NCBI GenBank assembly: GCA_017546455.1
Contig: JAFYWY010000048.1
Location: 1 to 57,606, forward strand
Length of the DNA: 57,606 nt
Direction of reading: 5' to 3'
Origin: Opitutales bacterium
GTDB taxonomy: Bacteria > Verrucomicrobiota > Verrucomicrobiia > Opitutales > UBA953
Part shown: positions 1 through 57,606 of the stretch, in pieces
How the letters are laid out: the number at the start of each line of letters is the position of its first letter
Numbering within the stretch: position 1 is the first letter of the stretch
The notes under the pieces: model-generated
What the model saw: only the letters and a program-made list of their open reading frames with translations
The model's database searches: none
Told to the model about the DNA's origin: nothing
Program-made: the position numbers and the translations under genes

Positions 1-738
1 ACACCGGGTGTTCCGACGGACGATTCCAACCTCGTCTGCCGCGCAACCCGACTCTTCCGCGAGCAAGTCCCGGCCTGCCCGCCTATCGCCTGGACGCTAA
101 AGAAGGCCATCCCGCACGGTGCCGGACTCGGCGGAGGTAGCTCCGATGCGGCGAGCGCCCTCATGCAACTCAATGACTTCTGCGGCCATCCGCTCGATGC
201 GGCCACGATGAACGCTCTCGCCGCGCAACTCGGATCCGACGTTCCGCTCTTCATCGGCAACACCCCGCTCATCATGCGCGGACGCGGCGAAGCGGTCGAA
301 TTTCTTCCGGAGAATGCTGTCCGCTGCCTGTGCAAGCACCGCTTCCTGCTTTTCAAGCCTGCATTCGGCGTCTCCACGGCAGAAGCCTACGGCGCGATGA
401 AGCGCAATGCACCGCACGACTACGTTTCCGCGGACGAAGCCGAAGCGCAGCTCGTCGCCTGGGCTGCCGATCCGGAAAACGTTCCCTTGCCGCTCTTGAA
501 CAACATGGAACGCGCCGTCTTCCGCAAACACCTCGCCCTACCTGCCCTCTTCAAAGCGTTGCGTGAGCGCCACGGACTCGACCCGCACATGAGCGGAAGC
601 GGAAGCGCCTGCTTCGCCGCCCTAAGTGATGGCGCAGCCCTTCCGGCCATCGAAAAAACGATTCGCGAAGCCTGGGGCGAAAGCGCCTTCATCACACAAG
701 TCACACCGCTCGAAGCATCGGCAAGTGCCGCCATTTAG
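1..738 (+). CDS. ispE: 4-diphosphocytidyl-2-C-methyl-D-erythritol kinase, 5' end missing
   Basis: The frame is open from base 1 and stops at TAG 736-738, so the start and roughly the first quarter of the protein lie outside the window. The enzyme phosphorylates the 2-hydroxyl of CDP-methylerythritol in the cytosolic MEP route to isoprenoids. Seen in the sequence: the GHMP-kinase ATP loop PHGAGLGGGSSDAA (bases 112-153) and the C-terminal GHMP motif MSGSGSACFA (near 589-618). A second MEP enzyme, ispH, lies at 40409-41284. The gene ends just before a strong hairpin at 761-798 that it shares with the convergent PEP-CTERM gene. Confidence 0.95.
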   Translation, partial: TPGVPTDDSNLVCRATRLFREQVPACPPIAWTLKKAIPHGAGLGGGSSDAASALMQLNDFCGHPLDAATMNALAAQLGSDVPLFIGNTPLIMRGRGEAVEFLPENAVRCLCKHRFLLFKPAFGVSTAEAYGAMKRNAPHDYVSADEAEAQLVAWAADPENVPLPLLNNMERAVFRKHLALPALFKALRERHGLDPHMSGSGSACFAALSDGAALPAIEKTIREAWGESAFITQVTPLEASASAAI

Positions 739-760
739 CTTCTCCCGCCCCCTTAAAATC

Positions 761-798
761 AAAAAGCGTTCCCGCCAAAACATGCAGGAACGCTTTTT
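761..798. terminator. Bidirectional intrinsic terminator made from an inverted GCGTTCC pair
   Basis: The arms AAAAAGCGTTCC and GGAACGCTTTTT enclose a 14-base loop, with A and T runs on the two flanks, so it can end ispE (plus) and the convergent PEP-CTERM gene (minus). The arms carry the motif GCGTTCCCGC, which is over-represented in the window. Confidence 0.85.
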
Positions 799-815
799 CT
801 TTGTCTATCCGGACC

Positions 816-1736
816 TTACCGCTTTCGGCGACGTCCTCCGACGAGAACTAATGCCCCCAAACCCGCCAACAATCCAACGCTCGACGGCTCAGGAATTTTC
901 GACAGATACAAAGCAACCGATTGCGAATCCGTATCGACGATAAAGCTCTTGGCGTACCCTTCATAGCCGAGCACCTGAATTCCGCTAAGGTATTCATTAA
1001 GTGCGTTTTCGTCTGCTGCCGTAAACTCGTTTCCGCCGACAGAGAACGTAAGATCGCTCAACCTTGAATACCTACTCGTCGTAATAATATCTCTAATTAG
1101 GAAATTCTCCATGAATGATGAACAAGATTCCGCATTAACGACAAGGTTTTCACCGGAATCGAGAATCATTTTATCATCAACATCATTAAAAATGTAAATC
1201 CCTCCGTTCGTTCCGAACACACCCTCACGATTTAGCGTTAACTGCAAAGCAGAGCTGTCTTTGACCGTAACCATCGAACCGAAATTAATCCGGAAAGTAT
1301 CACCTACCGTAAGTTTTCCGTTATTACTGATGGTCACGGTCCCTCCAAGCTGCATCCCGAGCTGGAATCCTCCGGTACAATCCCAAGTCCCGCCATCGAT
1401 AAAACAATCTCCTACACGGGTAATCCCGGAGACATACACATTCCCGTTGGTCTTTGCCGTACCGAAAATCTTTAGCTCCGTATGCACACCATCATTAGGG
1501 CAACACCCCACCAGTACGTTCACATCTTCCTCCCAAACATTTCCCTTTTCAACGGTCGCAGAACACGGTCCCGTATACCCGATTTTCAATACTTTTCCGC
1601 CGTAAGCCGGATCATTTTCAATGTAGTAATGCGCGCTCGTTGTATAAGTAATTCCCGTCGAAGCCAAACTCGAAAGGGCACCGGCGCAACAAAGAGACGC
1701 GACTAGGAAAGAGAGAAGGAGCTTATTCGCTATCAT
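816..1736 (-). CDS. PEP-CTERM sorting-signal protein
   Basis: A 306-residue exported protein. It has an N-terminal signal peptide (hydrophobic stretch at residues 5-25, then ASTG) and a textbook C-terminal sorting signal: the motif IPEPSS, a hydrophobic segment rich in Gly, Ala, Leu and Val, and a basic end RRRKR. In this family exosortase removes the tail in the inner membrane and the protein goes to the surface or the exopolysaccharide. The middle (residues 40-270) looks like a beta-rich passenger with many Gly, Thr, Val and Asn and short repeats of the type GGTVTISNNGKLTVG; no enzyme motif is visible. A TTGACT box near 1769-1774 followed by AT-rich sequence may be its promoter. No exosortase is in the window. 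Confidence 0.85.
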   Translation of the reverse strand: MIANKLLLSFLVASLCCAGALSSLASTGITYTTSAHYYIENDPAYGGKVLKIGYTGPCSATVEKGNVWEEDVNVLVGCCPNDGVHTELKIFGTAKTNGNVYVSGITRVGDCFIDGGTWDCTGGFQLGMQLGGTVTISNNGKLTVGDTFRINFGSMVTVKDSSALQLTLNREGVFGTNGGIYIFNDVDDKMILDSGENLVVNAESCSSFMENFLIRDIITTSRYSRLSDLTFSVGGNEFTAADENALNEYLSGIQVLGYEGYAKSFIVDTDSQSVALYLSKIPEPSSVGLLAGLGALVLVGGRRRKR

Positions 1737-1821
1737 AGACTACAACTAAAATATATTTTACACCATTAAGTCAACCATTCGGCTTGCGCCTCACTTCCAA
1801 CAAGCGACGTCCTCCCAAAAA

Positions 1822-1862
1822 CAAAACGCGCCCCCGCGAATCAAATCACGGGGACGCGTTGT
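1822..1862 (-). terminator. Intrinsic terminator of the six-gene envelope operon
   Basis: Read on the minus strand, AACGCGTCCCCG pairs with CGGGGGCGCGTT across a short AT-rich loop and is followed by TTGTTTTT. It lies 15 bases after the stop of the gingipain-like gene. Confidence 0.85.
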
Positions 1863-1876
1863 CAGACTCACTGCGA

Positions 1877-3430
1877 CTAACGTACGGAATATTCGATGAT
1901 GAGTTTTTCGTCGGGAGCCAGTTCCATCTGGTCCGGAAGCATCAGGAAGTTCTTGGTCGAGCTGTGTTCCACATCAACAACTTCACCGGAGTTGCCCTTG
2001 ACACGCGTGAAGCGAATCGGCTCGTCGGTATTGCGCAGCTCGGGGAACCAGAAGCGGAATTCAGACTTGCGGGTCTTCCCCTGCGTTCCCGTCACCGTGA
2101 TGCGGCGCGCTTTGCCCTTTGTTTCGAGCGTGTAGTGCCAGGGCTGGCAATTCTTTGCTTTTTGGTCAAACGCCGAGCGGAACAGCGGATCGCCGTAGAA
2201 CGCGATGACGTCGCGGTCATGGAAACGGCCCAAATTATCACGCGTAACCTCGGCTTTGGTTTCATACAAAGCACGATGCGCGACATTCATATCGACGCCG
2301 CTCATGTCCTTCGCGCGCAACGGAAGCTTGTGGCTGCGCAGGACGTCCGGCAGACGCTCCAAGTTGCGCTGATTCGTAAAATACCACGCCTGACCGACAG
2401 TAACATCCTGGTGGCCGTTGAAGAAATTGCCGTGAACATCCCATCCTACGCCATACCAGGTCGGGACCGTGTAACCGACGAGCTGGCGTACGCCGTATTC
2501 GGACAGCAAGGTCGCCGCGACGGAATCCGGGCTGCGCAGAACGTCGCCGAAGAGGCAGTTGCCGGAAGCAATCCAGATTTTCGGATCGTTATTCGGCTTA
2601 ATCGAAAGCAGTTTGTGCTCCTTCGCGTAACTTTCAACTTTTTCGGGCTCGCCGAGGCGACGCAGGAAGTCGCGCATTTGAGCCGTCTTAAAGCAATAGA
2701 ATTTTCCCTTCGCGGGCGCGATAAGACCACGGCTGTAGGGCATTTCGAGATTGAACTCGGTCGCGTGCGATGCGGAAATCAAGTACTGCGGATTGATTTC
2801 ATCGAACTTTTTTGCAAAAAGCTCGACGATTTCTTTGCCTTCGGGAAGGAATTTCTTTTCGGAAGAAACCCCGTTGCGCGTTTCCACGTACTGATTGGCT
2901 TCCCAGTCGGTAACGAAGAAATGACGCTTAAAACGTTCCAAGTCGCAATTCGTCGTGCTGACGCCGCGTTCGAGCAAAAGCGGAGCCTTTTGGGCTTCGA
3001 CGAGCAATTCGGCCTGCTTCGGCGAACGCGCGGTGATAATCCCGAAAATCGCGTCTCCGTAAAAATCCGGGTCGATGCGGCGTGCCATTCCGTGAAGATC
3101 GGCGACGACGACGCGGTCGATTTCCTGCGGCTTGGCAACGACGGCGATGTAACGCGGCTGAGCTTCCTTAAGCGCAGCTTCAAGCTCCGTTACATTTTCT
3201 TTCCAGGTAAGGATTTTGCCCTTGTAGCGCTTTTGAAGCGTAGCGGCGACCTTCGCCCAGCCCGCGTCTTTGGCGGTCGATTCCGAAATCAGAATCGCAT
3301 ACTCGCCGGCGGCGGGAATGATTTTTCCGGGGTCGGAAACGGGTTGCCAATCTTCGGCGGCGTAAACCGTCGCGAGGCCGGCGGGAATGAAACAGGCGGC
3401 ACAAAGCCAGGAGCGGAATATCTTTTTCAT
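1877..3430 (-). CDS. Secreted gingipain-like (clan CD) cysteine peptidase candidate
   Basis: The frame can extend to 3487, but ATG at 3428-3430 gives a clean signal peptide (MKKIFRSWLC, hydrophobic core, then VYAAEDW), so I choose it; the mature protein is about 490 residues. Two spaced motifs resemble the catalytic dyad of C25/clan CD peptidases: a His in LISASHATEFN (about residue 254) and a Cys in WIASGNCLFGD (about residue 313), the latter followed by a helix and a VGYT segment with Trp-Tyr-Gly. This would make it a periplasmic or secreted endopeptidase, but overall similarity to gingipains is faint and a non-catalytic relative is possible. It is the last gene of the operon, 13 bases after the HAD gene. 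Confidence 0.5.
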   Translation of the reverse strand: MKKIFRSWLCAACFIPAGLATVYAAEDWQPVSDPGKIIPAAGEYAILISESTAKDAGWAKVAATLQKRYKGKILTWKENVTELEAALKEAQPRYIAVVAKPQEIDRVVVADLHGMARRIDPDFYGDAIFGIITARSPKQAELLVEAQKAPLLLERGVSTTNCDLERFKRHFFVTDWEANQYVETRNGVSSEKKFLPEGKEIVELFAKKFDEINPQYLISASHATEFNLEMPYSRGLIAPAKGKFYCFKTAQMRDFLRRLGEPEKVESYAKEHKLLSIKPNNDPKIWIASGNCLFGDVLRSPDSVAATLLSEYGVRQLVGYTVPTWYGVGWDVHGNFFNGHQDVTVGQAWYFTNQRNLERLPDVLRSHKLPLRAKDMSGVDMNVAHRALYETKAEVTRDNLGRFHDRDVIAFYGDPLFRSAFDQKAKNCQPWHYTLETKGKARRITVTGTQGKTRKSEFRFWFPELRNTDEPIRFTRVKGNSGEVVDVEHSSTKNFLMLPDQMELAPDEKLIIEYSVR

Positions 3431-3443
3431 GGGTAATAAATAT

Positions 3444-4127
3444 TTAGTTATGAGGTATGAATTTAAACAAATCGTGACCCAAGGCAAACATGTTCGGGAA
3501 AATCATTTCCTGTGAGCCCGTGCATTCAATCAGCGCCTCGGGCAAATGCGTTCCCGTCGCAACACAGGCCACCGGCATACCGACGGCCCGCGCAGCACTG
3601 ACGTCGAAAGGCGAATCGCCGACAAGCATCGCATTTTCCGCAGACAGATTCATTTTTTTCAAAACGTATTCGGAATATTCTCGCTGCGGCTTGCGCCAGG
3701 GCATGTCGGGAAGATTTGTCCCGAAAACGGCATCAATGAGCGGCGACAGCTTCAGGTAATCCAGAAGCGCCACGCTCGAAACATGTTCCTTGTTCGTAAA
3801 AACGGCGGTTCGGATACCGCGCTCCCGCAGGTTTTTCAGCATCCACTCAACACCTTCCAGCACGAAAACGTCTTCAAACATCACCTCCGGGAAATGGGCG
3901 CGGAAACGGCGCACGCCTTCATCGGCGAGGTCTTCTCCGATGAGCTTGGAAAGCGTCATCGTGATGGAACCGCCGACCGTCGCGCGCAACACCTGATAGC
4001 TTTTGGGAACAAGGCCCATCTCCCGCGCGATATCGGCGTAGCACTTGTAAATCGCGCGAAAATTGTCAATCAGCGTCCCGTCCAGATCGAAAAAGACGGT
4101 TTGAATCTTGGATAAATCCGCAGGCAT
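3444..4127 (-). CDS. HAD-superfamily phosphatase, phosphoglycolate phosphatase-like
   Basis: The ATG at 4125-4127 (MPADLSK) puts the first catalytic motif FFDLDGTLIDN near residue 12 and starts four bases after the upstream M48 stop; an in-frame upstream ATG at 4184 would overlap that gene and give an odd N-terminus. Motif II is AVFTNK, motif III the Lys of WRKPQREY, and motif IV GDSPFDVSAA; residues 15-80 form a helical cap. It most resembles Gph/PpaX-type monophosphate hydrolases. The substrate cannot be told from the sequence. It is co-transcribed with the envelope genes on either side. Confidence 0.85.
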   Translation of the reverse strand: MPADLSKIQTVFFDLDGTLIDNFRAIYKCYADIAREMGLVPKSYQVLRATVGGSITMTLSKLIGEDLADEGVRRFRAHFPEVMFEDVFVLEGVEWMLKNLRERGIRTAVFTNKEHVSSVALLDYLKLSPLIDAVFGTNLPDMPWRKPQREYSEYVLKKMNLSAENAMLVGDSPFDVSAARAVGMPVACVATGTHLPEALIECTGSQEMIFPNMFALGHDLFKFIPHN

Positions 4128-4131
4128 AAAA

Positions 4132-5901
4132 TCAGAGTTGAATACGTTTATAAATCGGACAGGCGAGGGCCAGCGAAAGGGCATTGATCAAATCGGCTTC
4201 CGCAGCGGACACCTTCCCGTCCGCCAAAGCAACGGCGTCGCACACCTTAATCAGGTTTTCCCGGAAAATGATAGGGGCGCTTCGAAGCACGTCGAATGCA
4301 CGGTCGAGTGCGGGCACTTCGAGCTGAGATGCCGCAACGAGATGCAGACGCGCGGGGAAGAATGTTTGATCGGCGAGAATCGCCCGTAGCTTCTGCTCGG
4401 CATCGGCAGGCGCGAAGCGGTTTTCCCGCATAACCACGGAAAATGCGATTTCGGCGGCAGCTAAGCGTTCGGACTCGGAGAATTCCGCGTCCCCGTCCCA
4501 AAGCAAGAGGCCTTCGACAATGCGGATAATCAGGAACTCGAAAAGCGCAATTTCACCGTCGGCTTCCGCCAAACGCCGCAACGTCGCACAAATCGCCTTA
4601 CGCTCCTTCTGCGAATAATCCCGCAGCTGCGGCGCCGCCAGGATGACGAGCGAAAGGCGTTTTTCCGGCGGAAGCGCCAAAACGGATTCCCAATTCGCCT
4701 CCAAAATCGCAAATACATCCTTCTTTTCCGTGCGGATCAGAAGATTCGCCTGCACCTGATCGTCGTCGCGGGAATGCGTCATCATCAGCAGGTAAACGAG
4801 CGCGCGGGCGCCCTTGGGATTTTTGGCGAGATCGGCAAGCGCCCAATGCTGCATCGACGGCACGGAGGCTTCTCCGGCAGGAGCTTCGTTCTTGGTTTTT
4901 CCCGAGCGCAGAAACTTGCCGTCCCAAGCCGGATTAAGAGCACGAATGCGCTCCTCCAGCGGCGGGTGCGTCGCAAAAAGCGATTGAACACCGCAGGCAA
5001 AAAAGAAATGGGAATACTCGCTCGCGTGCGGCGACTCCAAAATACTCGAATCGCCGCCGATGCGGGCAAGTGCATTGGCCAAAGCCACCGGATTGCGCGT
5101 AAACTGCGTCGCCGACGCGTCCGCCAAACGTTCGCGGTGGCGGGAAATCGCGGCCTGAATGATGCTTGCGAAAAATTGGCTGATCGAACCGATAATCAGA
5201 ATCGCCAAACCGATGATAACGAGCGCCTGCCCGCCGTCATTTTTTCGGGAACGGGAATTGCCGGAAAGCATCGCGCTTTGCATCAGAATGCGTCCGACGA
5301 GCGCTAACACGACCAAGCCGAAAATCCAGCCGATGAGCTTAACGTTCAAGCGCATGTCGCCGTTCAGAATATGCGAAAATTCGTGACCGACAACCGCCTG
5401 CAACTCGTCGCGGGTAAGTTTGTCGAGCGCCCCGCGGGAAACGGCAATCGCCGCATTTTCAATGCGCGTCCCTGCCGCAAACGCGTTGATGCTTTTTTCG
5501 CGCTCGAGAATAAAAATCTTCGGCATCGGCACGCCCGAAGCGATGGACATTTCCTGGACAACGTTTACGAGCCGGCGGCGATCCGCTTCACTCGCATTCG
5601 GATTCACGGCAACCCCGCCGAGCTCCCGCGCAATCATTTCACCGCTCGAACTTCCCAGCTCCAGACTTTTGAAAAAACTCGCGCCCCCGACCAGCAAAAG
5701 CGTACCGCCGAACGCGTAGGCGAAAATCTCCGGCTCCCAGTACGAACCGCCCGGCAAAATGTCGGCATAAATCAACGCCGCCACGGCGACCGCATAGATC
5801 GCGGCTGCCGTGCCCAAAACCGCAAGCGCAAACCAGACGACGAGCCAATGCGTCGCCCGGCGCGCCCTGTCCTGCCGCTCAAAGAAGTTCGTTCCCGACA
5901 T
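4132..5901 (-). CDS. M48-family integral membrane metallopeptidase with TerB-like C-terminal region
   Basis: A 589-residue protein. The N-terminal half is HtpX-like: hydrophobic segments near residues 19-45 and 60-80, the zinc motif HEFSH at about 173-177 (GHEFSHILNGD), two further membrane segments near 187-206 and 226-250, and the third zinc ligand in RERLAD. The C-terminal half is helical and carries two segments of the TerB type, with an ADGE element near residue 455 and a clearer ADGKVSAAEADLI near 565. HtpX proteases cut damaged membrane proteins; the TerB-like extension is not in standard HtpX. The LpoB stop is three bases upstream and the HAD start four bases downstream, so translation is probably coupled. 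Confidence 0.85.
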   Translation of the reverse strand: MSGTNFFERQDRARRATHWLVVWFALAVLGTAAAIYAVAVAALIYADILPGGSYWEPEIFAYAFGGTLLLVGGASFFKSLELGSSSGEMIARELGGVAVNPNASEADRRRLVNVVQEMSIASGVPMPKIFILEREKSINAFAAGTRIENAAIAVSRGALDKLTRDELQAVVGHEFSHILNGDMRLNVKLIGWIFGLVVLALVGRILMQSAMLSGNSRSRKNDGGQALVIIGLAILIIGSISQFFASIIQAAISRHRERLADASATQFTRNPVALANALARIGGDSSILESPHASEYSHFFFACGVQSLFATHPPLEERIRALNPAWDGKFLRSGKTKNEAPAGEASVPSMQHWALADLAKNPKGARALVYLLMMTHSRDDDQVQANLLIRTEKKDVFAILEANWESVLALPPEKRLSLVILAAPQLRDYSQKERKAICATLRRLAEADGEIALFEFLIIRIVEGLLLWDGDAEFSESERLAAAEIAFSVVMRENRFAPADAEQKLRAILADQTFFPARLHLVAASQLEVPALDRAFDVLRSAPIIFRENLIKVCDAVALADGKVSAAEADLINALSLALACPIYKRIQL

Positions 5902-5904
5902 CGA

Positions 5905-6483
5905 TTACCACCCGACGGAATTCTTTTCGCCCTGCTTCGTAATGGTCTTCGAATCCATCCAAACCACGTTGCCGGTCTTCGCTTCGACAAGGCGCATCGA
6001 AAACACATAGGAAACCTGGCGCATGCTGTCGGCACGAGCCGTCACCTCCGAAATCTTCCCGATAAGCGTCAAGTCCGGAACGACCGTTTCCGTGCCGCCG
6101 AGCGCGGCGACGTCCTGGCGCACGCTGTCGTCGTTGCGGTCAACGCTCATCGACATCGAGATAATCGCTTTGCGGGACTTCAAAATAGCTTCCTGGACCT
6201 GATTCGTCAGCAGGGCCGTATCAAAATTGTTCGTGGTGTCGTTGACGACGCGGCTGAGTGCGACCACCGGCTTTTTCGCGCCCGCGAAGGCGTCCCAGGT
6301 CAGCATGTCGGCCACCAGTGCTTCCGTCGCAGATTGGAAATCCTGGATATCGACCTTGTTCAGCGACACGACGGTTTCCGGACCGTTGGAGTCGATATAG
6401 CGCGCTTTCTGCGAGGCGCAGGCGCCGAGGGCGAGCGTTCCCGCAGCGAGCAAAAGCATGGAAAGGGATTTTTTAAGTGTCAT
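5905..6483 (-). CDS. lpoB: Outer-membrane lipoprotein activator of penicillin-binding protein, LpoB family
   Basis: A 192-residue lipoprotein with a signal peptide and lipobox LGAC (lipidated Cys22). The rest fits the LpoB/PBP-activator domain: KPVVALSRVVNDT, then DTALLTNQVQEAILKS, and the end KTGNVVWMDSK with I-T-K-Q. In Enterobacteria LpoB reaches through the periplasm to stimulate the bifunctional peptidoglycan synthase PBP1b. It lacks the long proline-rich linker of the E. coli protein. The YcfL-like gene is 32 bases upstream, the same pairing as ycfL-lpoB in E. coli. No PBP gene is in the window. Confidence 0.85.
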   Translation of the reverse strand: MTLKKSLSMLLLAAGTLALGACASQKARYIDSNGPETVVSLNKVDIQDFQSATEALVADMLTWDAFAGAKKPVVALSRVVNDTTNNFDTALLTNQVQEAILKSRKAIISMSMSVDRNDDSVRQDVAALGGTETVVPDLTLIGKISEVTARADSMRQVSYVFSMRLVEAKTGNVVWMDSKTITKQGEKNSVGW

Positions 6484-6515
6484 GGTTTTTCCTTATTTTT
6501 GAGTAATTTTAAAAT

Positions 6516-6923
6516 TTATTCGCAGCGTTTCAGCGAGATGCGAAAATCACGCGCCGACGCATTGGGCGCCACGGCCGTAATCGATTCAATCTTCGACGGC
6601 TGGATATTGAGCTGATTCCAAGCCGCGGGAACATCGATTTTCATTCCCTGCTCGTCAAACCATTCGACGAGATAGACCACGCGACCGATTTCGCTCGTAT
6701 GGTTCATGAGTTCGAGCTGAACGCGCATCACATTGTCGGAAACGGTTCCCGTACGCACCTCAAGCGGCGTCGCCATTTCAAGTGTCTTAGAGTCGGTGAC
6801 AACACGGCGGTCCTGCGTTCCCGTGCGTTCAACCACGTTGACGGAAGCCGCGCAGGCAGAAAAGAAAACAGTACCGCCGACGAGCGCGGCAAGGAGGATT
6901 TTTCTTAAGGGAAAGCGTGCCAT
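6516..6923 (-). CDS. YcfL-family (DUF1425) lipoprotein
   Basis: A 135-residue protein with a signal peptide and lipobox FSAC (Cys24). The mature part matches the YcfL/DUF1425 pattern: an immunoglobulin-like beta fold with MRVQLELMNHTSEI, then VYLVEWFDEQGM, and an end resembling TAVAPNASARDFRISL. The function of the family is unknown. Its repeated linkage to LpoB suggests a role in regulating peptidoglycan synthesis. It lies between the COG3014-type lipoprotein (7-base gap) and lpoB. Confidence 0.8.
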   Translation of the reverse strand: MARFPLRKILLAALVGGTVFFSACAASVNVVERTGTQDRRVVTDSKTLEMATPLEVRTGTVSDNVMRVQLELMNHTSEIGRVVYLVEWFDEQGMKIDVPAAWNQLNIQPSKIESITAVAPNASARDFRISLKRCE

Positions 6924-6930
6924 AGAATTA

Positions 6931-8349
6931 TTATTTGAGGATAAATTGATTCACTTTCGGTTCCAATGCAAATCCGACGGCCTTCACGAGGACGATATTA
7001 ACCTTGCCCGGCAATAACTCGACTTGCACGCGATGCCCGGCAACTTCGACCTGTAGGCGGCGCGACTCCGGCGTCGGCAGGCGCACGACGGAGAAATTCT
7101 CGGGAAGTGTCTGCCAAATGCGCAAGTCCGCCTCCGCCGATGCGTAAGTAAACGCGTTTGTGGCAATCATTCCCCCGAGCGCGATAAGCGCGGCGGCTGT
7201 GCTTCCGTCACGCCGGGCGTATTCCTCCGCGGCGGCATTGGCGGCGACGGAAGCGGCTGTCTTCAAAAACGCCGTGGTCAGCGTCCGCGCAAGCACCGCG
7301 GGATAGGCATTTTCGAAATCGGTTTTGACGGCCCGATTCATGTCGCAAAGCGTCTGCGCGGAAATGTCGTTCGCCCGCATCACGGGAATCCCCGCAGACT
7401 GCTCGCGGGAGAGCTTCGGCAAAGCGATACAAAAAGGCGCAATCGTGAAATTGCCGTTCCCGACCGGAAACGGGAAAAATTCGTCGATGCGCGAAGCCAC
7501 AAGCGTCGGCGCCACGCCGTATTCGAAAATAACGTAAGTAAGCGCTTCGTTCGCCGGAGTAACCTGAGCCAAATCTTCCCGCACGAAAGCGTTTCCGGGC
7601 TCCATCTGAGCCACGCGCTCCAGAGATTTCCGTCCCCGCTCGCGGTCGGCACCGTCCGTTCCCGCATGAATAAAACAGATGCCGTGAAGCCAAGTCGTAA
7701 ACGGGTTCACATAATCGGCATAAGCGGCAAATTCCGAAGATGCGCTTTTTTCTTTTTCCAGCGCCTCGGCAACGGACGGCAGGCTTTCCAGAGACACCAG
7801 ATCGACTTCATTTTCGGCCGCAGAAGCCTGTGCCTTTTCGATGTGCTTCCGATTAGTTTCGACGGCATCGCTCTGCGCCTGAAACGCCGCATTGAGCGCC
7901 ACCCGGGCCTCGTCACGTTTTCCCGCCTCCAAATAATTCAACGCACGGTAAGTCTGCAGCATGATGCGGTCTATCCCGCGGCCGCGGTACGGAAGCGATG
8001 CCAGGCTCGACAGCGTTGCGACGGTTTCCTGCGAAATGAGGAAATCGGCCTTTTCGTCCCAAGATTCGAGCGTCGCGGCGGCAGCGTCGAGGGCAAGCTG
8101 CGCCTCCGCGTTACGCTGCTGGCCACGCAAAACGGACGCATGTTCCAACTGCCAAATCAGGCGGTCCTTGTCGTCGGCATCTTGCACCTCCTCAGCGACC
8201 AGCTGCTCGGCAAATGCAAAATTGCCCTGCTTCCACGCGCCGCGAAGGTCCGTTGCCTTCCCGGAATAGGCCGCGGAACAGCCGCCGAAAAAAGCAGCTC
8301 CCGCAAGCATGAAGACGATTCCGAAAAATGCCGATTGGTTTTGTTTCAT
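6931..8349 (-). CDS. COG3014-type lipoprotein with TPR-like N-terminal region
   Basis: ATG at 8347-8349 is chosen because it starts a proper lipoprotein signal (MKQNQSAFFG, lipobox FGGC, Cys24); an upstream ATG at 8415 only adds a non-signal peptide. The 472-residue product has an alpha-helical region rich in Ala and Glu (about residues 30-220) that resembles tetratricopeptide repeats, then a beta-rich region. In Vibrio and relatives I recall COG3014 proteins encoded next to YcfL and LpoB, the order seen here, so a role with the PBP activator is likely. It is the first gene of the six-gene operon and divergent from the Fur-family gene. Confidence 0.75.
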   Translation of the reverse strand: MKQNQSAFFGIVFMLAGAAFFGGCSAAYSGKATDLRGAWKQGNFAFAEQLVAEEVQDADDKDRLIWQLEHASVLRGQQRNAEAQLALDAAAATLESWDEKADFLISQETVATLSSLASLPYRGRGIDRIMLQTYRALNYLEAGKRDEARVALNAAFQAQSDAVETNRKHIEKAQASAAENEVDLVSLESLPSVAEALEKEKSASSEFAAYADYVNPFTTWLHGICFIHAGTDGADRERGRKSLERVAQMEPGNAFVREDLAQVTPANEALTYVIFEYGVAPTLVASRIDEFFPFPVGNGNFTIAPFCIALPKLSREQSAGIPVMRANDISAQTLCDMNRAVKTDFENAYPAVLARTLTTAFLKTAASVAANAAAEEYARRDGSTAAALIALGGMIATNAFTYASAEADLRIWQTLPENFSVVRLPTPESRRLQVEVAGHRVQVELLPGKVNIVLVKAVGFALEPKVNQFILK

Positions 8350-8434
8350 GGTTAGCTCGAGTTCCCTAATCTTTCCCGCACAACGCGGAACTGGCAAGAG
8401 CAATCTCGCCCGCACGGCTCCGGCGGGAACGCGC

Positions 8435-8464
8435 TTGCCTTTATTCGCAAAACAGTCTCAAAAT
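8435..8464 (+). promoter_or_regulatory. Possible promoter of the Fur-family gene
   Basis: TTGCCT (8435-8440) and CAAAAT (8459-8464) are 18 bases apart. Transcription would start almost at the ATG at 8471, giving a leaderless or nearly leaderless mRNA. The boxes are weak. Confidence 0.3.
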
Positions 8465-8470
8465 TAACAC

Positions 8471-8968
8471 ATGAAAAATTCTACCGCCCCGATGAATTTT
8501 GGAGAAGTACTCGCCTCCGTCGGACTCAGAAGCACGCGTCCGCGCCTGACGATTTGGGAAGCCGCCTATTACTACGAAGGACATTTCACCGCCGAAGACC
8601 TGCTGATCGCGGCACGCAAACTCTATTCGAAGATTTCCCGCGCCACGGTCTACCGCGCCCTGCCGGACCTGATTCGCTCCGGAATTCTCAGTGAACTCAA
8701 CGTCGGACGCGACTTTAAGTACTACGAAAGCACGCGCAACGCCGGCACCTTCAAAGGACATATCGTCTGCACGAATTGCGATAAAATTATCGAGTTCGAC
8801 GCCCCTTTCATGGACTGGTACGGACGTGCCATCGCCGAAAAAAACGGCCTGACCTTTATCACGCAGCACCTGCAAATCACGGCACGCTGCCCGAATTGCA
8901 ACCGCGAACAGGCAGCCGCCGAAAGCACGCCCGCAACCGGCAACCCGAAAACAGAAAATCACGTTTAA
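8471..8968 (+). CDS. Fur-family transcriptional regulator
   Basis: 165 residues. The N-terminal winged helix includes RSTRPRLTIWE and the recognition region ISRATVYRALPDLIRSGIL. The C-terminal dimerisation domain keeps both structural-zinc pairs, CTNC (about 98-101) and CPNC (about 139-142), and the HIVC segment that follows FKG. Such proteins bind DNA with a metal (iron, zinc or manganese) or sense peroxide; the sequence does not settle which. The long N-terminus and the low-complexity tail after CPNC are unremarkable. It is divergent from the lipoprotein operon and upstream of the DUF4091-hemE cluster, where haem synthesis would fit an iron regulator. Confidence 0.9.
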   Translation: MKNSTAPMNFGEVLASVGLRSTRPRLTIWEAAYYYEGHFTAEDLLIAARKLYSKISRATVYRALPDLIRSGILSELNVGRDFKYYESTRNAGTFKGHIVCTNCDKIIEFDAPFMDWYGRAIAEKNGLTFITQHLQITARCPNCNREQAAAESTPATGNPKTENHV

Positions 8969-8983
8969 CCTCCAATACGAACA

Positions 8984-10678
8984 ATGAAAATCGCTCCGCT
9001 CCTCCCTTTCCTCGTCTGTACCTTGGCCGCCCCCGCCGCCAACGCCTACACTCACAACCAGATTGCCGATGAAATGAGCTACGTCCCCGCCGGCGATCTT
9101 TCCGCCGTCGCCGAAAATTTCCTCGGAGAAAAGCGTGCCGCCTGGCGCGGCGAACGCGTGCTCGTCCGCGTCAAAACCGTACTCCCGGAAGATGCGGAAA
9201 TTTCGGCCGGGCTGTCCGTCATCAGCGGAACGAAAACCGTCAAGTCCCGCGCGCGCGCAGAATACGTGCGCTCGACGCTCGGGCAAGGCGGCAAGCCCGT
9301 CGCCGACATCGTCGAGCCCGAGGGCGAAGTTACCCTCCGTACCCAATCCGAGAAAATCGTCATTAAGCCGGCTGCACCCCCCTTTAAAATTCCGGCGGGA
9401 GAAGCCGTCATCCTCGTTTCCGCAGACATCGCGGCCGACGAAAATCCCGGTACGCTCGGTTTAAATTTATCCGTAAACGGCAAACCTCAGCCCATCGCCG
9501 AGATCGAAGTCCTGCCCGCCGTGCTCCCGCCGCCGCAGGATTGGAAAATCCACCTCGACCTATGGCAACACCCGGAAGCCGTCGCCCGCTGGACCGGCAC
9601 AAAACTTTGGTCGCGGGAGCACTTCGACGCGATGAAGCCGCTCATGAAGCGCCTCGCCGACGCCGGCCAAAAAGCCGTTACCTGCTCCATCATCGAAGAG
9701 CCTTGGGATCACCAGACACGCGACCACTGGAGCTCGATGGTTCAATGGCGCAAAACGAAATCCGGCGAATGGGCATTCGACTATACGGCGTTCGATAAAT
9801 ACGTCGATTTCATGATGAATGAGGTCGGCATCCGCGAACAGATTTCCTGCTATACGATGGTTTCCTGGTCGCTCAAAACCACATACTTCGACGAAGCTTC
9901 CGGAACCGCGAAAACCATTTCGCTCGACCCGAAATCGCCGGACTACGACGCGACGTGGAAGGCGTTTCTGACCAACTTTCGCGCCCACCTGAAACAACGC
10001 GGTCTGCTCGAAAAAACCTGTATCGCACTCGACGAACGCCCGGACCATCTCGTCAACGCCGCCCGCGGAGTCGTCGAAAAATACGCACCGGAACTCAAAA
10101 TCGTTTCCGCCGTCGACCGCCCGACGAAGATGGCCCATTTCGTCTACGACATCTCTGCCGTCTTCCAGCATTCCGCAGGCCTTCAGGAGCTTGCCGATTC
10201 CCGCCGCAAAGAAAACCGCAAGACAACCTGCTACGTCTGCACGAATCCGGCGAAACCGAATACGTTCCCGCATTCCGCGCCGGCCGAACCGCATTGGCTT
10301 TTGCTCTACACCTCGGCCAACCGCTTCGACGGATTTCTGCGCTGGGCGTACAATTCCTGGGTCGATAATCCCTTTGCGGATTGCCGCTGGCCGAAGCGCT
10401 ACTGGCCCGCGGGAGACTGCTTCCTCGTCTATCCCGGCAACCGGACAACGCTCCGATTCGAAACGCTCCGCGACGGCATCGAAGATTTTGAAAAAATCCG
10501 ACTGCTCCGGGACGCTTCCCGTCAGACAGACGCCTCCGATGCGCTCAAAAGCGCCGTCGCGGATTTGGAAAACTACCTGACGACGACGTTCACGGTCGAA
10601 GCCGGTTTCGGCAACGCACACAGCAAGCAGGTCCGTGACGCCCGCAAACTCATCGATGACGCCTCCCGCCGTCTGTAA
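8984..10678 (+). CDS. Secreted DUF4091 protein, glycoside-hydrolase-like
   Basis: A 564-residue exported protein: signal peptide ending ANAYT, a beta-rich N-terminal domain (about 25-180), and a TIM-barrel-like region beginning PQDWKIHLDLWQHPE. The DUF4091 signature is at the end (GFLRWAYNSWVDNPF, WPAGDCFLVYPG, LRDGIEDFEKIRLL). The domain is found with family GH123-like glycosidases, and an acidic pair (IIEEPWDH, near residue 231; ALDERPD, near 348) could be catalytic. The substrate is unknown; a host or dietary glycan is an inference. It starts 15 bases after the Fur-family gene. Confidence 0.8.
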   Translation: MKIAPLLPFLVCTLAAPAANAYTHNQIADEMSYVPAGDLSAVAENFLGEKRAAWRGERVLVRVKTVLPEDAEISAGLSVISGTKTVKSRARAEYVRSTLGQGGKPVADIVEPEGEVTLRTQSEKIVIKPAAPPFKIPAGEAVILVSADIAADENPGTLGLNLSVNGKPQPIAEIEVLPAVLPPPQDWKIHLDLWQHPEAVARWTGTKLWSREHFDAMKPLMKRLADAGQKAVTCSIIEEPWDHQTRDHWSSMVQWRKTKSGEWAFDYTAFDKYVDFMMNEVGIREQISCYTMVSWSLKTTYFDEASGTAKTISLDPKSPDYDATWKAFLTNFRAHLKQRGLLEKTCIALDERPDHLVNAARGVVEKYAPELKIVSAVDRPTKMAHFVYDISAVFQHSAGLQELADSRRKENRKTTCYVCTNPAKPNTFPHSAPAEPHWLLLYTSANRFDGFLRWAYNSWVDNPFADCRWPKRYWPAGDCFLVYPGNRTTLRFETLRDGIEDFEKIRLLRDASRQTDASDALKSAVADLENYLTTTFTVEAGFGNAHSKQVRDARKLIDDASRRL

Positions 10679-10700
10679 CCCGCCGTCCTTCAACGTTTAA

Positions 10701-11756
10701 ATGACGCCTCCGCCCATGAATTCCCGCGAACGTTTTCTCGCCGCCGCCCGCTGCGAAGCTACGGACCGCCCGCCGGTCTGGATTATGCGCCAAGCCGGAC
10801 GCTATTTGCCGGAATACCGAGCGCTCAAAGAACGTCACGACTTTCTGACGCTCGTAAAAACGCCGGAGCTCGCGGCGGAAGTCACGCTTCAACCCGTACG
10901 CCGCTTCGAGACGCTGGACGCCGCCATTACTTTCAGCGACATCCTCGTCATCCCCGAAGCACTCGGCCAAAACTACCGCTTCGGCAACGGCGGCATTGCG
11001 ATGGAATTCACACTCGATTCCCCCGAACAAATCCGACGTTTGGCGGCCGCCGACGCCGTTTTTGAAAAGCTCGCCTACGTCCCCGCCGCTCAAAAAATCG
11101 TACGCAAACAGCTCGGCGATACGCGCGCCCTGCTCGGCTTCGCGGGAACGCCCTGGACGCTTGCGACCTACATGATCGAAGGCGGATCCGCCAAGCAATT
11201 TTCCAAAATCAAGGCACTCGCCGCCGAACAGCCGGAAGCCTTCAGCGCCCTGATGGAAAAGCTTTCCGACGCGATTATCATTTACCTGAAAATGCAAATC
11301 GACGCCGGCGTAGACGCCATCCAGCTCTTCGATTCTTGGGCTGCCCTGTGTACTGCGCAGGAATACGAGGCCCTTTCCCTAAAATGGATTCGCAAAATCA
11401 TCGCCGCCCTTCCCCCGGAAACGCCGGTTATCGTCTTCGCCAAAGGCATGGCACATTTCGCCAAGGCCGTCGCGGAAAGCGGAGCCAGCGTGCTCGGCAC
11501 GGATTGGACGCATTCCCTCAGCGACATCCGAAAAAGCCTTCCCGCCGGCACGAAACTCGCCCTGCAAGGCAATCTCGACCCGGCGGTTTTGAACTTCGAA
11601 AACGCCGGAATCGTGCGGGAACGCACGCGCGCAATTCTCGACGAAATGGCGGGCGACAACGGGTTCATCTTTAATCTCGGCCACGGAATCCAACCCTGCG
11701 CACGCATCGAAAACGTCGCCGCCATGCTGGAGGAAATCAGCCATGCCCAACGATAA
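10701..11756 (+). CDS. hemE: Uroporphyrinogen decarboxylase
   Basis: 351 residues. The enzyme removes four carboxyl groups from uroporphyrinogen III to give coproporphyrinogen III in the cytosolic haem pathway. Diagnostic segments: PVWIMRQAGRYLPEYR at the N-terminus with the substrate-binding Arg residues, AITFSDILVIPEALG, the active-site stretch GFAGTPWTLATYMIEGG, and NLGHGIQP near the C-terminus. ATG 10701 or the in-frame ATG at 10716 could be the start; neither has a clear ribosome site. The last 14 bases overlap folB. Confidence 0.96.
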   Translation: MTPPPMNSRERFLAAARCEATDRPPVWIMRQAGRYLPEYRALKERHDFLTLVKTPELAAEVTLQPVRRFETLDAAITFSDILVIPEALGQNYRFGNGGIAMEFTLDSPEQIRRLAAADAVFEKLAYVPAAQKIVRKQLGDTRALLGFAGTPWTLATYMIEGGSAKQFSKIKALAAEQPEAFSALMEKLSDAIIIYLKMQIDAGVDAIQLFDSWAALCTAQEYEALSLKWIRKIIAALPPETPVIVFAKGMAHFAKAVAESGASVLGTDWTHSLSDIRKSLPAGTKLALQGNLDPAVLNFENAGIVRERTRAILDEMAGDNGFIFNLGHGIQPCARIENVAAMLEEISHAQR

Positions 11757-12120
11757 AATCCGCATCGAAAAAATCCGCGCCTACGGCTACCACGGCGTCT
11801 TCCCGCACGAAAAAAGCCAAGGACAGAATTTTTACGTTTCCCTGACCCTTGCACTCAACCTGCAAGATGCAGGCAAGAGCGACGATTTGGAACAGACGGT
11901 CAACTACGCCGCCGTCGTCGCCCGCGTCGTCGAAATCGTTTCCGCCCGCCCAGGATTCAATCTGATTGAGGCGCTCGCGGAAAAAATCGCCGCAAGCCTG
12001 CTGCGGGACTTCCCGCGGATTGATACGATTGACGTCGAAATCCACAAACCCGAAGCGCCGATTCCCACGCCGTTCGGCGACGTCATCGTCTCCGTTTCCC
12101 GCACGCGCGAGAACCTGTAA
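11743..12120 (+). CDS. folB: Dihydroneopterin aldolase
   Basis: 125 residues. It splits 7,8-dihydroneopterin into 6-hydroxymethyl-dihydropterin and glycolaldehyde in folate synthesis. The family hallmarks are present: GYHGVFPHEK, TVNYAAVV, LIEALAEKIA with the conserved Glu, and HKPEAPIPTPFGDV. A GGAGGA ribosome site lies inside the end of hemE, and the start overlaps hemE by 14 bases, which suggests translational coupling. Confidence 0.93.
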   Translation: MPNDKIRIEKIRAYGYHGVFPHEKSQGQNFYVSLTLALNLQDAGKSDDLEQTVNYAAVVARVVEIVSARPGFNLIEALAEKIAASLLRDFPRIDTIDVEIHKPEAPIPTPFGDVIVSVSRTRENL

Positions 12121-12184
12121 TTCGGATTCGACGGCATGAAACTCCGGACTTAAGCTTTAATTTTAGAAATCTAATCTTCCTGCA

Positions 12185-12838
12185 ATGAGCGAAGAACTGA
12201 AATGCCAAATTTGCGGAGCTCCCGCGACCGTCCATCTGACCCAGATTATTAACGGGAAGATGCGCAAAATCCATCTCTGCGAAAAATGCGCCGCCAAGCA
12301 CAACGCCACGGAATTGCCGCTGATTAAATTCGCCGAAATGATCACGAAAAAGCTCTTCGGCGAAAAGCTCGGCAAAGAAATTCTGGAAGGCACGGCCAAA
12401 GCGTTTTCGGAAAAGGATTTGAAGCTCGGAAAGCAGTGCCCGAAATGCGGGATGAGCGAAAGCGAACTCGAAAAGCATGAACGCTTCGGATGCCCGCAGT
12501 GCTATGAAACATTCGCCGAAGCACTGAACGCCCTATTGCCGAAAATCCAGCACGCCAATGCCGCGCCCGAAGGCTGCGCTCCGGCGCCTGCCGCCCCTGC
12601 GAAGAAGCACAAAGTCGCGGCGAAGATTTCTGTCGAAACCCTCGAACAAGCGCTCCGCGATGCTGTTGCAAAAGAAGATTACAAGCTCGCCGCCACGCTG
12701 CGCGACCAAATCACGGCGTTGAAAAATAAGCCCGCCAAGCCGGCCCGTAAAAAGGCCGTTGCCAAAACCGCGTCCGCAGGCAAGAAAGCCCCGGCGGCAA
12801 CAAGCACCGCCAAACGTTCCCGAGGAGGAAAAAAATAA
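12185..12838 (+). CDS. mcsA: McsA-like activator of protein arginine kinase
   Basis: 217 residues with the McsA order. It has two zinc modules (CQIC and CEKC near residues 7-40, then CPKC and CPQC near 85-108) and a UVR motif (ALRDAVAKEDYKLAATLRDQ, about 158-177). It ends in a long Lys/Ala/Pro-rich tail (about 180-217), which B. subtilis McsA does not have as far as I recall. McsA binds and stimulates McsB. The stop overlaps the McsB start by one base (TAATG), typical of a coupled pair. Confidence 0.88.
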   Translation: MSEELKCQICGAPATVHLTQIINGKMRKIHLCEKCAAKHNATELPLIKFAEMITKKLFGEKLGKEILEGTAKAFSEKDLKLGKQCPKCGMSESELEKHERFGCPQCYETFAEALNALLPKIQHANAAPEGCAPAPAAPAKKHKVAAKISVETLEQALRDAVAKEDYKLAATLRDQITALKNKPAKPARKKAVAKTASAGKKAPAATSTAKRSRGGKK

Positions 12839-13914
12839 TGAGCGACCTGAAACGTTTCCTCGCCGATTCCAATCTGCTCCCGCACCGCTCGCTCCCGATC
12901 CTGATCAGCTCCCGCGTGCGCCTGGCGCGCAATCTCGCCGACAAAGTTTTCCCGGAGCGTCTCTCCCCGCAAGAGCGTGAAGACATCAAACAGTGCATCC
13001 TCGCAACCCTGAAAAAGCTTCCGGAACTTGCCGACTCCGTTTGCTTCGAAATGCACGACCTCGCGCTTTCCGAAGCGGAAATGCTCGTCGAGCGCCACCT
13101 CATTTCCAAAGAGCTTGTCGAACGCGAAGGCGCCGCCGTCGTCATCTCTCCCGACCGGAAGCTCTCAATCATGATCAACGAGGAAGACCATTTTCGTATT
13201 CAGGTAATGGATGCGGAAATGAATCTTTCCCTGCTCGCGGAAACCGCCCGTTCACTCTCCGAAGCCATCGCTCGGGAACTCCCCTTCGCGAGCTCGCCCC
13301 GCTACGGCTTCCTGACCGCATGCCCGACCAACCTCGGCACCGGCATGCGCGTCTCCGTCATGGCCCACCTCCCGGGGCTCGTCATGGACGGACAAATGGA
13401 AAAAGTCGTCCGCTCGCTCAATATGTGCGGCCTCACCGTGCGCGGTTCGCTCGGCGAAGGCTCCGACGCCGCAGGAAGCATCTTCCAGATTTCCAATCAA
13501 CGCACACTCGCCCAGACGCCGCAAAAAATCGCCGACACTCTCCAGGACTGGCTTAAAAGCCTCGTCGAGCAGGAACGTAATGCACGCCGCCGCATCGTAC
13601 GCCGCAACAAAAGCATTTTCTGCGATCAGGTCGGGCGCATCTACGGCGAATCCCGCTTCGGCATGCTGATCTCCGAAGGCGAAGCCCTGACCGGACTCTC
13701 GCTCATGCGCCTCGCCTGCGACCTCGGAATTTTCCCGGAATACACCCGCGTTCGCTTCGACGAATTGCTCATCGAAACACAGGACGCCCATATCCGTTTC
13801 CGCAACAAAATCGCGGGAACGGCCAAGCCGAGTGAACTCGCAGACCGCTGCCGCGCTACGCTCTTCCGCGAGACCTTCGCGACGCTACCGCCGCCGGACT
13901 TCTCACGGATATAA
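12838..13914 (+). CDS. mcsB: Protein-arginine kinase McsB
   Basis: 358 residues. McsB phosphorylates arginines on proteins and marks them for ClpCP degradation in Firmicutes. Seen: the nucleotide-binding SSRVRLARNL segment, the guanido-kinase signature TACPTNLGTGMR with the catalytic Cys, and RGSLGEGSDAAG. The C-terminal segment ADRCRA resembles the allosteric phosphoarginine motif RDxxRA but lacks its first Arg. A strong AGGAGG lies at 12823-12828. No ctsR or clpC is adjacent, unlike the Bacillus operon, so targets and partners are unknown. A terminator follows. Confidence 0.92.
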   Translation: MSDLKRFLADSNLLPHRSLPILISSRVRLARNLADKVFPERLSPQEREDIKQCILATLKKLPELADSVCFEMHDLALSEAEMLVERHLISKELVEREGAAVVISPDRKLSIMINEEDHFRIQVMDAEMNLSLLAETARSLSEAIARELPFASSPRYGFLTACPTNLGTGMRVSVMAHLPGLVMDGQMEKVVRSLNMCGLTVRGSLGEGSDAAGSIFQISNQRTLAQTPQKIADTLQDWLKSLVEQERNARRRIVRRNKSIFCDQVGRIYGESRFGMLISEGEALTGLSLMRLACDLGIFPEYTRVRFDELLIETQDAHIRFRNKIAGTAKPSELADRCRATLFRETFATLPPPDFSRI

Positions 13915-13951
13915 TCGCAGACCCGCGAACTCGACGGAATCGAGAAACAAC

Positions 13952-13992
13952 AAAGGCGTCCCCGAATTACTCGGGAACGCCTTTTGTTTTTC
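13952..13992. terminator. Intrinsic terminator after mcsB, shared with convergent fhs
   Basis: AAAGGCGTCCCCG pairs with CGGGAACGCCTTT (one mismatch-type pair) and is followed by TGTTTTT on the plus strand. An A-rich flank allows use from the minus strand too. One arm carries the over-represented CGGGAACGC motif. Confidence 0.85.
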
Positions 13993-13999
13993 CGGAAGA

Positions 14000-15631
14000 T
14001 TAAACACCGAGCATGCCGGTGATATTGCCTTCCGCGTCCAAATCGATGGATTCCGCGCAGGGCACTTTCGGCAGCGCCGGCATACGCATGATATCGCCGG
14101 TAAGCGCGACGAGGAAGCCGGCGCCTGCAGCGATTTCAAAGTCGCGAACCGTGATCTTGAAGCCTTTCGGGCGGCCAAGCTTGGTAGGATCGTCGGAAAG
14201 CGAATTCTGCGTTTTCGCCATGCAAATCATCATCTTGTCGCCGCCGGCAAGCGCCAGGGATTCAAGTTTCTTCTGCGCCTTCGGGAGGATGACAACGCCG
14301 TCCGCGCCGTACATTTCCTTGGCAATCGTTTCGAGCTTTTCTGCGACGGGAACGTCGAGCGGGTAAAGCGGCTTAAATTCCGGAGAAGGCTTTTCGCAGG
14401 CTTCGCAAACGAGCTTGGCCAGCTCCGTGCAACCCGGTCCGCCTTCCGCGAACGAGCCGGCGTAAGCAGCGGGAACTCCCTGTGCGGCACAGAAGCGCTC
14501 GACCGCAGCAAATTCTTCCGGTGTATCCGTCGGGAACTTATTGAGCGCAACGACGATCGGACGACCGAACTTCTTCGCGGAGTCGATGTGCGCACCGAGA
14601 TTTTCCAAACCGCGTTCAACTGCGGCAACATCCGTTTCTGTGAGCTCTTTCAGCCCCTTTCCGCCGTGCATCTTGAGCGCACGAATCGTCGCAACGATGA
14701 CAACGGCGTCCGGTGCGATGCCTGCCGAACGGCACTTGATGTCGAAGAATTTTTCCCCGCCCAAATCAAAGGCGAATCCGGCTTCCGTAATGGCGTAATC
14801 CGCATAATTCATCGCCATTTTCGTCGCGATAACGGAATTGCAGCCCTGCGCGATATTGGCAAACGGGCCACCGTGAACGAACGCAGGAACGCCTTCGACG
14901 CTGGACACCAAATTCGGCTTCAACGCTTCCTTCAAAATCGCCATGAGCGAACCGGTAACACCGATTTCTTCCGCAAAGACCGGCTTGTTTTCGACGTCAA
15001 AACCGACAACCATCTTGTTCAGACGCGCACGCAGGTCTTCGTAGTTTTCCGCAAGGCAAAGAATCGCCATGATTTCGGAAGCCACCGTAATGTCAAAACC
15101 GCTTTCGCGCGGGACGCCGTTGCCGTTGCAACCGACGACGATGTGGCGCAGCGAGCGGTCGTTCATGTCGATCACGCGCTTCCAGGTGATGCGGCGCGTA
15201 TCCAAACGCGTGTTACGGAAGTAGAGCTTGTTGTCGATTGCTGCGGCCAGCAAATTGTGCGCCGCCGTAATCGCGTGGAAGTCACCCGTAAACTGGAGAT
15301 TGATTTCCGTTGCCGGCTGAACCGTGCTTTTCCCGCCGCCGGTTGCACCGCCCTTGCGGCCGAAAACCGGTCCCATCGAGGGCTGACGCAGCGCGAGCGC
15401 AACGCTCTTGCCGATGAGCTTCATGCCCTGAGCCAAGCCGATGGACGTCGTCGTCTTGCCTTCGCCCGCCGGAGTCGGCGTAATCGCGGAGACAAGAATC
15501 ATCTTGCCGGGCTTTTTGCCGGAATTCAGCGCTTCAAGAGCAATTTTGCCCTTATCGCGACCGTAGGGTTCCACCATTTCGGCAGGAATCCCGAGTTGAG
15601 AAGCCAAGGAGAACACAGGAAGTTTTTCCAT
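14000..15631 (-). CDS. fhs: Formate--tetrahydrofolate ligase
   Basis: 543 residues, the usual length. It makes 10-formyl-THF from formate, THF and ATP for one-carbon metabolism and purine synthesis. Signature stretches: SAITPTPAGEGKTTTSIGLA (the ATP loop), RQPSMGPVFGRKGGATGGG, and VAINKFP-like VVALNKFPTDTPEE. The gene is monocistronic, convergent with mcsB and divergent from tRNA-Ala. Such ligases are common in acetogens and fermenters, but on its own this gene does not show acetogenesis. Confidence 0.96.
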   Translation of the reverse strand: MEKLPVFSLASQLGIPAEMVEPYGRDKGKIALEALNSGKKPGKMILVSAITPTPAGEGKTTTSIGLAQGMKLIGKSVALALRQPSMGPVFGRKGGATGGGKSTVQPATEINLQFTGDFHAITAAHNLLAAAIDNKLYFRNTRLDTRRITWKRVIDMNDRSLRHIVVGCNGNGVPRESGFDITVASEIMAILCLAENYEDLRARLNKMVVGFDVENKPVFAEEIGVTGSLMAILKEALKPNLVSSVEGVPAFVHGGPFANIAQGCNSVIATKMAMNYADYAITEAGFAFDLGGEKFFDIKCRSAGIAPDAVVIVATIRALKMHGGKGLKELTETDVAAVERGLENLGAHIDSAKKFGRPIVVALNKFPTDTPEEFAAVERFCAAQGVPAAYAGSFAEGGPGCTELAKLVCEACEKPSPEFKPLYPLDVPVAEKLETIAKEMYGADGVVILPKAQKKLESLALAGGDKMMICMAKTQNSLSDDPTKLGRPKGFKITVRDFEIAAGAGFLVALTGDIMRMPALPKVPCAESIDLDAEGNITGMLGV

Positions 15632-15712
15632 AATGCCGAGAGCATAAAAATGCCGTGAGGGGAACGCAAGCGGCGATTCTTCAAAACGAATCGGGAATAA
15701 AATATTTTCGTG

Positions 15713-15741
15713 TTGACGAATATAAGAAAAAAAGGCTTAAT
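15713..15741 (+). promoter_or_regulatory. Sigma70-type promoter of tRNA-Ala
   Basis: TTGACG (15713-15718), a 17-base spacer and CTTAAT (15736-15741). The expected start is about 16 bases before the tRNA. Confidence 0.65.
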
Positions 15742-15763
15742 CGAGCACAATCCTTTCTTTTAC

Positions 15764-15839
15764 GGGGGCGTAGCTCAATTGGTAGAGCGTCTGCATGGCA
15801 TGCAGAAGGTCGTCGGTTCGATTCCGATCGTCTCCACCA
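15764..15839 (+). tRNA. tRNA-Ala(GGC)
   Basis: A full 76-base cloverleaf. The acceptor GGGGGCG pairs with CGTCTCC (two G-U pairs). The anticodon stem TCTGC/GCAGA encloses the loop ATGGCAT with anticodon GGC, reading GCC. The T loop is TTCGATT. Discriminator A and an encoded CCA end at 15839. Confidence 0.96.
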
Positions 15840-15846
15840 AATTTTT

Positions 15847-15879
15847 AAACCGAATCAGTTCACGCTGCTTCGGTTTTTT
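15847..15879 (+). terminator. Intrinsic terminator of tRNA-Ala
   Basis: AAACCGAA pairs with TTCGGTTT and is followed by TTTTG, starting eight bases after the tRNA CCA end. Confidence 0.8.
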
Positions 15880-16172
15880 GTTTTCCGGCGGACGCAACCA
15901 ATGCCTACGGGAAAAAGTGCGCAGCTCGTTCCATTGCACCGCAGGATCCTCAGGAATGTAAGCAAGTCCTCGTTCGGCGTATGGCACAAGAGCTCCAGTC
16001 CGCGGGTTTCGGCGATTATCTGCACCCGCGGTTATCCAATGTCGTGCACCTTCGGCGCACATATTCTGACGGGCAGGATGAAAGAAAGCTTGAAACCAAA
16101 TCTAGAAAAACGAATTTCTGGAGCTTTCCAATAGGATTGCCACCGCTCCACTCCGGCATAAAATGGCCGTTT
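15880..16172. repeat. Spacer holding rearranged repeat segments A1 and A2
   Basis: There is no convincing gene between the tRNA-Ala terminator and the DUF3592 protein. Two segments recur in the spacer before aroE (17874-17969). Bases 15903-15954 match it in reverse complement (core GCTCGTTCCATTGC versus GCAATGGAACGAGC), and 16098-16139 match it directly (core AATTTC-GGAGCT). The order and relative orientation differ between the two loci. On the minus strand 15903-16062 reads as an open peptide ending IPEDPAVQWNELR, which suggests a decayed coding repeat. Confidence 0.55.
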
Positions 16173-17246
16173 ATGAAAAATGAGCTCCCGACTCTGCCTT
16201 CCGCCGCATCTCTGCGTCTGGAAAGCGAAATCCGACCGGACGAACCCGTCTTGTTTGCCGGACAACCCGTTGCCCGAGGCTTCAATGAGCTGACAAAAAC
16301 CTTATTTCTTTCCGCGCTGTTTGTCCTGATCGGTTACCCGCTAATGTTGAATACATTCGTTGCCGAACTCAGCGCTTCGTGGCAATGGGTTAAGTGGCTA
16401 CTCTATACGTTCTTTGTGCTGAGCATTCCGATGTGCATCGCGCTCATGTCTTCGCCGTTGCTTCTGAAGCGTCTGCGAAAACAATCCGCTTTTGTGCTGA
16501 CGGACCGACGTGTGATTGTCCTGAAAGCGCTCCCGTTCTATTCGAAAATCCAATCCTTCGGCATTGAGCCCGGCATGATTGAATCCGTTTGCCTGCACCG
16601 CGACGGCAGCGGCGACCTTTTGCTCGCTTCCGAAAGCGGACGCGGATGGCTCCGTGATATCCCGCGACTAAAGCAATTCGTCACGGCACTGGGGCGCTTA
16701 GGCGTACAAGAGCCGAATGCGGAAAAATATGCGGAACACACGCTTCGAGCCGCACGGACAGGCCTGATAAAACAATCGCTTACTTTGGCTGCGTTGGTAA
16801 TTTTCTGCCTTCTTACAAACTCATCGGTAAACATAGACGACACCTTGCGAGCAAACGGCGTACGGACGGAAGCCAAAATCGTCGGCATCAGCGAAGAAAA
16901 AAGCTTAGGAGGAAGAAGCTCGCGGACGGTTTATCGCCCCATCGTTCTCTTTTCCACGCCGGACGGCCAAAAGCATTGGCAAAAACTTGGACATGTTGAC
17001 GGCATCTACCTGATTAGTTCCGACTACGACAGGCCGGCATCCGTCGGCAAGAGCGTGGAGATTGTTTACAACCCCGCCGATGTCTCGGAACTCGTCGTCG
17101 CGGAAAACTCCGACCGTTTCCGACAAGCCATGATCCGCTACATACGCAATATCGCCGTACTCGTGATTATCGGGACTGCTCTAATGTTGATCGGAAACAT
17201 TCGGGCTTGGTTTTTCGGACAACGGATTAAGCGCGGCGAGGTTTAA
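16173..17246 (+). CDS. DUF3592-type membrane protein
   Basis: ATG 16173 (MKNELPTLP) is chosen because upstream in-frame sequence lies in the repeat spacer. The 357-residue protein has predicted membrane segments near residues 42-62, 74-96, 200-218 and 325-348. A bacterial PH-like segment (LTDRRVIVLKAL, residues 112-123) follows the first pair. A DUF3592-like region (about 230-320: RTEAKIVGI, YRPIVLFSTPDG, VEIVYNP) is followed by the last membrane segment. Its function is unknown. It stands alone between tRNA-Ala and a terminator at 17271-17304. Confidence 0.75.
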   Translation: MKNELPTLPSAASLRLESEIRPDEPVLFAGQPVARGFNELTKTLFLSALFVLIGYPLMLNTFVAELSASWQWVKWLLYTFFVLSIPMCIALMSSPLLLKRLRKQSAFVLTDRRVIVLKALPFYSKIQSFGIEPGMIESVCLHRDGSGDLLLASESGRGWLRDIPRLKQFVTALGRLGVQEPNAEKYAEHTLRAARTGLIKQSLTLAALVIFCLLTNSSVNIDDTLRANGVRTEAKIVGISEEKSLGGRSSRTVYRPIVLFSTPDGQKHWQKLGHVDGIYLISSDYDRPASVGKSVEIVYNPADVSELVVAENSDRFRQAMIRYIRNIAVLVIIGTALMLIGNIRAWFFGQRIKRGEV

Positions 17247-17270
17247 TTCGCGTTCCGGGCTCCGCAACTA

Positions 17271-17304
17271 AAAATCCGCAAGCTTCGTCGAGTTTGCGGA
17301 TTTT
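17271..17304. terminator. Bidirectional terminator between convergent genes
   Basis: AAAATCCGCAA pairs with TTGCGGATTTT across a short loop, so it works for both the DUF3592 gene (plus) and the FmdB-like gene (minus). Confidence 0.8.
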
Positions 17305-17331
17305 ATGCATTCGGAAGATGCCGGACTCGCC

Positions 17332-17718
17332 CTATTTTTTCTTACAGTGCGAACAAGAACAACCGGCTCCGTGAATTAAATCCGCCTCGCCCGGCAACAA
17401 CTCATTCCCTTGGGGCTTTACAAACGATTCCGGCGCATTCGGATCCGTCCCCGCCGTTTTATGATAGCGCCCCGTCGCCGGATCGCGTTCATAACGCGTG
17501 AAGCCGAGGCGAGCCAACTCCTGGGAATCGTTGACCTTGCGCTTGATTTCGCCTTCTCCGTAACGCGTGACCAAACCCGCAGCCGTAACCACGCGGCGCA
17601 ACGGCTCGCCCGTCAGCGGATGATGCGTCAGCGGAGCATCGCCGAAAGCCTGCTCGATTTCGAGCGTCGCGCCGTCGCTCCCGTCCGGATTTACAATGCA
17701 ATAAACAAACGTAGGCAT
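17332..17718 (-). CDS. FmdB-like small protein with C-terminal CxCxxC motif
   Basis: 128 residues. The start MPTFVYCIVNPDGSDG and the segment PLTHHPLTGEPLRRVV match the FmdB/zinc-ribbon regulator family, whose usual N-terminal CxxC pair is missing here. A Cys-rich end (GCSCSHCKKK) may bind metal instead. The middle contains a tract GEGEIKRKVNDSQELA that I do not recognise. The family is tentatively linked to regulation of formamidase or zinc sensing, with no clear function. It is a single gene; a tandem A/T-rich heptamer repeat begins eight bases before its start. Confidence 0.65.
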   Translation of the reverse strand: MPTFVYCIVNPDGSDGATLEIEQAFGDAPLTHHPLTGEPLRRVVTAAGLVTRYGEGEIKRKVNDSQELARLGFTRYERDPATGRYHKTAGTDPNAPESFVKPQGNELLPGEADLIHGAGCSCSHCKKK

Positions 17719-17726
17719 GCGGGGGA

Positions 17727-17763
17727 GATTAAAGATTAAAGATTAAAGCTTAAAGATTAAAGA
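17727..17763. repeat. Tandem heptamer repeat GATTAAA
   Basis: Five near-perfect copies of a 7-base unit (GATTAAA, one copy GCTTAAA) lie just upstream of the FmdB-like start. A slippage-prone tract here could sit in its promoter region. Confidence 0.7.
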
Positions 17764-18014
17764 GCTTCGGATTTTTGAAAAACAATTACTAAATTCTCTA
17801 AGCGGTAATCATTCGAGATTCGGAATTTGCAATTGCGCAACAGCCTCTTCGAGGCAGAGCGACGATGGTGTGTCCCCGAGATTCCTGCGGCGCAATGGAA
17901 CGAGCTACGCGCTCTTTTCGTAGATAAATCTCTGAAAAACAAATTTCCGGAGCTAGCCTTAAAGATTGGAGAAAACAGGTTGAGCCCCTGCCGCGTATCG
18001 CATTAAATACGTCC
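17764..18014. repeat. Spacer before aroE with repeat segment B
   Basis: There is no complete gene. Bases 17874-17926 and 17926-17969 form a continuous version of the segments found apart at 15903-15954 and 16098-16139. The plus strand is open for a peptide fragment containing IPAAQWNELRALF and then NKFPELALKIG, with no start, so it looks like a gene remnant or a dispersed short element. Bases 17814-17838 (CGAGATTCGGAATTTGCAATT) resemble sequence inserted inside aroE near 18651-18675. Confidence 0.5.
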
Positions 18015-18944
18015 ATGCTTTGCAGCGAGAAAGTTTATACCATCGATGATTTGCGCACGTGGACGCGCACCGAAGCGAGTTTCGCCGTTCTCGGAAAACC
18101 GATTGCGCATTCGCTTTCGCCGAAGATGCACAACGCCGCTTTCGCCGCTCTGCAGGAACGCGATCCGCATTTCGCCCGCTACCGCTATTTCCGCTTCGAA
18201 ATCGCGCCGGAGGCACTCGACGAAGCCCTCCCGCTTTTCTTTGAAAAGAACTTTCACGGGCTCAATCTGACGATCCCGCATAAGGTTGCCGCACTTCCCC
18301 TCCTGAAAGCAATCTCGCCGGAAGCCGAAATCATCGGAGCCGCCAACACGCTTGTCCGCGACGACAAGCTCGGCGGATGGCACGGAGAAAACTCCGACGG
18401 CCGCGGATTCGCCCGCGCCGCCGAAATGCAACTCGGCATCAGACTCACGGGGACACAAATCGTTCTGCTCGGAGCCGGCGGCGCCGCACGCGCTATCGCC
18501 GCGACCGCACTCGCACAGAACTGCGCCTCGCTCACCATCGTCAACCGCTCCCGCGAACGCGCCGAAACACTCGCACACGCGCTTACGCAATCCCAAATGC
18601 CGAATGCCGAATGCCGAATTTTTTCCCAGGACGAAATTCGGAATCCCGACTTCGAGATTTGCAATTCGCGGACACCCGTGCTCGTTGTCAACGCAACCGC
18701 GCTCGGCCTAAAGCCCGACGATGCCTCACCCTTCCCGGCGGAACTTTTGCAAGCCGGTATGGCGGTTTACGACACGACTTACGGCACCCACACCAGCGCG
18801 CTCGTCGCCGCCGCACGCGAACACGATCTCCCCGCCGCCGACGGCCGCTCCATGCTCGCCTGGCAAGGTGCCCTCGCCTTCGAGCTTTGGAACAACGTCC
18901 CCGCCGCCGAAACCTTCCCCGTCATGTTCCGCGAACTTTCTTAG
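18015..18944 (+). CDS. aroE: Shikimate dehydrogenase with repeat-encoded insertion
   Basis: 309 residues, longer than the usual 270-290. It reduces 3-dehydroshikimate with NADPH in aromatic amino-acid synthesis. Seen: GKPIAHSLSPKMHNAAF (shikimate site), LTIPHKV with the catalytic Lys, NSDGRGF, the nucleotide loop GAGGAARAIA, VNRSRERA for NADP, and WQGALAFELW at the end. Between the Rossmann NRS motif and VVNATALG there is an extra stretch (about residues 194-221) encoded by short tandem and inverted repeats. It may be a tolerated insertion on a surface loop. Confidence 0.93.
   Translation: MLCSEKVYTIDDLRTWTRTEASFAVLGKPIAHSLSPKMHNAAFAALQERDPHFARYRYFRFEIAPEALDEALPLFFEKNFHGLNLTIPHKVAALPLLKAISPEAEIIGAANTLVRDDKLGGWHGENSDGRGFARAAEMQLGIRLTGTQIVLLGAGGAARAIAATALAQNCASLTIVNRSRERAETLAHALTQSQMPNAECRIFSQDEIRNPDFEICNSRTPVLVVNATALGLKPDDASPFPAELLQAGMAVYDTTYGTHTSALVAAAREHDLPAADGRSMLAWQGALAFELWNNVPAAETFPVMFRELS
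18596..18616 (+). repeat. Tandem AATGCCG x3 within aroE
   Basis: Three perfect 7-base copies in the insertion of aroE. Since 7 is not a multiple of 3, copy-number change would shift the frame. Confidence 0.8.
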
Positions 18945-19117
18945 GAAACGGAACCACGAATAAACACGAATTTTTCGTCACCCATCTAACAAAACTGCCG
19001 CTTACGGCAAAAATATTAGATGCCTCACTCACGACTTCCAACAAAACTTATCGTCGCCGAAAAAAAGCCTGGATGCGTAGAAAACAAAACCACGACTACA
19101 AATTAACAAATTTCCCC

Positions 19118-21547
19118 ATGTCTCTTTTTGAAAATCTCCAAAATGCTTCGTCCGAAGAAGACGTCAAAGACGCCTACATTAAAGCTCTCGGATTGAAAGC
19201 CTACCAGAAGAACCTCATCGACATCCAAACCAAGGAGGTTTGGTTCGAAGCGAAAGTCGGGAACAAAATCTCCACTTACGCGATGTTCACGCAACTGCTT
19301 CACTACATCCAAGTCGCGCTCGACGACGGCGACGAAATCCCGCCGTTTCTCTGCGTAATCGACAGCGTAAAAGCCGCGCTGATGAAAACCGAAATCGCGC
19401 TCCCACTCCTAAAAAAACGTACGATTAAATGGGGAAAATCCGCATCGGCGTTCCCGCGGGAAGCGCTCGACGCCGTCTCTCAATACATCGGCACGCACTT
19501 TGTCACGTTTCGTATCGAAAGCCATGAAAAGGAATTCATCGAAACCGTCAAAGCAGCCATCCGAACCGGTGAAATTGTCCGCACGCAAATCACACCGGAC
19601 AATCTCAAACAAGTTTTTGACCGCTGGGTCGAAATGATCGGACGAGAAATTTCCGGCGTTCCCGAAGAAGATTATTGCTTGCTCTTTTTCGCCGACATTA
19701 TGAGCGACGGGACCGTAGCCACGCACGAAAACCTTCCCGCCGAGCTTCTCCACAAAAACGGCAAACCCACATTCCTGCTCAACGGAAAACTCTACCAGCT
19801 CGGAAACTATGACGGATACCGCAGATTTTGGGCAATTTACGCCCGCCCGCCGGAGCCGGAATACCGAAACTACCTGCTCGAACGGCGGGACTCACTCATT
19901 CCCTACGACGAACGCTCTTTCAAAGGTGCCTACTACACGCCGCTTCACGTTGTCGACAAAGCCTACGACCTGCTCGCAAAAACGCTCGGGAAAAACTGGC
20001 AACGCGATTACATTGTCTGGGACCCGTGTTGCGGCGTCGGGAACTTGGAAACCAAGCACGGGAACGCACGCAATATCTTCATGTCCACGCTCGACCAAGC
20101 CGACATTGACGTGATGAAAGCCGCAAAAACCTGCCGCGCCGCCACTCGCTTTCAATACGATTTTCTCAACGACGACATCGCCGAAGACGGAACAATCGAC
20201 TATTCCCTCTCCGGGAAACTCCCGCAAAGCCTGCGTGACGCAATCGCCGCCGCCAACGCCGGGAAAAAGAAATTTCTCATTCTTATGAATCCGCCGTACG
20301 CGGAAGCGATGAACGCGGACAACACCGGGAACACCACCGACAGCAAAGAAGCCGAACGCAAAAAAGGCGTCGCGGGAACATGCCTCGCCAAATCAATGAA
20401 TCTCGGATACGCACAACGCGAACTTTTCGTACAGTTTTTAGTGCGTATCTTCAGAGAAATTCCGAGCGCGACCGTCGCCATGTTTTCGACATTAAAATAC
20501 GTTAACGCCTCGAACTTCGAGCTGTTTCGAGAATCTTGGACTGCAGAATTTTTGGACGGATTTGTCGTTCACTCCAAAGCATTTGACGGCATTAAAGGGA
20601 ACTTCCCCATCGGATTTCTCATTTGGAAGCTAACGGGAACGACGCGAGACGCGTCATCTCCGCTAAGTTTTCCGTTGGAAATCACCTGTGAGGTTTTGGA
20701 CAAGGAGGGGAACGCCGTCGGAGAAAAAACATTTTACAATCTTCCCAAAACAAAATTTCTCAGCGAATGGATTAAACGCCCGCGCTCGAACAACGTTCCC
20801 GCGATCCCGCTAAAAAACGCAATCACGCCTTCGACAAGCACGAAAGATGTCCGCGGAACACATTGGGCAGACGGAGCAATTGCATCGATGTATTGCGCAG
20901 GAAACGACTTTCAGCATGCACAAATTTATACCGCTCTTTTTTCTTCCGGATACTGTAGTGCGGGAGCGTTTTTCGTTACGCCGGAAAATTTGGAAAAGGC
21001 GGCGATTGTCTTTGCCGTTCGCCGCCTAATAAAACCGACGTGGCTGAATGACCGCGACCAGTTTCTTCAGCCGGACAAAGCGTTCCCGCAGGAATTTGCC
21101 GACGATTGCCTGATTTGGATGCTTTTCAGCGGAAGCAACCTCACGGCAAGTGCCGACAATTTAGAGTGGAACGGAAAGCGCTGGAGCATCGTTAATCATT
21201 TCATTCCGTTCACGGAAGACGAAGTAAACGCGCCCGAGCGCTTCGAAAGCGATTTCATGGTAAATTATCTCGCGAAGAAAAAGCTTTCGCCGGAAGCCGC
21301 TGCGATTCTCGATGCCGGGCGGGAACTCTGGAAAGCGTATTTCGAGCGAAGCATGGAATTTTCTATTCGCGAAAAACTGAAACTCAACCGCGCTGATGTC
21401 GGCTGGTATCAAATCCGCAACGCACTAAAATTTTACAACGAAACAAGCGACGCCGTTCCCGTGAGCTTTTCCCGCTTTGAATCCGCCTACAAAACCCTAA
21501 GCGACAAACTCCGCCCGCAAATCTTCGACTACGGATTTCTGAAATGA
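19118..21547 (+). CDS. Large N6-adenine DNA methyltransferase with putative N-terminal nuclease motif (type IIG-like)
   Basis: ATG 19118 is preferred: the frame is open far upstream, but that part overlaps aroE and encodes an Arg-rich shadow peptide. The 809-residue product has an N-terminal region with D35...E44-A-K46 (NLIDIQTKEVWFEAK), which fits a PD-(D/E)xK nuclease core. Then come a helical region, motif X (GAYYTP), motif I (DPCCGVGNLE, about residue 303; usually DPACGSG), and the catalytic NPPY (about 391). The C-terminal 350 residues may read the target. This resembles one-polypeptide restriction-modification enzymes. No separate specificity or restriction gene is nearby. An orphan methylase is the alternative. 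Confidence 0.75.
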   Translation: MSLFENLQNASSEEDVKDAYIKALGLKAYQKNLIDIQTKEVWFEAKVGNKISTYAMFTQLLHYIQVALDDGDEIPPFLCVIDSVKAALMKTEIALPLLKKRTIKWGKSASAFPREALDAVSQYIGTHFVTFRIESHEKEFIETVKAAIRTGEIVRTQITPDNLKQVFDRWVEMIGREISGVPEEDYCLLFFADIMSDGTVATHENLPAELLHKNGKPTFLLNGKLYQLGNYDGYRRFWAIYARPPEPEYRNYLLERRDSLIPYDERSFKGAYYTPLHVVDKAYDLLAKTLGKNWQRDYIVWDPCCGVGNLETKHGNARNIFMSTLDQADIDVMKAAKTCRAATRFQYDFLNDDIAEDGTIDYSLSGKLPQSLRDAIAAANAGKKKFLILMNPPYAEAMNADNTGNTTDSKEAERKKGVAGTCLAKSMNLGYAQRELFVQFLVRIFREIPSATVAMFSTLKYVNASNFELFRESWTAEFLDGFVVHSKAFDGIKGNFPIGFLIWKLTGTTRDASSPLSFPLEITCEVLDKEGNAVGEKTFYNLPKTKFLSEWIKRPRSNNVPAIPLKNAITPSTSTKDVRGTHWADGAIASMYCAGNDFQHAQIYTALFSSGYCSAGAFFVTPENLEKAAIVFAVRRLIKPTWLNDRDQFLQPDKAFPQEFADDCLIWMLFSGSNLTASADNLEWNGKRWSIVNHFIPFTEDEVNAPERFESDFMVNYLAKKKLSPEAAAILDAGRELWKAYFERSMEFSIREKLKLNRADVGWYQIRNALKFYNETSDAVPVSFSRFESAYKTLSDKLRPQIFDYGFLK

Positions 21548-21603
21548 CAACGAATGAAAATTTCGTCGATTTTTCAGCAAATTTAGAAAACGTTCGGAAA
21601 TAG

Positions 21604-22392
21604 GTGGATAAAAACAGCTTTGCGGAGATAATTGGGCGTATGTGTGCAGATGAAAAAATCAATTGCGGGAACGGTTTTCCGAAGACGGCGTTTTTGTTGG
21701 GGGCAGGCTTAGGAACGCGCTTGCGTCCGCTAACGGAAAATTGTCCGAAGCCGCTTTTGCCGATTGGCGGAAAACCGATGATTTGTCACGCGATGGACGC
21801 GCTGATCGCGCTCGGCATTAAGCGTTTTATCATCAACACGCACCATGCCGCAGCCGTTTACGAAGAAAAATTTCCGGACGGTCATTATCGCGGCGTTCCG
21901 GTAACACTCGTCCACGAACCCGTTTTGCTCGACACCGGAGGCGGCCTAAAAAATATCGAACAACTTCTCGAGCCAGACGACGAAAATCTGCTCGTTTACA
22001 ACGGCGACATTCTCGCCAAACTCGATTTGTGCACGCTCATCGCGGAGCACCTGCATTCCCGCGCGCTCGCCACCCTGCTCTTGCGAACGAACGAACGCGG
22101 GAACGTAAATTTCTCCGAAACAAAACAAGGCAAGTGCGGGAACGTCGAAGACTTGCGCGATCGGCTCGGCAATGCGGGAACGCGGCGTTGCGGTTTTACC
22201 GGAATCTATTGCGTCTCCCGAAAATTTTTCGACGAGCTCCACGCAGGGAAAATCGAAAGCGTCGTCGAGGCATTTTTGCGTGTCATCGCTCGCGGGAACA
22301 GCGAAATCCGCGGTGTTATCGATGACACGGGAACATGGCGCGACCTGGGCACGCTCGAAGAGTACGCCGCGGCACAAAAGGAATATCGCTGA
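21604..22392 (+). CDS. Nucleotidyltransferase for sugar phosphates (MurU/RmlA-like)
   Basis: 262 residues. The nucleotide loop is GAGLGTRLRPLTENCPKPLL, followed by NTHH, a substrate segment EPVLLDTGGGL and the metal Asp in YNGDILAK. The family joins NTP to a sugar-1-phosphate. MurU (MurNAc-1-P) and HddC/ManC-type enzymes are the nearest in pattern, so it may feed cell-wall recycling or surface polysaccharide. The first 20 residues are not part of the fold, so the in-frame ATG at 21640 is an alternative start. It carries five exact copies of the over-represented GCGGGAAC core and ends in a matching terminator. Confidence 0.85.
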   Translation: MDKNSFAEIIGRMCADEKINCGNGFPKTAFLLGAGLGTRLRPLTENCPKPLLPIGGKPMICHAMDALIALGIKRFIINTHHAAAVYEEKFPDGHYRGVPVTLVHEPVLLDTGGGLKNIEQLLEPDDENLLVYNGDILAKLDLCTLIAEHLHSRALATLLLRTNERGNVNFSETKQGKCGNVEDLRDRLGNAGTRRCGFTGIYCVSRKFFDELHAGKIESVVEAFLRVIARGNSEIRGVIDDTGTWRDLGTLEEYAAAQKEYR

Positions 22393-22402
22393 GGCTTAAA
22401 CA

Positions 22403-22438
22403 CAAAAAAGCGTTCCCTTCTCGGGGAACGCTTTTTTG
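22403..22438. terminator. Bidirectional terminator with inverted GCGTTCCC/GGGAACGC arms
   Basis: AAAAAAGCGTTCCC pairs perfectly with GGGAACGCTTTTTT over a six-base loop. It separates the nucleotidyltransferase (plus) from wzc (minus). Confidence 0.92.
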
Positions 22439-22451
22439 TCGGTAAGAGTAA

Positions 22452-24722
22452 TTACTCGGCGGAACCGTAGTATTGCGAATACGAATTCGCATACGACTTG
22501 TCCGTGTAGAAATGCTCCGTACGGCGCGGCATCTGGTTGAGAACGGCACCGAAGATCGGAACCTTGGCGTCTTCCAAACGACGCAAGCTGTTTCTGACCA
22601 ACAAGCGCGGGTTCGCATTGAACTTAATCGTAAAGATGACCCCGTCGCAGTTCGGAAGAATATTCAGGATGTCGCTGACCGCAGCAATCGGCGGCGTATC
22701 GATAATAATGCGGTCGTAGCGCTCACGCAGCTGGGACAGCATTTCCAAGAACTTCTTGCTGTTGATAACACGCGTCGGATTCTTAAACGCGCTTCCTGCG
22801 GGAAGTACGTCCATATCCGGAATGAAGTCCTTCACGATACACTCTTCGATCGGAGCATTGTCCTCAATGTAGTGGCGAATCCCAATTGCACTGTCGTCAA
22901 GGCCCAAAGAACGCGCGATATTCGGCAAGCGCAAGTCGGCGTCGAGCAACAGAACACGTTCACCGTTAGAGGCATAAACTTCCGCAACATTCGAAGAGAT
23001 GAAGGTTTTCCCTTCCGAAGGCGTCGTCGAAGTAACGGCAATGACCTTAGCAGTTCTGGAAACTTCACCGATTTTCAGCGCGGAATACAGCGAAATAAAG
23101 GATTCCGTAACGCGGCGGTTGTTGCCGCTTGCCACCATCGTCGCCTTTTCGACCAAGCCGTTTTTGCGTCCGCGAATGCGCTTAACGGAAGCCAAAAGCG
23201 GGAGGTTGAGAAATACTTCGACGTCCTTGCTGGTTTTGACGCGGTCGTCCAGGAAGGAGAGCAGAATGATGACACCGGCGCCGATAGCCGTTCCCGCCAC
23301 GATTGCAAAGAGCGCATTCAGGAGGAAGTTCTTATTCGACGGCATATTCGGCACGCTTGCCATATCCAAGGGCTGGATGATGGAGGTCGAGGTGGTCGTC
23401 AAGCTCAAGCTTTGGTCTTCCAAGTTGATGCGGAGGCGCTGGAGCAACTCTTCGTCGTTGCGCAGCTGAGCCGTAAGCGTTTCAAGCTGTGTGCTGGCTT
23501 CGCGCATCTTCTGGAGCTTAGCCATTTTTTCGATGGCGCGTTGCTTCGCGGATTCATAACGGCGCTTAGTAGCAACAAAGCTCGCGTTGAATTCGGCTTC
23601 AGCCTTGGCGACTGCCTTATCCAATTCCTTCTCGGTTGCAGCCAATTGTTCCTTGGCACGAATGAGTTCCGGGTGCTTTTCCGCGTAGCGTTCGAGCATC
23701 GACCCGATGGCGATACGCTGTTCCGCACGGCGGGAGAGCAAAGCTCCTACGTGGGTGTTCCCCGTAATTGCCGGCTGTTCCAAGAGCGAATTGCCTTCGC
23801 GCTTGGCCTTATCGATTTCGTTAATAATCGCCAGCTGGTCGTCGTAATTTTTCTTTTCTGCGTCGAGCTGACGGTTGATATCGGAAAGCTCACTGGCTGC
23901 CGTACCCATATCGAGCTCAAGCAGGTTCTCGCGGCGAACCAATTCAACGCGCTCCTGACGCTCCATCTCGATCTTCTTTTCGAGATTTTCAATCTTTTGA
24001 CGTGTCGTCTCAATCGCCGGATTTGCACGCAACGCACGGATTTCCATGTTGTACTTGCAAATTTCGTCGATGAAGTAGTCCGTCATCTTCTTTGCAATTT
24101 CCTTCGTACGGTGCGTATAGCCGACGGTCACGATGAAGGTCGATTTCTTCGGCTGAACCAAGCGGTGACGTGCGATTACTTCTTCAGCCGAGAGCGGGCC
24201 CGAGAAGAAGTCGCTGTCGCGGTAAGGGTCGACGACTTCGGAGAGTTCCGCCTGCGTCAAACGCTGAACAACGCGGTTGATAATCTGCTCGCTGGTCATA
24301 ATTTCGACCTGCGTAAGGAAGTCGTCCTGACCTCCGACCTGCATTTCACCCGTCGTGCGGCCAAGTCCGAGATTCAACGCTTGGCGAAGCACCTGAACGC
24401 GCCCCTGAGCCGTGTATTCCGGAACAATATTGTAAGTGTAAACCAATACGCCCGAAAGCACGATAAACACGGAAAGAATCAGATACCAGATGCGCTCCCG
24501 GAAAATCGTGATGTAATCTCCGAGCGAGCGCGATTGCATCGTCTCGGAAAGATTCCCCGCGATATCGGAGAGTCCGACGCCGTAATTCCCGTTGTGATAA
24601 CCGTAGCCATAGCCGTAACCATAGCCATACCCCGCAGGAGCGGGGGCGGGAGCCGGGGGGGGCGGTGCTTCCGGCGTACTCGTTCCCGCATCCGCGGGAG
24701 TCAAATTTTCTTTTTCAGACAT
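22452..24722 (-). CDS. wzc: Polysaccharide co-polymerase / BY-kinase (Wzc-like)
   Basis: 756 residues. Layout: a Pro/Ala- and Gly-Tyr-rich cytoplasmic N-terminus (alternating GY near residues 32-42), a first membrane segment (about 78-98), a Wzz domain, long coiled coils (about 200-430), a second membrane segment (about 460-480), and a kinase domain. The kinase has Walker A TPSEGKT (about 565), Walker A-prime LLLDADLR, Walker B IIIDTPP and a tyrosine cluster at the end (YTDKSYANSYSQYY). It sets chain length of capsule or exopolysaccharide and autophosphorylates on the tail. It is five bases after wza. Confidence 0.92.
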   Translation of the reverse strand: MSEKENLTPADAGTSTPEAPPPPAPAPAPAGYGYGYGYGYGYHNGNYGVGLSDIAGNLSETMQSRSLGDYITIFRERIWYLILSVFIVLSGVLVYTYNIVPEYTAQGRVQVLRQALNLGLGRTTGEMQVGGQDDFLTQVEIMTSEQIINRVVQRLTQAELSEVVDPYRDSDFFSGPLSAEEVIARHRLVQPKKSTFIVTVGYTHRTKEIAKKMTDYFIDEICKYNMEIRALRANPAIETTRQKIENLEKKIEMERQERVELVRRENLLELDMGTAASELSDINRQLDAEKKNYDDQLAIINEIDKAKREGNSLLEQPAITGNTHVGALLSRRAEQRIAIGSMLERYAEKHPELIRAKEQLAATEKELDKAVAKAEAEFNASFVATKRRYESAKQRAIEKMAKLQKMREASTQLETLTAQLRNDEELLQRLRINLEDQSLSLTTTSTSIIQPLDMASVPNMPSNKNFLLNALFAIVAGTAIGAGVIILLSFLDDRVKTSKDVEVFLNLPLLASVKRIRGRKNGLVEKATMVASGNNRRVTESFISLYSALKIGEVSRTAKVIAVTSTTPSEGKTFISSNVAEVYASNGERVLLLDADLRLPNIARSLGLDDSAIGIRHYIEDNAPIEECIVKDFIPDMDVLPAGSAFKNPTRVINSKKFLEMLSQLRERYDRIIIDTPPIAAVSDILNILPNCDGVIFTIKFNANPRLLVRNSLRRLEDAKVPIFGAVLNQMPRRTEHFYTDKSYANSYSQYYGSAE

Positions 24723-24727
24723 CAGAA

Positions 24728-25369
24728 TTAAATTTTAGAGTCTTGGACGTAGATTTTGTCACCTTCCTGCAGGAGAATGTCGGGATCGATACCTTCCTGA
24801 ATATTCTTCAGGTTGATGATATAGGTCTTTTCCCCGTCATCCGTCTTTCGGATCAGAATGACATTCGTTCGCGAGGCACGCGGCAACAAACCGCGGGCAG
24901 CCGTGATGGCGCGAATCAAAGTCAGGGATTCTTCCATCGGCATCAGCACCGGACCGACGGCTCCGACAAACCCGTCCACATAAACGCGGCGCTCCGCGTA
25001 GGAAAGGATTTGCAGGGAGACCTGCGGATTAACGTAATAGGCGGCCTTACGGTAGGAGTCTTCGATTTTTTCCTTCGCTTCGCGGAGGGTTAAACCAGAA
25101 ACTTTGACCGGGCCCAGCAGGTAGAGCGTGATGTTCCCGTCACCGGAAACACGATATTCCCCGCGGTTTTCCGGTTCCTGGAACATTTCGAAGCGAATCA
25201 TGTCCATCGGACGGATGCGGTAGTCGCGCGTCTCCAATTGCGGAGGCACCGAGCTTTGGCGCAAATCGCTAACAGAGCTCGTGTCCTGAGTGCAGGCAGT
25301 AATTAAGCCAATAAAAAAAAGAGCTGCGCAGGAAGCTACAACTCTTTTCCAAAAAATAAATTTAATCAT
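24728..25369 (-). CDS. wza: Polysaccharide export outer-membrane lipoprotein (Wza-like)
   Basis: 213 residues. A lipoprotein signal with lipobox ITAC (Cys26) precedes the polysaccharide export domain (DYRIRPMDMIRFEMF, then GDGNITLYLLGPVKVSGLT) and a SLBB-type segment (VYVDGFVGAVGP). It is shorter than E. coli Wza (about 380), with one SLBB-type domain and no C-terminal helix to cross the outer membrane. The barrel gene upstream may supply that channel. The end lies five bases before the wzc start. Confidence 0.9.
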   Translation of the reverse strand: MIKFIFWKRVVASCAALFFIGLITACTQDTSSVSDLRQSSVPPQLETRDYRIRPMDMIRFEMFQEPENRGEYRVSGDGNITLYLLGPVKVSGLTLREAKEKIEDSYRKAAYYVNPQVSLQILSYAERRVYVDGFVGAVGPVLMPMEESLTLIRAITAARGLLPRASRTNVILIRKTDDGEKTYIINLKNIQEGIDPDILLQEGDKIYVQDSKI

Positions 25370-25410
25370 TTTTTTATAATAAACGAAGCGCTTTCGCGCA
25401 CTTCCGCTTA

Positions 25411-26616
25411 TTAGTAGCGGAAGTTGAGCGAAAGAGTAACGATATTGTTCGTGTAGCGCATGCTTTCCATCGTGGAATCATCCCACTGGAAGCTGTAGCG
25501 TGCGCTGACTCCAAGATTGTCGTTGATGCTATAGTTCGCGCCGGCAGAGAGCGTGTAAACGTCGTCGCGGCGGTAATAATCGTTGTAATCGTCGCAACGG
25601 TAGTCAACAGCAGCGTTAGCCGTCCACTTGTCGCTCATGCGGTGGTTTGCGGAAAGCGCAACGCCCGTGGAGGTGATGCTGTCACCGTTACCGGCGATTT
25701 CAAAGTCACGATTGAAAGCCAAGGTTGCCGAGGTCTTTTCGGAAACACGATAGGTCAGCGCGCCGTTGAAACCGAGGGTGTTTTCGCGTTCGTCGCCGCT
25801 TCCGACCGTACGACGGCTGTAATCGCTCGTCGTGTAACCGATACGAACATTGGCAGAAAGCGCTTCAGAGACGTCACCGATTGCGGAAAGACCGAAGAAG
25901 TGCACCTGCTGGCAACCCGGATTCTTTCCGGAGGCTGCCTGCACGGTCGTTGCGGCGAGGTCCGTGTAGCGGAATTCGTAGGTGAGACCGCCGCGCAGCT
26001 TTTCCGTCAGGAGCTTGTGATAAACACCGACCGGAACCACATAGGTCTGGCGATTGTTGTAAACATCGCGGTGGTTTTCGTAGGTGCGGCCGCTCCATGA
26101 GAAGCCGGAGCTGAGCGTAACCTTTTCACCGATCTTGTAGGAGCCGTTCGCACGCGCATAGTAGCTGTAGTAGCGGATGAGCTCCCCGGCACCGTTCGAG
26201 TAGGCACGATTATCGCGGCTGGTCGTGTTCTGATTCATGTCGAATCCGGCGGCGACGGACGCATTCAGGCGCGACCCCATGAAGGAGTAAACGGCATTGG
26301 CATGCGTTCCCTGGTAGTTGTTTTCGTCGTCGGACATGTACATCGTCAGATCTTCCTTGATCGTGACCTTGAAGGACGATTCCGTCTTCTCTCCGCCCTT
26401 GGCGAGCTCGATACCCGGAATCAACTTCAGAATCACGTCGCTATCCTTTCCGGAAGCCGACAAATAAAGGTTATCATTGAACAGCATCTCGCCCGAGCAA
26501 AGCAAGTTGAGCGCGGTGCCGTTTTCGAATTGATATAGGGGCGAAGCCGCAAAAGCGGACGTCGCAGCGGCTCCGAGAGCCGCAACGGTCAATAAACCAG
26601 CAAAGGTGTTTTTCAT
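25411..26616 (-). CDS. Outer-membrane beta-barrel protein of the export locus
   Basis: 401 residues. A Sec signal ends AFAASP. The rest has alternating amphipathic strands rich in Tyr, Thr, Ser and Asn and ends in an aromatic (LSLNFRY), the usual insertion signal of barrels. It resembles the putative beta-barrel porin 2 (BBP2) group often found next to Wza/Wzc in exopolysaccharide loci. It probably gives the polysaccharide an outer-membrane exit. It starts 78 bases after the rpoC stop. Confidence 0.75.
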   Translation of the reverse strand: MKNTFAGLLTVAALGAAATSAFAASPLYQFENGTALNLLCSGEMLFNDNLYLSASGKDSDVILKLIPGIELAKGGEKTESSFKVTIKEDLTMYMSDDENNYQGTHANAVYSFMGSRLNASVAAGFDMNQNTTSRDNRAYSNGAGELIRYYSYYARANGSYKIGEKVTLSSGFSWSGRTYENHRDVYNNRQTYVVPVGVYHKLLTEKLRGGLTYEFRYTDLAATTVQAASGKNPGCQQVHFFGLSAIGDVSEALSANVRIGYTTSDYSRRTVGSGDERENTLGFNGALTYRVSEKTSATLAFNRDFEIAGNGDSITSTGVALSANHRMSDKWTANAAVDYRCDDYNDYYRRDDVYTLSAGANYSINDNLGVSARYSFQWDDSTMESMRYTNNIVTLSLNFRY

Positions 26617-26694
26617 ATCAATTATTTTTTAGGGTGAACGGTGAAAAAACTGGGCGAATTTTCTTATTCTTTTTTCTATTACGCAAGAAAAATC

Positions 26695-30864
<4,170 letters not shown>

Positions 30865-30918
30865 CGAAAAATCTTCCTTGAAATTTAGTTACTTTTTGAA
30901 GCGATTCGAAGACGTTCC

Positions 30919-33900
30919 TTAGAACGTCGTCGAATCTCCCATGCGGACGTCAAGACCAAGAGCCTGCATTTCCTTGACGAGAACATTGAACGACTGCGGC
31001 GTTCCTGCTGCGAGGCAGTTGTCTCCCTTGACAAGGTTTTCATACATCTTGGTACGTCCGGAAACGTCGTCGGATTTGACCGTGAGGAATTCCTGGAGCG
31101 CATATGCAGCACCATAGCCTTCCAACGCCCAAACTTCCATTTCCCCGAGACGTTGTCCCCCGTACTGAGCCTTACCGCCGAGCGGCTGCTGAGTAATGAG
31201 GCTGTACGGACCGACGGCACGTGCGTGAATCTTGTCGGCGACCAAGTGGTTAAGCTTCATCATGTAGATGATACCGACAACGACGTCCTGGTCGAACGGT
31301 TCACCCGTGCGGCCGTCAAAGAGGACGGTCTTACCGCTGCGCGGCAGCTTGGCATCGTCGAGATATCCGCGGATCTTTTCTTCCGGAATACCGTCGAAAA
31401 TCGGGGTTGCGACCTTGATGCCGAGCGTCTTACAAGCCCAACCCAAGTGCGTTTCAAGAACCTGTCCGACGTTCATTCGGGACGGAACCCCCAGCGGGTT
31501 CAAGCAGATATCAACCGGCGTTCCGTCCGGGAGGAACGGCATGTCTTCAACCGGAACGATACGGGCAACAACCCCCTTATTTCCGTGGCGACCTGCCATC
31601 TTGTCACCGACCTGAATCTTGCGCTTGGCGGCGATGTAAACCTTGACGTTCTTGATGACACCCGTGTCGTCTTCGCCGGATTCGATTGCGGCAACCTTGC
31701 GATCGCGTTCGTTTTCGAGTTCGTCGAAACGCTTCTGGTGCTCTTCGACAATACGCATAATCTTAATGCGGACCGGCGACTGCGGCATTTCGATGTACTT
31801 GGAAACCGAAGCCAACTTGCGCAGGAGCGTCTTCGTAATCTTACGGCCGGCCGGAATGATCACCTCGCCGTTGTCGCTGTTAACGACGTCCAGCGGAATC
31901 TTTTCGCCGAGAAGGATGTTCGAAAGCATTTCCGTAAGTTCATCACGGAGCTTTTCGGATTCGGAACGGAAGGTTTCGTTCACGCTCTTGATCTGGCGGC
32001 GCATATCCGACTGCGACTGCGTCTTTTCGACTTCCTTGTCGGAGCGGCAGGAAACCTTGACATCCATAACGATACCGTAGGTCCCCGACGGAACCTTGAG
32101 GGAGGAATCCTTAACGTCGGCGGCCTTTTCACCGAAGATAGCGCGGAGCAGCTTTTCTTCCGGAGCCAGTTCCGTTTCCGATTTCGGCGTGATCTTACCG
32201 ACCAGGATGTCGCCCGGACCGACTTCCGCACCGACGCGGATAACGCCCGTGCGGTCGAGGTTCTTCAGAGCATCTTCACCGACATTCGGAATGTCTCGCG
32301 TGATTTCTTCCGGTCCGAGCTTCGTGTCACGTGCCGTAACTTCAAATTCTTCAATGTGGATAGACGTAAAGACGTCGTCCTTCAGGACGCGTTCGCTGAG
32401 CAGAATAGCGTCTTCGAAGTTATAACCGTTCCACGGCATAAACGCGACAAGCACGTTTCGGCCGAGAGCGAGTTCGCCGTCCTGCGTCGCAGCACCGTCG
32501 GCAATGCACTGCCCCTTCTTGACCTTTTCGCCCTTCTTGACAACCGGGCGCTGATTGAAACAGGTCGTGGCATTGGAGCGGAGGAACTTGCGCAGTTCGT
32601 AAACAATAGCGTCCTTCGAGTTTTCCTTGCCGTCCTTGGAAATAACAATCTTGCGGGCGTCCACGGAAGCGACAATGCCGTCTTCCTGAGCCAGCGAAAC
32701 CGTCTTGGAGTCTTCCGCGACGCGCTGTTCCAAACCGGTTCCGACATACGGAGCTTCCGGCTGCAACAACGGCACACCTTGGCGCTGCATGTTAGAACCC
32801 ATGAGAGCACGGTTAGCGTCGTCGTGTTCAAGGAACGGAATCAATCCCGCAGCGACAGAGACCACCTGCTTCGGCGAAACGTCGATGTAATCGACTTCCA
32901 TCGGATCGATCGAAAGCACGTCGTCACGGAAACGCACGGTCACCTTGCCGAGAAGATTGCCCTTCTCGTCCATTTCGGAGTTGGCCTGCGCAACTTTGTA
33001 AAGTTCTTCGTCGTCCGCGGTCATGTATTCGACCTTGTTCGTCACGCGGCCCTTTTCAACCTTGCGGTACGGCGATTCGATGAAGCCGAACTCATTAACG
33101 CGGGCATAAGTTGCCAAAGAATTGATAAGACCGATGTTCGGGCCTTCCGGCGTTTCAATCGGGCAAATACGGCCGTAGTGAGACGGGTGAACGTCACGGA
33201 CTTCGAAGCCCGCACGGTCGCGGTTGAGACCTCCCGGTCCGAGAGCGGACAAGCGGCGCTTGTGAGTGAGCTCGGAAAGCGGGTTAATCTGGTCCATGAA
33301 CTGGGAAAGCTGGCTGCGCGCGAAAAAGTCGCGGACTACCGTGCTGAGCGCCTTCGGGTTGATGAGACGGCCCGGCGTAATCGTTTCCACGCTGGGGTCA
33401 AACATCGCCATACGGTCACGGACATGGCGTTCCGTACGTGCCAAACCGACGCGGCACTGGTTCGCGAGCAATTCGCCGACATTACGAATGCGGCGTGCGC
33501 CCAAGTGGTCAATATCATCGACGACACCGTCGCCGCGCTTCAAATTGCAGAGATACTTCGTTGCCTGAACGATGTCTTCGATCTGGATAATGCGCGTTTC
33601 AATCGGCGTCTTGAGCTTGAGCTTCTGATTGATTTTGTAACGGCCCACGCTACCGAGGTCATAACGCTTGGGATCCTGGAAGAGGCGCTTCAGCAGGGAA
33701 CGCGCATTGGCGACCGTCGCCGGCTCACCCGGGCGGAGCACCTTGTAAATATCCTTAAGGGCTTCTTCTTCGTTGCGGGTCGGATCTTTCTTCAACGCAC
33801 GAATAATCGCGCCGTCGTCCGTGGACGTATCAATCACGCGGATGGAAGCAATACCGATCTTACCGACTTCGCGGAGAATCGTCTTGGTAATCGGCTCAAA

Positions 33901-34653
33901 CGCACGGGCAAGAATTTTGCCCTTTTCGGAGTCCACGATATCTTCGACGAGGACGTACTTGGAGACGCCGTCCATGTCGATCGCCTTCTTCACCTTCAGC
34001 GTTTCGAAAGTATAGAACAGCTCCATGATTTCGGCGTCCGTCGAATAGCCGAAAGCACGCAGGAGCGTCGTGATCAGGAATTTGCGGCGACGACGGCGGC
34101 GGTCCAAATAGACGTAGAGCAGATCATTCTGGTCGAATTGGACCTCCAACCAGGTACCGCGGTCCGGGATAATGCGGAATGCAAAGAGCGTCTTGCCGCT
34201 GGAGTGGTCGGACTGTTCGAAGCAAAGGCCCGGAGAGCGGTGCAACTGGCTGACAATAACGCGTTCTGCACCGTTGACGATGAAGGAACCGCGATCCGTG
34301 ATCAGCGGAATTTCCCCCATGAAAATTTCTTCTTCCTTGATCCGGTCGCCTTCTTCGCAAAGGCGGAGTTTCAAAAAGAGTTTAACGGAATAGGTGATAC
34401 CTTCGCGAATGCACTCAAGCTCCGTATTCTTCGGAGCTTCCAGGCTGTAGCTGATATATTCGACGCGGCAGCGGCCGTCGTAGCTTTCGATCGGGAAAAT
34501 TTCGCGGAAAACACCTTCCAACCCAACCGCTTTCCGGCTCGTTGCCGGCAAATCACGTTGCAAGAACTCGTTGTACGAGTTGATTTGATTTTCGATAAGA
34601 TTCGGCGGAGGAATAACCTCGCTGAGTGTACCAAAATTTTTGCGCACTGACAT
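30919..34653 (-). CDS. rpoB: RNA polymerase beta subunit
   Basis: 1244 residues. Landmarks: the rifampicin region [20 protein letters not shown], then [20 protein letters not shown], the catalytic-region [10 protein letters not shown], the switch [10 protein letters not shown], and the end [12 protein letters not shown]. Nothing in the Rif pocket suggests resistance. It lies 150 bases after rplL, with a strong hairpin in the spacer, and 54 bases before rpoC. Confidence 0.99.
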
Positions 34654-34706
34654 AATAGTCTCGTTGTTGGGTTTATTTAAAAATTTTGTTTAAGAAATTG
34701 GAAATT

Positions 34707-34775
34707 GAAGGGAGCGGAAATAGCCAATCCCTTCAAACCGGAAATGCGGACAGCGCAACACTGTCCGCAATCCGG
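34707..34775 (-). promoter_or_regulatory. rplL-rpoB spacer hairpins
   Basis: A strong stem (CCGGA and TGCGGACAG with their complements, 34738-34775) is followed on the transcript by a second stem (GAAGGGA/TCCCTTC, 34707-34733). No T run follows, so partial attenuation or RNase III cleavage fits better than full termination. E. coli has both in the same spacer. Confidence 0.6.
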
Positions 34776-34803
34776 ATTTGAATGTGAGGAGAACGTCAAG
34801 TAA

Positions 34804-35178
34804 TTACTTGATTTCGACCGTCGCACCGGCAGCTTTGAGCTTAGCTTCGATTTCCTTAGCTTCGTCCTTGGAGCAGCCTTCCTTAATGGCTTTGGGAGCA
34901 CTTTCAACGAGTTCCTTGGCTTCCTTGAGGCCGAGACCCGTGATAGCGCGAACTTCCTTAATGACATTGATAGCGCTTGCGCCCTTGTCCTTGAGGATAA
35001 CGTCGAACTCGGTCTTTTCTTCAGCCGGAGCAGCAGCAGCGCCTGCAGCGCCTGCAACAGCAACCGGAGCTGCGGAAACGCCCCAGAGTTCTTCGAGTTC
35101 TTTAACGAGAGCGACCATATCCTTAACGGGTTGAGCGCTCAGCCATTCGATGACTTGTTCTTTTGTGATGTCTGACAT
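34804..35178 (-). CDS. rplL: Ribosomal protein L7/L12
   Basis: 124 residues. The N-terminal dimer domain ([20 protein letters not shown]) is followed by an Ala/Gly hinge and the C-terminal factor-binding domain ([20 protein letters not shown] and [20 protein letters not shown]). It forms the flexible stalk that recruits EF-Tu and EF-G. An AAGGAA ribosome site precedes the ATG. Confidence 0.98.
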
Positions 35179-35264
35179 GATATTTAGTTCCTTGAATGAT
35201 TAGCGTTCGTGGAATAACGAACATTTAAGGGGTTATCGCCCCTAACCGATTTCTTTGGAGTTCC

Positions 35265-35300
35265 CGCCGTCCGCTTCCCCGGAAAGAGAAGCGAACGGCG
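35265..35300 (-). promoter_or_regulatory. rplJ-rplL spacer hairpin
   Basis: CGCCGT-CGCTTC pairs with GAAGCG-ACGGCG around a short loop in the 132-base spacer. Two smaller stems follow on the transcript (GGGG-GATAACCCC near 35225-35245, and GTTCG/CGAAC near 35205-35222). There is no T run, so it is probably for mRNA stability or processing, helping the higher output needed for L7/L12. Confidence 0.5.
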
Positions 35301-35310
35301 AAAAATTTGC

Positions 35311-35802
35311 TTATTCGGCTGCGCCGCCCTCCTTGTCGTTCTTGGCAACAAGAACGCGGACAAACGAGCCTGCCGGCGTGGAAAGAAGCGAGAGGAAGAG
35401 CGCACGAGCTTCCGCAAGCGACGGGAGCTTGGAGAGTTCTTCAACCGCATCCTTGTTCAGCAACTGGCCTTCAACGACACCGGCCTTAACTTCGAGACGG
35501 GCCTTGTCCTTGAAGAACTTGAAGAGCACCTTGGCAACGCCGCTCGGATTATCTCCGCCCGTAACGATAGCCGTGTGGCCCGACAGGTATTCGGCGAGGT
35601 CCGGAAGCTGGGCTTCCTTGGCCGCAATGTTCAAAATGCTGTTCTTGACAACGTGGTATTCCGCATTGAATTCGCGGAGTTGCGTACGAATGGCCGCTGC
35701 GTCAACAACCGTAACGCGCGTAAAGTCCGCCAAGAGAAGATAGTTGGACTTCGCGAGGTGCTGTGCGACTTCGTCTACGAGAAATTTCTTTTCAGATCTC
35801 AT
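35311..35802 (-). CDS. rplJ: Ribosomal protein L10
   Basis: 163 residues. The N-terminus (MRSEKKFLVDEVAQHLAKS, then YLLLADFTRVTV) and the central LFKFFKDKARLEVKAGVVEG are typical of L10, which anchors L7/L12 dimers to the ribosome and autoregulates its operon. The start has an AAAGGACT ribosome site. The rplA stop is 17 bases upstream. Confidence 0.97.
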   Translation of the reverse strand: MRSEKKFLVDEVAQHLAKSNYLLLADFTRVTVVDAAAIRTQLREFNAEYHVVKNSILNIAAKEAQLPDLAEYLSGHTAIVTGGDNPSGVAKVLFKFFKDKARLEVKAGVVEGQLLNKDAVEELSKLPSLAEARALFLSLLSTPAGSFVRVLVAKNDKEGGAAE

Positions 35803-35819
35803 GGATTCTCAGTCCTTTC

Positions 35820-36515
35820 TTACGCAGTGTAGGGTTTAACGTCAATCTTGACTCCCGAGCTCATCGTGGAGCTGACCGTCAGAGACTTGATGAACTTCGC
35901 GCCCTTGAGCGCTTCCGGTTGTGCCTTGACGAGAGCCTGGATTGCAGCTTCCGCGTTTTCTGCGAGTTGTTTCGACTCGAACGAACGCTTGCCGATAACG
36001 ATTGCGATGTTGGCGGTTTTGTCCATCTTGAACTCAACACGACCGCCCTTAACAGCCTTGATCGTCGCCGGAATGTCATCCGAGACCGTACCCGACTTCG
36101 GGTTCGGCATCAGGCCGCGCGGACCGAGCACGCGAGCAACCTTACGCACATCCTTCATCGCCGAGGTCGTGGAAATCGCGACGTCGAATCCGGTCCAGCC
36201 GGAGTTAACTTTCTCGATGAGGTCTGCAAGACCGGCTGCATCGGCTCCCGCGTCGAGAGCTTCCTGCGGATTTTCCGTGAAGACGATGACGGACACCTTT
36301 TTCCCGCTTCCGTTCGGAAGGGAGACCGTGCCGCGGACCATCTGGTCGGACTGTTTGGGGTCAACACCCAAGCGGGCGCTGATCTCAACGGTTTCGTCAA
36401 ACTTTGCCTTCGGCATCTTAGCGAGCATTTCGACGGCCTGATCAACCGTGTAGAATGCAGCCAAATCGCCGACAGCCTTCGTTGCCGTGTAACGTTTGGA
36501 TTCTTTCTTTTGCAT
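35820..36515 (-). CDS. rplA: Ribosomal protein L1
   Basis: 231 residues with the conserved VEISARLGVDPKQSDQMVRG, the L1 signature MPNPKSGTV, and GRVEFKMDKTANI. It binds 23S rRNA at the L1 stalk and usually represses its own L11-L1 mRNA. It ends 17 bases before rplJ. Confidence 0.98.
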   Translation of the reverse strand: MQKKESKRYTATKAVGDLAAFYTVDQAVEMLAKMPKAKFDETVEISARLGVDPKQSDQMVRGTVSLPNGSGKKVSVIVFTENPQEALDAGADAAGLADLIEKVNSGWTGFDVAISTTSAMKDVRKVARVLGPRGLMPNPKSGTVSDDIPATIKAVKGGRVEFKMDKTANIAIVIGKRSFESKQLAENAEAAIQALVKAQPEALKGAKFIKSLTVSSTMSSGVKIDVKPYTA

Positions 36516-36560
36516 TGGTTTCGACTTTCTTGTCTCCTGCTTAATTGCAGTACAATAAAA

Positions 36561-36986
36561 CTATGCGACGACTTCGATGCCCATGGAGCGAGCGGTGCCT
36601 TCAATCATTCGGGCAGCCTGGTCTGCATCCACTGCATTCAAGTCTTTTTTCTTGATTTCGACGATTTCGAGAATCTGCTTGCGCGTAACTTTCCCGACCT
36701 TCGTCTTGTTCGGAACTCCGGAACCGCTTTCAATCTTAGCAGCCTTCTTCAGAAGCACTGCCGCCGGCGGCGTCTTGAGAACGAACGTAAAGGATTTGTC
36801 CTGGTAAACTGTGATAACGACCGGAAGGATCATGCCTGCCTGGTCTTTTGTGCGTGCATTGTACTCCTTACAGAAGGCCATGATGTTCACGCCTTTTGCA
36901 CCGAGAGCCGGACCCACGGGCGGGGCCGGATTCGCAGCACCCGCCGGGAGCTGGAGTCTGATTTCACCTACTACTTTTTTTGCCAT
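36561..36986 (-). CDS. rplK: Ribosomal protein L11
   Basis: 141 residues with the N-terminal [20 protein letters not shown] and the rRNA-binding C-terminal domain ending [15 protein letters not shown]. It forms the GTPase-associated centre with L10/L12. Its start is preceded at two bases' distance by AAAAACAGACAC, the same 12-mer found before nusG. Confidence 0.98.
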
Positions 36987-36988
36987 TT

Positions 36989-37000
36989 GTGTCTGTTTTT
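36989..37000 (-). repeat. 12-base leader repeat before rplK
   Basis: AAAAACAGACAC (minus strand) lies two bases before the rplK ATG. The identical 12-mer lies one base before the nusG ATG (37601-37612). Confidence 0.75.
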
Positions 37001-37020
37001 AAAGGTTGAATTCGAACGGA

Positions 37021-37599
37021 TTAACTTTCAAGAACACGTTCCACCTGCCAGAACTCGAGTTCAACCGGCGTCAAACGCCCGAAGATCGAGACAGAAACCT
37101 GCATCTTGCCGCGTTCGTTGTCAAGCGCATCAATCGTACCCGTAAGGTTCATAAACGGACCTTCGAGGATCTTAACTTCTTCGCCTTCCGCGAACTGAAC
37201 TTTCGGAACAACCTTGCCTTCCGCCGCCTTGACCTGCTCCTGAATCTGAGCAATTTCAGCCGGCTTGAGCTTAACCGGGTATTCGCCGCCGATAAAATCA
37301 ATAACCCCCTGAACGTTGCGAACGAAGAACCAGGGCTTGTTAATCAAGCGACCTTCTTCGTCAAACAAACGCATCCGGAGGAAAATGTAATTCGGATAGA
37401 GCTTGCGGACGCGCTGCGTCTTCTTCCCTTTGCGAACTTCCTGGACGTTTTCCGTCGGCATCAGCACTTCCTTGATGTAGTCCTGCAATCCTTCGATCTC
37501 GATAAACTTATCGAGATACTTCTTCACCTTTTGCTCCATATTGGAGAGTGTCTGAATTGCATACCAATCAAAGCAGCCTTCCGCCTCTGTCTGTTCCAT
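37021..37599 (-). CDS. nusG: Transcription elongation/termination factor NusG
   Basis: 192 residues. The N-terminal NGN domain (WYAIQTLSNMEQKVKKYLD, then YPNYIFLRM and FFVRNVQGVIDFIGG) is followed by a KOW domain (FAEGEEVKILEGPFMNLTG). It binds RNA polymerase and couples to Rho or S10. An acidic eight-residue start (MEQTEAEG) precedes the fold. Confidence 0.97.
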   Translation of the reverse strand: MEQTEAEGCFDWYAIQTLSNMEQKVKKYLDKFIEIEGLQDYIKEVLMPTENVQEVRKGKKTQRVRKLYPNYIFLRMRLFDEEGRLINKPWFFVRNVQGVIDFIGGEYPVKLKPAEIAQIQEQVKAAEGKVVPKVQFAEGEEVKILEGPFMNLTGTIDALDNERGKMQVSVSIFGRLTPVELEFWQVERVLES

Positions 37600-37600
37600 G

Positions 37601-37612
37601 GTGTCTGTTTTT
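37601..37612 (-). repeat. 12-base leader repeat before nusG
   Basis: AAAAACAGACAC (minus strand), identical to 36989-37000, sits at the position where a ribosome site would be expected. Confidence 0.75.
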
Positions 37613-37653
37613 ATTGAAAGTTATTTATGTTGGAAAAACGCCTATGTTAATTA

Positions 37654-37875
37654 CTAGGCGCTTACAAGTTTTGTCAAAAACTGAATCAGACTTCCGAGAG
37701 ACAGGTCAAAGGCAAAAATGACGCAGGTCAGAAGCACCACTGCCACGCACACGACGAGCGTGTACTGCGCGAGCTCTTTCGGTTTCGGCCAAATCGCCTT
37801 CTTGAAGACCTCCGAGCAGGTTTCATTAAAGAAACGTCGTGCGGCTCCGATAAGACTGAAGATTTTTGAAAACAT
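37654..37875 (-). CDS. secE: Preprotein translocase subunit SecE
   Basis: 73 residues: an amphipathic N-terminal helix with the conserved FNETCSEVFKKAIWPKPKE segment and a single membrane helix (about 39-60). It is the short form found in most bacteria. It clamps SecY in the translocon. Its position between tRNA-Trp and nusG is the classic order. Confidence 0.95.
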   Translation of the reverse strand: MFSKIFSLIGAARRFFNETCSEVFKKAIWPKPKELAQYTLVVCVAVVLLTCVIFAFDLSLGSLIQFLTKLVSA

Positions 37876-37884
37876 TGTTTAAAG

Positions 37885-37958
37885 TGGCAGGGCAGGAAGG
37901 AATCGAACCCTCGTATGCGGTTTTGGAGACCGCCGTTCTACCATTGAACTACTGCCCT
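37885..37958 (-). tRNA. tRNA-Trp(CCA)
   Basis: 74 bases. The acceptor AGGGCAG pairs with CTGCCCT. The anticodon loop CTCCAAA gives anticodon CCA. The T loop is TTCGATT, discriminator G, encoded CCA. Confidence 0.96.
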
Positions 37959-37970
37959 GTGATTTTAGGT

Positions 37971-38011
37971 ACGGAAGCCGGGAACGGATATAGCTCCGTC
38001 CCGGCATCCGT
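37971..38011 (-). promoter_or_regulatory. Strong hairpin between tuf and tRNA-Trp
   Basis: Two GC-rich blocks (ACGGA and GCCGGG with their complements) fold over a small loop. There is no T run, so a role in releasing the tRNA from the tuf mRNA is more likely than termination. One arm contains the over-represented CGGGAACGG. Confidence 0.55.
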
Positions 38012-38029
38012 CAAATCCCGATCGTTCGA

Positions 38030-39238
38030 CTACTTGATGATGTCGATGATACGACCCGAACCGATCGTGCGGCCGCCTTCACGGATAGCAAAGCGCTGTC
38101 CCTTGTGCATAGCGATCGACTTACCGAGTTCGATTTCGATTTCAACGTTGTCGCCCGGCATGACCATTTCGGTGCCTTCTGCGAGCTTGACAACACCCGT
38201 AACGTCAGCCGTTCCGAAGAAGAACTGCGGGCGATAGTTGGAGAAGAACGGCGTGTGACGTCCGCCTTCTTCCTTGGTGAGAACGTAAATCTGAGCCTTA
38301 GCCTGCGTGTGCGGCGTGATGGAACCCGGCTTCGCGATAACGTGACCGCGGAGGATCTGGTCCTTTTCGATACCACGGAGGAGAATACCGACGTTGTCAC
38401 CGGCCTGGCCCTGGTCGAGGCTCTTGCGGAACATTTCAACGCCCGTAACCGTGGACTTCATCGTGTCGCCGAGACCGACGATTTCGACTTCTTCACCGAC
38501 CTTGATGACACCCTTTTCGATACGACCCGTAGCAACCGTACCACGACCCGTGATCGAGAAGACGTCTTCAACAGACATCATGAACGGCTGGTCGATTTCG
38601 CGTTCCGGTTCCGGAATTTCCGTGTCGAGAACGTCCATGAGTTCGGAAACAGCCTTGTAGCCCGGACCTTCTGCATTGTTAGCAGCAGCGTCTTCGAGAG
38701 CCTGCGTTGCGGAACCGCGAACGATCTTGGCATTGTCGCCGTCAAATTCATACTTGCTGAGGAGGTCGCGAACTTCCATTTCGACGAGTTCGAGCAGATC
38801 CGGGTCGTCAAGAAGGTCGCACTTGTTCAACCAAACGACGATTTTCGGCACGCCGACCTGACGAGCGAGGAGAACGTGTTCCTTCGTCTGCGGCATGGGT
38901 CCGTCAGCAGCGGAAACAACGAGGATAGCACCGTCCATCTGAGCAGCACCGGTGATCATGTTCTTAACGAAGTCAGCGTGACCCGGGCAGTCAACGTGCG
39001 CGTAGTGACGTGCATTGGATTCGTATTCAACGTGAGCCGCAGCAATCGTAACGGTTTTCGTGTCGTCACGAACCGTACCACCCTTAGCGATATCCTTATA
39101 GGACTTCACCTGAGCGAGACCCTTAGCAGCCTGAACTGCGAGAATAGCAGCCGTCGTGGTCGTCTTACCGTGGTCGATGTGACCGATCGTGCCGACATTG
39201 ACGTGCGGTTTCGTGCGAACGTAGGTTTCTTTAGCCAT
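38030..39238 (-). CDS. tuf: Elongation factor Tu
   Basis: 402 residues. G1 is [14 protein letters not shown]3 DCPGHAD, G4 NKCD. Switch I reads [15 protein letters not shown]: the Mg-coordinating Thr is kept, but the usual Arg-Gly before it is Lys-Thr. The C-terminal domains are standard ([18 protein letters not shown]-like [13 protein letters not shown]). I recall the altered switch I from other Verrucomicrobiota. It lies between tRNA-Thr and tRNA-Trp. Confidence 0.98.
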
Positions 39239-39284
39239 AGTTTTAGTTATTTATTTGTTTTTGTTTATTGTTGAAAATTGGAAA

Positions 39285-39360
<76 letters not shown>

Positions 39361-39403
39361 ATCCGAGAAATCTTCCTTCGCGAACGAAAGAAAAGGAGTT
39401 GCC

Positions 39404-39431
39404 ATTCTCTCATTTTATAAAAAATCGTCAA
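39404..39431 (-). promoter_or_regulatory. Promoter of the tRNA-Thr-tuf-rpoC operon
   Basis: On the minus strand TTGACG (39426-39431), a 16-base T/A-rich spacer and GAGAAT (39404-39409). The leader to the tRNA is about 36 bases. Confidence 0.5.
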
Positions 39432-39439
39432 CACTTTTT

Positions 39440-40246
39440 TTAGCGCCCCACATAAAAACGGAATTTCCCCTGCTCTCGCAGATGTTTTGAAGCCCACATC
39501 CGAATGAACGCCAAGACACGCTTATCAATTTCCGCACTTCCCGAAGAACGCGTCACGGTAAAATGTCGGTAAGCCGCCTCCCCATAGCAATCAACCTCAA
39601 TCGGCGCCCAAAGCATCTTCGCCTCATACATCCCCTCCAAAGCAATTTCGCCGCAGAAAATGCGCTCGCCGCCACCGCAATTAACGACGGACATACGCAC
39701 GCCGGGCACAATCGGCGGCTCGGCATCCAAAAAACGGCGCTCTCCGAACGAATCCGTCAGCCCCCACCGTGACGCACCTTCAAAAACCGCTTCCTCCGAG
39801 CGCAGAAAGTGCTCCCTCAAGGCAAGCGCCTCCCGATTAGTATCGAGAAAAAAGTTTCCGAGAAAACCCAAATTCTCATCCCGTACAATTTCCTCATCCG
39901 CCACGGCACCATCGCCGTAAACATTCCAAACCGTCGGCAAAAACAGCGGAGTAGAGTCCCGCAACTCGCCTTCCTCCTGCAGATGCTCGCAAACCGACAT
40001 CGACGGGAACACCCCGCTACGCTCGGCAGCAATCGACACATTCGGGGAAAACAAAAACGCAAGGCCGCACAGGCAAACGAAGACGCCGACAAAAACCCAG
40101 CGCATTTGAACGGTAAAGGTCTTCCGATAAAACCGATAGATGCGATACGACCACTTCGACGGACTCAACTGCACTGAATTCACGATGTGAAGATTCTCTC
40201 CCAAGCGCATTTTTTTTGCCACCATAAAAATTCCGCATTGACTCAA
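39440..40246 (-). CDS. Single-pass membrane protein with TonB-like C-terminal domain
   Basis: 268 residues; ATGs at 40225 and 40210 are alternative starts. A basic N-terminus is followed by one membrane segment (about 50-66) and a periplasmic part. The last 60 residues (IEVDCYGEAAYRHFTVTRSSGSAEIDK split as VDCYGEAAYRHFTVTRSSGS, then AEIDKRVLAFIRMW) resemble the TonB C-terminal fold, where SSG precedes LD and a helix. The Pro-rich linker of true TonB is absent and no ExbB/ExbD is near. It could be an energy transducer or only share the fold. Confidence 0.5.
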   Translation of the reverse strand: MSQCGIFMVAKKMRLGENLHIVNSVQLSPSKWSYRIYRFYRKTFTVQMRWVFVGVFVCLCGLAFLFSPNVSIAAERSGVFPSMSVCEHLQEEGELRDSTPLFLPTVWNVYGDGAVADEEIVRDENLGFLGNFFLDTNREALALREHFLRSEEAVFEGASRWGLTDSFGERRFLDAEPPIVPGVRMSVVNCGGGERIFCGEIALEGMYEAKMLWAPIEVDCYGEAAYRHFTVTRSSGSAEIDKRVLAFIRMWASKHLREQGKFRFYVGR

Positions 40247-40266
40247 GCGGCGGAAAACGATTTCGT
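40238..40266 (+). promoter_or_regulatory. Possible promoter of tRNA-Ser
   Basis: A good -35 box TTGACT (40238-40243) with only a poor -10 candidate 17 bases on (TTTCGT). Confidence 0.3.
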
Positions 40267-40281
40267 AGGGTTTCCTTTTAC

Positions 40282-40370
<89 letters not shown>

Positions 40371-40374
40371 TTTC

Positions 40375-40405
40375 AAAATCCCGCTTGTTTTCAAGCGGGA
40401 TTTTT
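40375..40405. terminator. Bidirectional terminator between tRNA-Ser and ispH
   Basis: AAAATCCCGCTTG pairs with CAAGCGGGATTTTT. It serves the tRNA (plus) and ispH (minus). Confidence 0.9.
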
Positions 40406-40408
40406 CAT

Positions 40409-41284
40409 TTAGAGCGCTTCCAATGCACTGCAAACCTCGTCGATGAGGAAACCGGGCGTAGAAGCTCCGGCCGTCACCCCGATTGTCTTATAACGCGCAA
40501 GTGCAGCCAAATCCAACTCCTTAAGCGTCTCGACGTGATAACAGGGAATGCCCTGCAATTCAACGAGGCGAGCCAGTTTCAAAGTATTCGCGGAATGCCG
40601 CCCGCCAATGACAACAATCGCCTCCGCTCCGTCCCGCGCCAAAGCAGGTACGTCCCCCTGACGATCTCGCGTTGCACCGCAAATCGTATTGAACACGACA
40701 GCCTGCGGAAAGCGTTGCTTCAGCGCTTCGGCCAACACTTCAAATTCATCAACATACATCGTCGACTGCGAAACCATGCACACACGATCGCCCAAATCGG
40801 GAAGCGCAGCAATATCTTCGAGCGTACGCACCGCATACCCGCGCTCCTGCGAATAACCGAGAATGCCGACCACCTCCGGGTGATCCGGATCCCCGAAAAT
40901 CACCGTCGTATATCCTTTTTTCGCATACATTTTAACCCGGCCGGCAATCGCAGCGACGTCCGGGCAGGTTGCATCACGAAACTCCAGCCCGAGAGAACGC
41001 AAATACTCGCGTCGCTGCGGCGTAATCCCGTGCGCCCGCACGATAAGCACCGCCTGCTTTCGCGCCTCGTCGTTCAAATCAATCTCAAGCTTTTCGCTGC
41101 TTCGATAATCGCCGAGTTCCCGTACCCCTTCCCGTTCAAGCTCCGCCATCATCTGGCTGTTATGAATCAGAGGCCCGTCGGTAAACACCGGTCGTCTCCC
41201 GCGCGACGCATAGTCACGCGCAATATTGATGGCACGTTCGACGCCCTTACAAAATCCGGCGCTTTTGGCTCGAAGAACTCTCAT
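40409..41284 (-). CDS. ispH: 4-hydroxy-3-methylbut-2-enyl diphosphate reductase
   Basis: 291 residues. It is the last MEP-pathway enzyme, reducing HMBPP to IPP and DMAPP with a [4Fe-4S] cluster. The three cluster Cys are in GFCKGVERA, DATCPDV and NTICGATRDRQ. Substrate residues are in LIHN, RAHG and the closing STPGFLIDEV. The length is slightly short, as in many bacteria. A terminator separates it from the histone-like gene upstream. Confidence 0.96.
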   Translation of the reverse strand: MRVLRAKSAGFCKGVERAINIARDYASRGRRPVFTDGPLIHNSQMMAELEREGVRELGDYRSSEKLEIDLNDEARKQAVLIVRAHGITPQRREYLRSLGLEFRDATCPDVAAIAGRVKMYAKKGYTTVIFGDPDHPEVVGILGYSQERGYAVRTLEDIAALPDLGDRVCMVSQSTMYVDEFEVLAEALKQRFPQAVVFNTICGATRDRQGDVPALARDGAEAIVVIGGRHSANTLKLARLVELQGIPCYHVETLKELDLAALARYKTIGVTAGASTPGFLIDEVCSALEAL

Positions 41285-41290
41285 AACAAT

Positions 41291-41336
41291 AAAAAAAAAT
41301 GCCCGAAGCCCAAATGCAACCCCGGACTTCGGGCAT
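41291..41336 (-). terminator. Terminator of the ftsY/histone-like unit
   Basis: Read on the minus strand, ATGCCCGAAG pairs with CTTCGGGCAT and is followed by nine T. The loop is 26 bases. It lies 13 bases after the stop of the histone-like gene. Confidence 0.9.
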
Positions 41337-41349
41337 CACGAAAAACGCA

Positions 41350-41967
41350 TTAGCGACGCTTTTTGTTTGCGGGCGCCTTCACCGCCGCCTTCTTGGCGGG
41401 AGCCGGCTTCTTAGCCGGAGTCTTCACGATTTTCTTCGCAGAAGCTTTGACTGGCGTTTTCGCAGCAGGAACCGGCAGCTTCACCGACTTTTTCGATGCG
41501 ACGGGCTTAACAGCAACCTTCTTTGACGAAGCAGTTTTCTTCACGGAAGCAACCGGCTTGGCAACCGCTTTCGCTGCTTTGGCCGACTTTACCGTTTTCG
41601 CAGGCTTTGCGGGCGCCGCAACCTTCTTGGCGACAGTTTTTTTACGGGAGCCTACAGCGAGCGCGGAAAGTTTCTTCGCAGAAATGCGCCCGACGTTGCA
41701 GATCAGGAGGCGGACAACGTCTGCAAGGCTACGACCGTTTTGCTTCGCCAACTTCGTCAGCGCATCGACGGTTTCCGGCTCAACACGAAAGGAGATTTGA
41801 CGCGTCTTTTCCTTATGCGTCTTCAGATTTACGCCGGATTTTTCTTCGAGTGCCGTGCGAAGCAAAGAGCTGAGCGTGGAAATACCGAATTTCTTCTGAA
41901 CGGCCTTCGCCTCGGCGAGAACCTGTTGCGGAAGGACAACGGTAACAAGTTTCTTGGTTGATTTCAT
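41350..41967 (-). CDS. Double ribbon-helix-helix protein with histone H1-like tail
   Basis: 205 residues. Residues 6-42 (KLVTVVLPQQVLAEAKAV, then FGISTLSSLLRTALEE) and 58-95 (RQISFRVEPETVDALTKLAK, then GRSLADVVRLLICN) each have a beta strand with alternating residues and two helices, as in CopG/Arc DNA binders. The last 105 residues are almost only Lys, Ala, Pro, Val, Ser and Thr with repeated AKK/PAK units, like bacterial H1/HC1 proteins. A nucleoid-associated role is inferred. It starts 20 bases after ftsY. The low-complexity tail makes similarity searches unreliable. Confidence 0.7.
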   Translation of the reverse strand: MKSTKKLVTVVLPQQVLAEAKAVQKKFGISTLSSLLRTALEEKSGVNLKTHKEKTRQISFRVEPETVDALTKLAKQNGRSLADVVRLLICNVGRISAKKLSALAVGSRKKTVAKKVAAPAKPAKTVKSAKAAKAVAKPVASVKKTASSKKVAVKPVASKKSVKLPVPAAKTPVKASAKKIVKTPAKKPAPAKKAAVKAPANKKRR

Positions 41968-41987
41968 TTTCAGTAAACGGATTTTAA

Positions 41988-42902
41988 TTACGCGTTAAAA
42001 ATCGCCTCCACATAGTTTTCAACCGAAAACGCCTGGAGGTCTTCCGGCTTTTCGCCGAGTCCCACAAAATAGATCGGGATACGAAGCTCCCGCCAAATTC
42101 CGACAAGCGCTCCGCCACGGGAAGTCCCGTCGAGCTTCGTAACGACCAAGCCCGTAAGATTGAAGGCTTCGTGGAAAATGCGCGCCTGTTCAATCGAATT
42201 GGAGCCGAGCGTTCCGTCCACCACCAGCCAGCGGTGATGCGGCGCCGACGCATCGAGCTTGCCGACGACGCGCGAAATCTTTTTCAGCTCTTCGAGCAGA
42301 TTGCTCTTTGTATGCAAGCGACCGGCCGTATCGAGAACGGCGATATCGCGGCCGCGTGCGCGGGCAGCCTGAACCGTGTCAAAGGCCACGGCAGCGGAAT
42401 CCGCCCCGTGTCGACCGGGCACGAGATCGATTGAAAGACGTTCGGCCCAAGCCGTAATCTGCTCATTCGCGGCCGCACGAAATGTATCACATGCACCGAG
42501 AATCACCGTTTTGCCGTTTTGAGAAAAGCGGTGAGCGAGCTTTGCCGCCGTCGTTGTCTTTCCTGCGCCGTTTACTCCGACGAGAGCAATGACTTCGGGC
42601 TTATTCGCCGTCGCTTCCGGCAGTGTTCCCGCTGCACCTTCGAGGACCTGAGCTAAAACACGCCGTCCGATTTCGGCGGCTTCCTTTCCGTGAAGCTCTT
42701 TGTTCTTGGCGTAGGCCTTTTTGATTTCGGCCATGATCTCATCTGCGGTCTCGACGCCGAAATCTGCGCCGTAAAGCGCCTCTTCCAATTCGTCGATGGA
42801 AGCGGCATCGAGTTTCTTCGAGAAGATCCCGCCGATCGCGCTGAACAGACGAGCCGTTTTTTTAAAGCCGTCCTTAAATTTCTGAAGAATAGAACCAAAC
42901 AT
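41988..42902 (-). CDS. ftsY: Signal recognition particle receptor FtsY
   Basis: ATG 42900-42902 (MFGSILQKF) is preferred; ATG 42923 would add seven residues. The product has about 304 residues, a short basic N-terminus and the NG domain: ALVGVNGAGKTTTAAKLA (G1), DTFRAAANEQI (G2), DTAGRL (G3), TKLDGTSRGG (G4) and GLGEKPEDL at the end. It lacks the long acidic A domain of E. coli. It receives ribosome-SRP complexes at the membrane. It is downstream of nusB. Confidence 0.95.
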   Translation of the reverse strand: MFGSILQKFKDGFKKTARLFSAIGGIFSKKLDAASIDELEEALYGADFGVETADEIMAEIKKAYAKNKELHGKEAAEIGRRVLAQVLEGAAGTLPEATANKPEVIALVGVNGAGKTTTAAKLAHRFSQNGKTVILGACDTFRAAANEQITAWAERLSIDLVPGRHGADSAAVAFDTVQAARARGRDIAVLDTAGRLHTKSNLLEELKKISRVVGKLDASAPHHRWLVVDGTLGSNSIEQARIFHEAFNLTGLVVTKLDGTSRGGALVGIWRELRIPIYFVGLGEKPEDLQAFSVENYVEAIFNA

Positions 42903-42962
42903 TGTATTGCGTTTTAACGACACCGAGGCCCCGCTGTACGACAGAGTCCTCGGATAATCGCG

Positions 42963-43520
42963 TTATTGCGCCGTTCGCAGGGGGCGGGAAAGGTGCTTTT
43001 TCACCTTGTCGAGCACCCCGTTAACGAAACGGTGCGAATCATCCGTCGAATAGATCTTTGCGAGGTCAATTGCCTCATTGATCGTCACAATCGGCGGAAT
43101 ATCCGTGCGGTAGAGCAATTCATAAACGGCAAGGCGCAAAATTGCCAAATCGCAACGAGCCATGCGGGAAAGCTCCCAATTTTGAGTCGCGTCCGTAATC
43201 ACGCCGTCGATACGGGAAAGGTTCTGAAGCGTCCCGGCGACGAGCTCTTCCGCGAATGCATAGTATTCGCGCGAATTGCCCAGAGCCTCCGTGTCGGCAA
43301 AAGCCGGCTCCCCGTCCGCGTTATCTTCGCTGTCTTTCGCTCCGAGGCCCATCGCCTGCGGAATGGAAAAGAACGCATAAAGTTCGTCACTCAGATCGCG
43401 GTGCGAGCTGCTTGCCGACCATGCGTAGAGAAATTGCATCGCCGCAATACGATTTTGGCGGCGTTTCGCGGGAACCGGGCGTTCCGGTTTTCCCGCCGTA
43501 TTCGTGTTATCCAAAGCCAT
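42963..43520 (-). CDS. nusB: Transcription antitermination factor NusB
   Basis: The frame is open to 43766, but that overlaps ribH; ATG at 43518-43520 (MALDNTNTAG) starts one base after the ribH stop. Residues 20-185 contain the NusB all-helical fold: KRRQNRIAAMQFLYAW, the conserved DLAILRLAVYELLYRTDIPP, INEAIDLAKIYS and RFVNGVLDKV. It forms a complex with S10 on boxA RNA for rRNA transcription. A low-complexity acidic insertion (about 70-85) is unusual. Confidence 0.93.
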   Translation of the reverse strand: MALDNTNTAGKPERPVPAKRRQNRIAAMQFLYAWSASSSHRDLSDELYAFFSIPQAMGLGAKDSEDNADGEPAFADTEALGNSREYYAFAEELVAGTLQNLSRIDGVITDATQNWELSRMARCDLAILRLAVYELLYRTDIPPIVTINEAIDLAKIYSTDDSHRFVNGVLDKVKKHLSRPLRTAQ

Positions 43521-43521
43521 G

Positions 43522-44133
43522 TTAGTTTTTATGATAAGGGTTGTCGGAGCTTCCGAAGAAATCGTCTTCGTCGTCGGCTTCTTCATCGTCGAGCGAGAAA
43601 CTCCCGAAAATCTCTTCGTTGCGTTCCCGCTCCATGTCGTTGCGATCAAGCTGTTCCAAGTAGTCGGCAAGACGATTGCCGAGCATTGCCATTTCGAGAG
43701 CGGCGTTAGCGAATTCCGTCCCGCGATCGTGTTCGCCGAAGACACGTGCATCCGCCTGTGCTTCATTCAACGTGACGATAATTCCGTTAATGACGGGCAC
43801 CTGCGTATCGACGGCGATACGTTGCAATTCGCAAGCCGTCGCGTTGGCGATAATTTCGTGGTGCGGCGTATCTCCCGCGATAACGACTCCAAGGGCAATG
43901 ACGCAATCACAATCGCCGGTAAGCGCAAGCATCGAAGCCACATAAGGCAATTCGTTGGCCCCGGGAACGCGCGTAAGCGTAATCGCCGAAGCGGGAATTT
44001 TCTTTTCGCGAAGCCGTGCCTGAACACGGTCAATCAGGTAATCGACATGTTTTTCGTTGTAGCGCGACGCTACAATGGCAAATCGTAAATCGGAGCGAGC
44101 CTCAATTTTGTTTGTAGGTTTGTTTTTGCTCAT
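43522..44133 (-). CDS. ribH: 6,7-dimethyl-8-ribityllumazine synthase with acidic tail
   Basis: 203 residues; the core is the usual 155. It joins 3,4-dihydroxybutanone phosphate and the ribityl-uracil amine in riboflavin synthesis. Seen: FAIVASRYNEKHVDYLID, TRVPGANELPYVA and the catalytic GDTPHHEIIA with His, then GIIVTLNEAQADAR. The final 45 residues are strongly acidic (SLDDEEADDEDDFFG) and absent from typical RibH. The operon is ribH-nusB-ftsY. Confidence 0.94.
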   Translation of the reverse strand: MSKNKPTNKIEARSDLRFAIVASRYNEKHVDYLIDRVQARLREKKIPASAITLTRVPGANELPYVASMLALTGDCDCVIALGVVIAGDTPHHEIIANATACELQRIAVDTQVPVINGIIVTLNEAQADARVFGEHDRGTEFANAALEMAMLGNRLADYLEQLDRNDMERERNEEIFGSFSLDDEEADDEDDFFGSSDNPYHKN

Positions 44134-44166
44134 AAAATCGCGAATTGAAAAGAACCGAAGAAAAAA

Positions 44167-44439
44167 TTAGACAGCGGCAACCAAATGCTGGTGGTGTTTT
44201 CGCCACGCATCCCGCCAAGCGGCACGATGATGGGAAATCCAATCGTAAGCGGCCGTATCGAAACCGACATCCCGCCCGGCACGTTCCGAGAGAAACCACT
44301 TGTGCCGCAAAATTTCCTCACGCTCCGCCAGCGTTTCCCGAAAAAGGCTGGATTGCTGAGCAATCAAGCGCGTAAGCGAATCCGGCACCTTCCTGCCGGA
44401 AAGGCGACTTGCCTTTTTCTGTGTGTTAAACGCGGTCAT
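44167..44439 (-). CDS. Small DUF4032-like protein
   Basis: The frame is open to 44568, but ATG 44437-44439 (MTAFNTQKKASR) gives a sensible 90-residue product. The segment REEILRHKWFLSERAGRDVG matches the WY(M/L)SE-(K/R)AG(K/R)DVG stretch I recall at the end of DUF4032 proteins. The function is unknown. It is first in the ribH-nusB-ftsY unit, 33 bases upstream, and divergent from yidC. Confidence 0.65.
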   Translation of the reverse strand: MTAFNTQKKASRLSGRKVPDSLTRLIAQQSSLFRETLAEREEILRHKWFLSERAGRDVGFDTAAYDWISHHRAAWRDAWRKHHQHLVAAV

Positions 44440-44629
44440 GTGAAAAGCGCCATCATGTTCATTCCCGTCCGATTGGCAACTCAAATAAGCGGAACAAGCC
44501 CGGAAGCACATGTCCCTTCCCGTAACCGGACAAAACAGAGACAAACCGAAAGCGGAGTAAAGCCCCAAGGCAAAATTCCCTTTCCCACAAAGGCGTTTTC
44601 TGTTTTCATTAATCTTTTACATTTTTCAG

Positions 44630-46501
44630 ATGGACAAGAAGAATACAATTATCGGGGCTCTCCTGATCGCAGCCGCAATCGGGCTGATGTTCTGGGACGC
44701 CCGTAATCGCACGGAATTGCCGCCGCCGGCATCGCAGCCGGTCGTCACGCAAAAAACTCAAGACCGGGTCCCCGCCGACCAAGCAGCCAAGGTCGCCGAA
44801 CAACCCGCGCCGAAGGCTCCTCAAGCTCCGGAAAAGATTTTTTCGCTCGAGAACGCCACGCTGAAGCTCAATATCAGCTCGCATAACGGTGCCGTCAAAA
44901 CCGTCGAGCTGAAGACGCAGCCGACCTCGCTCGAAGACAGCGCTCCGGTCGTCTTCAACGAAGGCTCCTCCGTCCCGGCACTCCGCCTGGCTTCGCCGTC
45001 CGGTATCCGCGGCGTAACGCCGATTCCCTTTGACGTCGACTTCGTCGTCGAATCCCAAACGGAAGACAGCGCCGCCCAAACGCGCACGCTGACTCTTCTC
45101 GGCAAGACCGACGGCTTGGAAATTCGCCGTATCTACACGCTTTCGCTCAACGCCGAAGGCGAAGGCCTCCAAGACCCGTACCTGGTCAACCATGACATCA
45201 AGATCAAACGCGTCTCCGGAGAAGCCAAAGCGTTTCCGCTGTTGGTCTCGACGGGCATGCTTCCGCCGACGGAAGGCGACCGAGCTAACATCTTCCTGAA
45301 CGCCTCGTGGTACAACGGCGACGACTATGAAAAATGCTCCCCGAACGAGTTTAAGGATTCTTCCGGCTTCCTCGGGCTCGGCGCCCACCTCGCGGCTCCG
45401 GATCTCGAAATGCCGATCCATCACTCCGACCCGCTGAGCTTCATCGCCGTCACCAACCAATACTTCGCCAGCGTCGTCGGCTTTGCGGAAAGCACGAGCG
45501 CCATCGCCTCCCGCGTTTTCGTTTACCCGCAAGCGCTCCCGAAAACGGAACAAATCAACGATATAACGCTGACCACGCAGGCGTACGCGCAACTTGACGT
45601 CCCTGCGCTCAATGTCGGACAAACCGCCAACATCCGCCTCCACTACTTTATCGGCCCGAAGGAATACACGCGCCTCGCGGAACTCAACGATACCATCGAC
45701 GGGATCGACAACGTCGTTCAGTTCACCAACCTCTTCGGCTTTATCTCGGTTGATTGGCTCTGCAAAATCCTGGTCGTCGTAATGAACGCCCTCCACAACC
45801 TCCTCCCGGCAAGCACCTGGGCCTGGGGTTGGGCCATCCTGCTGATGACGCTGATCGTTAAAGGCATCACCTGGCCGCTGACAATGGCTCAGCAACGCTC
45901 GGCAAAGAAGATGCAGCAGTTTAGCGAGCCGATGAAGCAAATTCGCGAGAAGTACAAGGACAACCCGCAGAAGATGCAGCAGGAAATGATGAAGTTGTAC
46001 CGCGACAACAAAATCAATCCGCTCGCAGGTTGTTTCCCGGTACTGATTCAAATCCCGATCTTCTTCGGAATGTACTGCGCCTTCCAGACCTGCGCAGAAC
46101 TCCGCCTGCAGAGCTTCCTCTGGATCTCCGACCTCTCAATGCCGGACCTCATCCCCGGCATGGAAGACGTCACCATCCCGCTCATCGGCGCACAAATCCA
46201 CCTGCTCCCGATCCTCATGGGCGCAACGATGCTTGCCAACATGGCAATGACGCCGATGCCGAACGCGCAGCCCGGGCAGAAGAACATGTTCTACATCATG
46301 ATGGCCATCATCCCTGTCATCTGTTACTCAATGCCCTCTGCACTGACGCTTTACTGGACGATGCAAAACATCCTGACCATCTTCCAAACCTGGTTGGTCC
46401 GTCGCTCCCGCGACAAAGACTCGGGTACGAACGGCAAGGTAGATATTATCCCGCCGACCAAGAAAAAAGGTCGCGGAAAAGGTCTGCCCTTCGCCCGCTA
46501 G
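44630..46501 (+). CDS. yidC: Membrane protein insertase YidC
   Basis: 623 residues in the Gram-negative form. TM1 is at about 7-24, followed by a Pro/Ala/Gln linker and a large periplasmic domain (about 70-330). The insertase core with five membrane segments has WGWAILLMTLIVKGITWPLT, the groove helix with Arg/Lys (KMQQFSEPMKQIREKYKD), GCFPVLIQIPIFFGMYC, and MPSALTLYWTMQNILTI. It inserts membrane proteins alone or with SecYEG. rpmH/rnpA, often next to it, are not here. A strong terminator follows. Confidence 0.97.
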   Translation: MDKKNTIIGALLIAAAIGLMFWDARNRTELPPPASQPVVTQKTQDRVPADQAAKVAEQPAPKAPQAPEKIFSLENATLKLNISSHNGAVKTVELKTQPTSLEDSAPVVFNEGSSVPALRLASPSGIRGVTPIPFDVDFVVESQTEDSAAQTRTLTLLGKTDGLEIRRIYTLSLNAEGEGLQDPYLVNHDIKIKRVSGEAKAFPLLVSTGMLPPTEGDRANIFLNASWYNGDDYEKCSPNEFKDSSGFLGLGAHLAAPDLEMPIHHSDPLSFIAVTNQYFASVVGFAESTSAIASRVFVYPQALPKTEQINDITLTTQAYAQLDVPALNVGQTANIRLHYFIGPKEYTRLAELNDTIDGIDNVVQFTNLFGFISVDWLCKILVVVMNALHNLLPASTWAWGWAILLMTLIVKGITWPLTMAQQRSAKKMQQFSEPMKQIREKYKDNPQKMQQEMMKLYRDNKINPLAGCFPVLIQIPIFFGMYCAFQTCAELRLQSFLWISDLSMPDLIPGMEDVTIPLIGAQIHLLPILMGATMLANMAMTPMPNAQPGQKNMFYIMMAIIPVICYSMPSALTLYWTMQNILTIFQTWLVRRSRDKDSGTNGKVDIIPPTKKKGRGKGLPFAR

Positions 46502-46515
46502 TTCATACAAGCGCT

Positions 46516-46550
46516 AAAAAAATCCGTCTCTTTCCGGAGACGGATTTTTT
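46516..46550 (+). terminator. Intrinsic terminator after yidC
   Basis: AAAAAATCCGTCTC pairs with GAGACGGATTTTTT over a six-base loop. Perfect stem with T tail. Confidence 0.93.
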
Positions 46551-46591
46551 ATGCCCGCACGCCAAGCGGAAAAGCCGTATCACGCCGGCAA

Positions 46592-46626
46592 CAAAAAAAG
46601 CCGCCACGAAAACCGGGCGGCTCTTT
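46592..46626 (-). terminator. Intrinsic terminator of trxA
   Basis: On the minus strand AGCCGCC pairs with GGCGGCT and is followed by TTTTTTT. It lies 15 bases past the trxA stop. Confidence 0.87.
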
Positions 46627-46641
46627 CCGAAAGCGCGTTAC

Positions 46642-46959
46642 TTATTTCAACGCATTCAGAAGCGTGGCTTTCTGCTGAACGCCGACGAACTTCTGGACGA
46701 CTTCGCCGCCCTTGAAGACGAGGATCGTCGGAATGTTCTGAATGCCGAAGCGCGCAGCCACTTCCATGGCTTCGTCGATGTTAACCTTGCAAATCTTTGC
46801 GTTACCGCCGACTTCGTCCGCAATCTGGTCGATCGTCGGGCCAAGCGCCTTGCAAGGACCGCACCAGGGAGCCCAAAAGTCCACAAGCACGGGAACGTCT
46901 GCCTTGATTGCGTCGGCAAACGTGTCGTTGTCCAATTCGTTTACGTAAGGTGATGCCAT
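46642..46959 (-). CDS. trxA: Thioredoxin
   Basis: 105 residues with active site FWAPWCGPCKAL (Cys33 and Cys36), the cis-Pro region IQNIPTILVFKGGEVV and the buried Asp of VDFWAP. A cytosolic disulphide reductant. The proline/alanine-rich tail-anchored protein upstream (27-base gap) may be in the same transcript. Confidence 0.96.
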   Translation of the reverse strand: MASPYVNELDNDTFADAIKADVPVLVDFWAPWCGPCKALGPTIDQIADEVGGNAKICKVNIDEAMEVAARFGIQNIPTILVFKGGEVVQKFVGVQQKATLLNALK

Positions 46960-46986
46960 ATGAATAAAAGCGTTGGCGCTACGGGA

Positions 46987-47454
46987 TTATTTGTATTCGC
47001 GAGCCAGGAATTCGAGCAGAATCAGCACGATACCGGCAGCCGCAGCGAGGAAGAAGAGAACGTCAACAACGGCGGCGAACTTGCCGACCTCCGTCGATGA
47101 CTCAACAACTGCAGGAGCAGCAATCGGAGCACGAGTCGGCACCGGAACCGGCGGCTTAGCGACGGCAACGCGCGGACGTGCAGGGGGAGGAGGAGGAAGC
47201 GGTGAGGACATAGCAGGTTTATTCGGAATAGTGGGTTTGGGAGTGGGTTTTGCCGCAGGAGCAACCTTCGCCACCGGCTTGGAAGCACCGACGTACTCAA
47301 TGAGAACGAGCGTGGCAGCGGGTTTATTCGCAGGAACGGCTTCCTTTGCGGGAGCGGGTTCCGGACTCGGCGAAATCGGCTTCGACGCAGGCGCAAGCTT
47401 GACGCGCGGAGCAAGTTTCACAGCGGGTTTCTGAGGCGAATTCTCGAGGGGCAT
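46987..47454 (-). CDS. Pro/Ala/Lys-rich tail-anchored membrane protein
   Basis: 155 residues. The first 120 are low-complexity Pro, Ala, Lys and Val with tracts such as PLPPPPPARPRVAVAKPPVP. A single hydrophobic segment follows near the C-terminus (about 128-148, VVDVLFFLAAAAGIVLILLE), ending in REYK. There is no signal peptide, so it is probably anchored by its C-terminus with the Pro-rich part in the cytoplasm. The function is unknown. Upstream of trxA on the same strand. Confidence 0.65.
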   Translation of the reverse strand: MPLENSPQKPAVKLAPRVKLAPASKPISPSPEPAPAKEAVPANKPAATLVLIEYVGASKPVAKVAPAAKPTPKPTIPNKPAMSSPLPPPPPARPRVAVAKPPVPVPTRAPIAAPAVVESSTEVGKFAAVVDVLFFLAAAAGIVLILLEFLAREYK

Positions 47455-47627
47455 GACGTTTAAAAGTTTCCCGTTATCTTATCTATTTATTCCCGCGAGT
47501 GAAGAATAAAATGATTCTTTCCCCTTTTGAAAGCCTACAGGTTCGCCTCACGCGCTCTTCCCGAGTACCGAAATCCCGCCCGGCTCGCTTGCCTCCAAGA
47601 GAAAATCCCTGTAGAGTTGCGGGAACG

Positions 47628-48563
47628 ATGAAAATAAAAATCAATCCCGGGGCGCGGCGCATGCTGTGCCTGGTCGGTGCGATGATTCTGGGCGGAAGCG
47701 TACCCGTACTTTGGCGTGCCTCCGGTACGTTTTTTGACAACTACGCCGGGAATCTCGTTCCGATTATGATTATGACGATGCTGCACTTCTCGTTTATCGA
47801 CGCGAAGTTCGGCAAAGGCAGCACAGGCTGGAGCCATTTGCGCATCCTGCTTTTCATGGTCTCGCTCTCCGTAATCGCCTACTTCACCGTTAACACGCTG
47901 ACGGGCAATACGAACTTCGCGGTTATGGCGTTTCTCATCGGAATGTCGCCGACGGCCAACGCCGCTCCCGTTATCACCAACCTGCTCAAACGCCGGGAAG
48001 ACTACGTGACCGTGAGCGTCGTCCTCACCAATCTTTTTACCGCCTTCGCGTTAGCCCCGCTCGTCGCACTCGTTATCGGTAGCACGATTCAGATCGATAC
48101 CGCAGCACTAGCCTGGAAAACAATTTTGCTCATCGGTACGCCCTTCCTGCTTGCAATCGTCCTGCGCAATTTCGCCAAGCCGGTCGCCGCCTTTGTACGC
48201 CGCTGGAAATTCCTCTCGTTTTATCTCTGGATGGTTATGCTGTTCACGGTTTGCGCCCAAAGCGCCACCTATATCTGCAAACAAGACAACCTCTCTTGGA
48301 TAATCCTCGCCGAGATTTTCGCCATTTCCGCCACGCTTTGCGCCGTCAACTTCATCGGCGGCTACTTTCTGGGCGAAAAACATTTCCGGCGGGAATGCTC
48401 CCAGTCCGTCGGCCAAAAAAATACCATGCTGATGCTTTGGGTCGGATTGGCATTTTTCAATCCGATTGTCGCCCTCGGCCCCACCTTTTACGTCGTTTGC
48501 CACAACCTGTGGAACTCCTGGCAACTACGCCGGGCCGACAAAAACGCAAGCACGATCCGATAG
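47628..48563 (+). CDS. BASS-type (bile acid:Na+ symporter family) transporter
   Basis: ATG 47628 (MKIKINPGARR) is preferred to the open start at 47499, which adds a non-hydrophobic peptide. The 311-residue product has about nine membrane segments. Segments fitting the family are AVMAFLIGMSPTANAAPVIT (in TM4, with polar residues) and SVGQKNTMLMLWVGLAFF (GxxN and helix break). The substrate (bile acids, pyruvate, pantoate or other organic anions) cannot be read. The LysR gene starts 13 bases later and probably controls or shares its mRNA. Confidence 0.7.
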   Translation: MKIKINPGARRMLCLVGAMILGGSVPVLWRASGTFFDNYAGNLVPIMIMTMLHFSFIDAKFGKGSTGWSHLRILLFMVSLSVIAYFTVNTLTGNTNFAVMAFLIGMSPTANAAPVITNLLKRREDYVTVSVVLTNLFTAFALAPLVALVIGSTIQIDTAALAWKTILLIGTPFLLAIVLRNFAKPVAAFVRRWKFLSFYLWMVMLFTVCAQSATYICKQDNLSWIILAEIFAISATLCAVNFIGGYFLGEKHFRRECSQSVGQKNTMLMLWVGLAFFNPIVALGPTFYVVCHNLWNSWQLRRADKNASTIR

Positions 48564-48576
48564 TTTCGTCCGCACA

Positions 48577-49455
48577 ATGAAAATTTCACGTCTGAAAGTC
48601 TTTGCGGATTTAGCCCACACAGGAAATTTCTCCGAGGCGGCACGCCTCAACGGGATTTCGCAATCCGCCGTCAGCCAAGCTCTCCAAGCGCTGGAAAAAA
48701 GCTTTGCCGTCCCTTTGATTGACCGCACCCAAAAGCACTTTGCGCTCACCCCCGAAGGCGCCCTTTTGCAACGCCGCGCCCGCGATCTTTGCACGCTCTA
48801 TGAAAAAACGACAACCGAGCTACTGGAGCTCCGCAACGTCGTCGGCGGGAGCGTGCGCGTCGGCATCATCCCCTCCGTCGGCAACAGCCGTGAATTCCCG
48901 CAAACCCTGCGCCGCTTCATGGAAGCCAATCCGCAGGTCACCATTGCTCTGACTACGGAAGCCGGCTACGGAATCTCCTCGAAGATTGCCCGCGGACAGC
49001 TGGACATCGGCATCGTTGTCGCCGACAAAAAACAACGCTCGGAAGACTACGCCCCGCTCTACGAAGAAGCCCTCGTCGCCGTCTGCGCGCCGTCGAACAC
49101 GCTCACTTTCCAGCGCGACGTCTCGCTCGCCGAATTAAAAACCTTCCCCTTCCTTTCCTACTCGGACGACTTGGCCATGCGCCGCCTCGTCGATAGCGCC
49201 TTCCGCGCCGCCGGTTTGGAATGCGCCCCCGCCAAAACCTTTAATAGCCTGGACGTTCTTAAGCGCGCCGTGGAACTCAACGAAGGCGTCGCCATCGTCC
49301 CGGCCGATTCCGTCCGTTCGGAAGTCGCCGCCGGAACGCTCTGCGCGCGCCCGGTTCGCGGAGTCCGATTGACACGTCCGATTGCCGCAATTTCACGCAA
49401 AAACCGTCCGCTGACTCCCGCCATGCGGCGCTTTATCGAAGCACTGAAAAAATAA
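48577..49455 (+). CDS. LysR-family transcriptional regulator
   Basis: ATG 48577 puts the helix-turn-helix at residues 17-36 (NFSEAARLNGISQSAVSQAL), the standard position; the open frame extends to 48466 inside the transporter gene. The 292-residue product has the effector domain from about 90 (GSVRVGIIPSVGNSREF). It follows the transporter directly, which suggests it senses that transporter's substrate. Confidence 0.9.
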   Translation: MKISRLKVFADLAHTGNFSEAARLNGISQSAVSQALQALEKSFAVPLIDRTQKHFALTPEGALLQRRARDLCTLYEKTTTELLELRNVVGGSVRVGIIPSVGNSREFPQTLRRFMEANPQVTIALTTEAGYGISSKIARGQLDIGIVVADKKQRSEDYAPLYEEALVAVCAPSNTLTFQRDVSLAELKTFPFLSYSDDLAMRRLVDSAFRAAGLECAPAKTFNSLDVLKRAVELNEGVAIVPADSVRSEVAAGTLCARPVRGVRLTRPIAAISRKNRPLTPAMRRFIEALKK

Positions 49456-49474
49456 ACGATCGCGCAAGCTCCAC

Positions 49475-49921
49475 CTACGACCGCCGTACACGAAAGCGGT
49501 GGACGCCCGAATCGACAATCTCGAAGTCGAGATGGAGGGCATCCGGCGGAAGCGCGTCGCCGATTTTTTCCGGCCATTCGACTACCCAGCACCAAGGCGA
49601 ACGCATAAACTCCTCGAGCATCAGCGATTCTGCCGCCTCCGGCGACGGCAGACGGTACGCGTCCATATGAATCAGCTGGCGGAAGCTTCCTTCGTAAATC
49701 GCATAAATATTGTAGCTCGGCGAAGTAACGGGCTCACGCACTCCGAACGCCTCTGCGAGCCCGCCGACGAAAGTCGTCTTGCCGGCTCCGAGTCCGCCGT
49801 GAAGCGCCAGCGTGCAATCCGCCGGAAGCAACGATGCGAGCTCCCGCGACGCCGTACGTGTCGCCTCCGCACTCTCGCAAACGCGCCATTCCCCGAATTT
49901 TTCCAAAATCGCCGAATTCAT
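49475..49921 (-). CDS. tsaE: tRNA t6A synthesis ATPase TsaE
   Basis: ATG 49919-49921 (MNSAILEKF) gives 148 residues; ATG 49957 would add 12. Walker A is GGLGAGKTTF (about 43-52); then TSPSYNIYAIYEG, the HMDAYRL motif and WVVEWPEKIGDALP. It acts with TsaB, TsaD and TsaC to make t6A37 in ANN-decoding tRNAs. The neighbours are a small membrane protein and trmL, another tRNA modifier. Confidence 0.92.
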   Translation of the reverse strand: MNSAILEKFGEWRVCESAEATRTASRELASLLPADCTLALHGGLGAGKTTFVGGLAEAFGVREPVTSPSYNIYAIYEGSFRQLIHMDAYRLPSPEAAESLMLEEFMRSPWCWVVEWPEKIGDALPPDALHLDFEIVDSGVHRFRVRRS

Positions 49922-49966
49922 GACCGAAACTCTATAAAACAGAAATGCTTCAAACAAACATTAATC

Positions 49967-50308
49967 TTACTTCCCGCCCGGCGAAGCAGACGCCCGCAGC
50001 TTGGCCCAAGCCGTTACGGGGCTGTAATGATTCAGAAACGACGACGGCTCGGAAACGGCAACGCTGATAACACCCGCTTCCGCAAGCAAGATTAATTCAA
50101 TCGACACATCCCTCCCGCAAAGCCGGCGCTCCCGCACGGCAACGGCTTTCGGATATTCCCGAAAATGCCCTTGGATCGTTTCGTCGTCCTCGACGATTCG
50201 AGCCACCCGCTCGGCATAGCGCCGCAAGAGCCTACGCCGTCTCCACGCGCGCACCGCCCAAGCACCGCCGCAAGCCATTGCCAGCGAGCTGAAGAAGACG
50301 ACTCCCAT
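49967..50308 (-). CDS. Small membrane protein of unknown function
   Basis: 113 residues. It has an N-terminal hydrophobic segment (about 2-19), a block of arginines (AWRRRRLLRRY) and a beta-rich remainder (SIELILLAEAGVISVAV). It overlaps the trmL stop by one base (TAATG), so translation is coupled. I do not recognise a family. Confidence 0.6.
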   Translation of the reverse strand: MGVVFFSSLAMACGGAWAVRAWRRRRLLRRYAERVARIVEDDETIQGHFREYPKAVAVRERRLCGRDVSIELILLAEAGVISVAVSEPSSFLNHYSPVTAWAKLRASASPGGK

Positions 50309-50772
50309 TATTTCCCGCGGGTAATCTGACGAAGCGCCTCGTAGGTCGCGATTCCGGCTGCCGTGGAAAGATTCAACGAACGCAGAGTTTCCGCCGGCTG
50401 GGGAATTTTAATCTCAAAATCCTTACCGACGAAATCGTGAAGCCATGCCGGCGCTCCGTGACCCTCGTTCCCGAAAATCAACCCGTCGCCGTCCTGAAAA
50501 TCCGCATCCCAAAGCCCCTTTTCGGCCTTTGTGGTCAGCAACCAAAAGCGCTTCGGGCGATCCGGAAATGCAAGGAAAGCCTCCCAGTTTTCATGGTGAA
50601 CAACGTCAAGCGACTTCCAGTAGTCCATTCCGGAGCGACGCAAATGCGCATCCGTAATTGTAAAGCCGAGCGGATGAATGAGGTGCAGACGCGAGCGCGT
50701 AATGGCGCACATCCGCCCGATATTACCCGTGTTCTGCGGAATCTCCGGATTAAAAAGAATAAGGTGAAGCAT
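50308..50772 (-). CDS. trmL: tRNA (cytidine/uridine-34-2'-O)-methyltransferase TrmL
   Basis: 154 residues, the usual length of this single-domain SPOUT enzyme. It has NPEIPQNTGNIGRMC at the start, GFTITDAHLRRSGMDYW, and the knot GNEGHGAP, then IPQPAETLRSLNLSTAAGIA. It methylates position 34 of tRNA-Leu in E. coli. Confidence 0.93.
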   Translation of the reverse strand: MLHLILFNPEIPQNTGNIGRMCAITRSRLHLIHPLGFTITDAHLRRSGMDYWKSLDVVHHENWEAFLAFPDRPKRFWLLTTKAEKGLWDADFQDGDGLIFGNEGHGAPAWLHDFVGKDFEIKIPQPAETLRSLNLSTAAGIATYEALRQITRGK

Positions 50773-50845
50773 TTTAAAGTTTATAGATTAAAGTTGATTC
50801 GGCGCGGAGCGCCTGTTGATTCTCGAAACGAGAGAGTCCTAGCAA

Positions 50846-51235
50846 TCAAGGATTCGAATCTTCTTCCGAGCGATGCACAATACTCTTTCTAAGGCCGGAA
50901 AGCATCGCGGCAATTTCACGAATCCTAACGCGGAAATTCTCAACGTTCACTTCTGCGATAAACGCAAAGTCTCCCGCAAGACGAATTTGGCAGAAAAGCT
51001 CCATCAATGAACCGTAGGCAACTTCGATAAAACGAATCTGCTCGCGCACGCTCGTTCGGCTCATCCCCTCTGCAATGTTTGAGCTCACCGAGACCGCCGC
51101 ACGGCGCATCTGAGAAACAAGGCCAAACTGCTCCGAAGCCGGGAAACTACGAGTGCAGGCGTAAACCTCCTTGCTCAGTTCACGCGCTTTTTGCCAAACC
51201 TGCAATTTTTCGAAGTTAAAATTCCACTCGCTCAT
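50846..51235 (-). CDS. Four-helix bundle protein (23S rRNA intervening-sequence type)
   Basis: ATG at 51233-51235 (MSEWNFNFEKLQVWQKA) is the family start. The 129-residue product has the hallmarks WQKARELSKEVY, FPASEQFGLVSQMRRAAVSV, SNIAEG and the C-terminal helix. The family occurs in 23S rRNA insertions and as free genes; here it is a free gene. Its role is unknown. Upstream lies a short AACACTAAACACTAAAC tract. Confidence 0.9.
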   Translation of the reverse strand: MSEWNFNFEKLQVWQKARELSKEVYACTRSFPASEQFGLVSQMRRAAVSVSSNIAEGMSRTSVREQIRFIEVAYGSLMELFCQIRLAGDFAFIAEVNVENFRVRIREIAAMLSGLRKSIVHRSEEDSNP

Positions 51236-51300
51236 CGTATCTCGATAATTAGCAAACTCGCGCCTGCGCGAATCAACTCTCAACACTAAACACTAAACTT

Positions 51301-51891
51301 TTACTGCGGCCACACCATCATGCAAAGCATGCCGGCAGCTTCGGCAGCATCAAAGCCCTTCGGGCTGTCTTCGACGACCAAACATTCCGACGCGGGAACC
51401 CCGAGCTTTTCCGCCGCAAGCAAAAACAGGTCCGGAGCCGGCTTGCTGTTCGCTACATCCTCCGAAGTAACGACAACCGGAAAAAGCTCGGCAACACCGA
51501 TCGTTTTTAAAATTTCGTGAACCTCCTTGCGGAAACCGCCGGACGCAACAGCCAACTTCGCGCCGCGTGCCGCGAGCTTCTTCGCATAAGCGCAAACATC
51601 CGGAATCGGCGTCACCTCGCAAATGTGTTTTTCGAGATATTCGTGGTAGTCGGGAAGCAGGCGATCGATGCTAATCTTAAAGCCATAGCGTGCCTCGAGA
51701 ATCGCAATCGTATCAGCCGTATTCATCCCGCCGAGCGTGCAGAAAAATTCCCAGGGGAAGGCCCAATTCTCGCCGACCTGACGGCGGATCGAATATTCCC
51801 ACGCGGCATGATGCAACTTCATCGACGCCGCAAGCGTGCCGTCGCAGTCAAAGATATAAGCGGAAAAAGGTTCTTTCATTTCGGAACTCAT
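51301..51891 (-). CDS. HAD-family phosphatase (beta-phosphoglucomutase-like)
   Basis: 196 residues with motif I FDCDGTLAAS, a small helical cap, motif II VASGG, motif III Lys in SKPAPD and motif IV VVEDSPKGFDAA. The subfamily includes fructose-1-phosphate and 6-phosphogluconate phosphatases (YqaB) and mutases. GG-MN in the cap fits YqaB-type enzymes, but the substrate is uncertain. Confidence 0.85.
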   Translation of the reverse strand: MSSEMKEPFSAYIFDCDGTLAASMKLHHAAWEYSIRRQVGENWAFPWEFFCTLGGMNTADTIAILEARYGFKISIDRLLPDYHEYLEKHICEVTPIPDVCAYAKKLAARGAKLAVASGGFRKEVHEILKTIGVAELFPVVVTSEDVANSKPAPDLFLLAAEKLGVPASECLVVEDSPKGFDAAEAAGMLCMMVWPQ

Positions 51892-51974
51892 GGATTGCGA
51901 AATCTACCCCCTTCCCGCCATCGGCGCAAGCCTGAGACACGCGACTCTGAGGAGAAAACAAAGTTTTATATAAT

Positions 51975-52002
51975 TGACTAACAGCAATACACGGCTACTA
52001 TT
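51975..52002 (+). promoter_or_regulatory. Promoter of the small-protein/DUF2335 pair
   Basis: TTGACT (51975-51980), 16 bases, then TACTAT (51997-52002). It lies 20 bases before the first ATG. Confidence 0.55.
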
Positions 52003-52022
52003 CGCCACATCAATCAATAATT

Positions 52023-52223
52023 ATGCGCGACACGATTAAAAATCTATTACGGGGACTGATGTCCGTTTGCGTCGTGATTCCCGAAAACCCGAGTGAGTCG
52101 GTTTACCGCACCAAGGCAGACCGCATGGAAGACTTTAATAATCTACGCGCCGATTTTTCCCGAATAAGAAAAGACTTCGAAACCGCAAGTTCAGAAGCCT
52201 CCCGACAATTCTATGTGCGCTAA
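52023..52223 (+). CDS. Small hypothetical protein
   Basis: 66 residues, polar and helical (EDFNNLRADFSRIRKDFETA), with no signal peptide or known motif. Its stop lies inside the next gene (11-base overlap), which suggests the two are co-translated. Confidence 0.6.
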   Translation: MRDTIKNLLRGLMSVCVVIPENPSESVYRTKADRMEDFNNLRADFSRIRKDFETASSEASRQFYVR

Positions 52224-52599
52224 ACGAAATGTCGCTGCCGCGGTAAACATCGATAAAAAGACAGCACTTCTCGTACGACAACAGGAATCGGACGCGCCCT
52301 TTCTTCCGGTGGACGAATTAGAGCGCCTACATCGTTTCCGACCGGATACAATCGATTGGGTATTGGAGCGTACAGACCAAGAAATCGACTGGCGCAGATC
52401 CCAAATCGAAAAAACGAACTCCCGAATTTTCTTAGAGCGAATACTCGGGCAAATCTTGGGAACAATTATAGGATTGTCCGGTGTTATCGGAGGAATCATT
52501 GCAATCTACATGAAATCTGCCTGGGCCGGAGGCATTATTGCAACCGTAGCAATCGGGACACTCGCTGTAGCTTTTGTTCGGGGCGGAAAGACAAAATAA
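52213..52599 (+). CDS. DUF2335-like membrane protein
   Basis: 128 residues: an acidic N-terminal region (PVDELERLHRFRPDTIDWVL), a charged helix (TDQEIDWRRSQIEKTNSR), and two hydrophobic segments near 78-98 and 103-122. The order matches the DUF2335 predicted membrane proteins found on mobile and accessory loci. The function is unknown. It is downstream of, and overlapping with, the 66-residue gene. Confidence 0.65.
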   Translation: MCAKRNVAAAVNIDKKTALLVRQQESDAPFLPVDELERLHRFRPDTIDWVLERTDQEIDWRRSQIEKTNSRIFLERILGQILGTIIGLSGVIGGIIAIYMKSAWAGGIIATVAIGTLAVAFVRGGKTK

Positions 52600-52630
52600 C
52601 AGCTCTTAAGAGGCAAGGTGTTTGCCAACA

Positions 52631-52658
52631 AAAAAGCGCCTTAGAAAGGCGCTTAAAA
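52631..52658 (-). terminator. Terminator of tRNA-Thr(CGT), probably bidirectional
   Basis: On the minus strand AAGCGCC pairs with GGCGCTT and is followed by TTTTG. The plus-strand flank is also A/T-rich. Confidence 0.75.
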
Positions 52659-52659
52659 A

Positions 52660-52735
52660 TGGAGCCACTTGTCAGACTTGAACTGACGACCCTCTCATTA
52701 CGAATGAGATGCTCTACCAACTGAGCTAAAGTGGC
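52660..52735 (-). tRNA. tRNA-Thr(CGT)
   Basis: 76 bases. The acceptor GCCACTT pairs perfectly with AAGTGGC. The anticodon loop TTCGTAA gives CGT, reading ACG. Discriminator T as in the other tRNA-Thr, encoded CCA. A different gene from the one next to tuf. Confidence 0.96.
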
Positions 52736-52811
52736 TAATGGAAGAATGAAGCTTAAATCTACACTTTTTATTTTTATGTGCAAGCAAAAATTAAAATCTC
52801 CGGAACAAATT

Positions 52812-54107
52812 TTAATTTTTGCCGAATTCAGCGGGAAGGAATCGGCGCGTTTTGAACACGAGCCAAAATCCCGGAAGCGTGCAAAGAATCGCCCACCAGA
52901 AAAAGTTTTCGTATCCGAGCCATTCCTGGAGCGCCCCGGCCCAGAACTTCGGAAGCATAACGCCAAGCGCCATAAAACCCGTGCAAATCGCATAATGCGC
53001 GACCGCACGCCGCGTCCCCGCGCAGGCATAGAGCATGTAAAGCATATAGCCGGTGAAACCGAAGCCGTAGCCGAATTGTTCAACAACGATACTTGAGCCG
53101 ATGAGCGCGAGCGACTCCGGTTGCCAATGCGCCAGCGCAACGTAGATCAAATCCGGCAGATTCAGCAGTAAAATCATCGGCCAAAGCCATGCACGCAAGC
53201 CGTTGCGCGAAACCAGCCACCCGGCAATGACGCCGCCGGCAAGCATCGCAACAACGCCGAAAGTGCCGTTAAGCAGGCCGAATACCCGGTTATCCAAGGC
53301 CAAACCGCCCTGCTCAATCGCGTCCTTAAAGAACAACGGAGAAATCACGCCGAGTTGCACTTCCCCGAAGCGGAAAAAGAGCAAAAAGACCAGAAGAAAT
53401 CCGATGCGCTCCTTTTGGAAAAACGTTTTCCAGGTCTCTCGGAAATCAGCCGCAAGCGACGTCTTATTCTCGGATGCGGGAAGATCGTTTTGCGGAGCGG
53501 GAAGCACCAGTGCATGGAAAAGCGCAAGCCCGCCCATGAGCAAAGCCACGCCGCCGAGCACATACCCCCACGCGGCTCCGGCCGTTGCGCCGTGCGCTGT
53601 CAACACACCCGCCGCCGCGATAATCCCGCCTTTGGCAAAAATCTGGGAGAGTCGGAAAAACGTACTGCGCCAGCCGGAAAAGAAAGCCTGCTTTCCGGAA
53701 TCAAGCGCAAGCATATAGAAGCCGTCAGCAGCTATGTCGTGAGTCGCCGAAACAACCGCCATCGAAAACAGCAGAAGGACGATGAGCGACGCGGGCACGC
53801 CGAAGCTCAGTGAAGCGGCAAAAACGAGAAGCAAGATTGCTCCGGCAAGCTGCGTCTTTACGATCCAAGAGCGTTTGCGACCGATGCTGTCCACAAGCGG
53901 GCTCCAAAGCGCTTTCAGCACCCAGGGCAGGTAGGCCCACGCAGCGACGAAAGTGATAACGGCATTTTCAAAGCCGAAATCCTTCATCGCGACGGGCGCG
54001 ACGAGATCGACAATGGCATTGGGCAGCCCCTGCGTAAAATAAAGCGTCGCAACCCAGAGAGCAGCGACGCGTTGCAGAGAAACTTTTTTCTCGGAGGAAA
54101 GATCCAC
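52812..54107 (-). CDS. MFS permease, AmpG-like
   Basis: 431 residues with twelve predicted membrane segments. TQGLPNAIV in TM1, the loop-2 motif VDSIGRKRSW, and HDIAADGFYMLALD in TM4 match the AmpG/PucC-type branch that includes muropeptide permeases. With LpoB and a MurU-like enzyme elsewhere in the window, import of anhydro-muropeptides is plausible but unproven. It starts 15 bases after a tiny lipoprotein. Confidence 0.8.
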   Translation of the reverse strand: MDLSSEKKVSLQRVAALWVATLYFTQGLPNAIVDLVAPVAMKDFGFENAVITFVAAWAYLPWVLKALWSPLVDSIGRKRSWIVKTQLAGAILLLVFAASLSFGVPASLIVLLLFSMAVVSATHDIAADGFYMLALDSGKQAFFSGWRSTFFRLSQIFAKGGIIAAAGVLTAHGATAGAAWGYVLGGVALLMGGLALFHALVLPAPQNDLPASENKTSLAADFRETWKTFFQKERIGFLLVFLLFFRFGEVQLGVISPLFFKDAIEQGGLALDNRVFGLLNGTFGVVAMLAGGVIAGWLVSRNGLRAWLWPMILLLNLPDLIYVALAHWQPESLALIGSSIVVEQFGYGFGFTGYMLYMLYACAGTRRAVAHYAICTGFMALGVMLPKFWAGALQEWLGYENFFWWAILCTLPGFWLVFKTRRFLPAEFGKN

Positions 54108-54122
54108 GAAAATCGTTTTCCT

Positions 54123-54281
54123 CTATCGTTCTTCAATCGTCACACGGGAAGCGGAGCCTCCCAAATTGATGACTTTCGGCCCGGAGGAGCAGGCGCCGGT
54201 AAAAAGGCAGAAAAGCGCCAAAACGAGTGCGCCCGCCGCGAGCTTGCCGAAACGTTCCCGCGATTGCTTAGTTGCCCGCAT
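54123..54281 (-). CDS. Very small lipoprotein
   Basis: 52 residues starting at ATG 54279-54281. A basic N-terminus, hydrophobic core and lipobox FTGAC (Cys31) leave only 21 mature residues (SSGPKVINLGGSASRVTIEE). The start overlaps the end of the upstream gene by 14 bases, and it lies 15 bases before the MFS gene. Such mini-lipoproteins are often missed by gene callers. Confidence 0.6.
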   Translation of the reverse strand: MRATKQSRERFGKLAAGALVLALFCLFTGACSSGPKVINLGGSASRVTIEER

Positions 54282-55050
54282 TGTCGGCGCCCTTCCCGAG
54301 CGTTTTCTCACCGAAGGCGTCCACCGCCTTGAAGAGTTTGTGGAAGAAGTCCGCAACCGTAACGTTGAGCGAGAGCATTTCGCTGTTCGTCAGGTCGATC
54401 GCGTCGCCGACCTTGAATGCGCGGCGCGTATCGGCAAGGCGCACTTCCGGTTTATCTTCCGGCTTGAGCGGCTGAATGGTCTGAACCGTCTTGAATTCAA
54501 AAGCGAGTTCACCGTCTTCGTCCACGTCTTCCGCGGAAACCACACCGTTGTGCTGCATGAGTGCGCGGAGAGCGATACCGAGCGTCGTCACGGCATCTTC
54601 GAGAGAATTCGTGATACCGAATTCTTTTTCGAAGGCTTCGAACTTATCGGGAATCGAGGAGTTGACGAAAGCGTTTTGCTTTTGGCCGATGAGCTCGTTG
54701 GTCGCCTTCGGATCTTTTTCCATGGCTGCCTTGTTGGCGATGAGCGTGCACAGCAGGTGGCAGTTGTCCATACATGCGGCGGCGAGTCCGAGCAAGTCGT
54801 TGAGGGCTTGGCGGAGAATCAGGCCGTGGACATAGCCCTTCATGGCATCGAAAGGCATGTGAATGGGAGCGACCGGCATAATGCGCGTCATTCCGCTGAA
54901 AGTATCGTAGTTTTCGGCACTTACCGACTGCGATGCCGCGAGATTAAACGCGAGCAAATCAAATTGGCGCTGGAGGGCGCCGAGAAAATGGCGGCTGATT
55001 GCCTGCAGGCTGATGACCTGTTGTTTCGGATTGTTTTGTTCTTCGGACAT
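54268..55050 (-). CDS. Hypothetical cytoplasmic protein
   Basis: 260 residues, mostly helical, with no signal or membrane segment. It starts MSEEQNNPKQQVISLQAIS. An Asp/Glu-rich linker (SAEDVDEDGELAFEF, about 170-184) separates a larger N-terminal helical domain from a shorter C-terminal one. I do not recognise a family. It is overlapped at its end by the mini-lipoprotein gene. Confidence 0.55.
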   Translation of the reverse strand: MSEEQNNPKQQVISLQAISRHFLGALQRQFDLLAFNLAASQSVSAENYDTFSGMTRIMPVAPIHMPFDAMKGYVHGLILRQALNDLLGLAAACMDNCHLLCTLIANKAAMEKDPKATNELIGQKQNAFVNSSIPDKFEAFEKEFGITNSLEDAVTTLGIALRALMQHNGVVSAEDVDEDGELAFEFKTVQTIQPLKPEDKPEVRLADTRRAFKVGDAIDLTNSEMLSLNVTVADFFHKLFKAVDAFGEKTLGKGADNAGN

Positions 55051-55142
55051 AATAGTAGAATGGAATCGCCAAACCCGCGTTCCCGCAATGCAATTTTCAG
55101 AAATTCGCGTGAAGTTTTCGCGTTAAAGCCGTGAAAGCGACG

Positions 55143-55511
55143 CTATCCGGGAAAGCCCTGAGCGTCTTCCGGGAAAAACCAGACAAAAGCCTCTTCGGGA
55201 TCGCCGTCAAATCCTTCGGCAGCCGCAATCCGAAGCGTCCCCGCATCCGAAAGACGAAAAAAATTCTCTTCGGGCGGGCAATCGTCGATGCGAAAAATTT
55301 CCGGCGGAAGAACGATTTTTACGGGTGTTCCGGCAGGCGCGTCATCGCTTCCGTGCCAAGTCCCGCGAATTTCTCCGAGCGGAGTCGACGCAAGGAACTC
55401 GCAGGCGCCGGCGGCAATAAGCGTTCCGTAAACCGCCTGCTCGACTTCAAGGTCTTCGACGGGAATCATATCCCCGCGAAGCCAGGTAAAAAATCTCCGG
55501 AAAAATCCCAT
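55143..55511 (-). CDS. Hypothetical protein
   Basis: 122 residues. The start MGFFRRFFTWLRGDMIP is amphipathic and might touch the membrane; the rest is acidic with two short beta-like stretches (GTPVKIVLPPEIF and EEAFVWFFPEDA). No family recognised. It starts eight bases after the NUDIX stop, so it is in the same operon. Confidence 0.55.
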   Translation of the reverse strand: MGFFRRFFTWLRGDMIPVEDLEVEQAVYGTLIAAGACEFLASTPLGEIRGTWHGSDDAPAGTPVKIVLPPEIFRIDDCPPEENFFRLSDAGTLRIAAAEGFDGDPEEAFVWFFPEDAQGFPG

Positions 55512-55519
55512 CGCCGGCT

Positions 55520-56023
55520 TTAACCGATTGCCTCTTCGTCAACGCGCACAGCCTCTCCCGAGCCGCATTGCGCACGATAAGCGAGAAATGTGCCGGCAGC
55601 GGCATGCTTGTCGAACACCGGCCAAACAAGCACGCGGTCGGTCGGCGGAATCGCAATGGAATCGATTTCTTCCCGCGTAAAAAACGCAAACTGCCCTTCG
55701 TCGATTTCCGGAGGAAGCGCTTCGAGCGGCTTGCGCGCGTCAAAAAGAAACATCAGCCAGTGCCCGCTTCCTTCGTAACTGCGCTCGGAAACCATGCCAA
55801 AAAGATGCAAATCGCTCTGCGCAAGCTCGATACCCGTTTCTTCCCGCGCCTCGCGAATCGCACACTCAAACGGCGACTCACCGACCGCCATTTCAAGCTT
55901 TCCGCCGACAGGGCTCCAACACCCCTTATTCGGCGCCTTTTTGCGCTGAATCATGAGAAATTTTCCCTCCGCATTTTTGAGAAAAATCAGGACGGAAATC
56001 TTAAACGGCAAAGTCGTGTTCAT
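55520..56023 (-). CDS. NUDIX hydrolase
   Basis: 167 residues. The Nudix box is recognisable (GGKLEMAVGESPFECAIREA, then REETG), with two extra residues between GGKLE and GES compared with the usual spacing. The metal Glu residues of REAREETG are kept. The start MNTTLPFKISVLIFL and SYEGSGHWLMFLFDARKP fit the MutT/ADP-ribose-type group. A diphosphate-linked substrate is expected, but which one is unclear. It follows the RlmI-like gene by 23 bases. Confidence 0.88.
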   Translation of the reverse strand: MNTTLPFKISVLIFLKNAEGKFLMIQRKKAPNKGCWSPVGGKLEMAVGESPFECAIREAREETGIELAQSDLHLFGMVSERSYEGSGHWLMFLFDARKPLEALPPEIDEGQFAFFTREEIDSIAIPPTDRVLVWPVFDKHAAAGTFLAYRAQCGSGEAVRVDEEAIG

Positions 56024-56046
56024 GATTTGATTTCGGCTAAAAGCTC

Positions 56047-57345
56047 TTACCAGACAATTGCCCAGAGCGCCTTCAGGTAGCGGCCTTCCGGATAATTCGA
56101 CATCACGGGGTGGTCCATGCCCGGCCCCGTACGATCCAAAATCTGCAGGCGGCGGCCGAGGCGGTGCGCGACACGGATAATCAGCGCCTCGAAATCTTCG
56201 ACCTTCAGCAGGCCCGAGCAGGAATTCGTCACAAACAAACCGCCTTCCTTCACGAGCGGCAACACGACCTTGTTCATGTCGTGGTACTTCGCATAGCCGT
56301 CTTCGTAATCCTCGCGCCCGTTAATCAGCTTCGGCGGGTCGAGCACAACGACGTCGAATCGCTCGCCGTTCGCCTGCATCTGACGCGCGTAAGTAAAGGT
56401 ATCGGAGTGTACAAAATTGATACGCGTCTGATTCAAATTCGCATTGCGCTTGGCCTGCGCGACCGCATTTTCGTCCAAGTCCACGCCCGTCACTTCCGCC
56501 GCATTGCCGAGCACCTTCGCCGCCAGCGAAAATCCGCCCGTGTAGCAGCACAAGTCCAAGACGCGCTTGCCCGCGCAAAGGCCGGCCAGCTTTTTGCGGT
56601 TATCACGCTGGTCGCAGAAAAAGCCGGTCTTGTGGCCGTTTTCAAAATCGACCGCAAAGCGCAAACCGTTTTCGCGAATCTTCACTTCGCGCAAACCCGC
56701 CGTATGCGTTTCTTCGCAGGCACGCGCGTTTTCCATGCTACCGAAGCCTTTGACGAGCTGAATCGTCTCCCGCGTCGTCCCGAGCGCTTCGTGGAAGATC
56801 GGCAACCAGCTTTTGATGCGCTGATAAACGGGAAGCGAGAAAATTTCGACGCTCAAAACATCGCCGTATTTATCGACGACCAGGCCGTTGAGCCCGTCGG
56901 CATCCCCGTGAACCACGCGGAACGCATCCGTCGTTTCCGGCAAACGCAAGGTCTCCGTGCGCAGGCGGCAGGCACGGCGGATCAGGCTTTCGAAATAATC
57001 CGCGGGAAGCGGCTCCTTCGCATGCGAAAAGATGCGTAGCGGGATATTGGCTCCCGCATTGTAAAAGCCATGCCCGAAGGGATTACCTTCCTTATCGTAA
57101 ACCGTAACCTGCGCTCCGGCTTCGATATTGCCGGAGGTCGCGCCGACAAAACGCGGGAAAACATTCGGCGAAAACGTAAAATACTTCAACTGCACCCACG
57201 GCGTTTGCCACGCATCGCTACCCGGCGGCGGAGTCGGTTTTTCTGCGGCGAAGCGGCGTTCACGCGAAAATTCCCCGCGGCGAAAATTCCCGCGCGGAGC
57301 AAAATCTTTTTTATGGAAGTGCGAATTGGAAGCGTTTCCGTTCAT
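56047..57345 (-). CDS. RlmI/RlmK-like class I rRNA methyltransferase
   Basis: 432 residues. A basic, Arg/Phe-rich N-terminal tail (about 1-45) precedes a PUA domain (PNVFPRFVGA, about 60-120) and a central domain with GDADGLNGLVVDKYGD. The SAM-binding fold has DLCCYTGGFSLAA (motif I), GVDLDENA, HSDTF and the motif IV DPPK. LFVTNSCSGLL corresponds to the region after it. RlmI methylates C1962 of 23S rRNA in E. coli. The N-terminal RNA-binding-type tail is an addition. Confidence 0.88.
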   Translation of the reverse strand: MNGNASNSHFHKKDFAPRGNFRRGEFSRERRFAAEKPTPPPGSDAWQTPWVQLKYFTFSPNVFPRFVGATSGNIEAGAQVTVYDKEGNPFGHGFYNAGANIPLRIFSHAKEPLPADYFESLIRRACRLRTETLRLPETTDAFRVVHGDADGLNGLVVDKYGDVLSVEIFSLPVYQRIKSWLPIFHEALGTTRETIQLVKGFGSMENARACEETHTAGLREVKIRENGLRFAVDFENGHKTGFFCDQRDNRKKLAGLCAGKRVLDLCCYTGGFSLAAKVLGNAAEVTGVDLDENAVAQAKRNANLNQTRINFVHSDTFTYARQMQANGERFDVVVLDPPKLINGREDYEDGYAKYHDMNKVVLPLVKEGGLFVTNSCSGLLKVEDFEALIIRVAHRLGRRLQILDRTGPGMDHPVMSNYPEGRYLKALWAIVW

Positions 57346-57508
57346 AGGCGTAAACGCTACCCTTTCCCGTCAAAACTTTCAAAGATTTTCGCGAGCAAGC
57401 GGCTCTGCCGGAAAAGCCCCACCGCCCAACATTACACAAAATTCATTTGACAATTTTCGCTAAACAAATATCTCTTGCGTCTCTAAGTGTATAAAGCAAG
57501 GAAATAGA

Positions 57509-57606
57509 ATGAAAACCTCTACCCCGATTGAAAAACATCACGGACGTTACTTGCCGTGGACGGCGGGAAGCGCCGCATTCATCGGACTCGCCGGAACACT
57601 TTGGGC
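57509..57606 (+). CDS. Start of an unidentified gene, cut by the window end
   Basis: ATG 57509 with an AAGGA ribosome site at the right distance. It encodes MKTSTPIEKHHGRYLPWTAG, then AAFIGLAGTLW, consistent with a first membrane segment. Too little is present to name it. Confidence 0.5.
   Translation, partial: MKTSTPIEKHHGRYLPWTAGSAAFIGLAGTLW

Follow-up and report, generated by a model that had tools for sequence, protein, structure and literature searches.

LpoB is the outer-membrane lipoprotein activator of PBP1B, on which UB2H serves as its docking domain. In E. coli, ycfL lies directly before lpoB, and many non-enterobacterial genomes carry genes named 'PBP activator LpoB'. Clan CD peptidases, among them the gingipains RgpB and Kgp of peptidase family C25, carry their catalytic His and Cys after strands. 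The window analysed below is a 57,606-nucleotide stretch of DNA from an Opitutales gut bacterium of Candidatus Spyradosoma, and it contains six adjacent genes, here called A to F, that touch on these systems. Genes A–F are a real operon-like unit, in which an extension specific to the genus follows a conserved core of envelope-lipoprotein genes.

The six open reading frames all lie on the minus strand and span positions 8349–1877. Their coordinates were checked in the window, and the layout described in a first-pass annotation was borne out in every coordinate and gap, with 7, 32, 3, 4 and 13 bases separating A–B, B–C, C–D, D–E and E–F. The strong terminator reported after the gene set corresponds to an intrinsic terminator-like hairpin on the minus strand (1825–1860), which sits just 3′ of gene F and has the longest stem among the listed terminator-like sites (15 pairs, 10 of them G–C), followed by a T-rich tail (TTGTTTTTGG). 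A scan of the site list revealed no minus-strand terminator-like site in any of the five gaps between A and F. A one-transcript layout, as predicted from sequence, is supported. Internal promoters or terminators had been named as features that would separate the genes: terminators were not found in the gaps, whereas one weak promoter-like match (9/12) lies at 6533–6506, around the end of gene B and the B–C gap, and leaves room for an internal promoter near that junction.

Upstream, a Fur-family gene (8471–8968, plus strand) is divergent from gene A, with ~120 bases between them, and likely marks the start of the operon. A GH123-family glycoside hydrolase gene (8984–10678) also stands beside the operon, and a GH123-like open reading frame is found ~6 kb from LpoB in one congener, G007 (L152:13448–15001). 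At the other end, a PEP-CTERM protein gene (816–1736) follows on the same strand directly after the operon terminator.

Gene A (6931–8349, minus strand) encodes a 472-residue protein that is called a lipoprotein because its lipobox cysteine, Cys24, is invariant in 16 relatives. It matches no Pfam or NCBIfam family, which leaves the COG3014 name first given to it tentative, and gave no usable fold match; weak TPR-like hints were all that the fold and family searches returned. Gene B (6516–6923, minus strand) encodes a 135-residue lipoprotein of the YcfL type (DUF1425; PF07233, E = 4.9e-15), as first assigned. Gene C (5905–6483, minus strand) encodes a 192-residue LpoB-family lipoprotein with a PF13036 match above the curated cut-off (E = 2.6e-21) and a lipobox cysteine, Cys22, that is invariant in 15 relatives. 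Its family profile matches solved LpoB chains at E = 2.3e-5, but gene C misses the LpoB equivalog TIGR02722, with 91.9 bits against a cut-off of 110.55. The earlier identification of gene C as LpoB thus stands as family membership, while the label of PBP activator is doubtful, given the missed equivalog and the failure to find UB2H described below. Literature searches for COG3014, and for DUF1425 together with LpoB, found nothing; LpoB and YcfL appear together in passing mentions only, as judged by occurrence counts in the literature.

Conservation of this core was assessed in 57 related genomes and then at 101 LpoB-family loci across Verrucomicrobiota, where a gene counted as a neighbour if it shared the strand of LpoB and lay no more than 2.5 kb away. 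Gene A occurs near LpoB at 83 of the 101 loci, upstream of YcfL/LpoB at most of the 101, and YcfL occurs near LpoB at 75, consistent with the conserved LpoB/YcfL linkage assumed at the outset. A CsgG-like gene is found at 41 of the loci, often upstream of the core. The linkage of A, B and C is far above chance, and the A–YcfL–LpoB core is an old, ordinary gene set, which is also annotated in Proteobacteria. In deeper relatives (L160:3701–5816 and L162:7329–9449), two extra genes precede gene A, one CsgG-like and the other PEGA-containing or unnamed, which suggests a larger outer-membrane lipoprotein set. Tandem pairs of LpoB-family genes lie inside the A–YcfL cluster in several members of the phylum (L225, L229, L230, L233, L236, L256 and L267, with others similar).

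The PBP1B partner expected of an LpoB protein was sought by profile. The UB2H profile had no match in the window genome at E ≤ 0.01 and gave nothing over cut-off in the 57 related genomes, a set that includes the window genome; controls, including E. coli, were positive. A single class A PBP (PF00912) was found in the window genome. Its weak BiPBP_C match, together with an open reading frame directly upstream that contains an alpha-2-macroglobulin MG10 domain, leads it to be read as PBP1C-like, since an alpha-2-macroglobulin-type neighbour is expected of PBP1C. A PBP1B-type synthase was not found in this genome. Because UB2H was not found, the PBP looks PBP1C-like and TIGR02722 was missed, gene C, for all its resemblance to LpoB, probably does not serve as a PBP1B activator. 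The name 'PBP activator LpoB' here therefore sits in an organism where UB2H and PBP1B were not found, which makes the role of the widespread A–YcfL–LpoB set open to test.

Gene D (4132–5901, minus strand) encodes a 589-residue membrane zinc peptidase of the M48, HtpX-type family (PF01435, E = 1.5e-30), whose sequence contains hydrophobic segments and an HEFSH motif (HExxH). Its C-terminal region includes a TerB-like domain (PF05099, E = 2.4e-5), and the protein falls under every NCBIfam HtpX equivalog cut-off, the best score reaching 180.7 bits where 355 are required. Gene E (3444–4127, minus strand) encodes a 227-residue HAD-family phosphatase (PF13419, HAD_2; E = 2.8e-30). The M48 membrane peptidase and HAD phosphatase identities proposed earlier both agree with these matches.

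Gene F (1877–3430, minus strand) encodes a 517-residue exported protein, with an N-terminal signal sequence visible in the sequence and a gingipain-like (clan CD/C25-like) fold in its predicted structure. It has no Pfam or NCBIfam match, and a search of 21 members of its family against Pfam C25 at E ≤ 1 matched none. Since comparison with the PDB and Pfam by sequence, singly and as a profile, yielded chance-level matches only, the family was placed by fold comparison alone. An AlphaFold2 model, built on an alignment of the protein and 43 relatives found in public genomes, reached a pLDDT of 92.5 and superposes on RgpB with a Z score of 22.2 over 276 residues (3.3 Å) and on Kgp with a Z score of 20.7; the next structural group, the Craspase CHAT proteases, follows at 12.4. 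Plain Foldseek put Kgp at the top of its ranking, although TM scores were low, and a rerun with VIA-align was clear. Across the alignment of 44 sequences, His222 and Cys292 are invariant, and in the model each follows a strand, with a β-sandwich at the C-terminus. On the evidence of the model, the earlier guess of a gingipain-like, clan CD protein is right at the level of fold, and gene F most likely encodes an exported putative cysteine peptidase of a family without a name in Pfam or NCBIfam, its activity being suggested by this fold and these residues. A literature search for the family found nothing.

Relatives of gene F occur in Akkermansia, Bacteroidales and Planctomycetota. At the Akkermansia fusion loci (L075–L110, L116 and L120), the F domain forms the C-terminal part of ~1450-residue proteins in 32 Akkermansia-type open frames. 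All three of the frames scanned by Pfam start with M16 domains; HxxEH is present in the N-terminal part of all 32 frames, and a Gly-Asn-Cys motif in 31 of the 32. The family, with this F–M16 fusion in many Akkermansia genomes, is relevant to the way gut bacteria break down protein from the host or the diet.

Linkage of D, E and F to the core was traced through eight Candidatus Spyradosoma species, including the window genome itself (G000; 2.15 Mb, 98.3% complete). A gene-neighbourhood search had been proposed for a four- to six-gene set, with linkage in this genome alone to count against the suggested proteolytic control. The full six-gene order was found in the window genome only, among the 57 relatives and the 101 LpoB loci, and the LpoB–M48 step of the four-gene set is nearly confined to a single genome: gene D follows LpoB in two of the eight congeners, the window genome and G006, which are also the two phylum loci out of 101. 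Gene E is near LpoB at two of the 101 loci and gene F at one. G006 keeps A–B–C–D and E–F, the latter adjacency being common to it and the window genome. In G003, gene E comes directly after LpoB (C–E), and a close homologue of D was not found, though the LpoB gene is present. It was considered whether the D–E gap in G006 is a mere contig break; this was rejected, as E is on a different contig there and the gene upstream of it is divergent. G000, G006 and G003 are ~40–70% identical in their operon proteins, and the recurrence of C–D and E–F in G006 and of C–E in G003 at this divergence indicates that the neighbours are not random.

In the other five congeners, a different HAD gene follows LpoB, and the window-genome relative of that gene is located on another contig. 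Gene F lies away from LpoB in these five, between CoaB-type and CPBP (CAAX-type) protease genes in those inspected by family. As a separate observation, a HAD phosphatase gene stands directly after LpoB in six of the eight congeners, with two distinct HAD types represented; HAD genes in this position lie at L037:3341–3982, L147:7999–8727, L149:1362–2024, L150:3234–3872 and L151:6020–6724.

It is proposed that the locus is a conserved envelope-lipoprotein set whose transcription unit was extended within Candidatus Spyradosoma by D, E and F, all tied by service to the envelope, and we consider this account probable. The core of A, YcfL and the LpoB-like gene, often preceded at other loci by a CsgG-like gene, would be the envelope-lipoprotein set that the M48 peptidase, HAD phosphatase and gingipain-fold peptidase genes joined within the genus. 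At the outer membrane, the products of A, B and C may assemble into a lipoprotein complex that faces the periplasm, and its LpoB-like member would work without a UB2H dock on PBP1B. The M48 peptidase could provide general inner-membrane quality control, and the product of gene F could digest or process exported proteins. Through a promoter and terminator shared with A–B–C, genes D, E and F would all serve the envelope, rather than act on LpoB. Points that weigh against this proposal are the recurrence of C–D and E–F in G006 and of C–E in G003, that UB2H is short and divergent, such that an HMM may miss it, and that in a genome 98% complete a second PBP might fall in an assembly gap.

A less likely account, though one with a real claim, is that the six-gene order was ancestral to the genus as a functional envelope-maintenance operon and that rearrangement removed it from the other species; an ancestral A–B–C–D–E–F operon broken up elsewhere would itself favour some functional tie. 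Pieces of the same order do survive in three species (all of it in G000, A–B–C–D and E–F in G006, and C–E, with D missing, in G003), and the five species without it form one supported clade in the tree. Yet the D–E adjacency is seen in the window genome only, other genera of the family have A–B–C without D, E or F adjoining, and in G006 an opposite-strand gene precedes E while D ends at the contig end. The tree also leaves the root among G000, G006 and G003 not resolved, and it decides neither for an order at the base of the genus that then decayed nor for stepwise assembly; the origin could be either.

Of about the same likelihood is an account in which the neighbourhood carries no function, with D, E and F having landed by rearrangement behind a well-expressed lipoprotein operon and sharing nothing with it except read-through. 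The sporadic nature of the linkages would fit such a history, as would the different HAD gene at the post-LpoB position in five congeners, but gaps of 3–13 bases, a single terminator at the end and the partial recurrence in G006 and G003 argue against it. Very improbable is the model first put forward, in which a peptidoglycan synthase is activated by A–B–C, and D and F, by cleaving these lipoproteins or turning them over, place cell-wall synthesis under proteolytic control. The tight packing in one apparent operon, the retained active-site motif of D (HEFSH), the candidate one of F (His222/Cys292) and the second C–D adjacency in G006 speak for it, but D is nearby at 2 and F at 1 of the 101 LpoB loci, G003 has the LpoB gene and no close D homologue was found there, and control of a PBP1B–LpoB complex is unsupported because no UB2H was found over cut-off and the one class A PBP that the search found looks like PBP1C.

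Returning to the envelope-service proposal, a more speculative extension may be entertained, which we hold only tentatively. The 'LpoB' of the phylum could belong to a PBP1B-independent outer-membrane machine composed of the CsgG-like protein, A, YcfL and the LpoB-like protein. Gene F, in turn, could found a large clan CD peptidase family, so far unrecognised, of gut and environmental PVC bacteria and Bacteroidales, joined to M16 in Akkermansia and wired to the lipoprotein machine in Spyradosoma. Two matters are worth following: an LpoB-like set for which no PBP1B partner could be seen, and a gingipain-fold family outside the named libraries, exported, known by its fold and missed by both Pfam and NCBIfam.

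Compared with the described systems, the locus is closest in its core to the ycfL–lpoB pair of E. coli, in which a YcfL-type gene comes directly before an LpoB-family gene, as B does before C. Gene C matches PF13036, and its family profile matches solved LpoB structures; it differs in scoring under the TIGR02722 cut-off and in its setting, where no UB2H passed the cut-off and no PBP1B-type synthase was found. Plasmid p1 of Azospirillum sp. TSH100 carries the same order of an A homologue (26% identical), a 'YcfL family protein' and lpoB, but a DUF6844 gene follows the set there, whereas the M48, HAD and gingipain-like genes occupy that place in the window. With the HtpX/M48 membrane peptidases, gene D shares the M48 domain, HExxH and hydrophobic segments, and it is set apart by the missed equivalog cut-offs and by a long C-terminal extension in which a TerB-like match falls. 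The modelled product of gene F shares the fold of RgpB and Kgp over residues 37–424 (Z 20.7–22.2), along with an invariant His and Cys, a candidate catalytic dyad, after successive strands and a C-terminal β-sandwich, but is only ~11% identical to them and has no Pfam C25 match. Unlike the two gingipains, gene F belongs to a large group that includes the M16-fused forms of Akkermansia.
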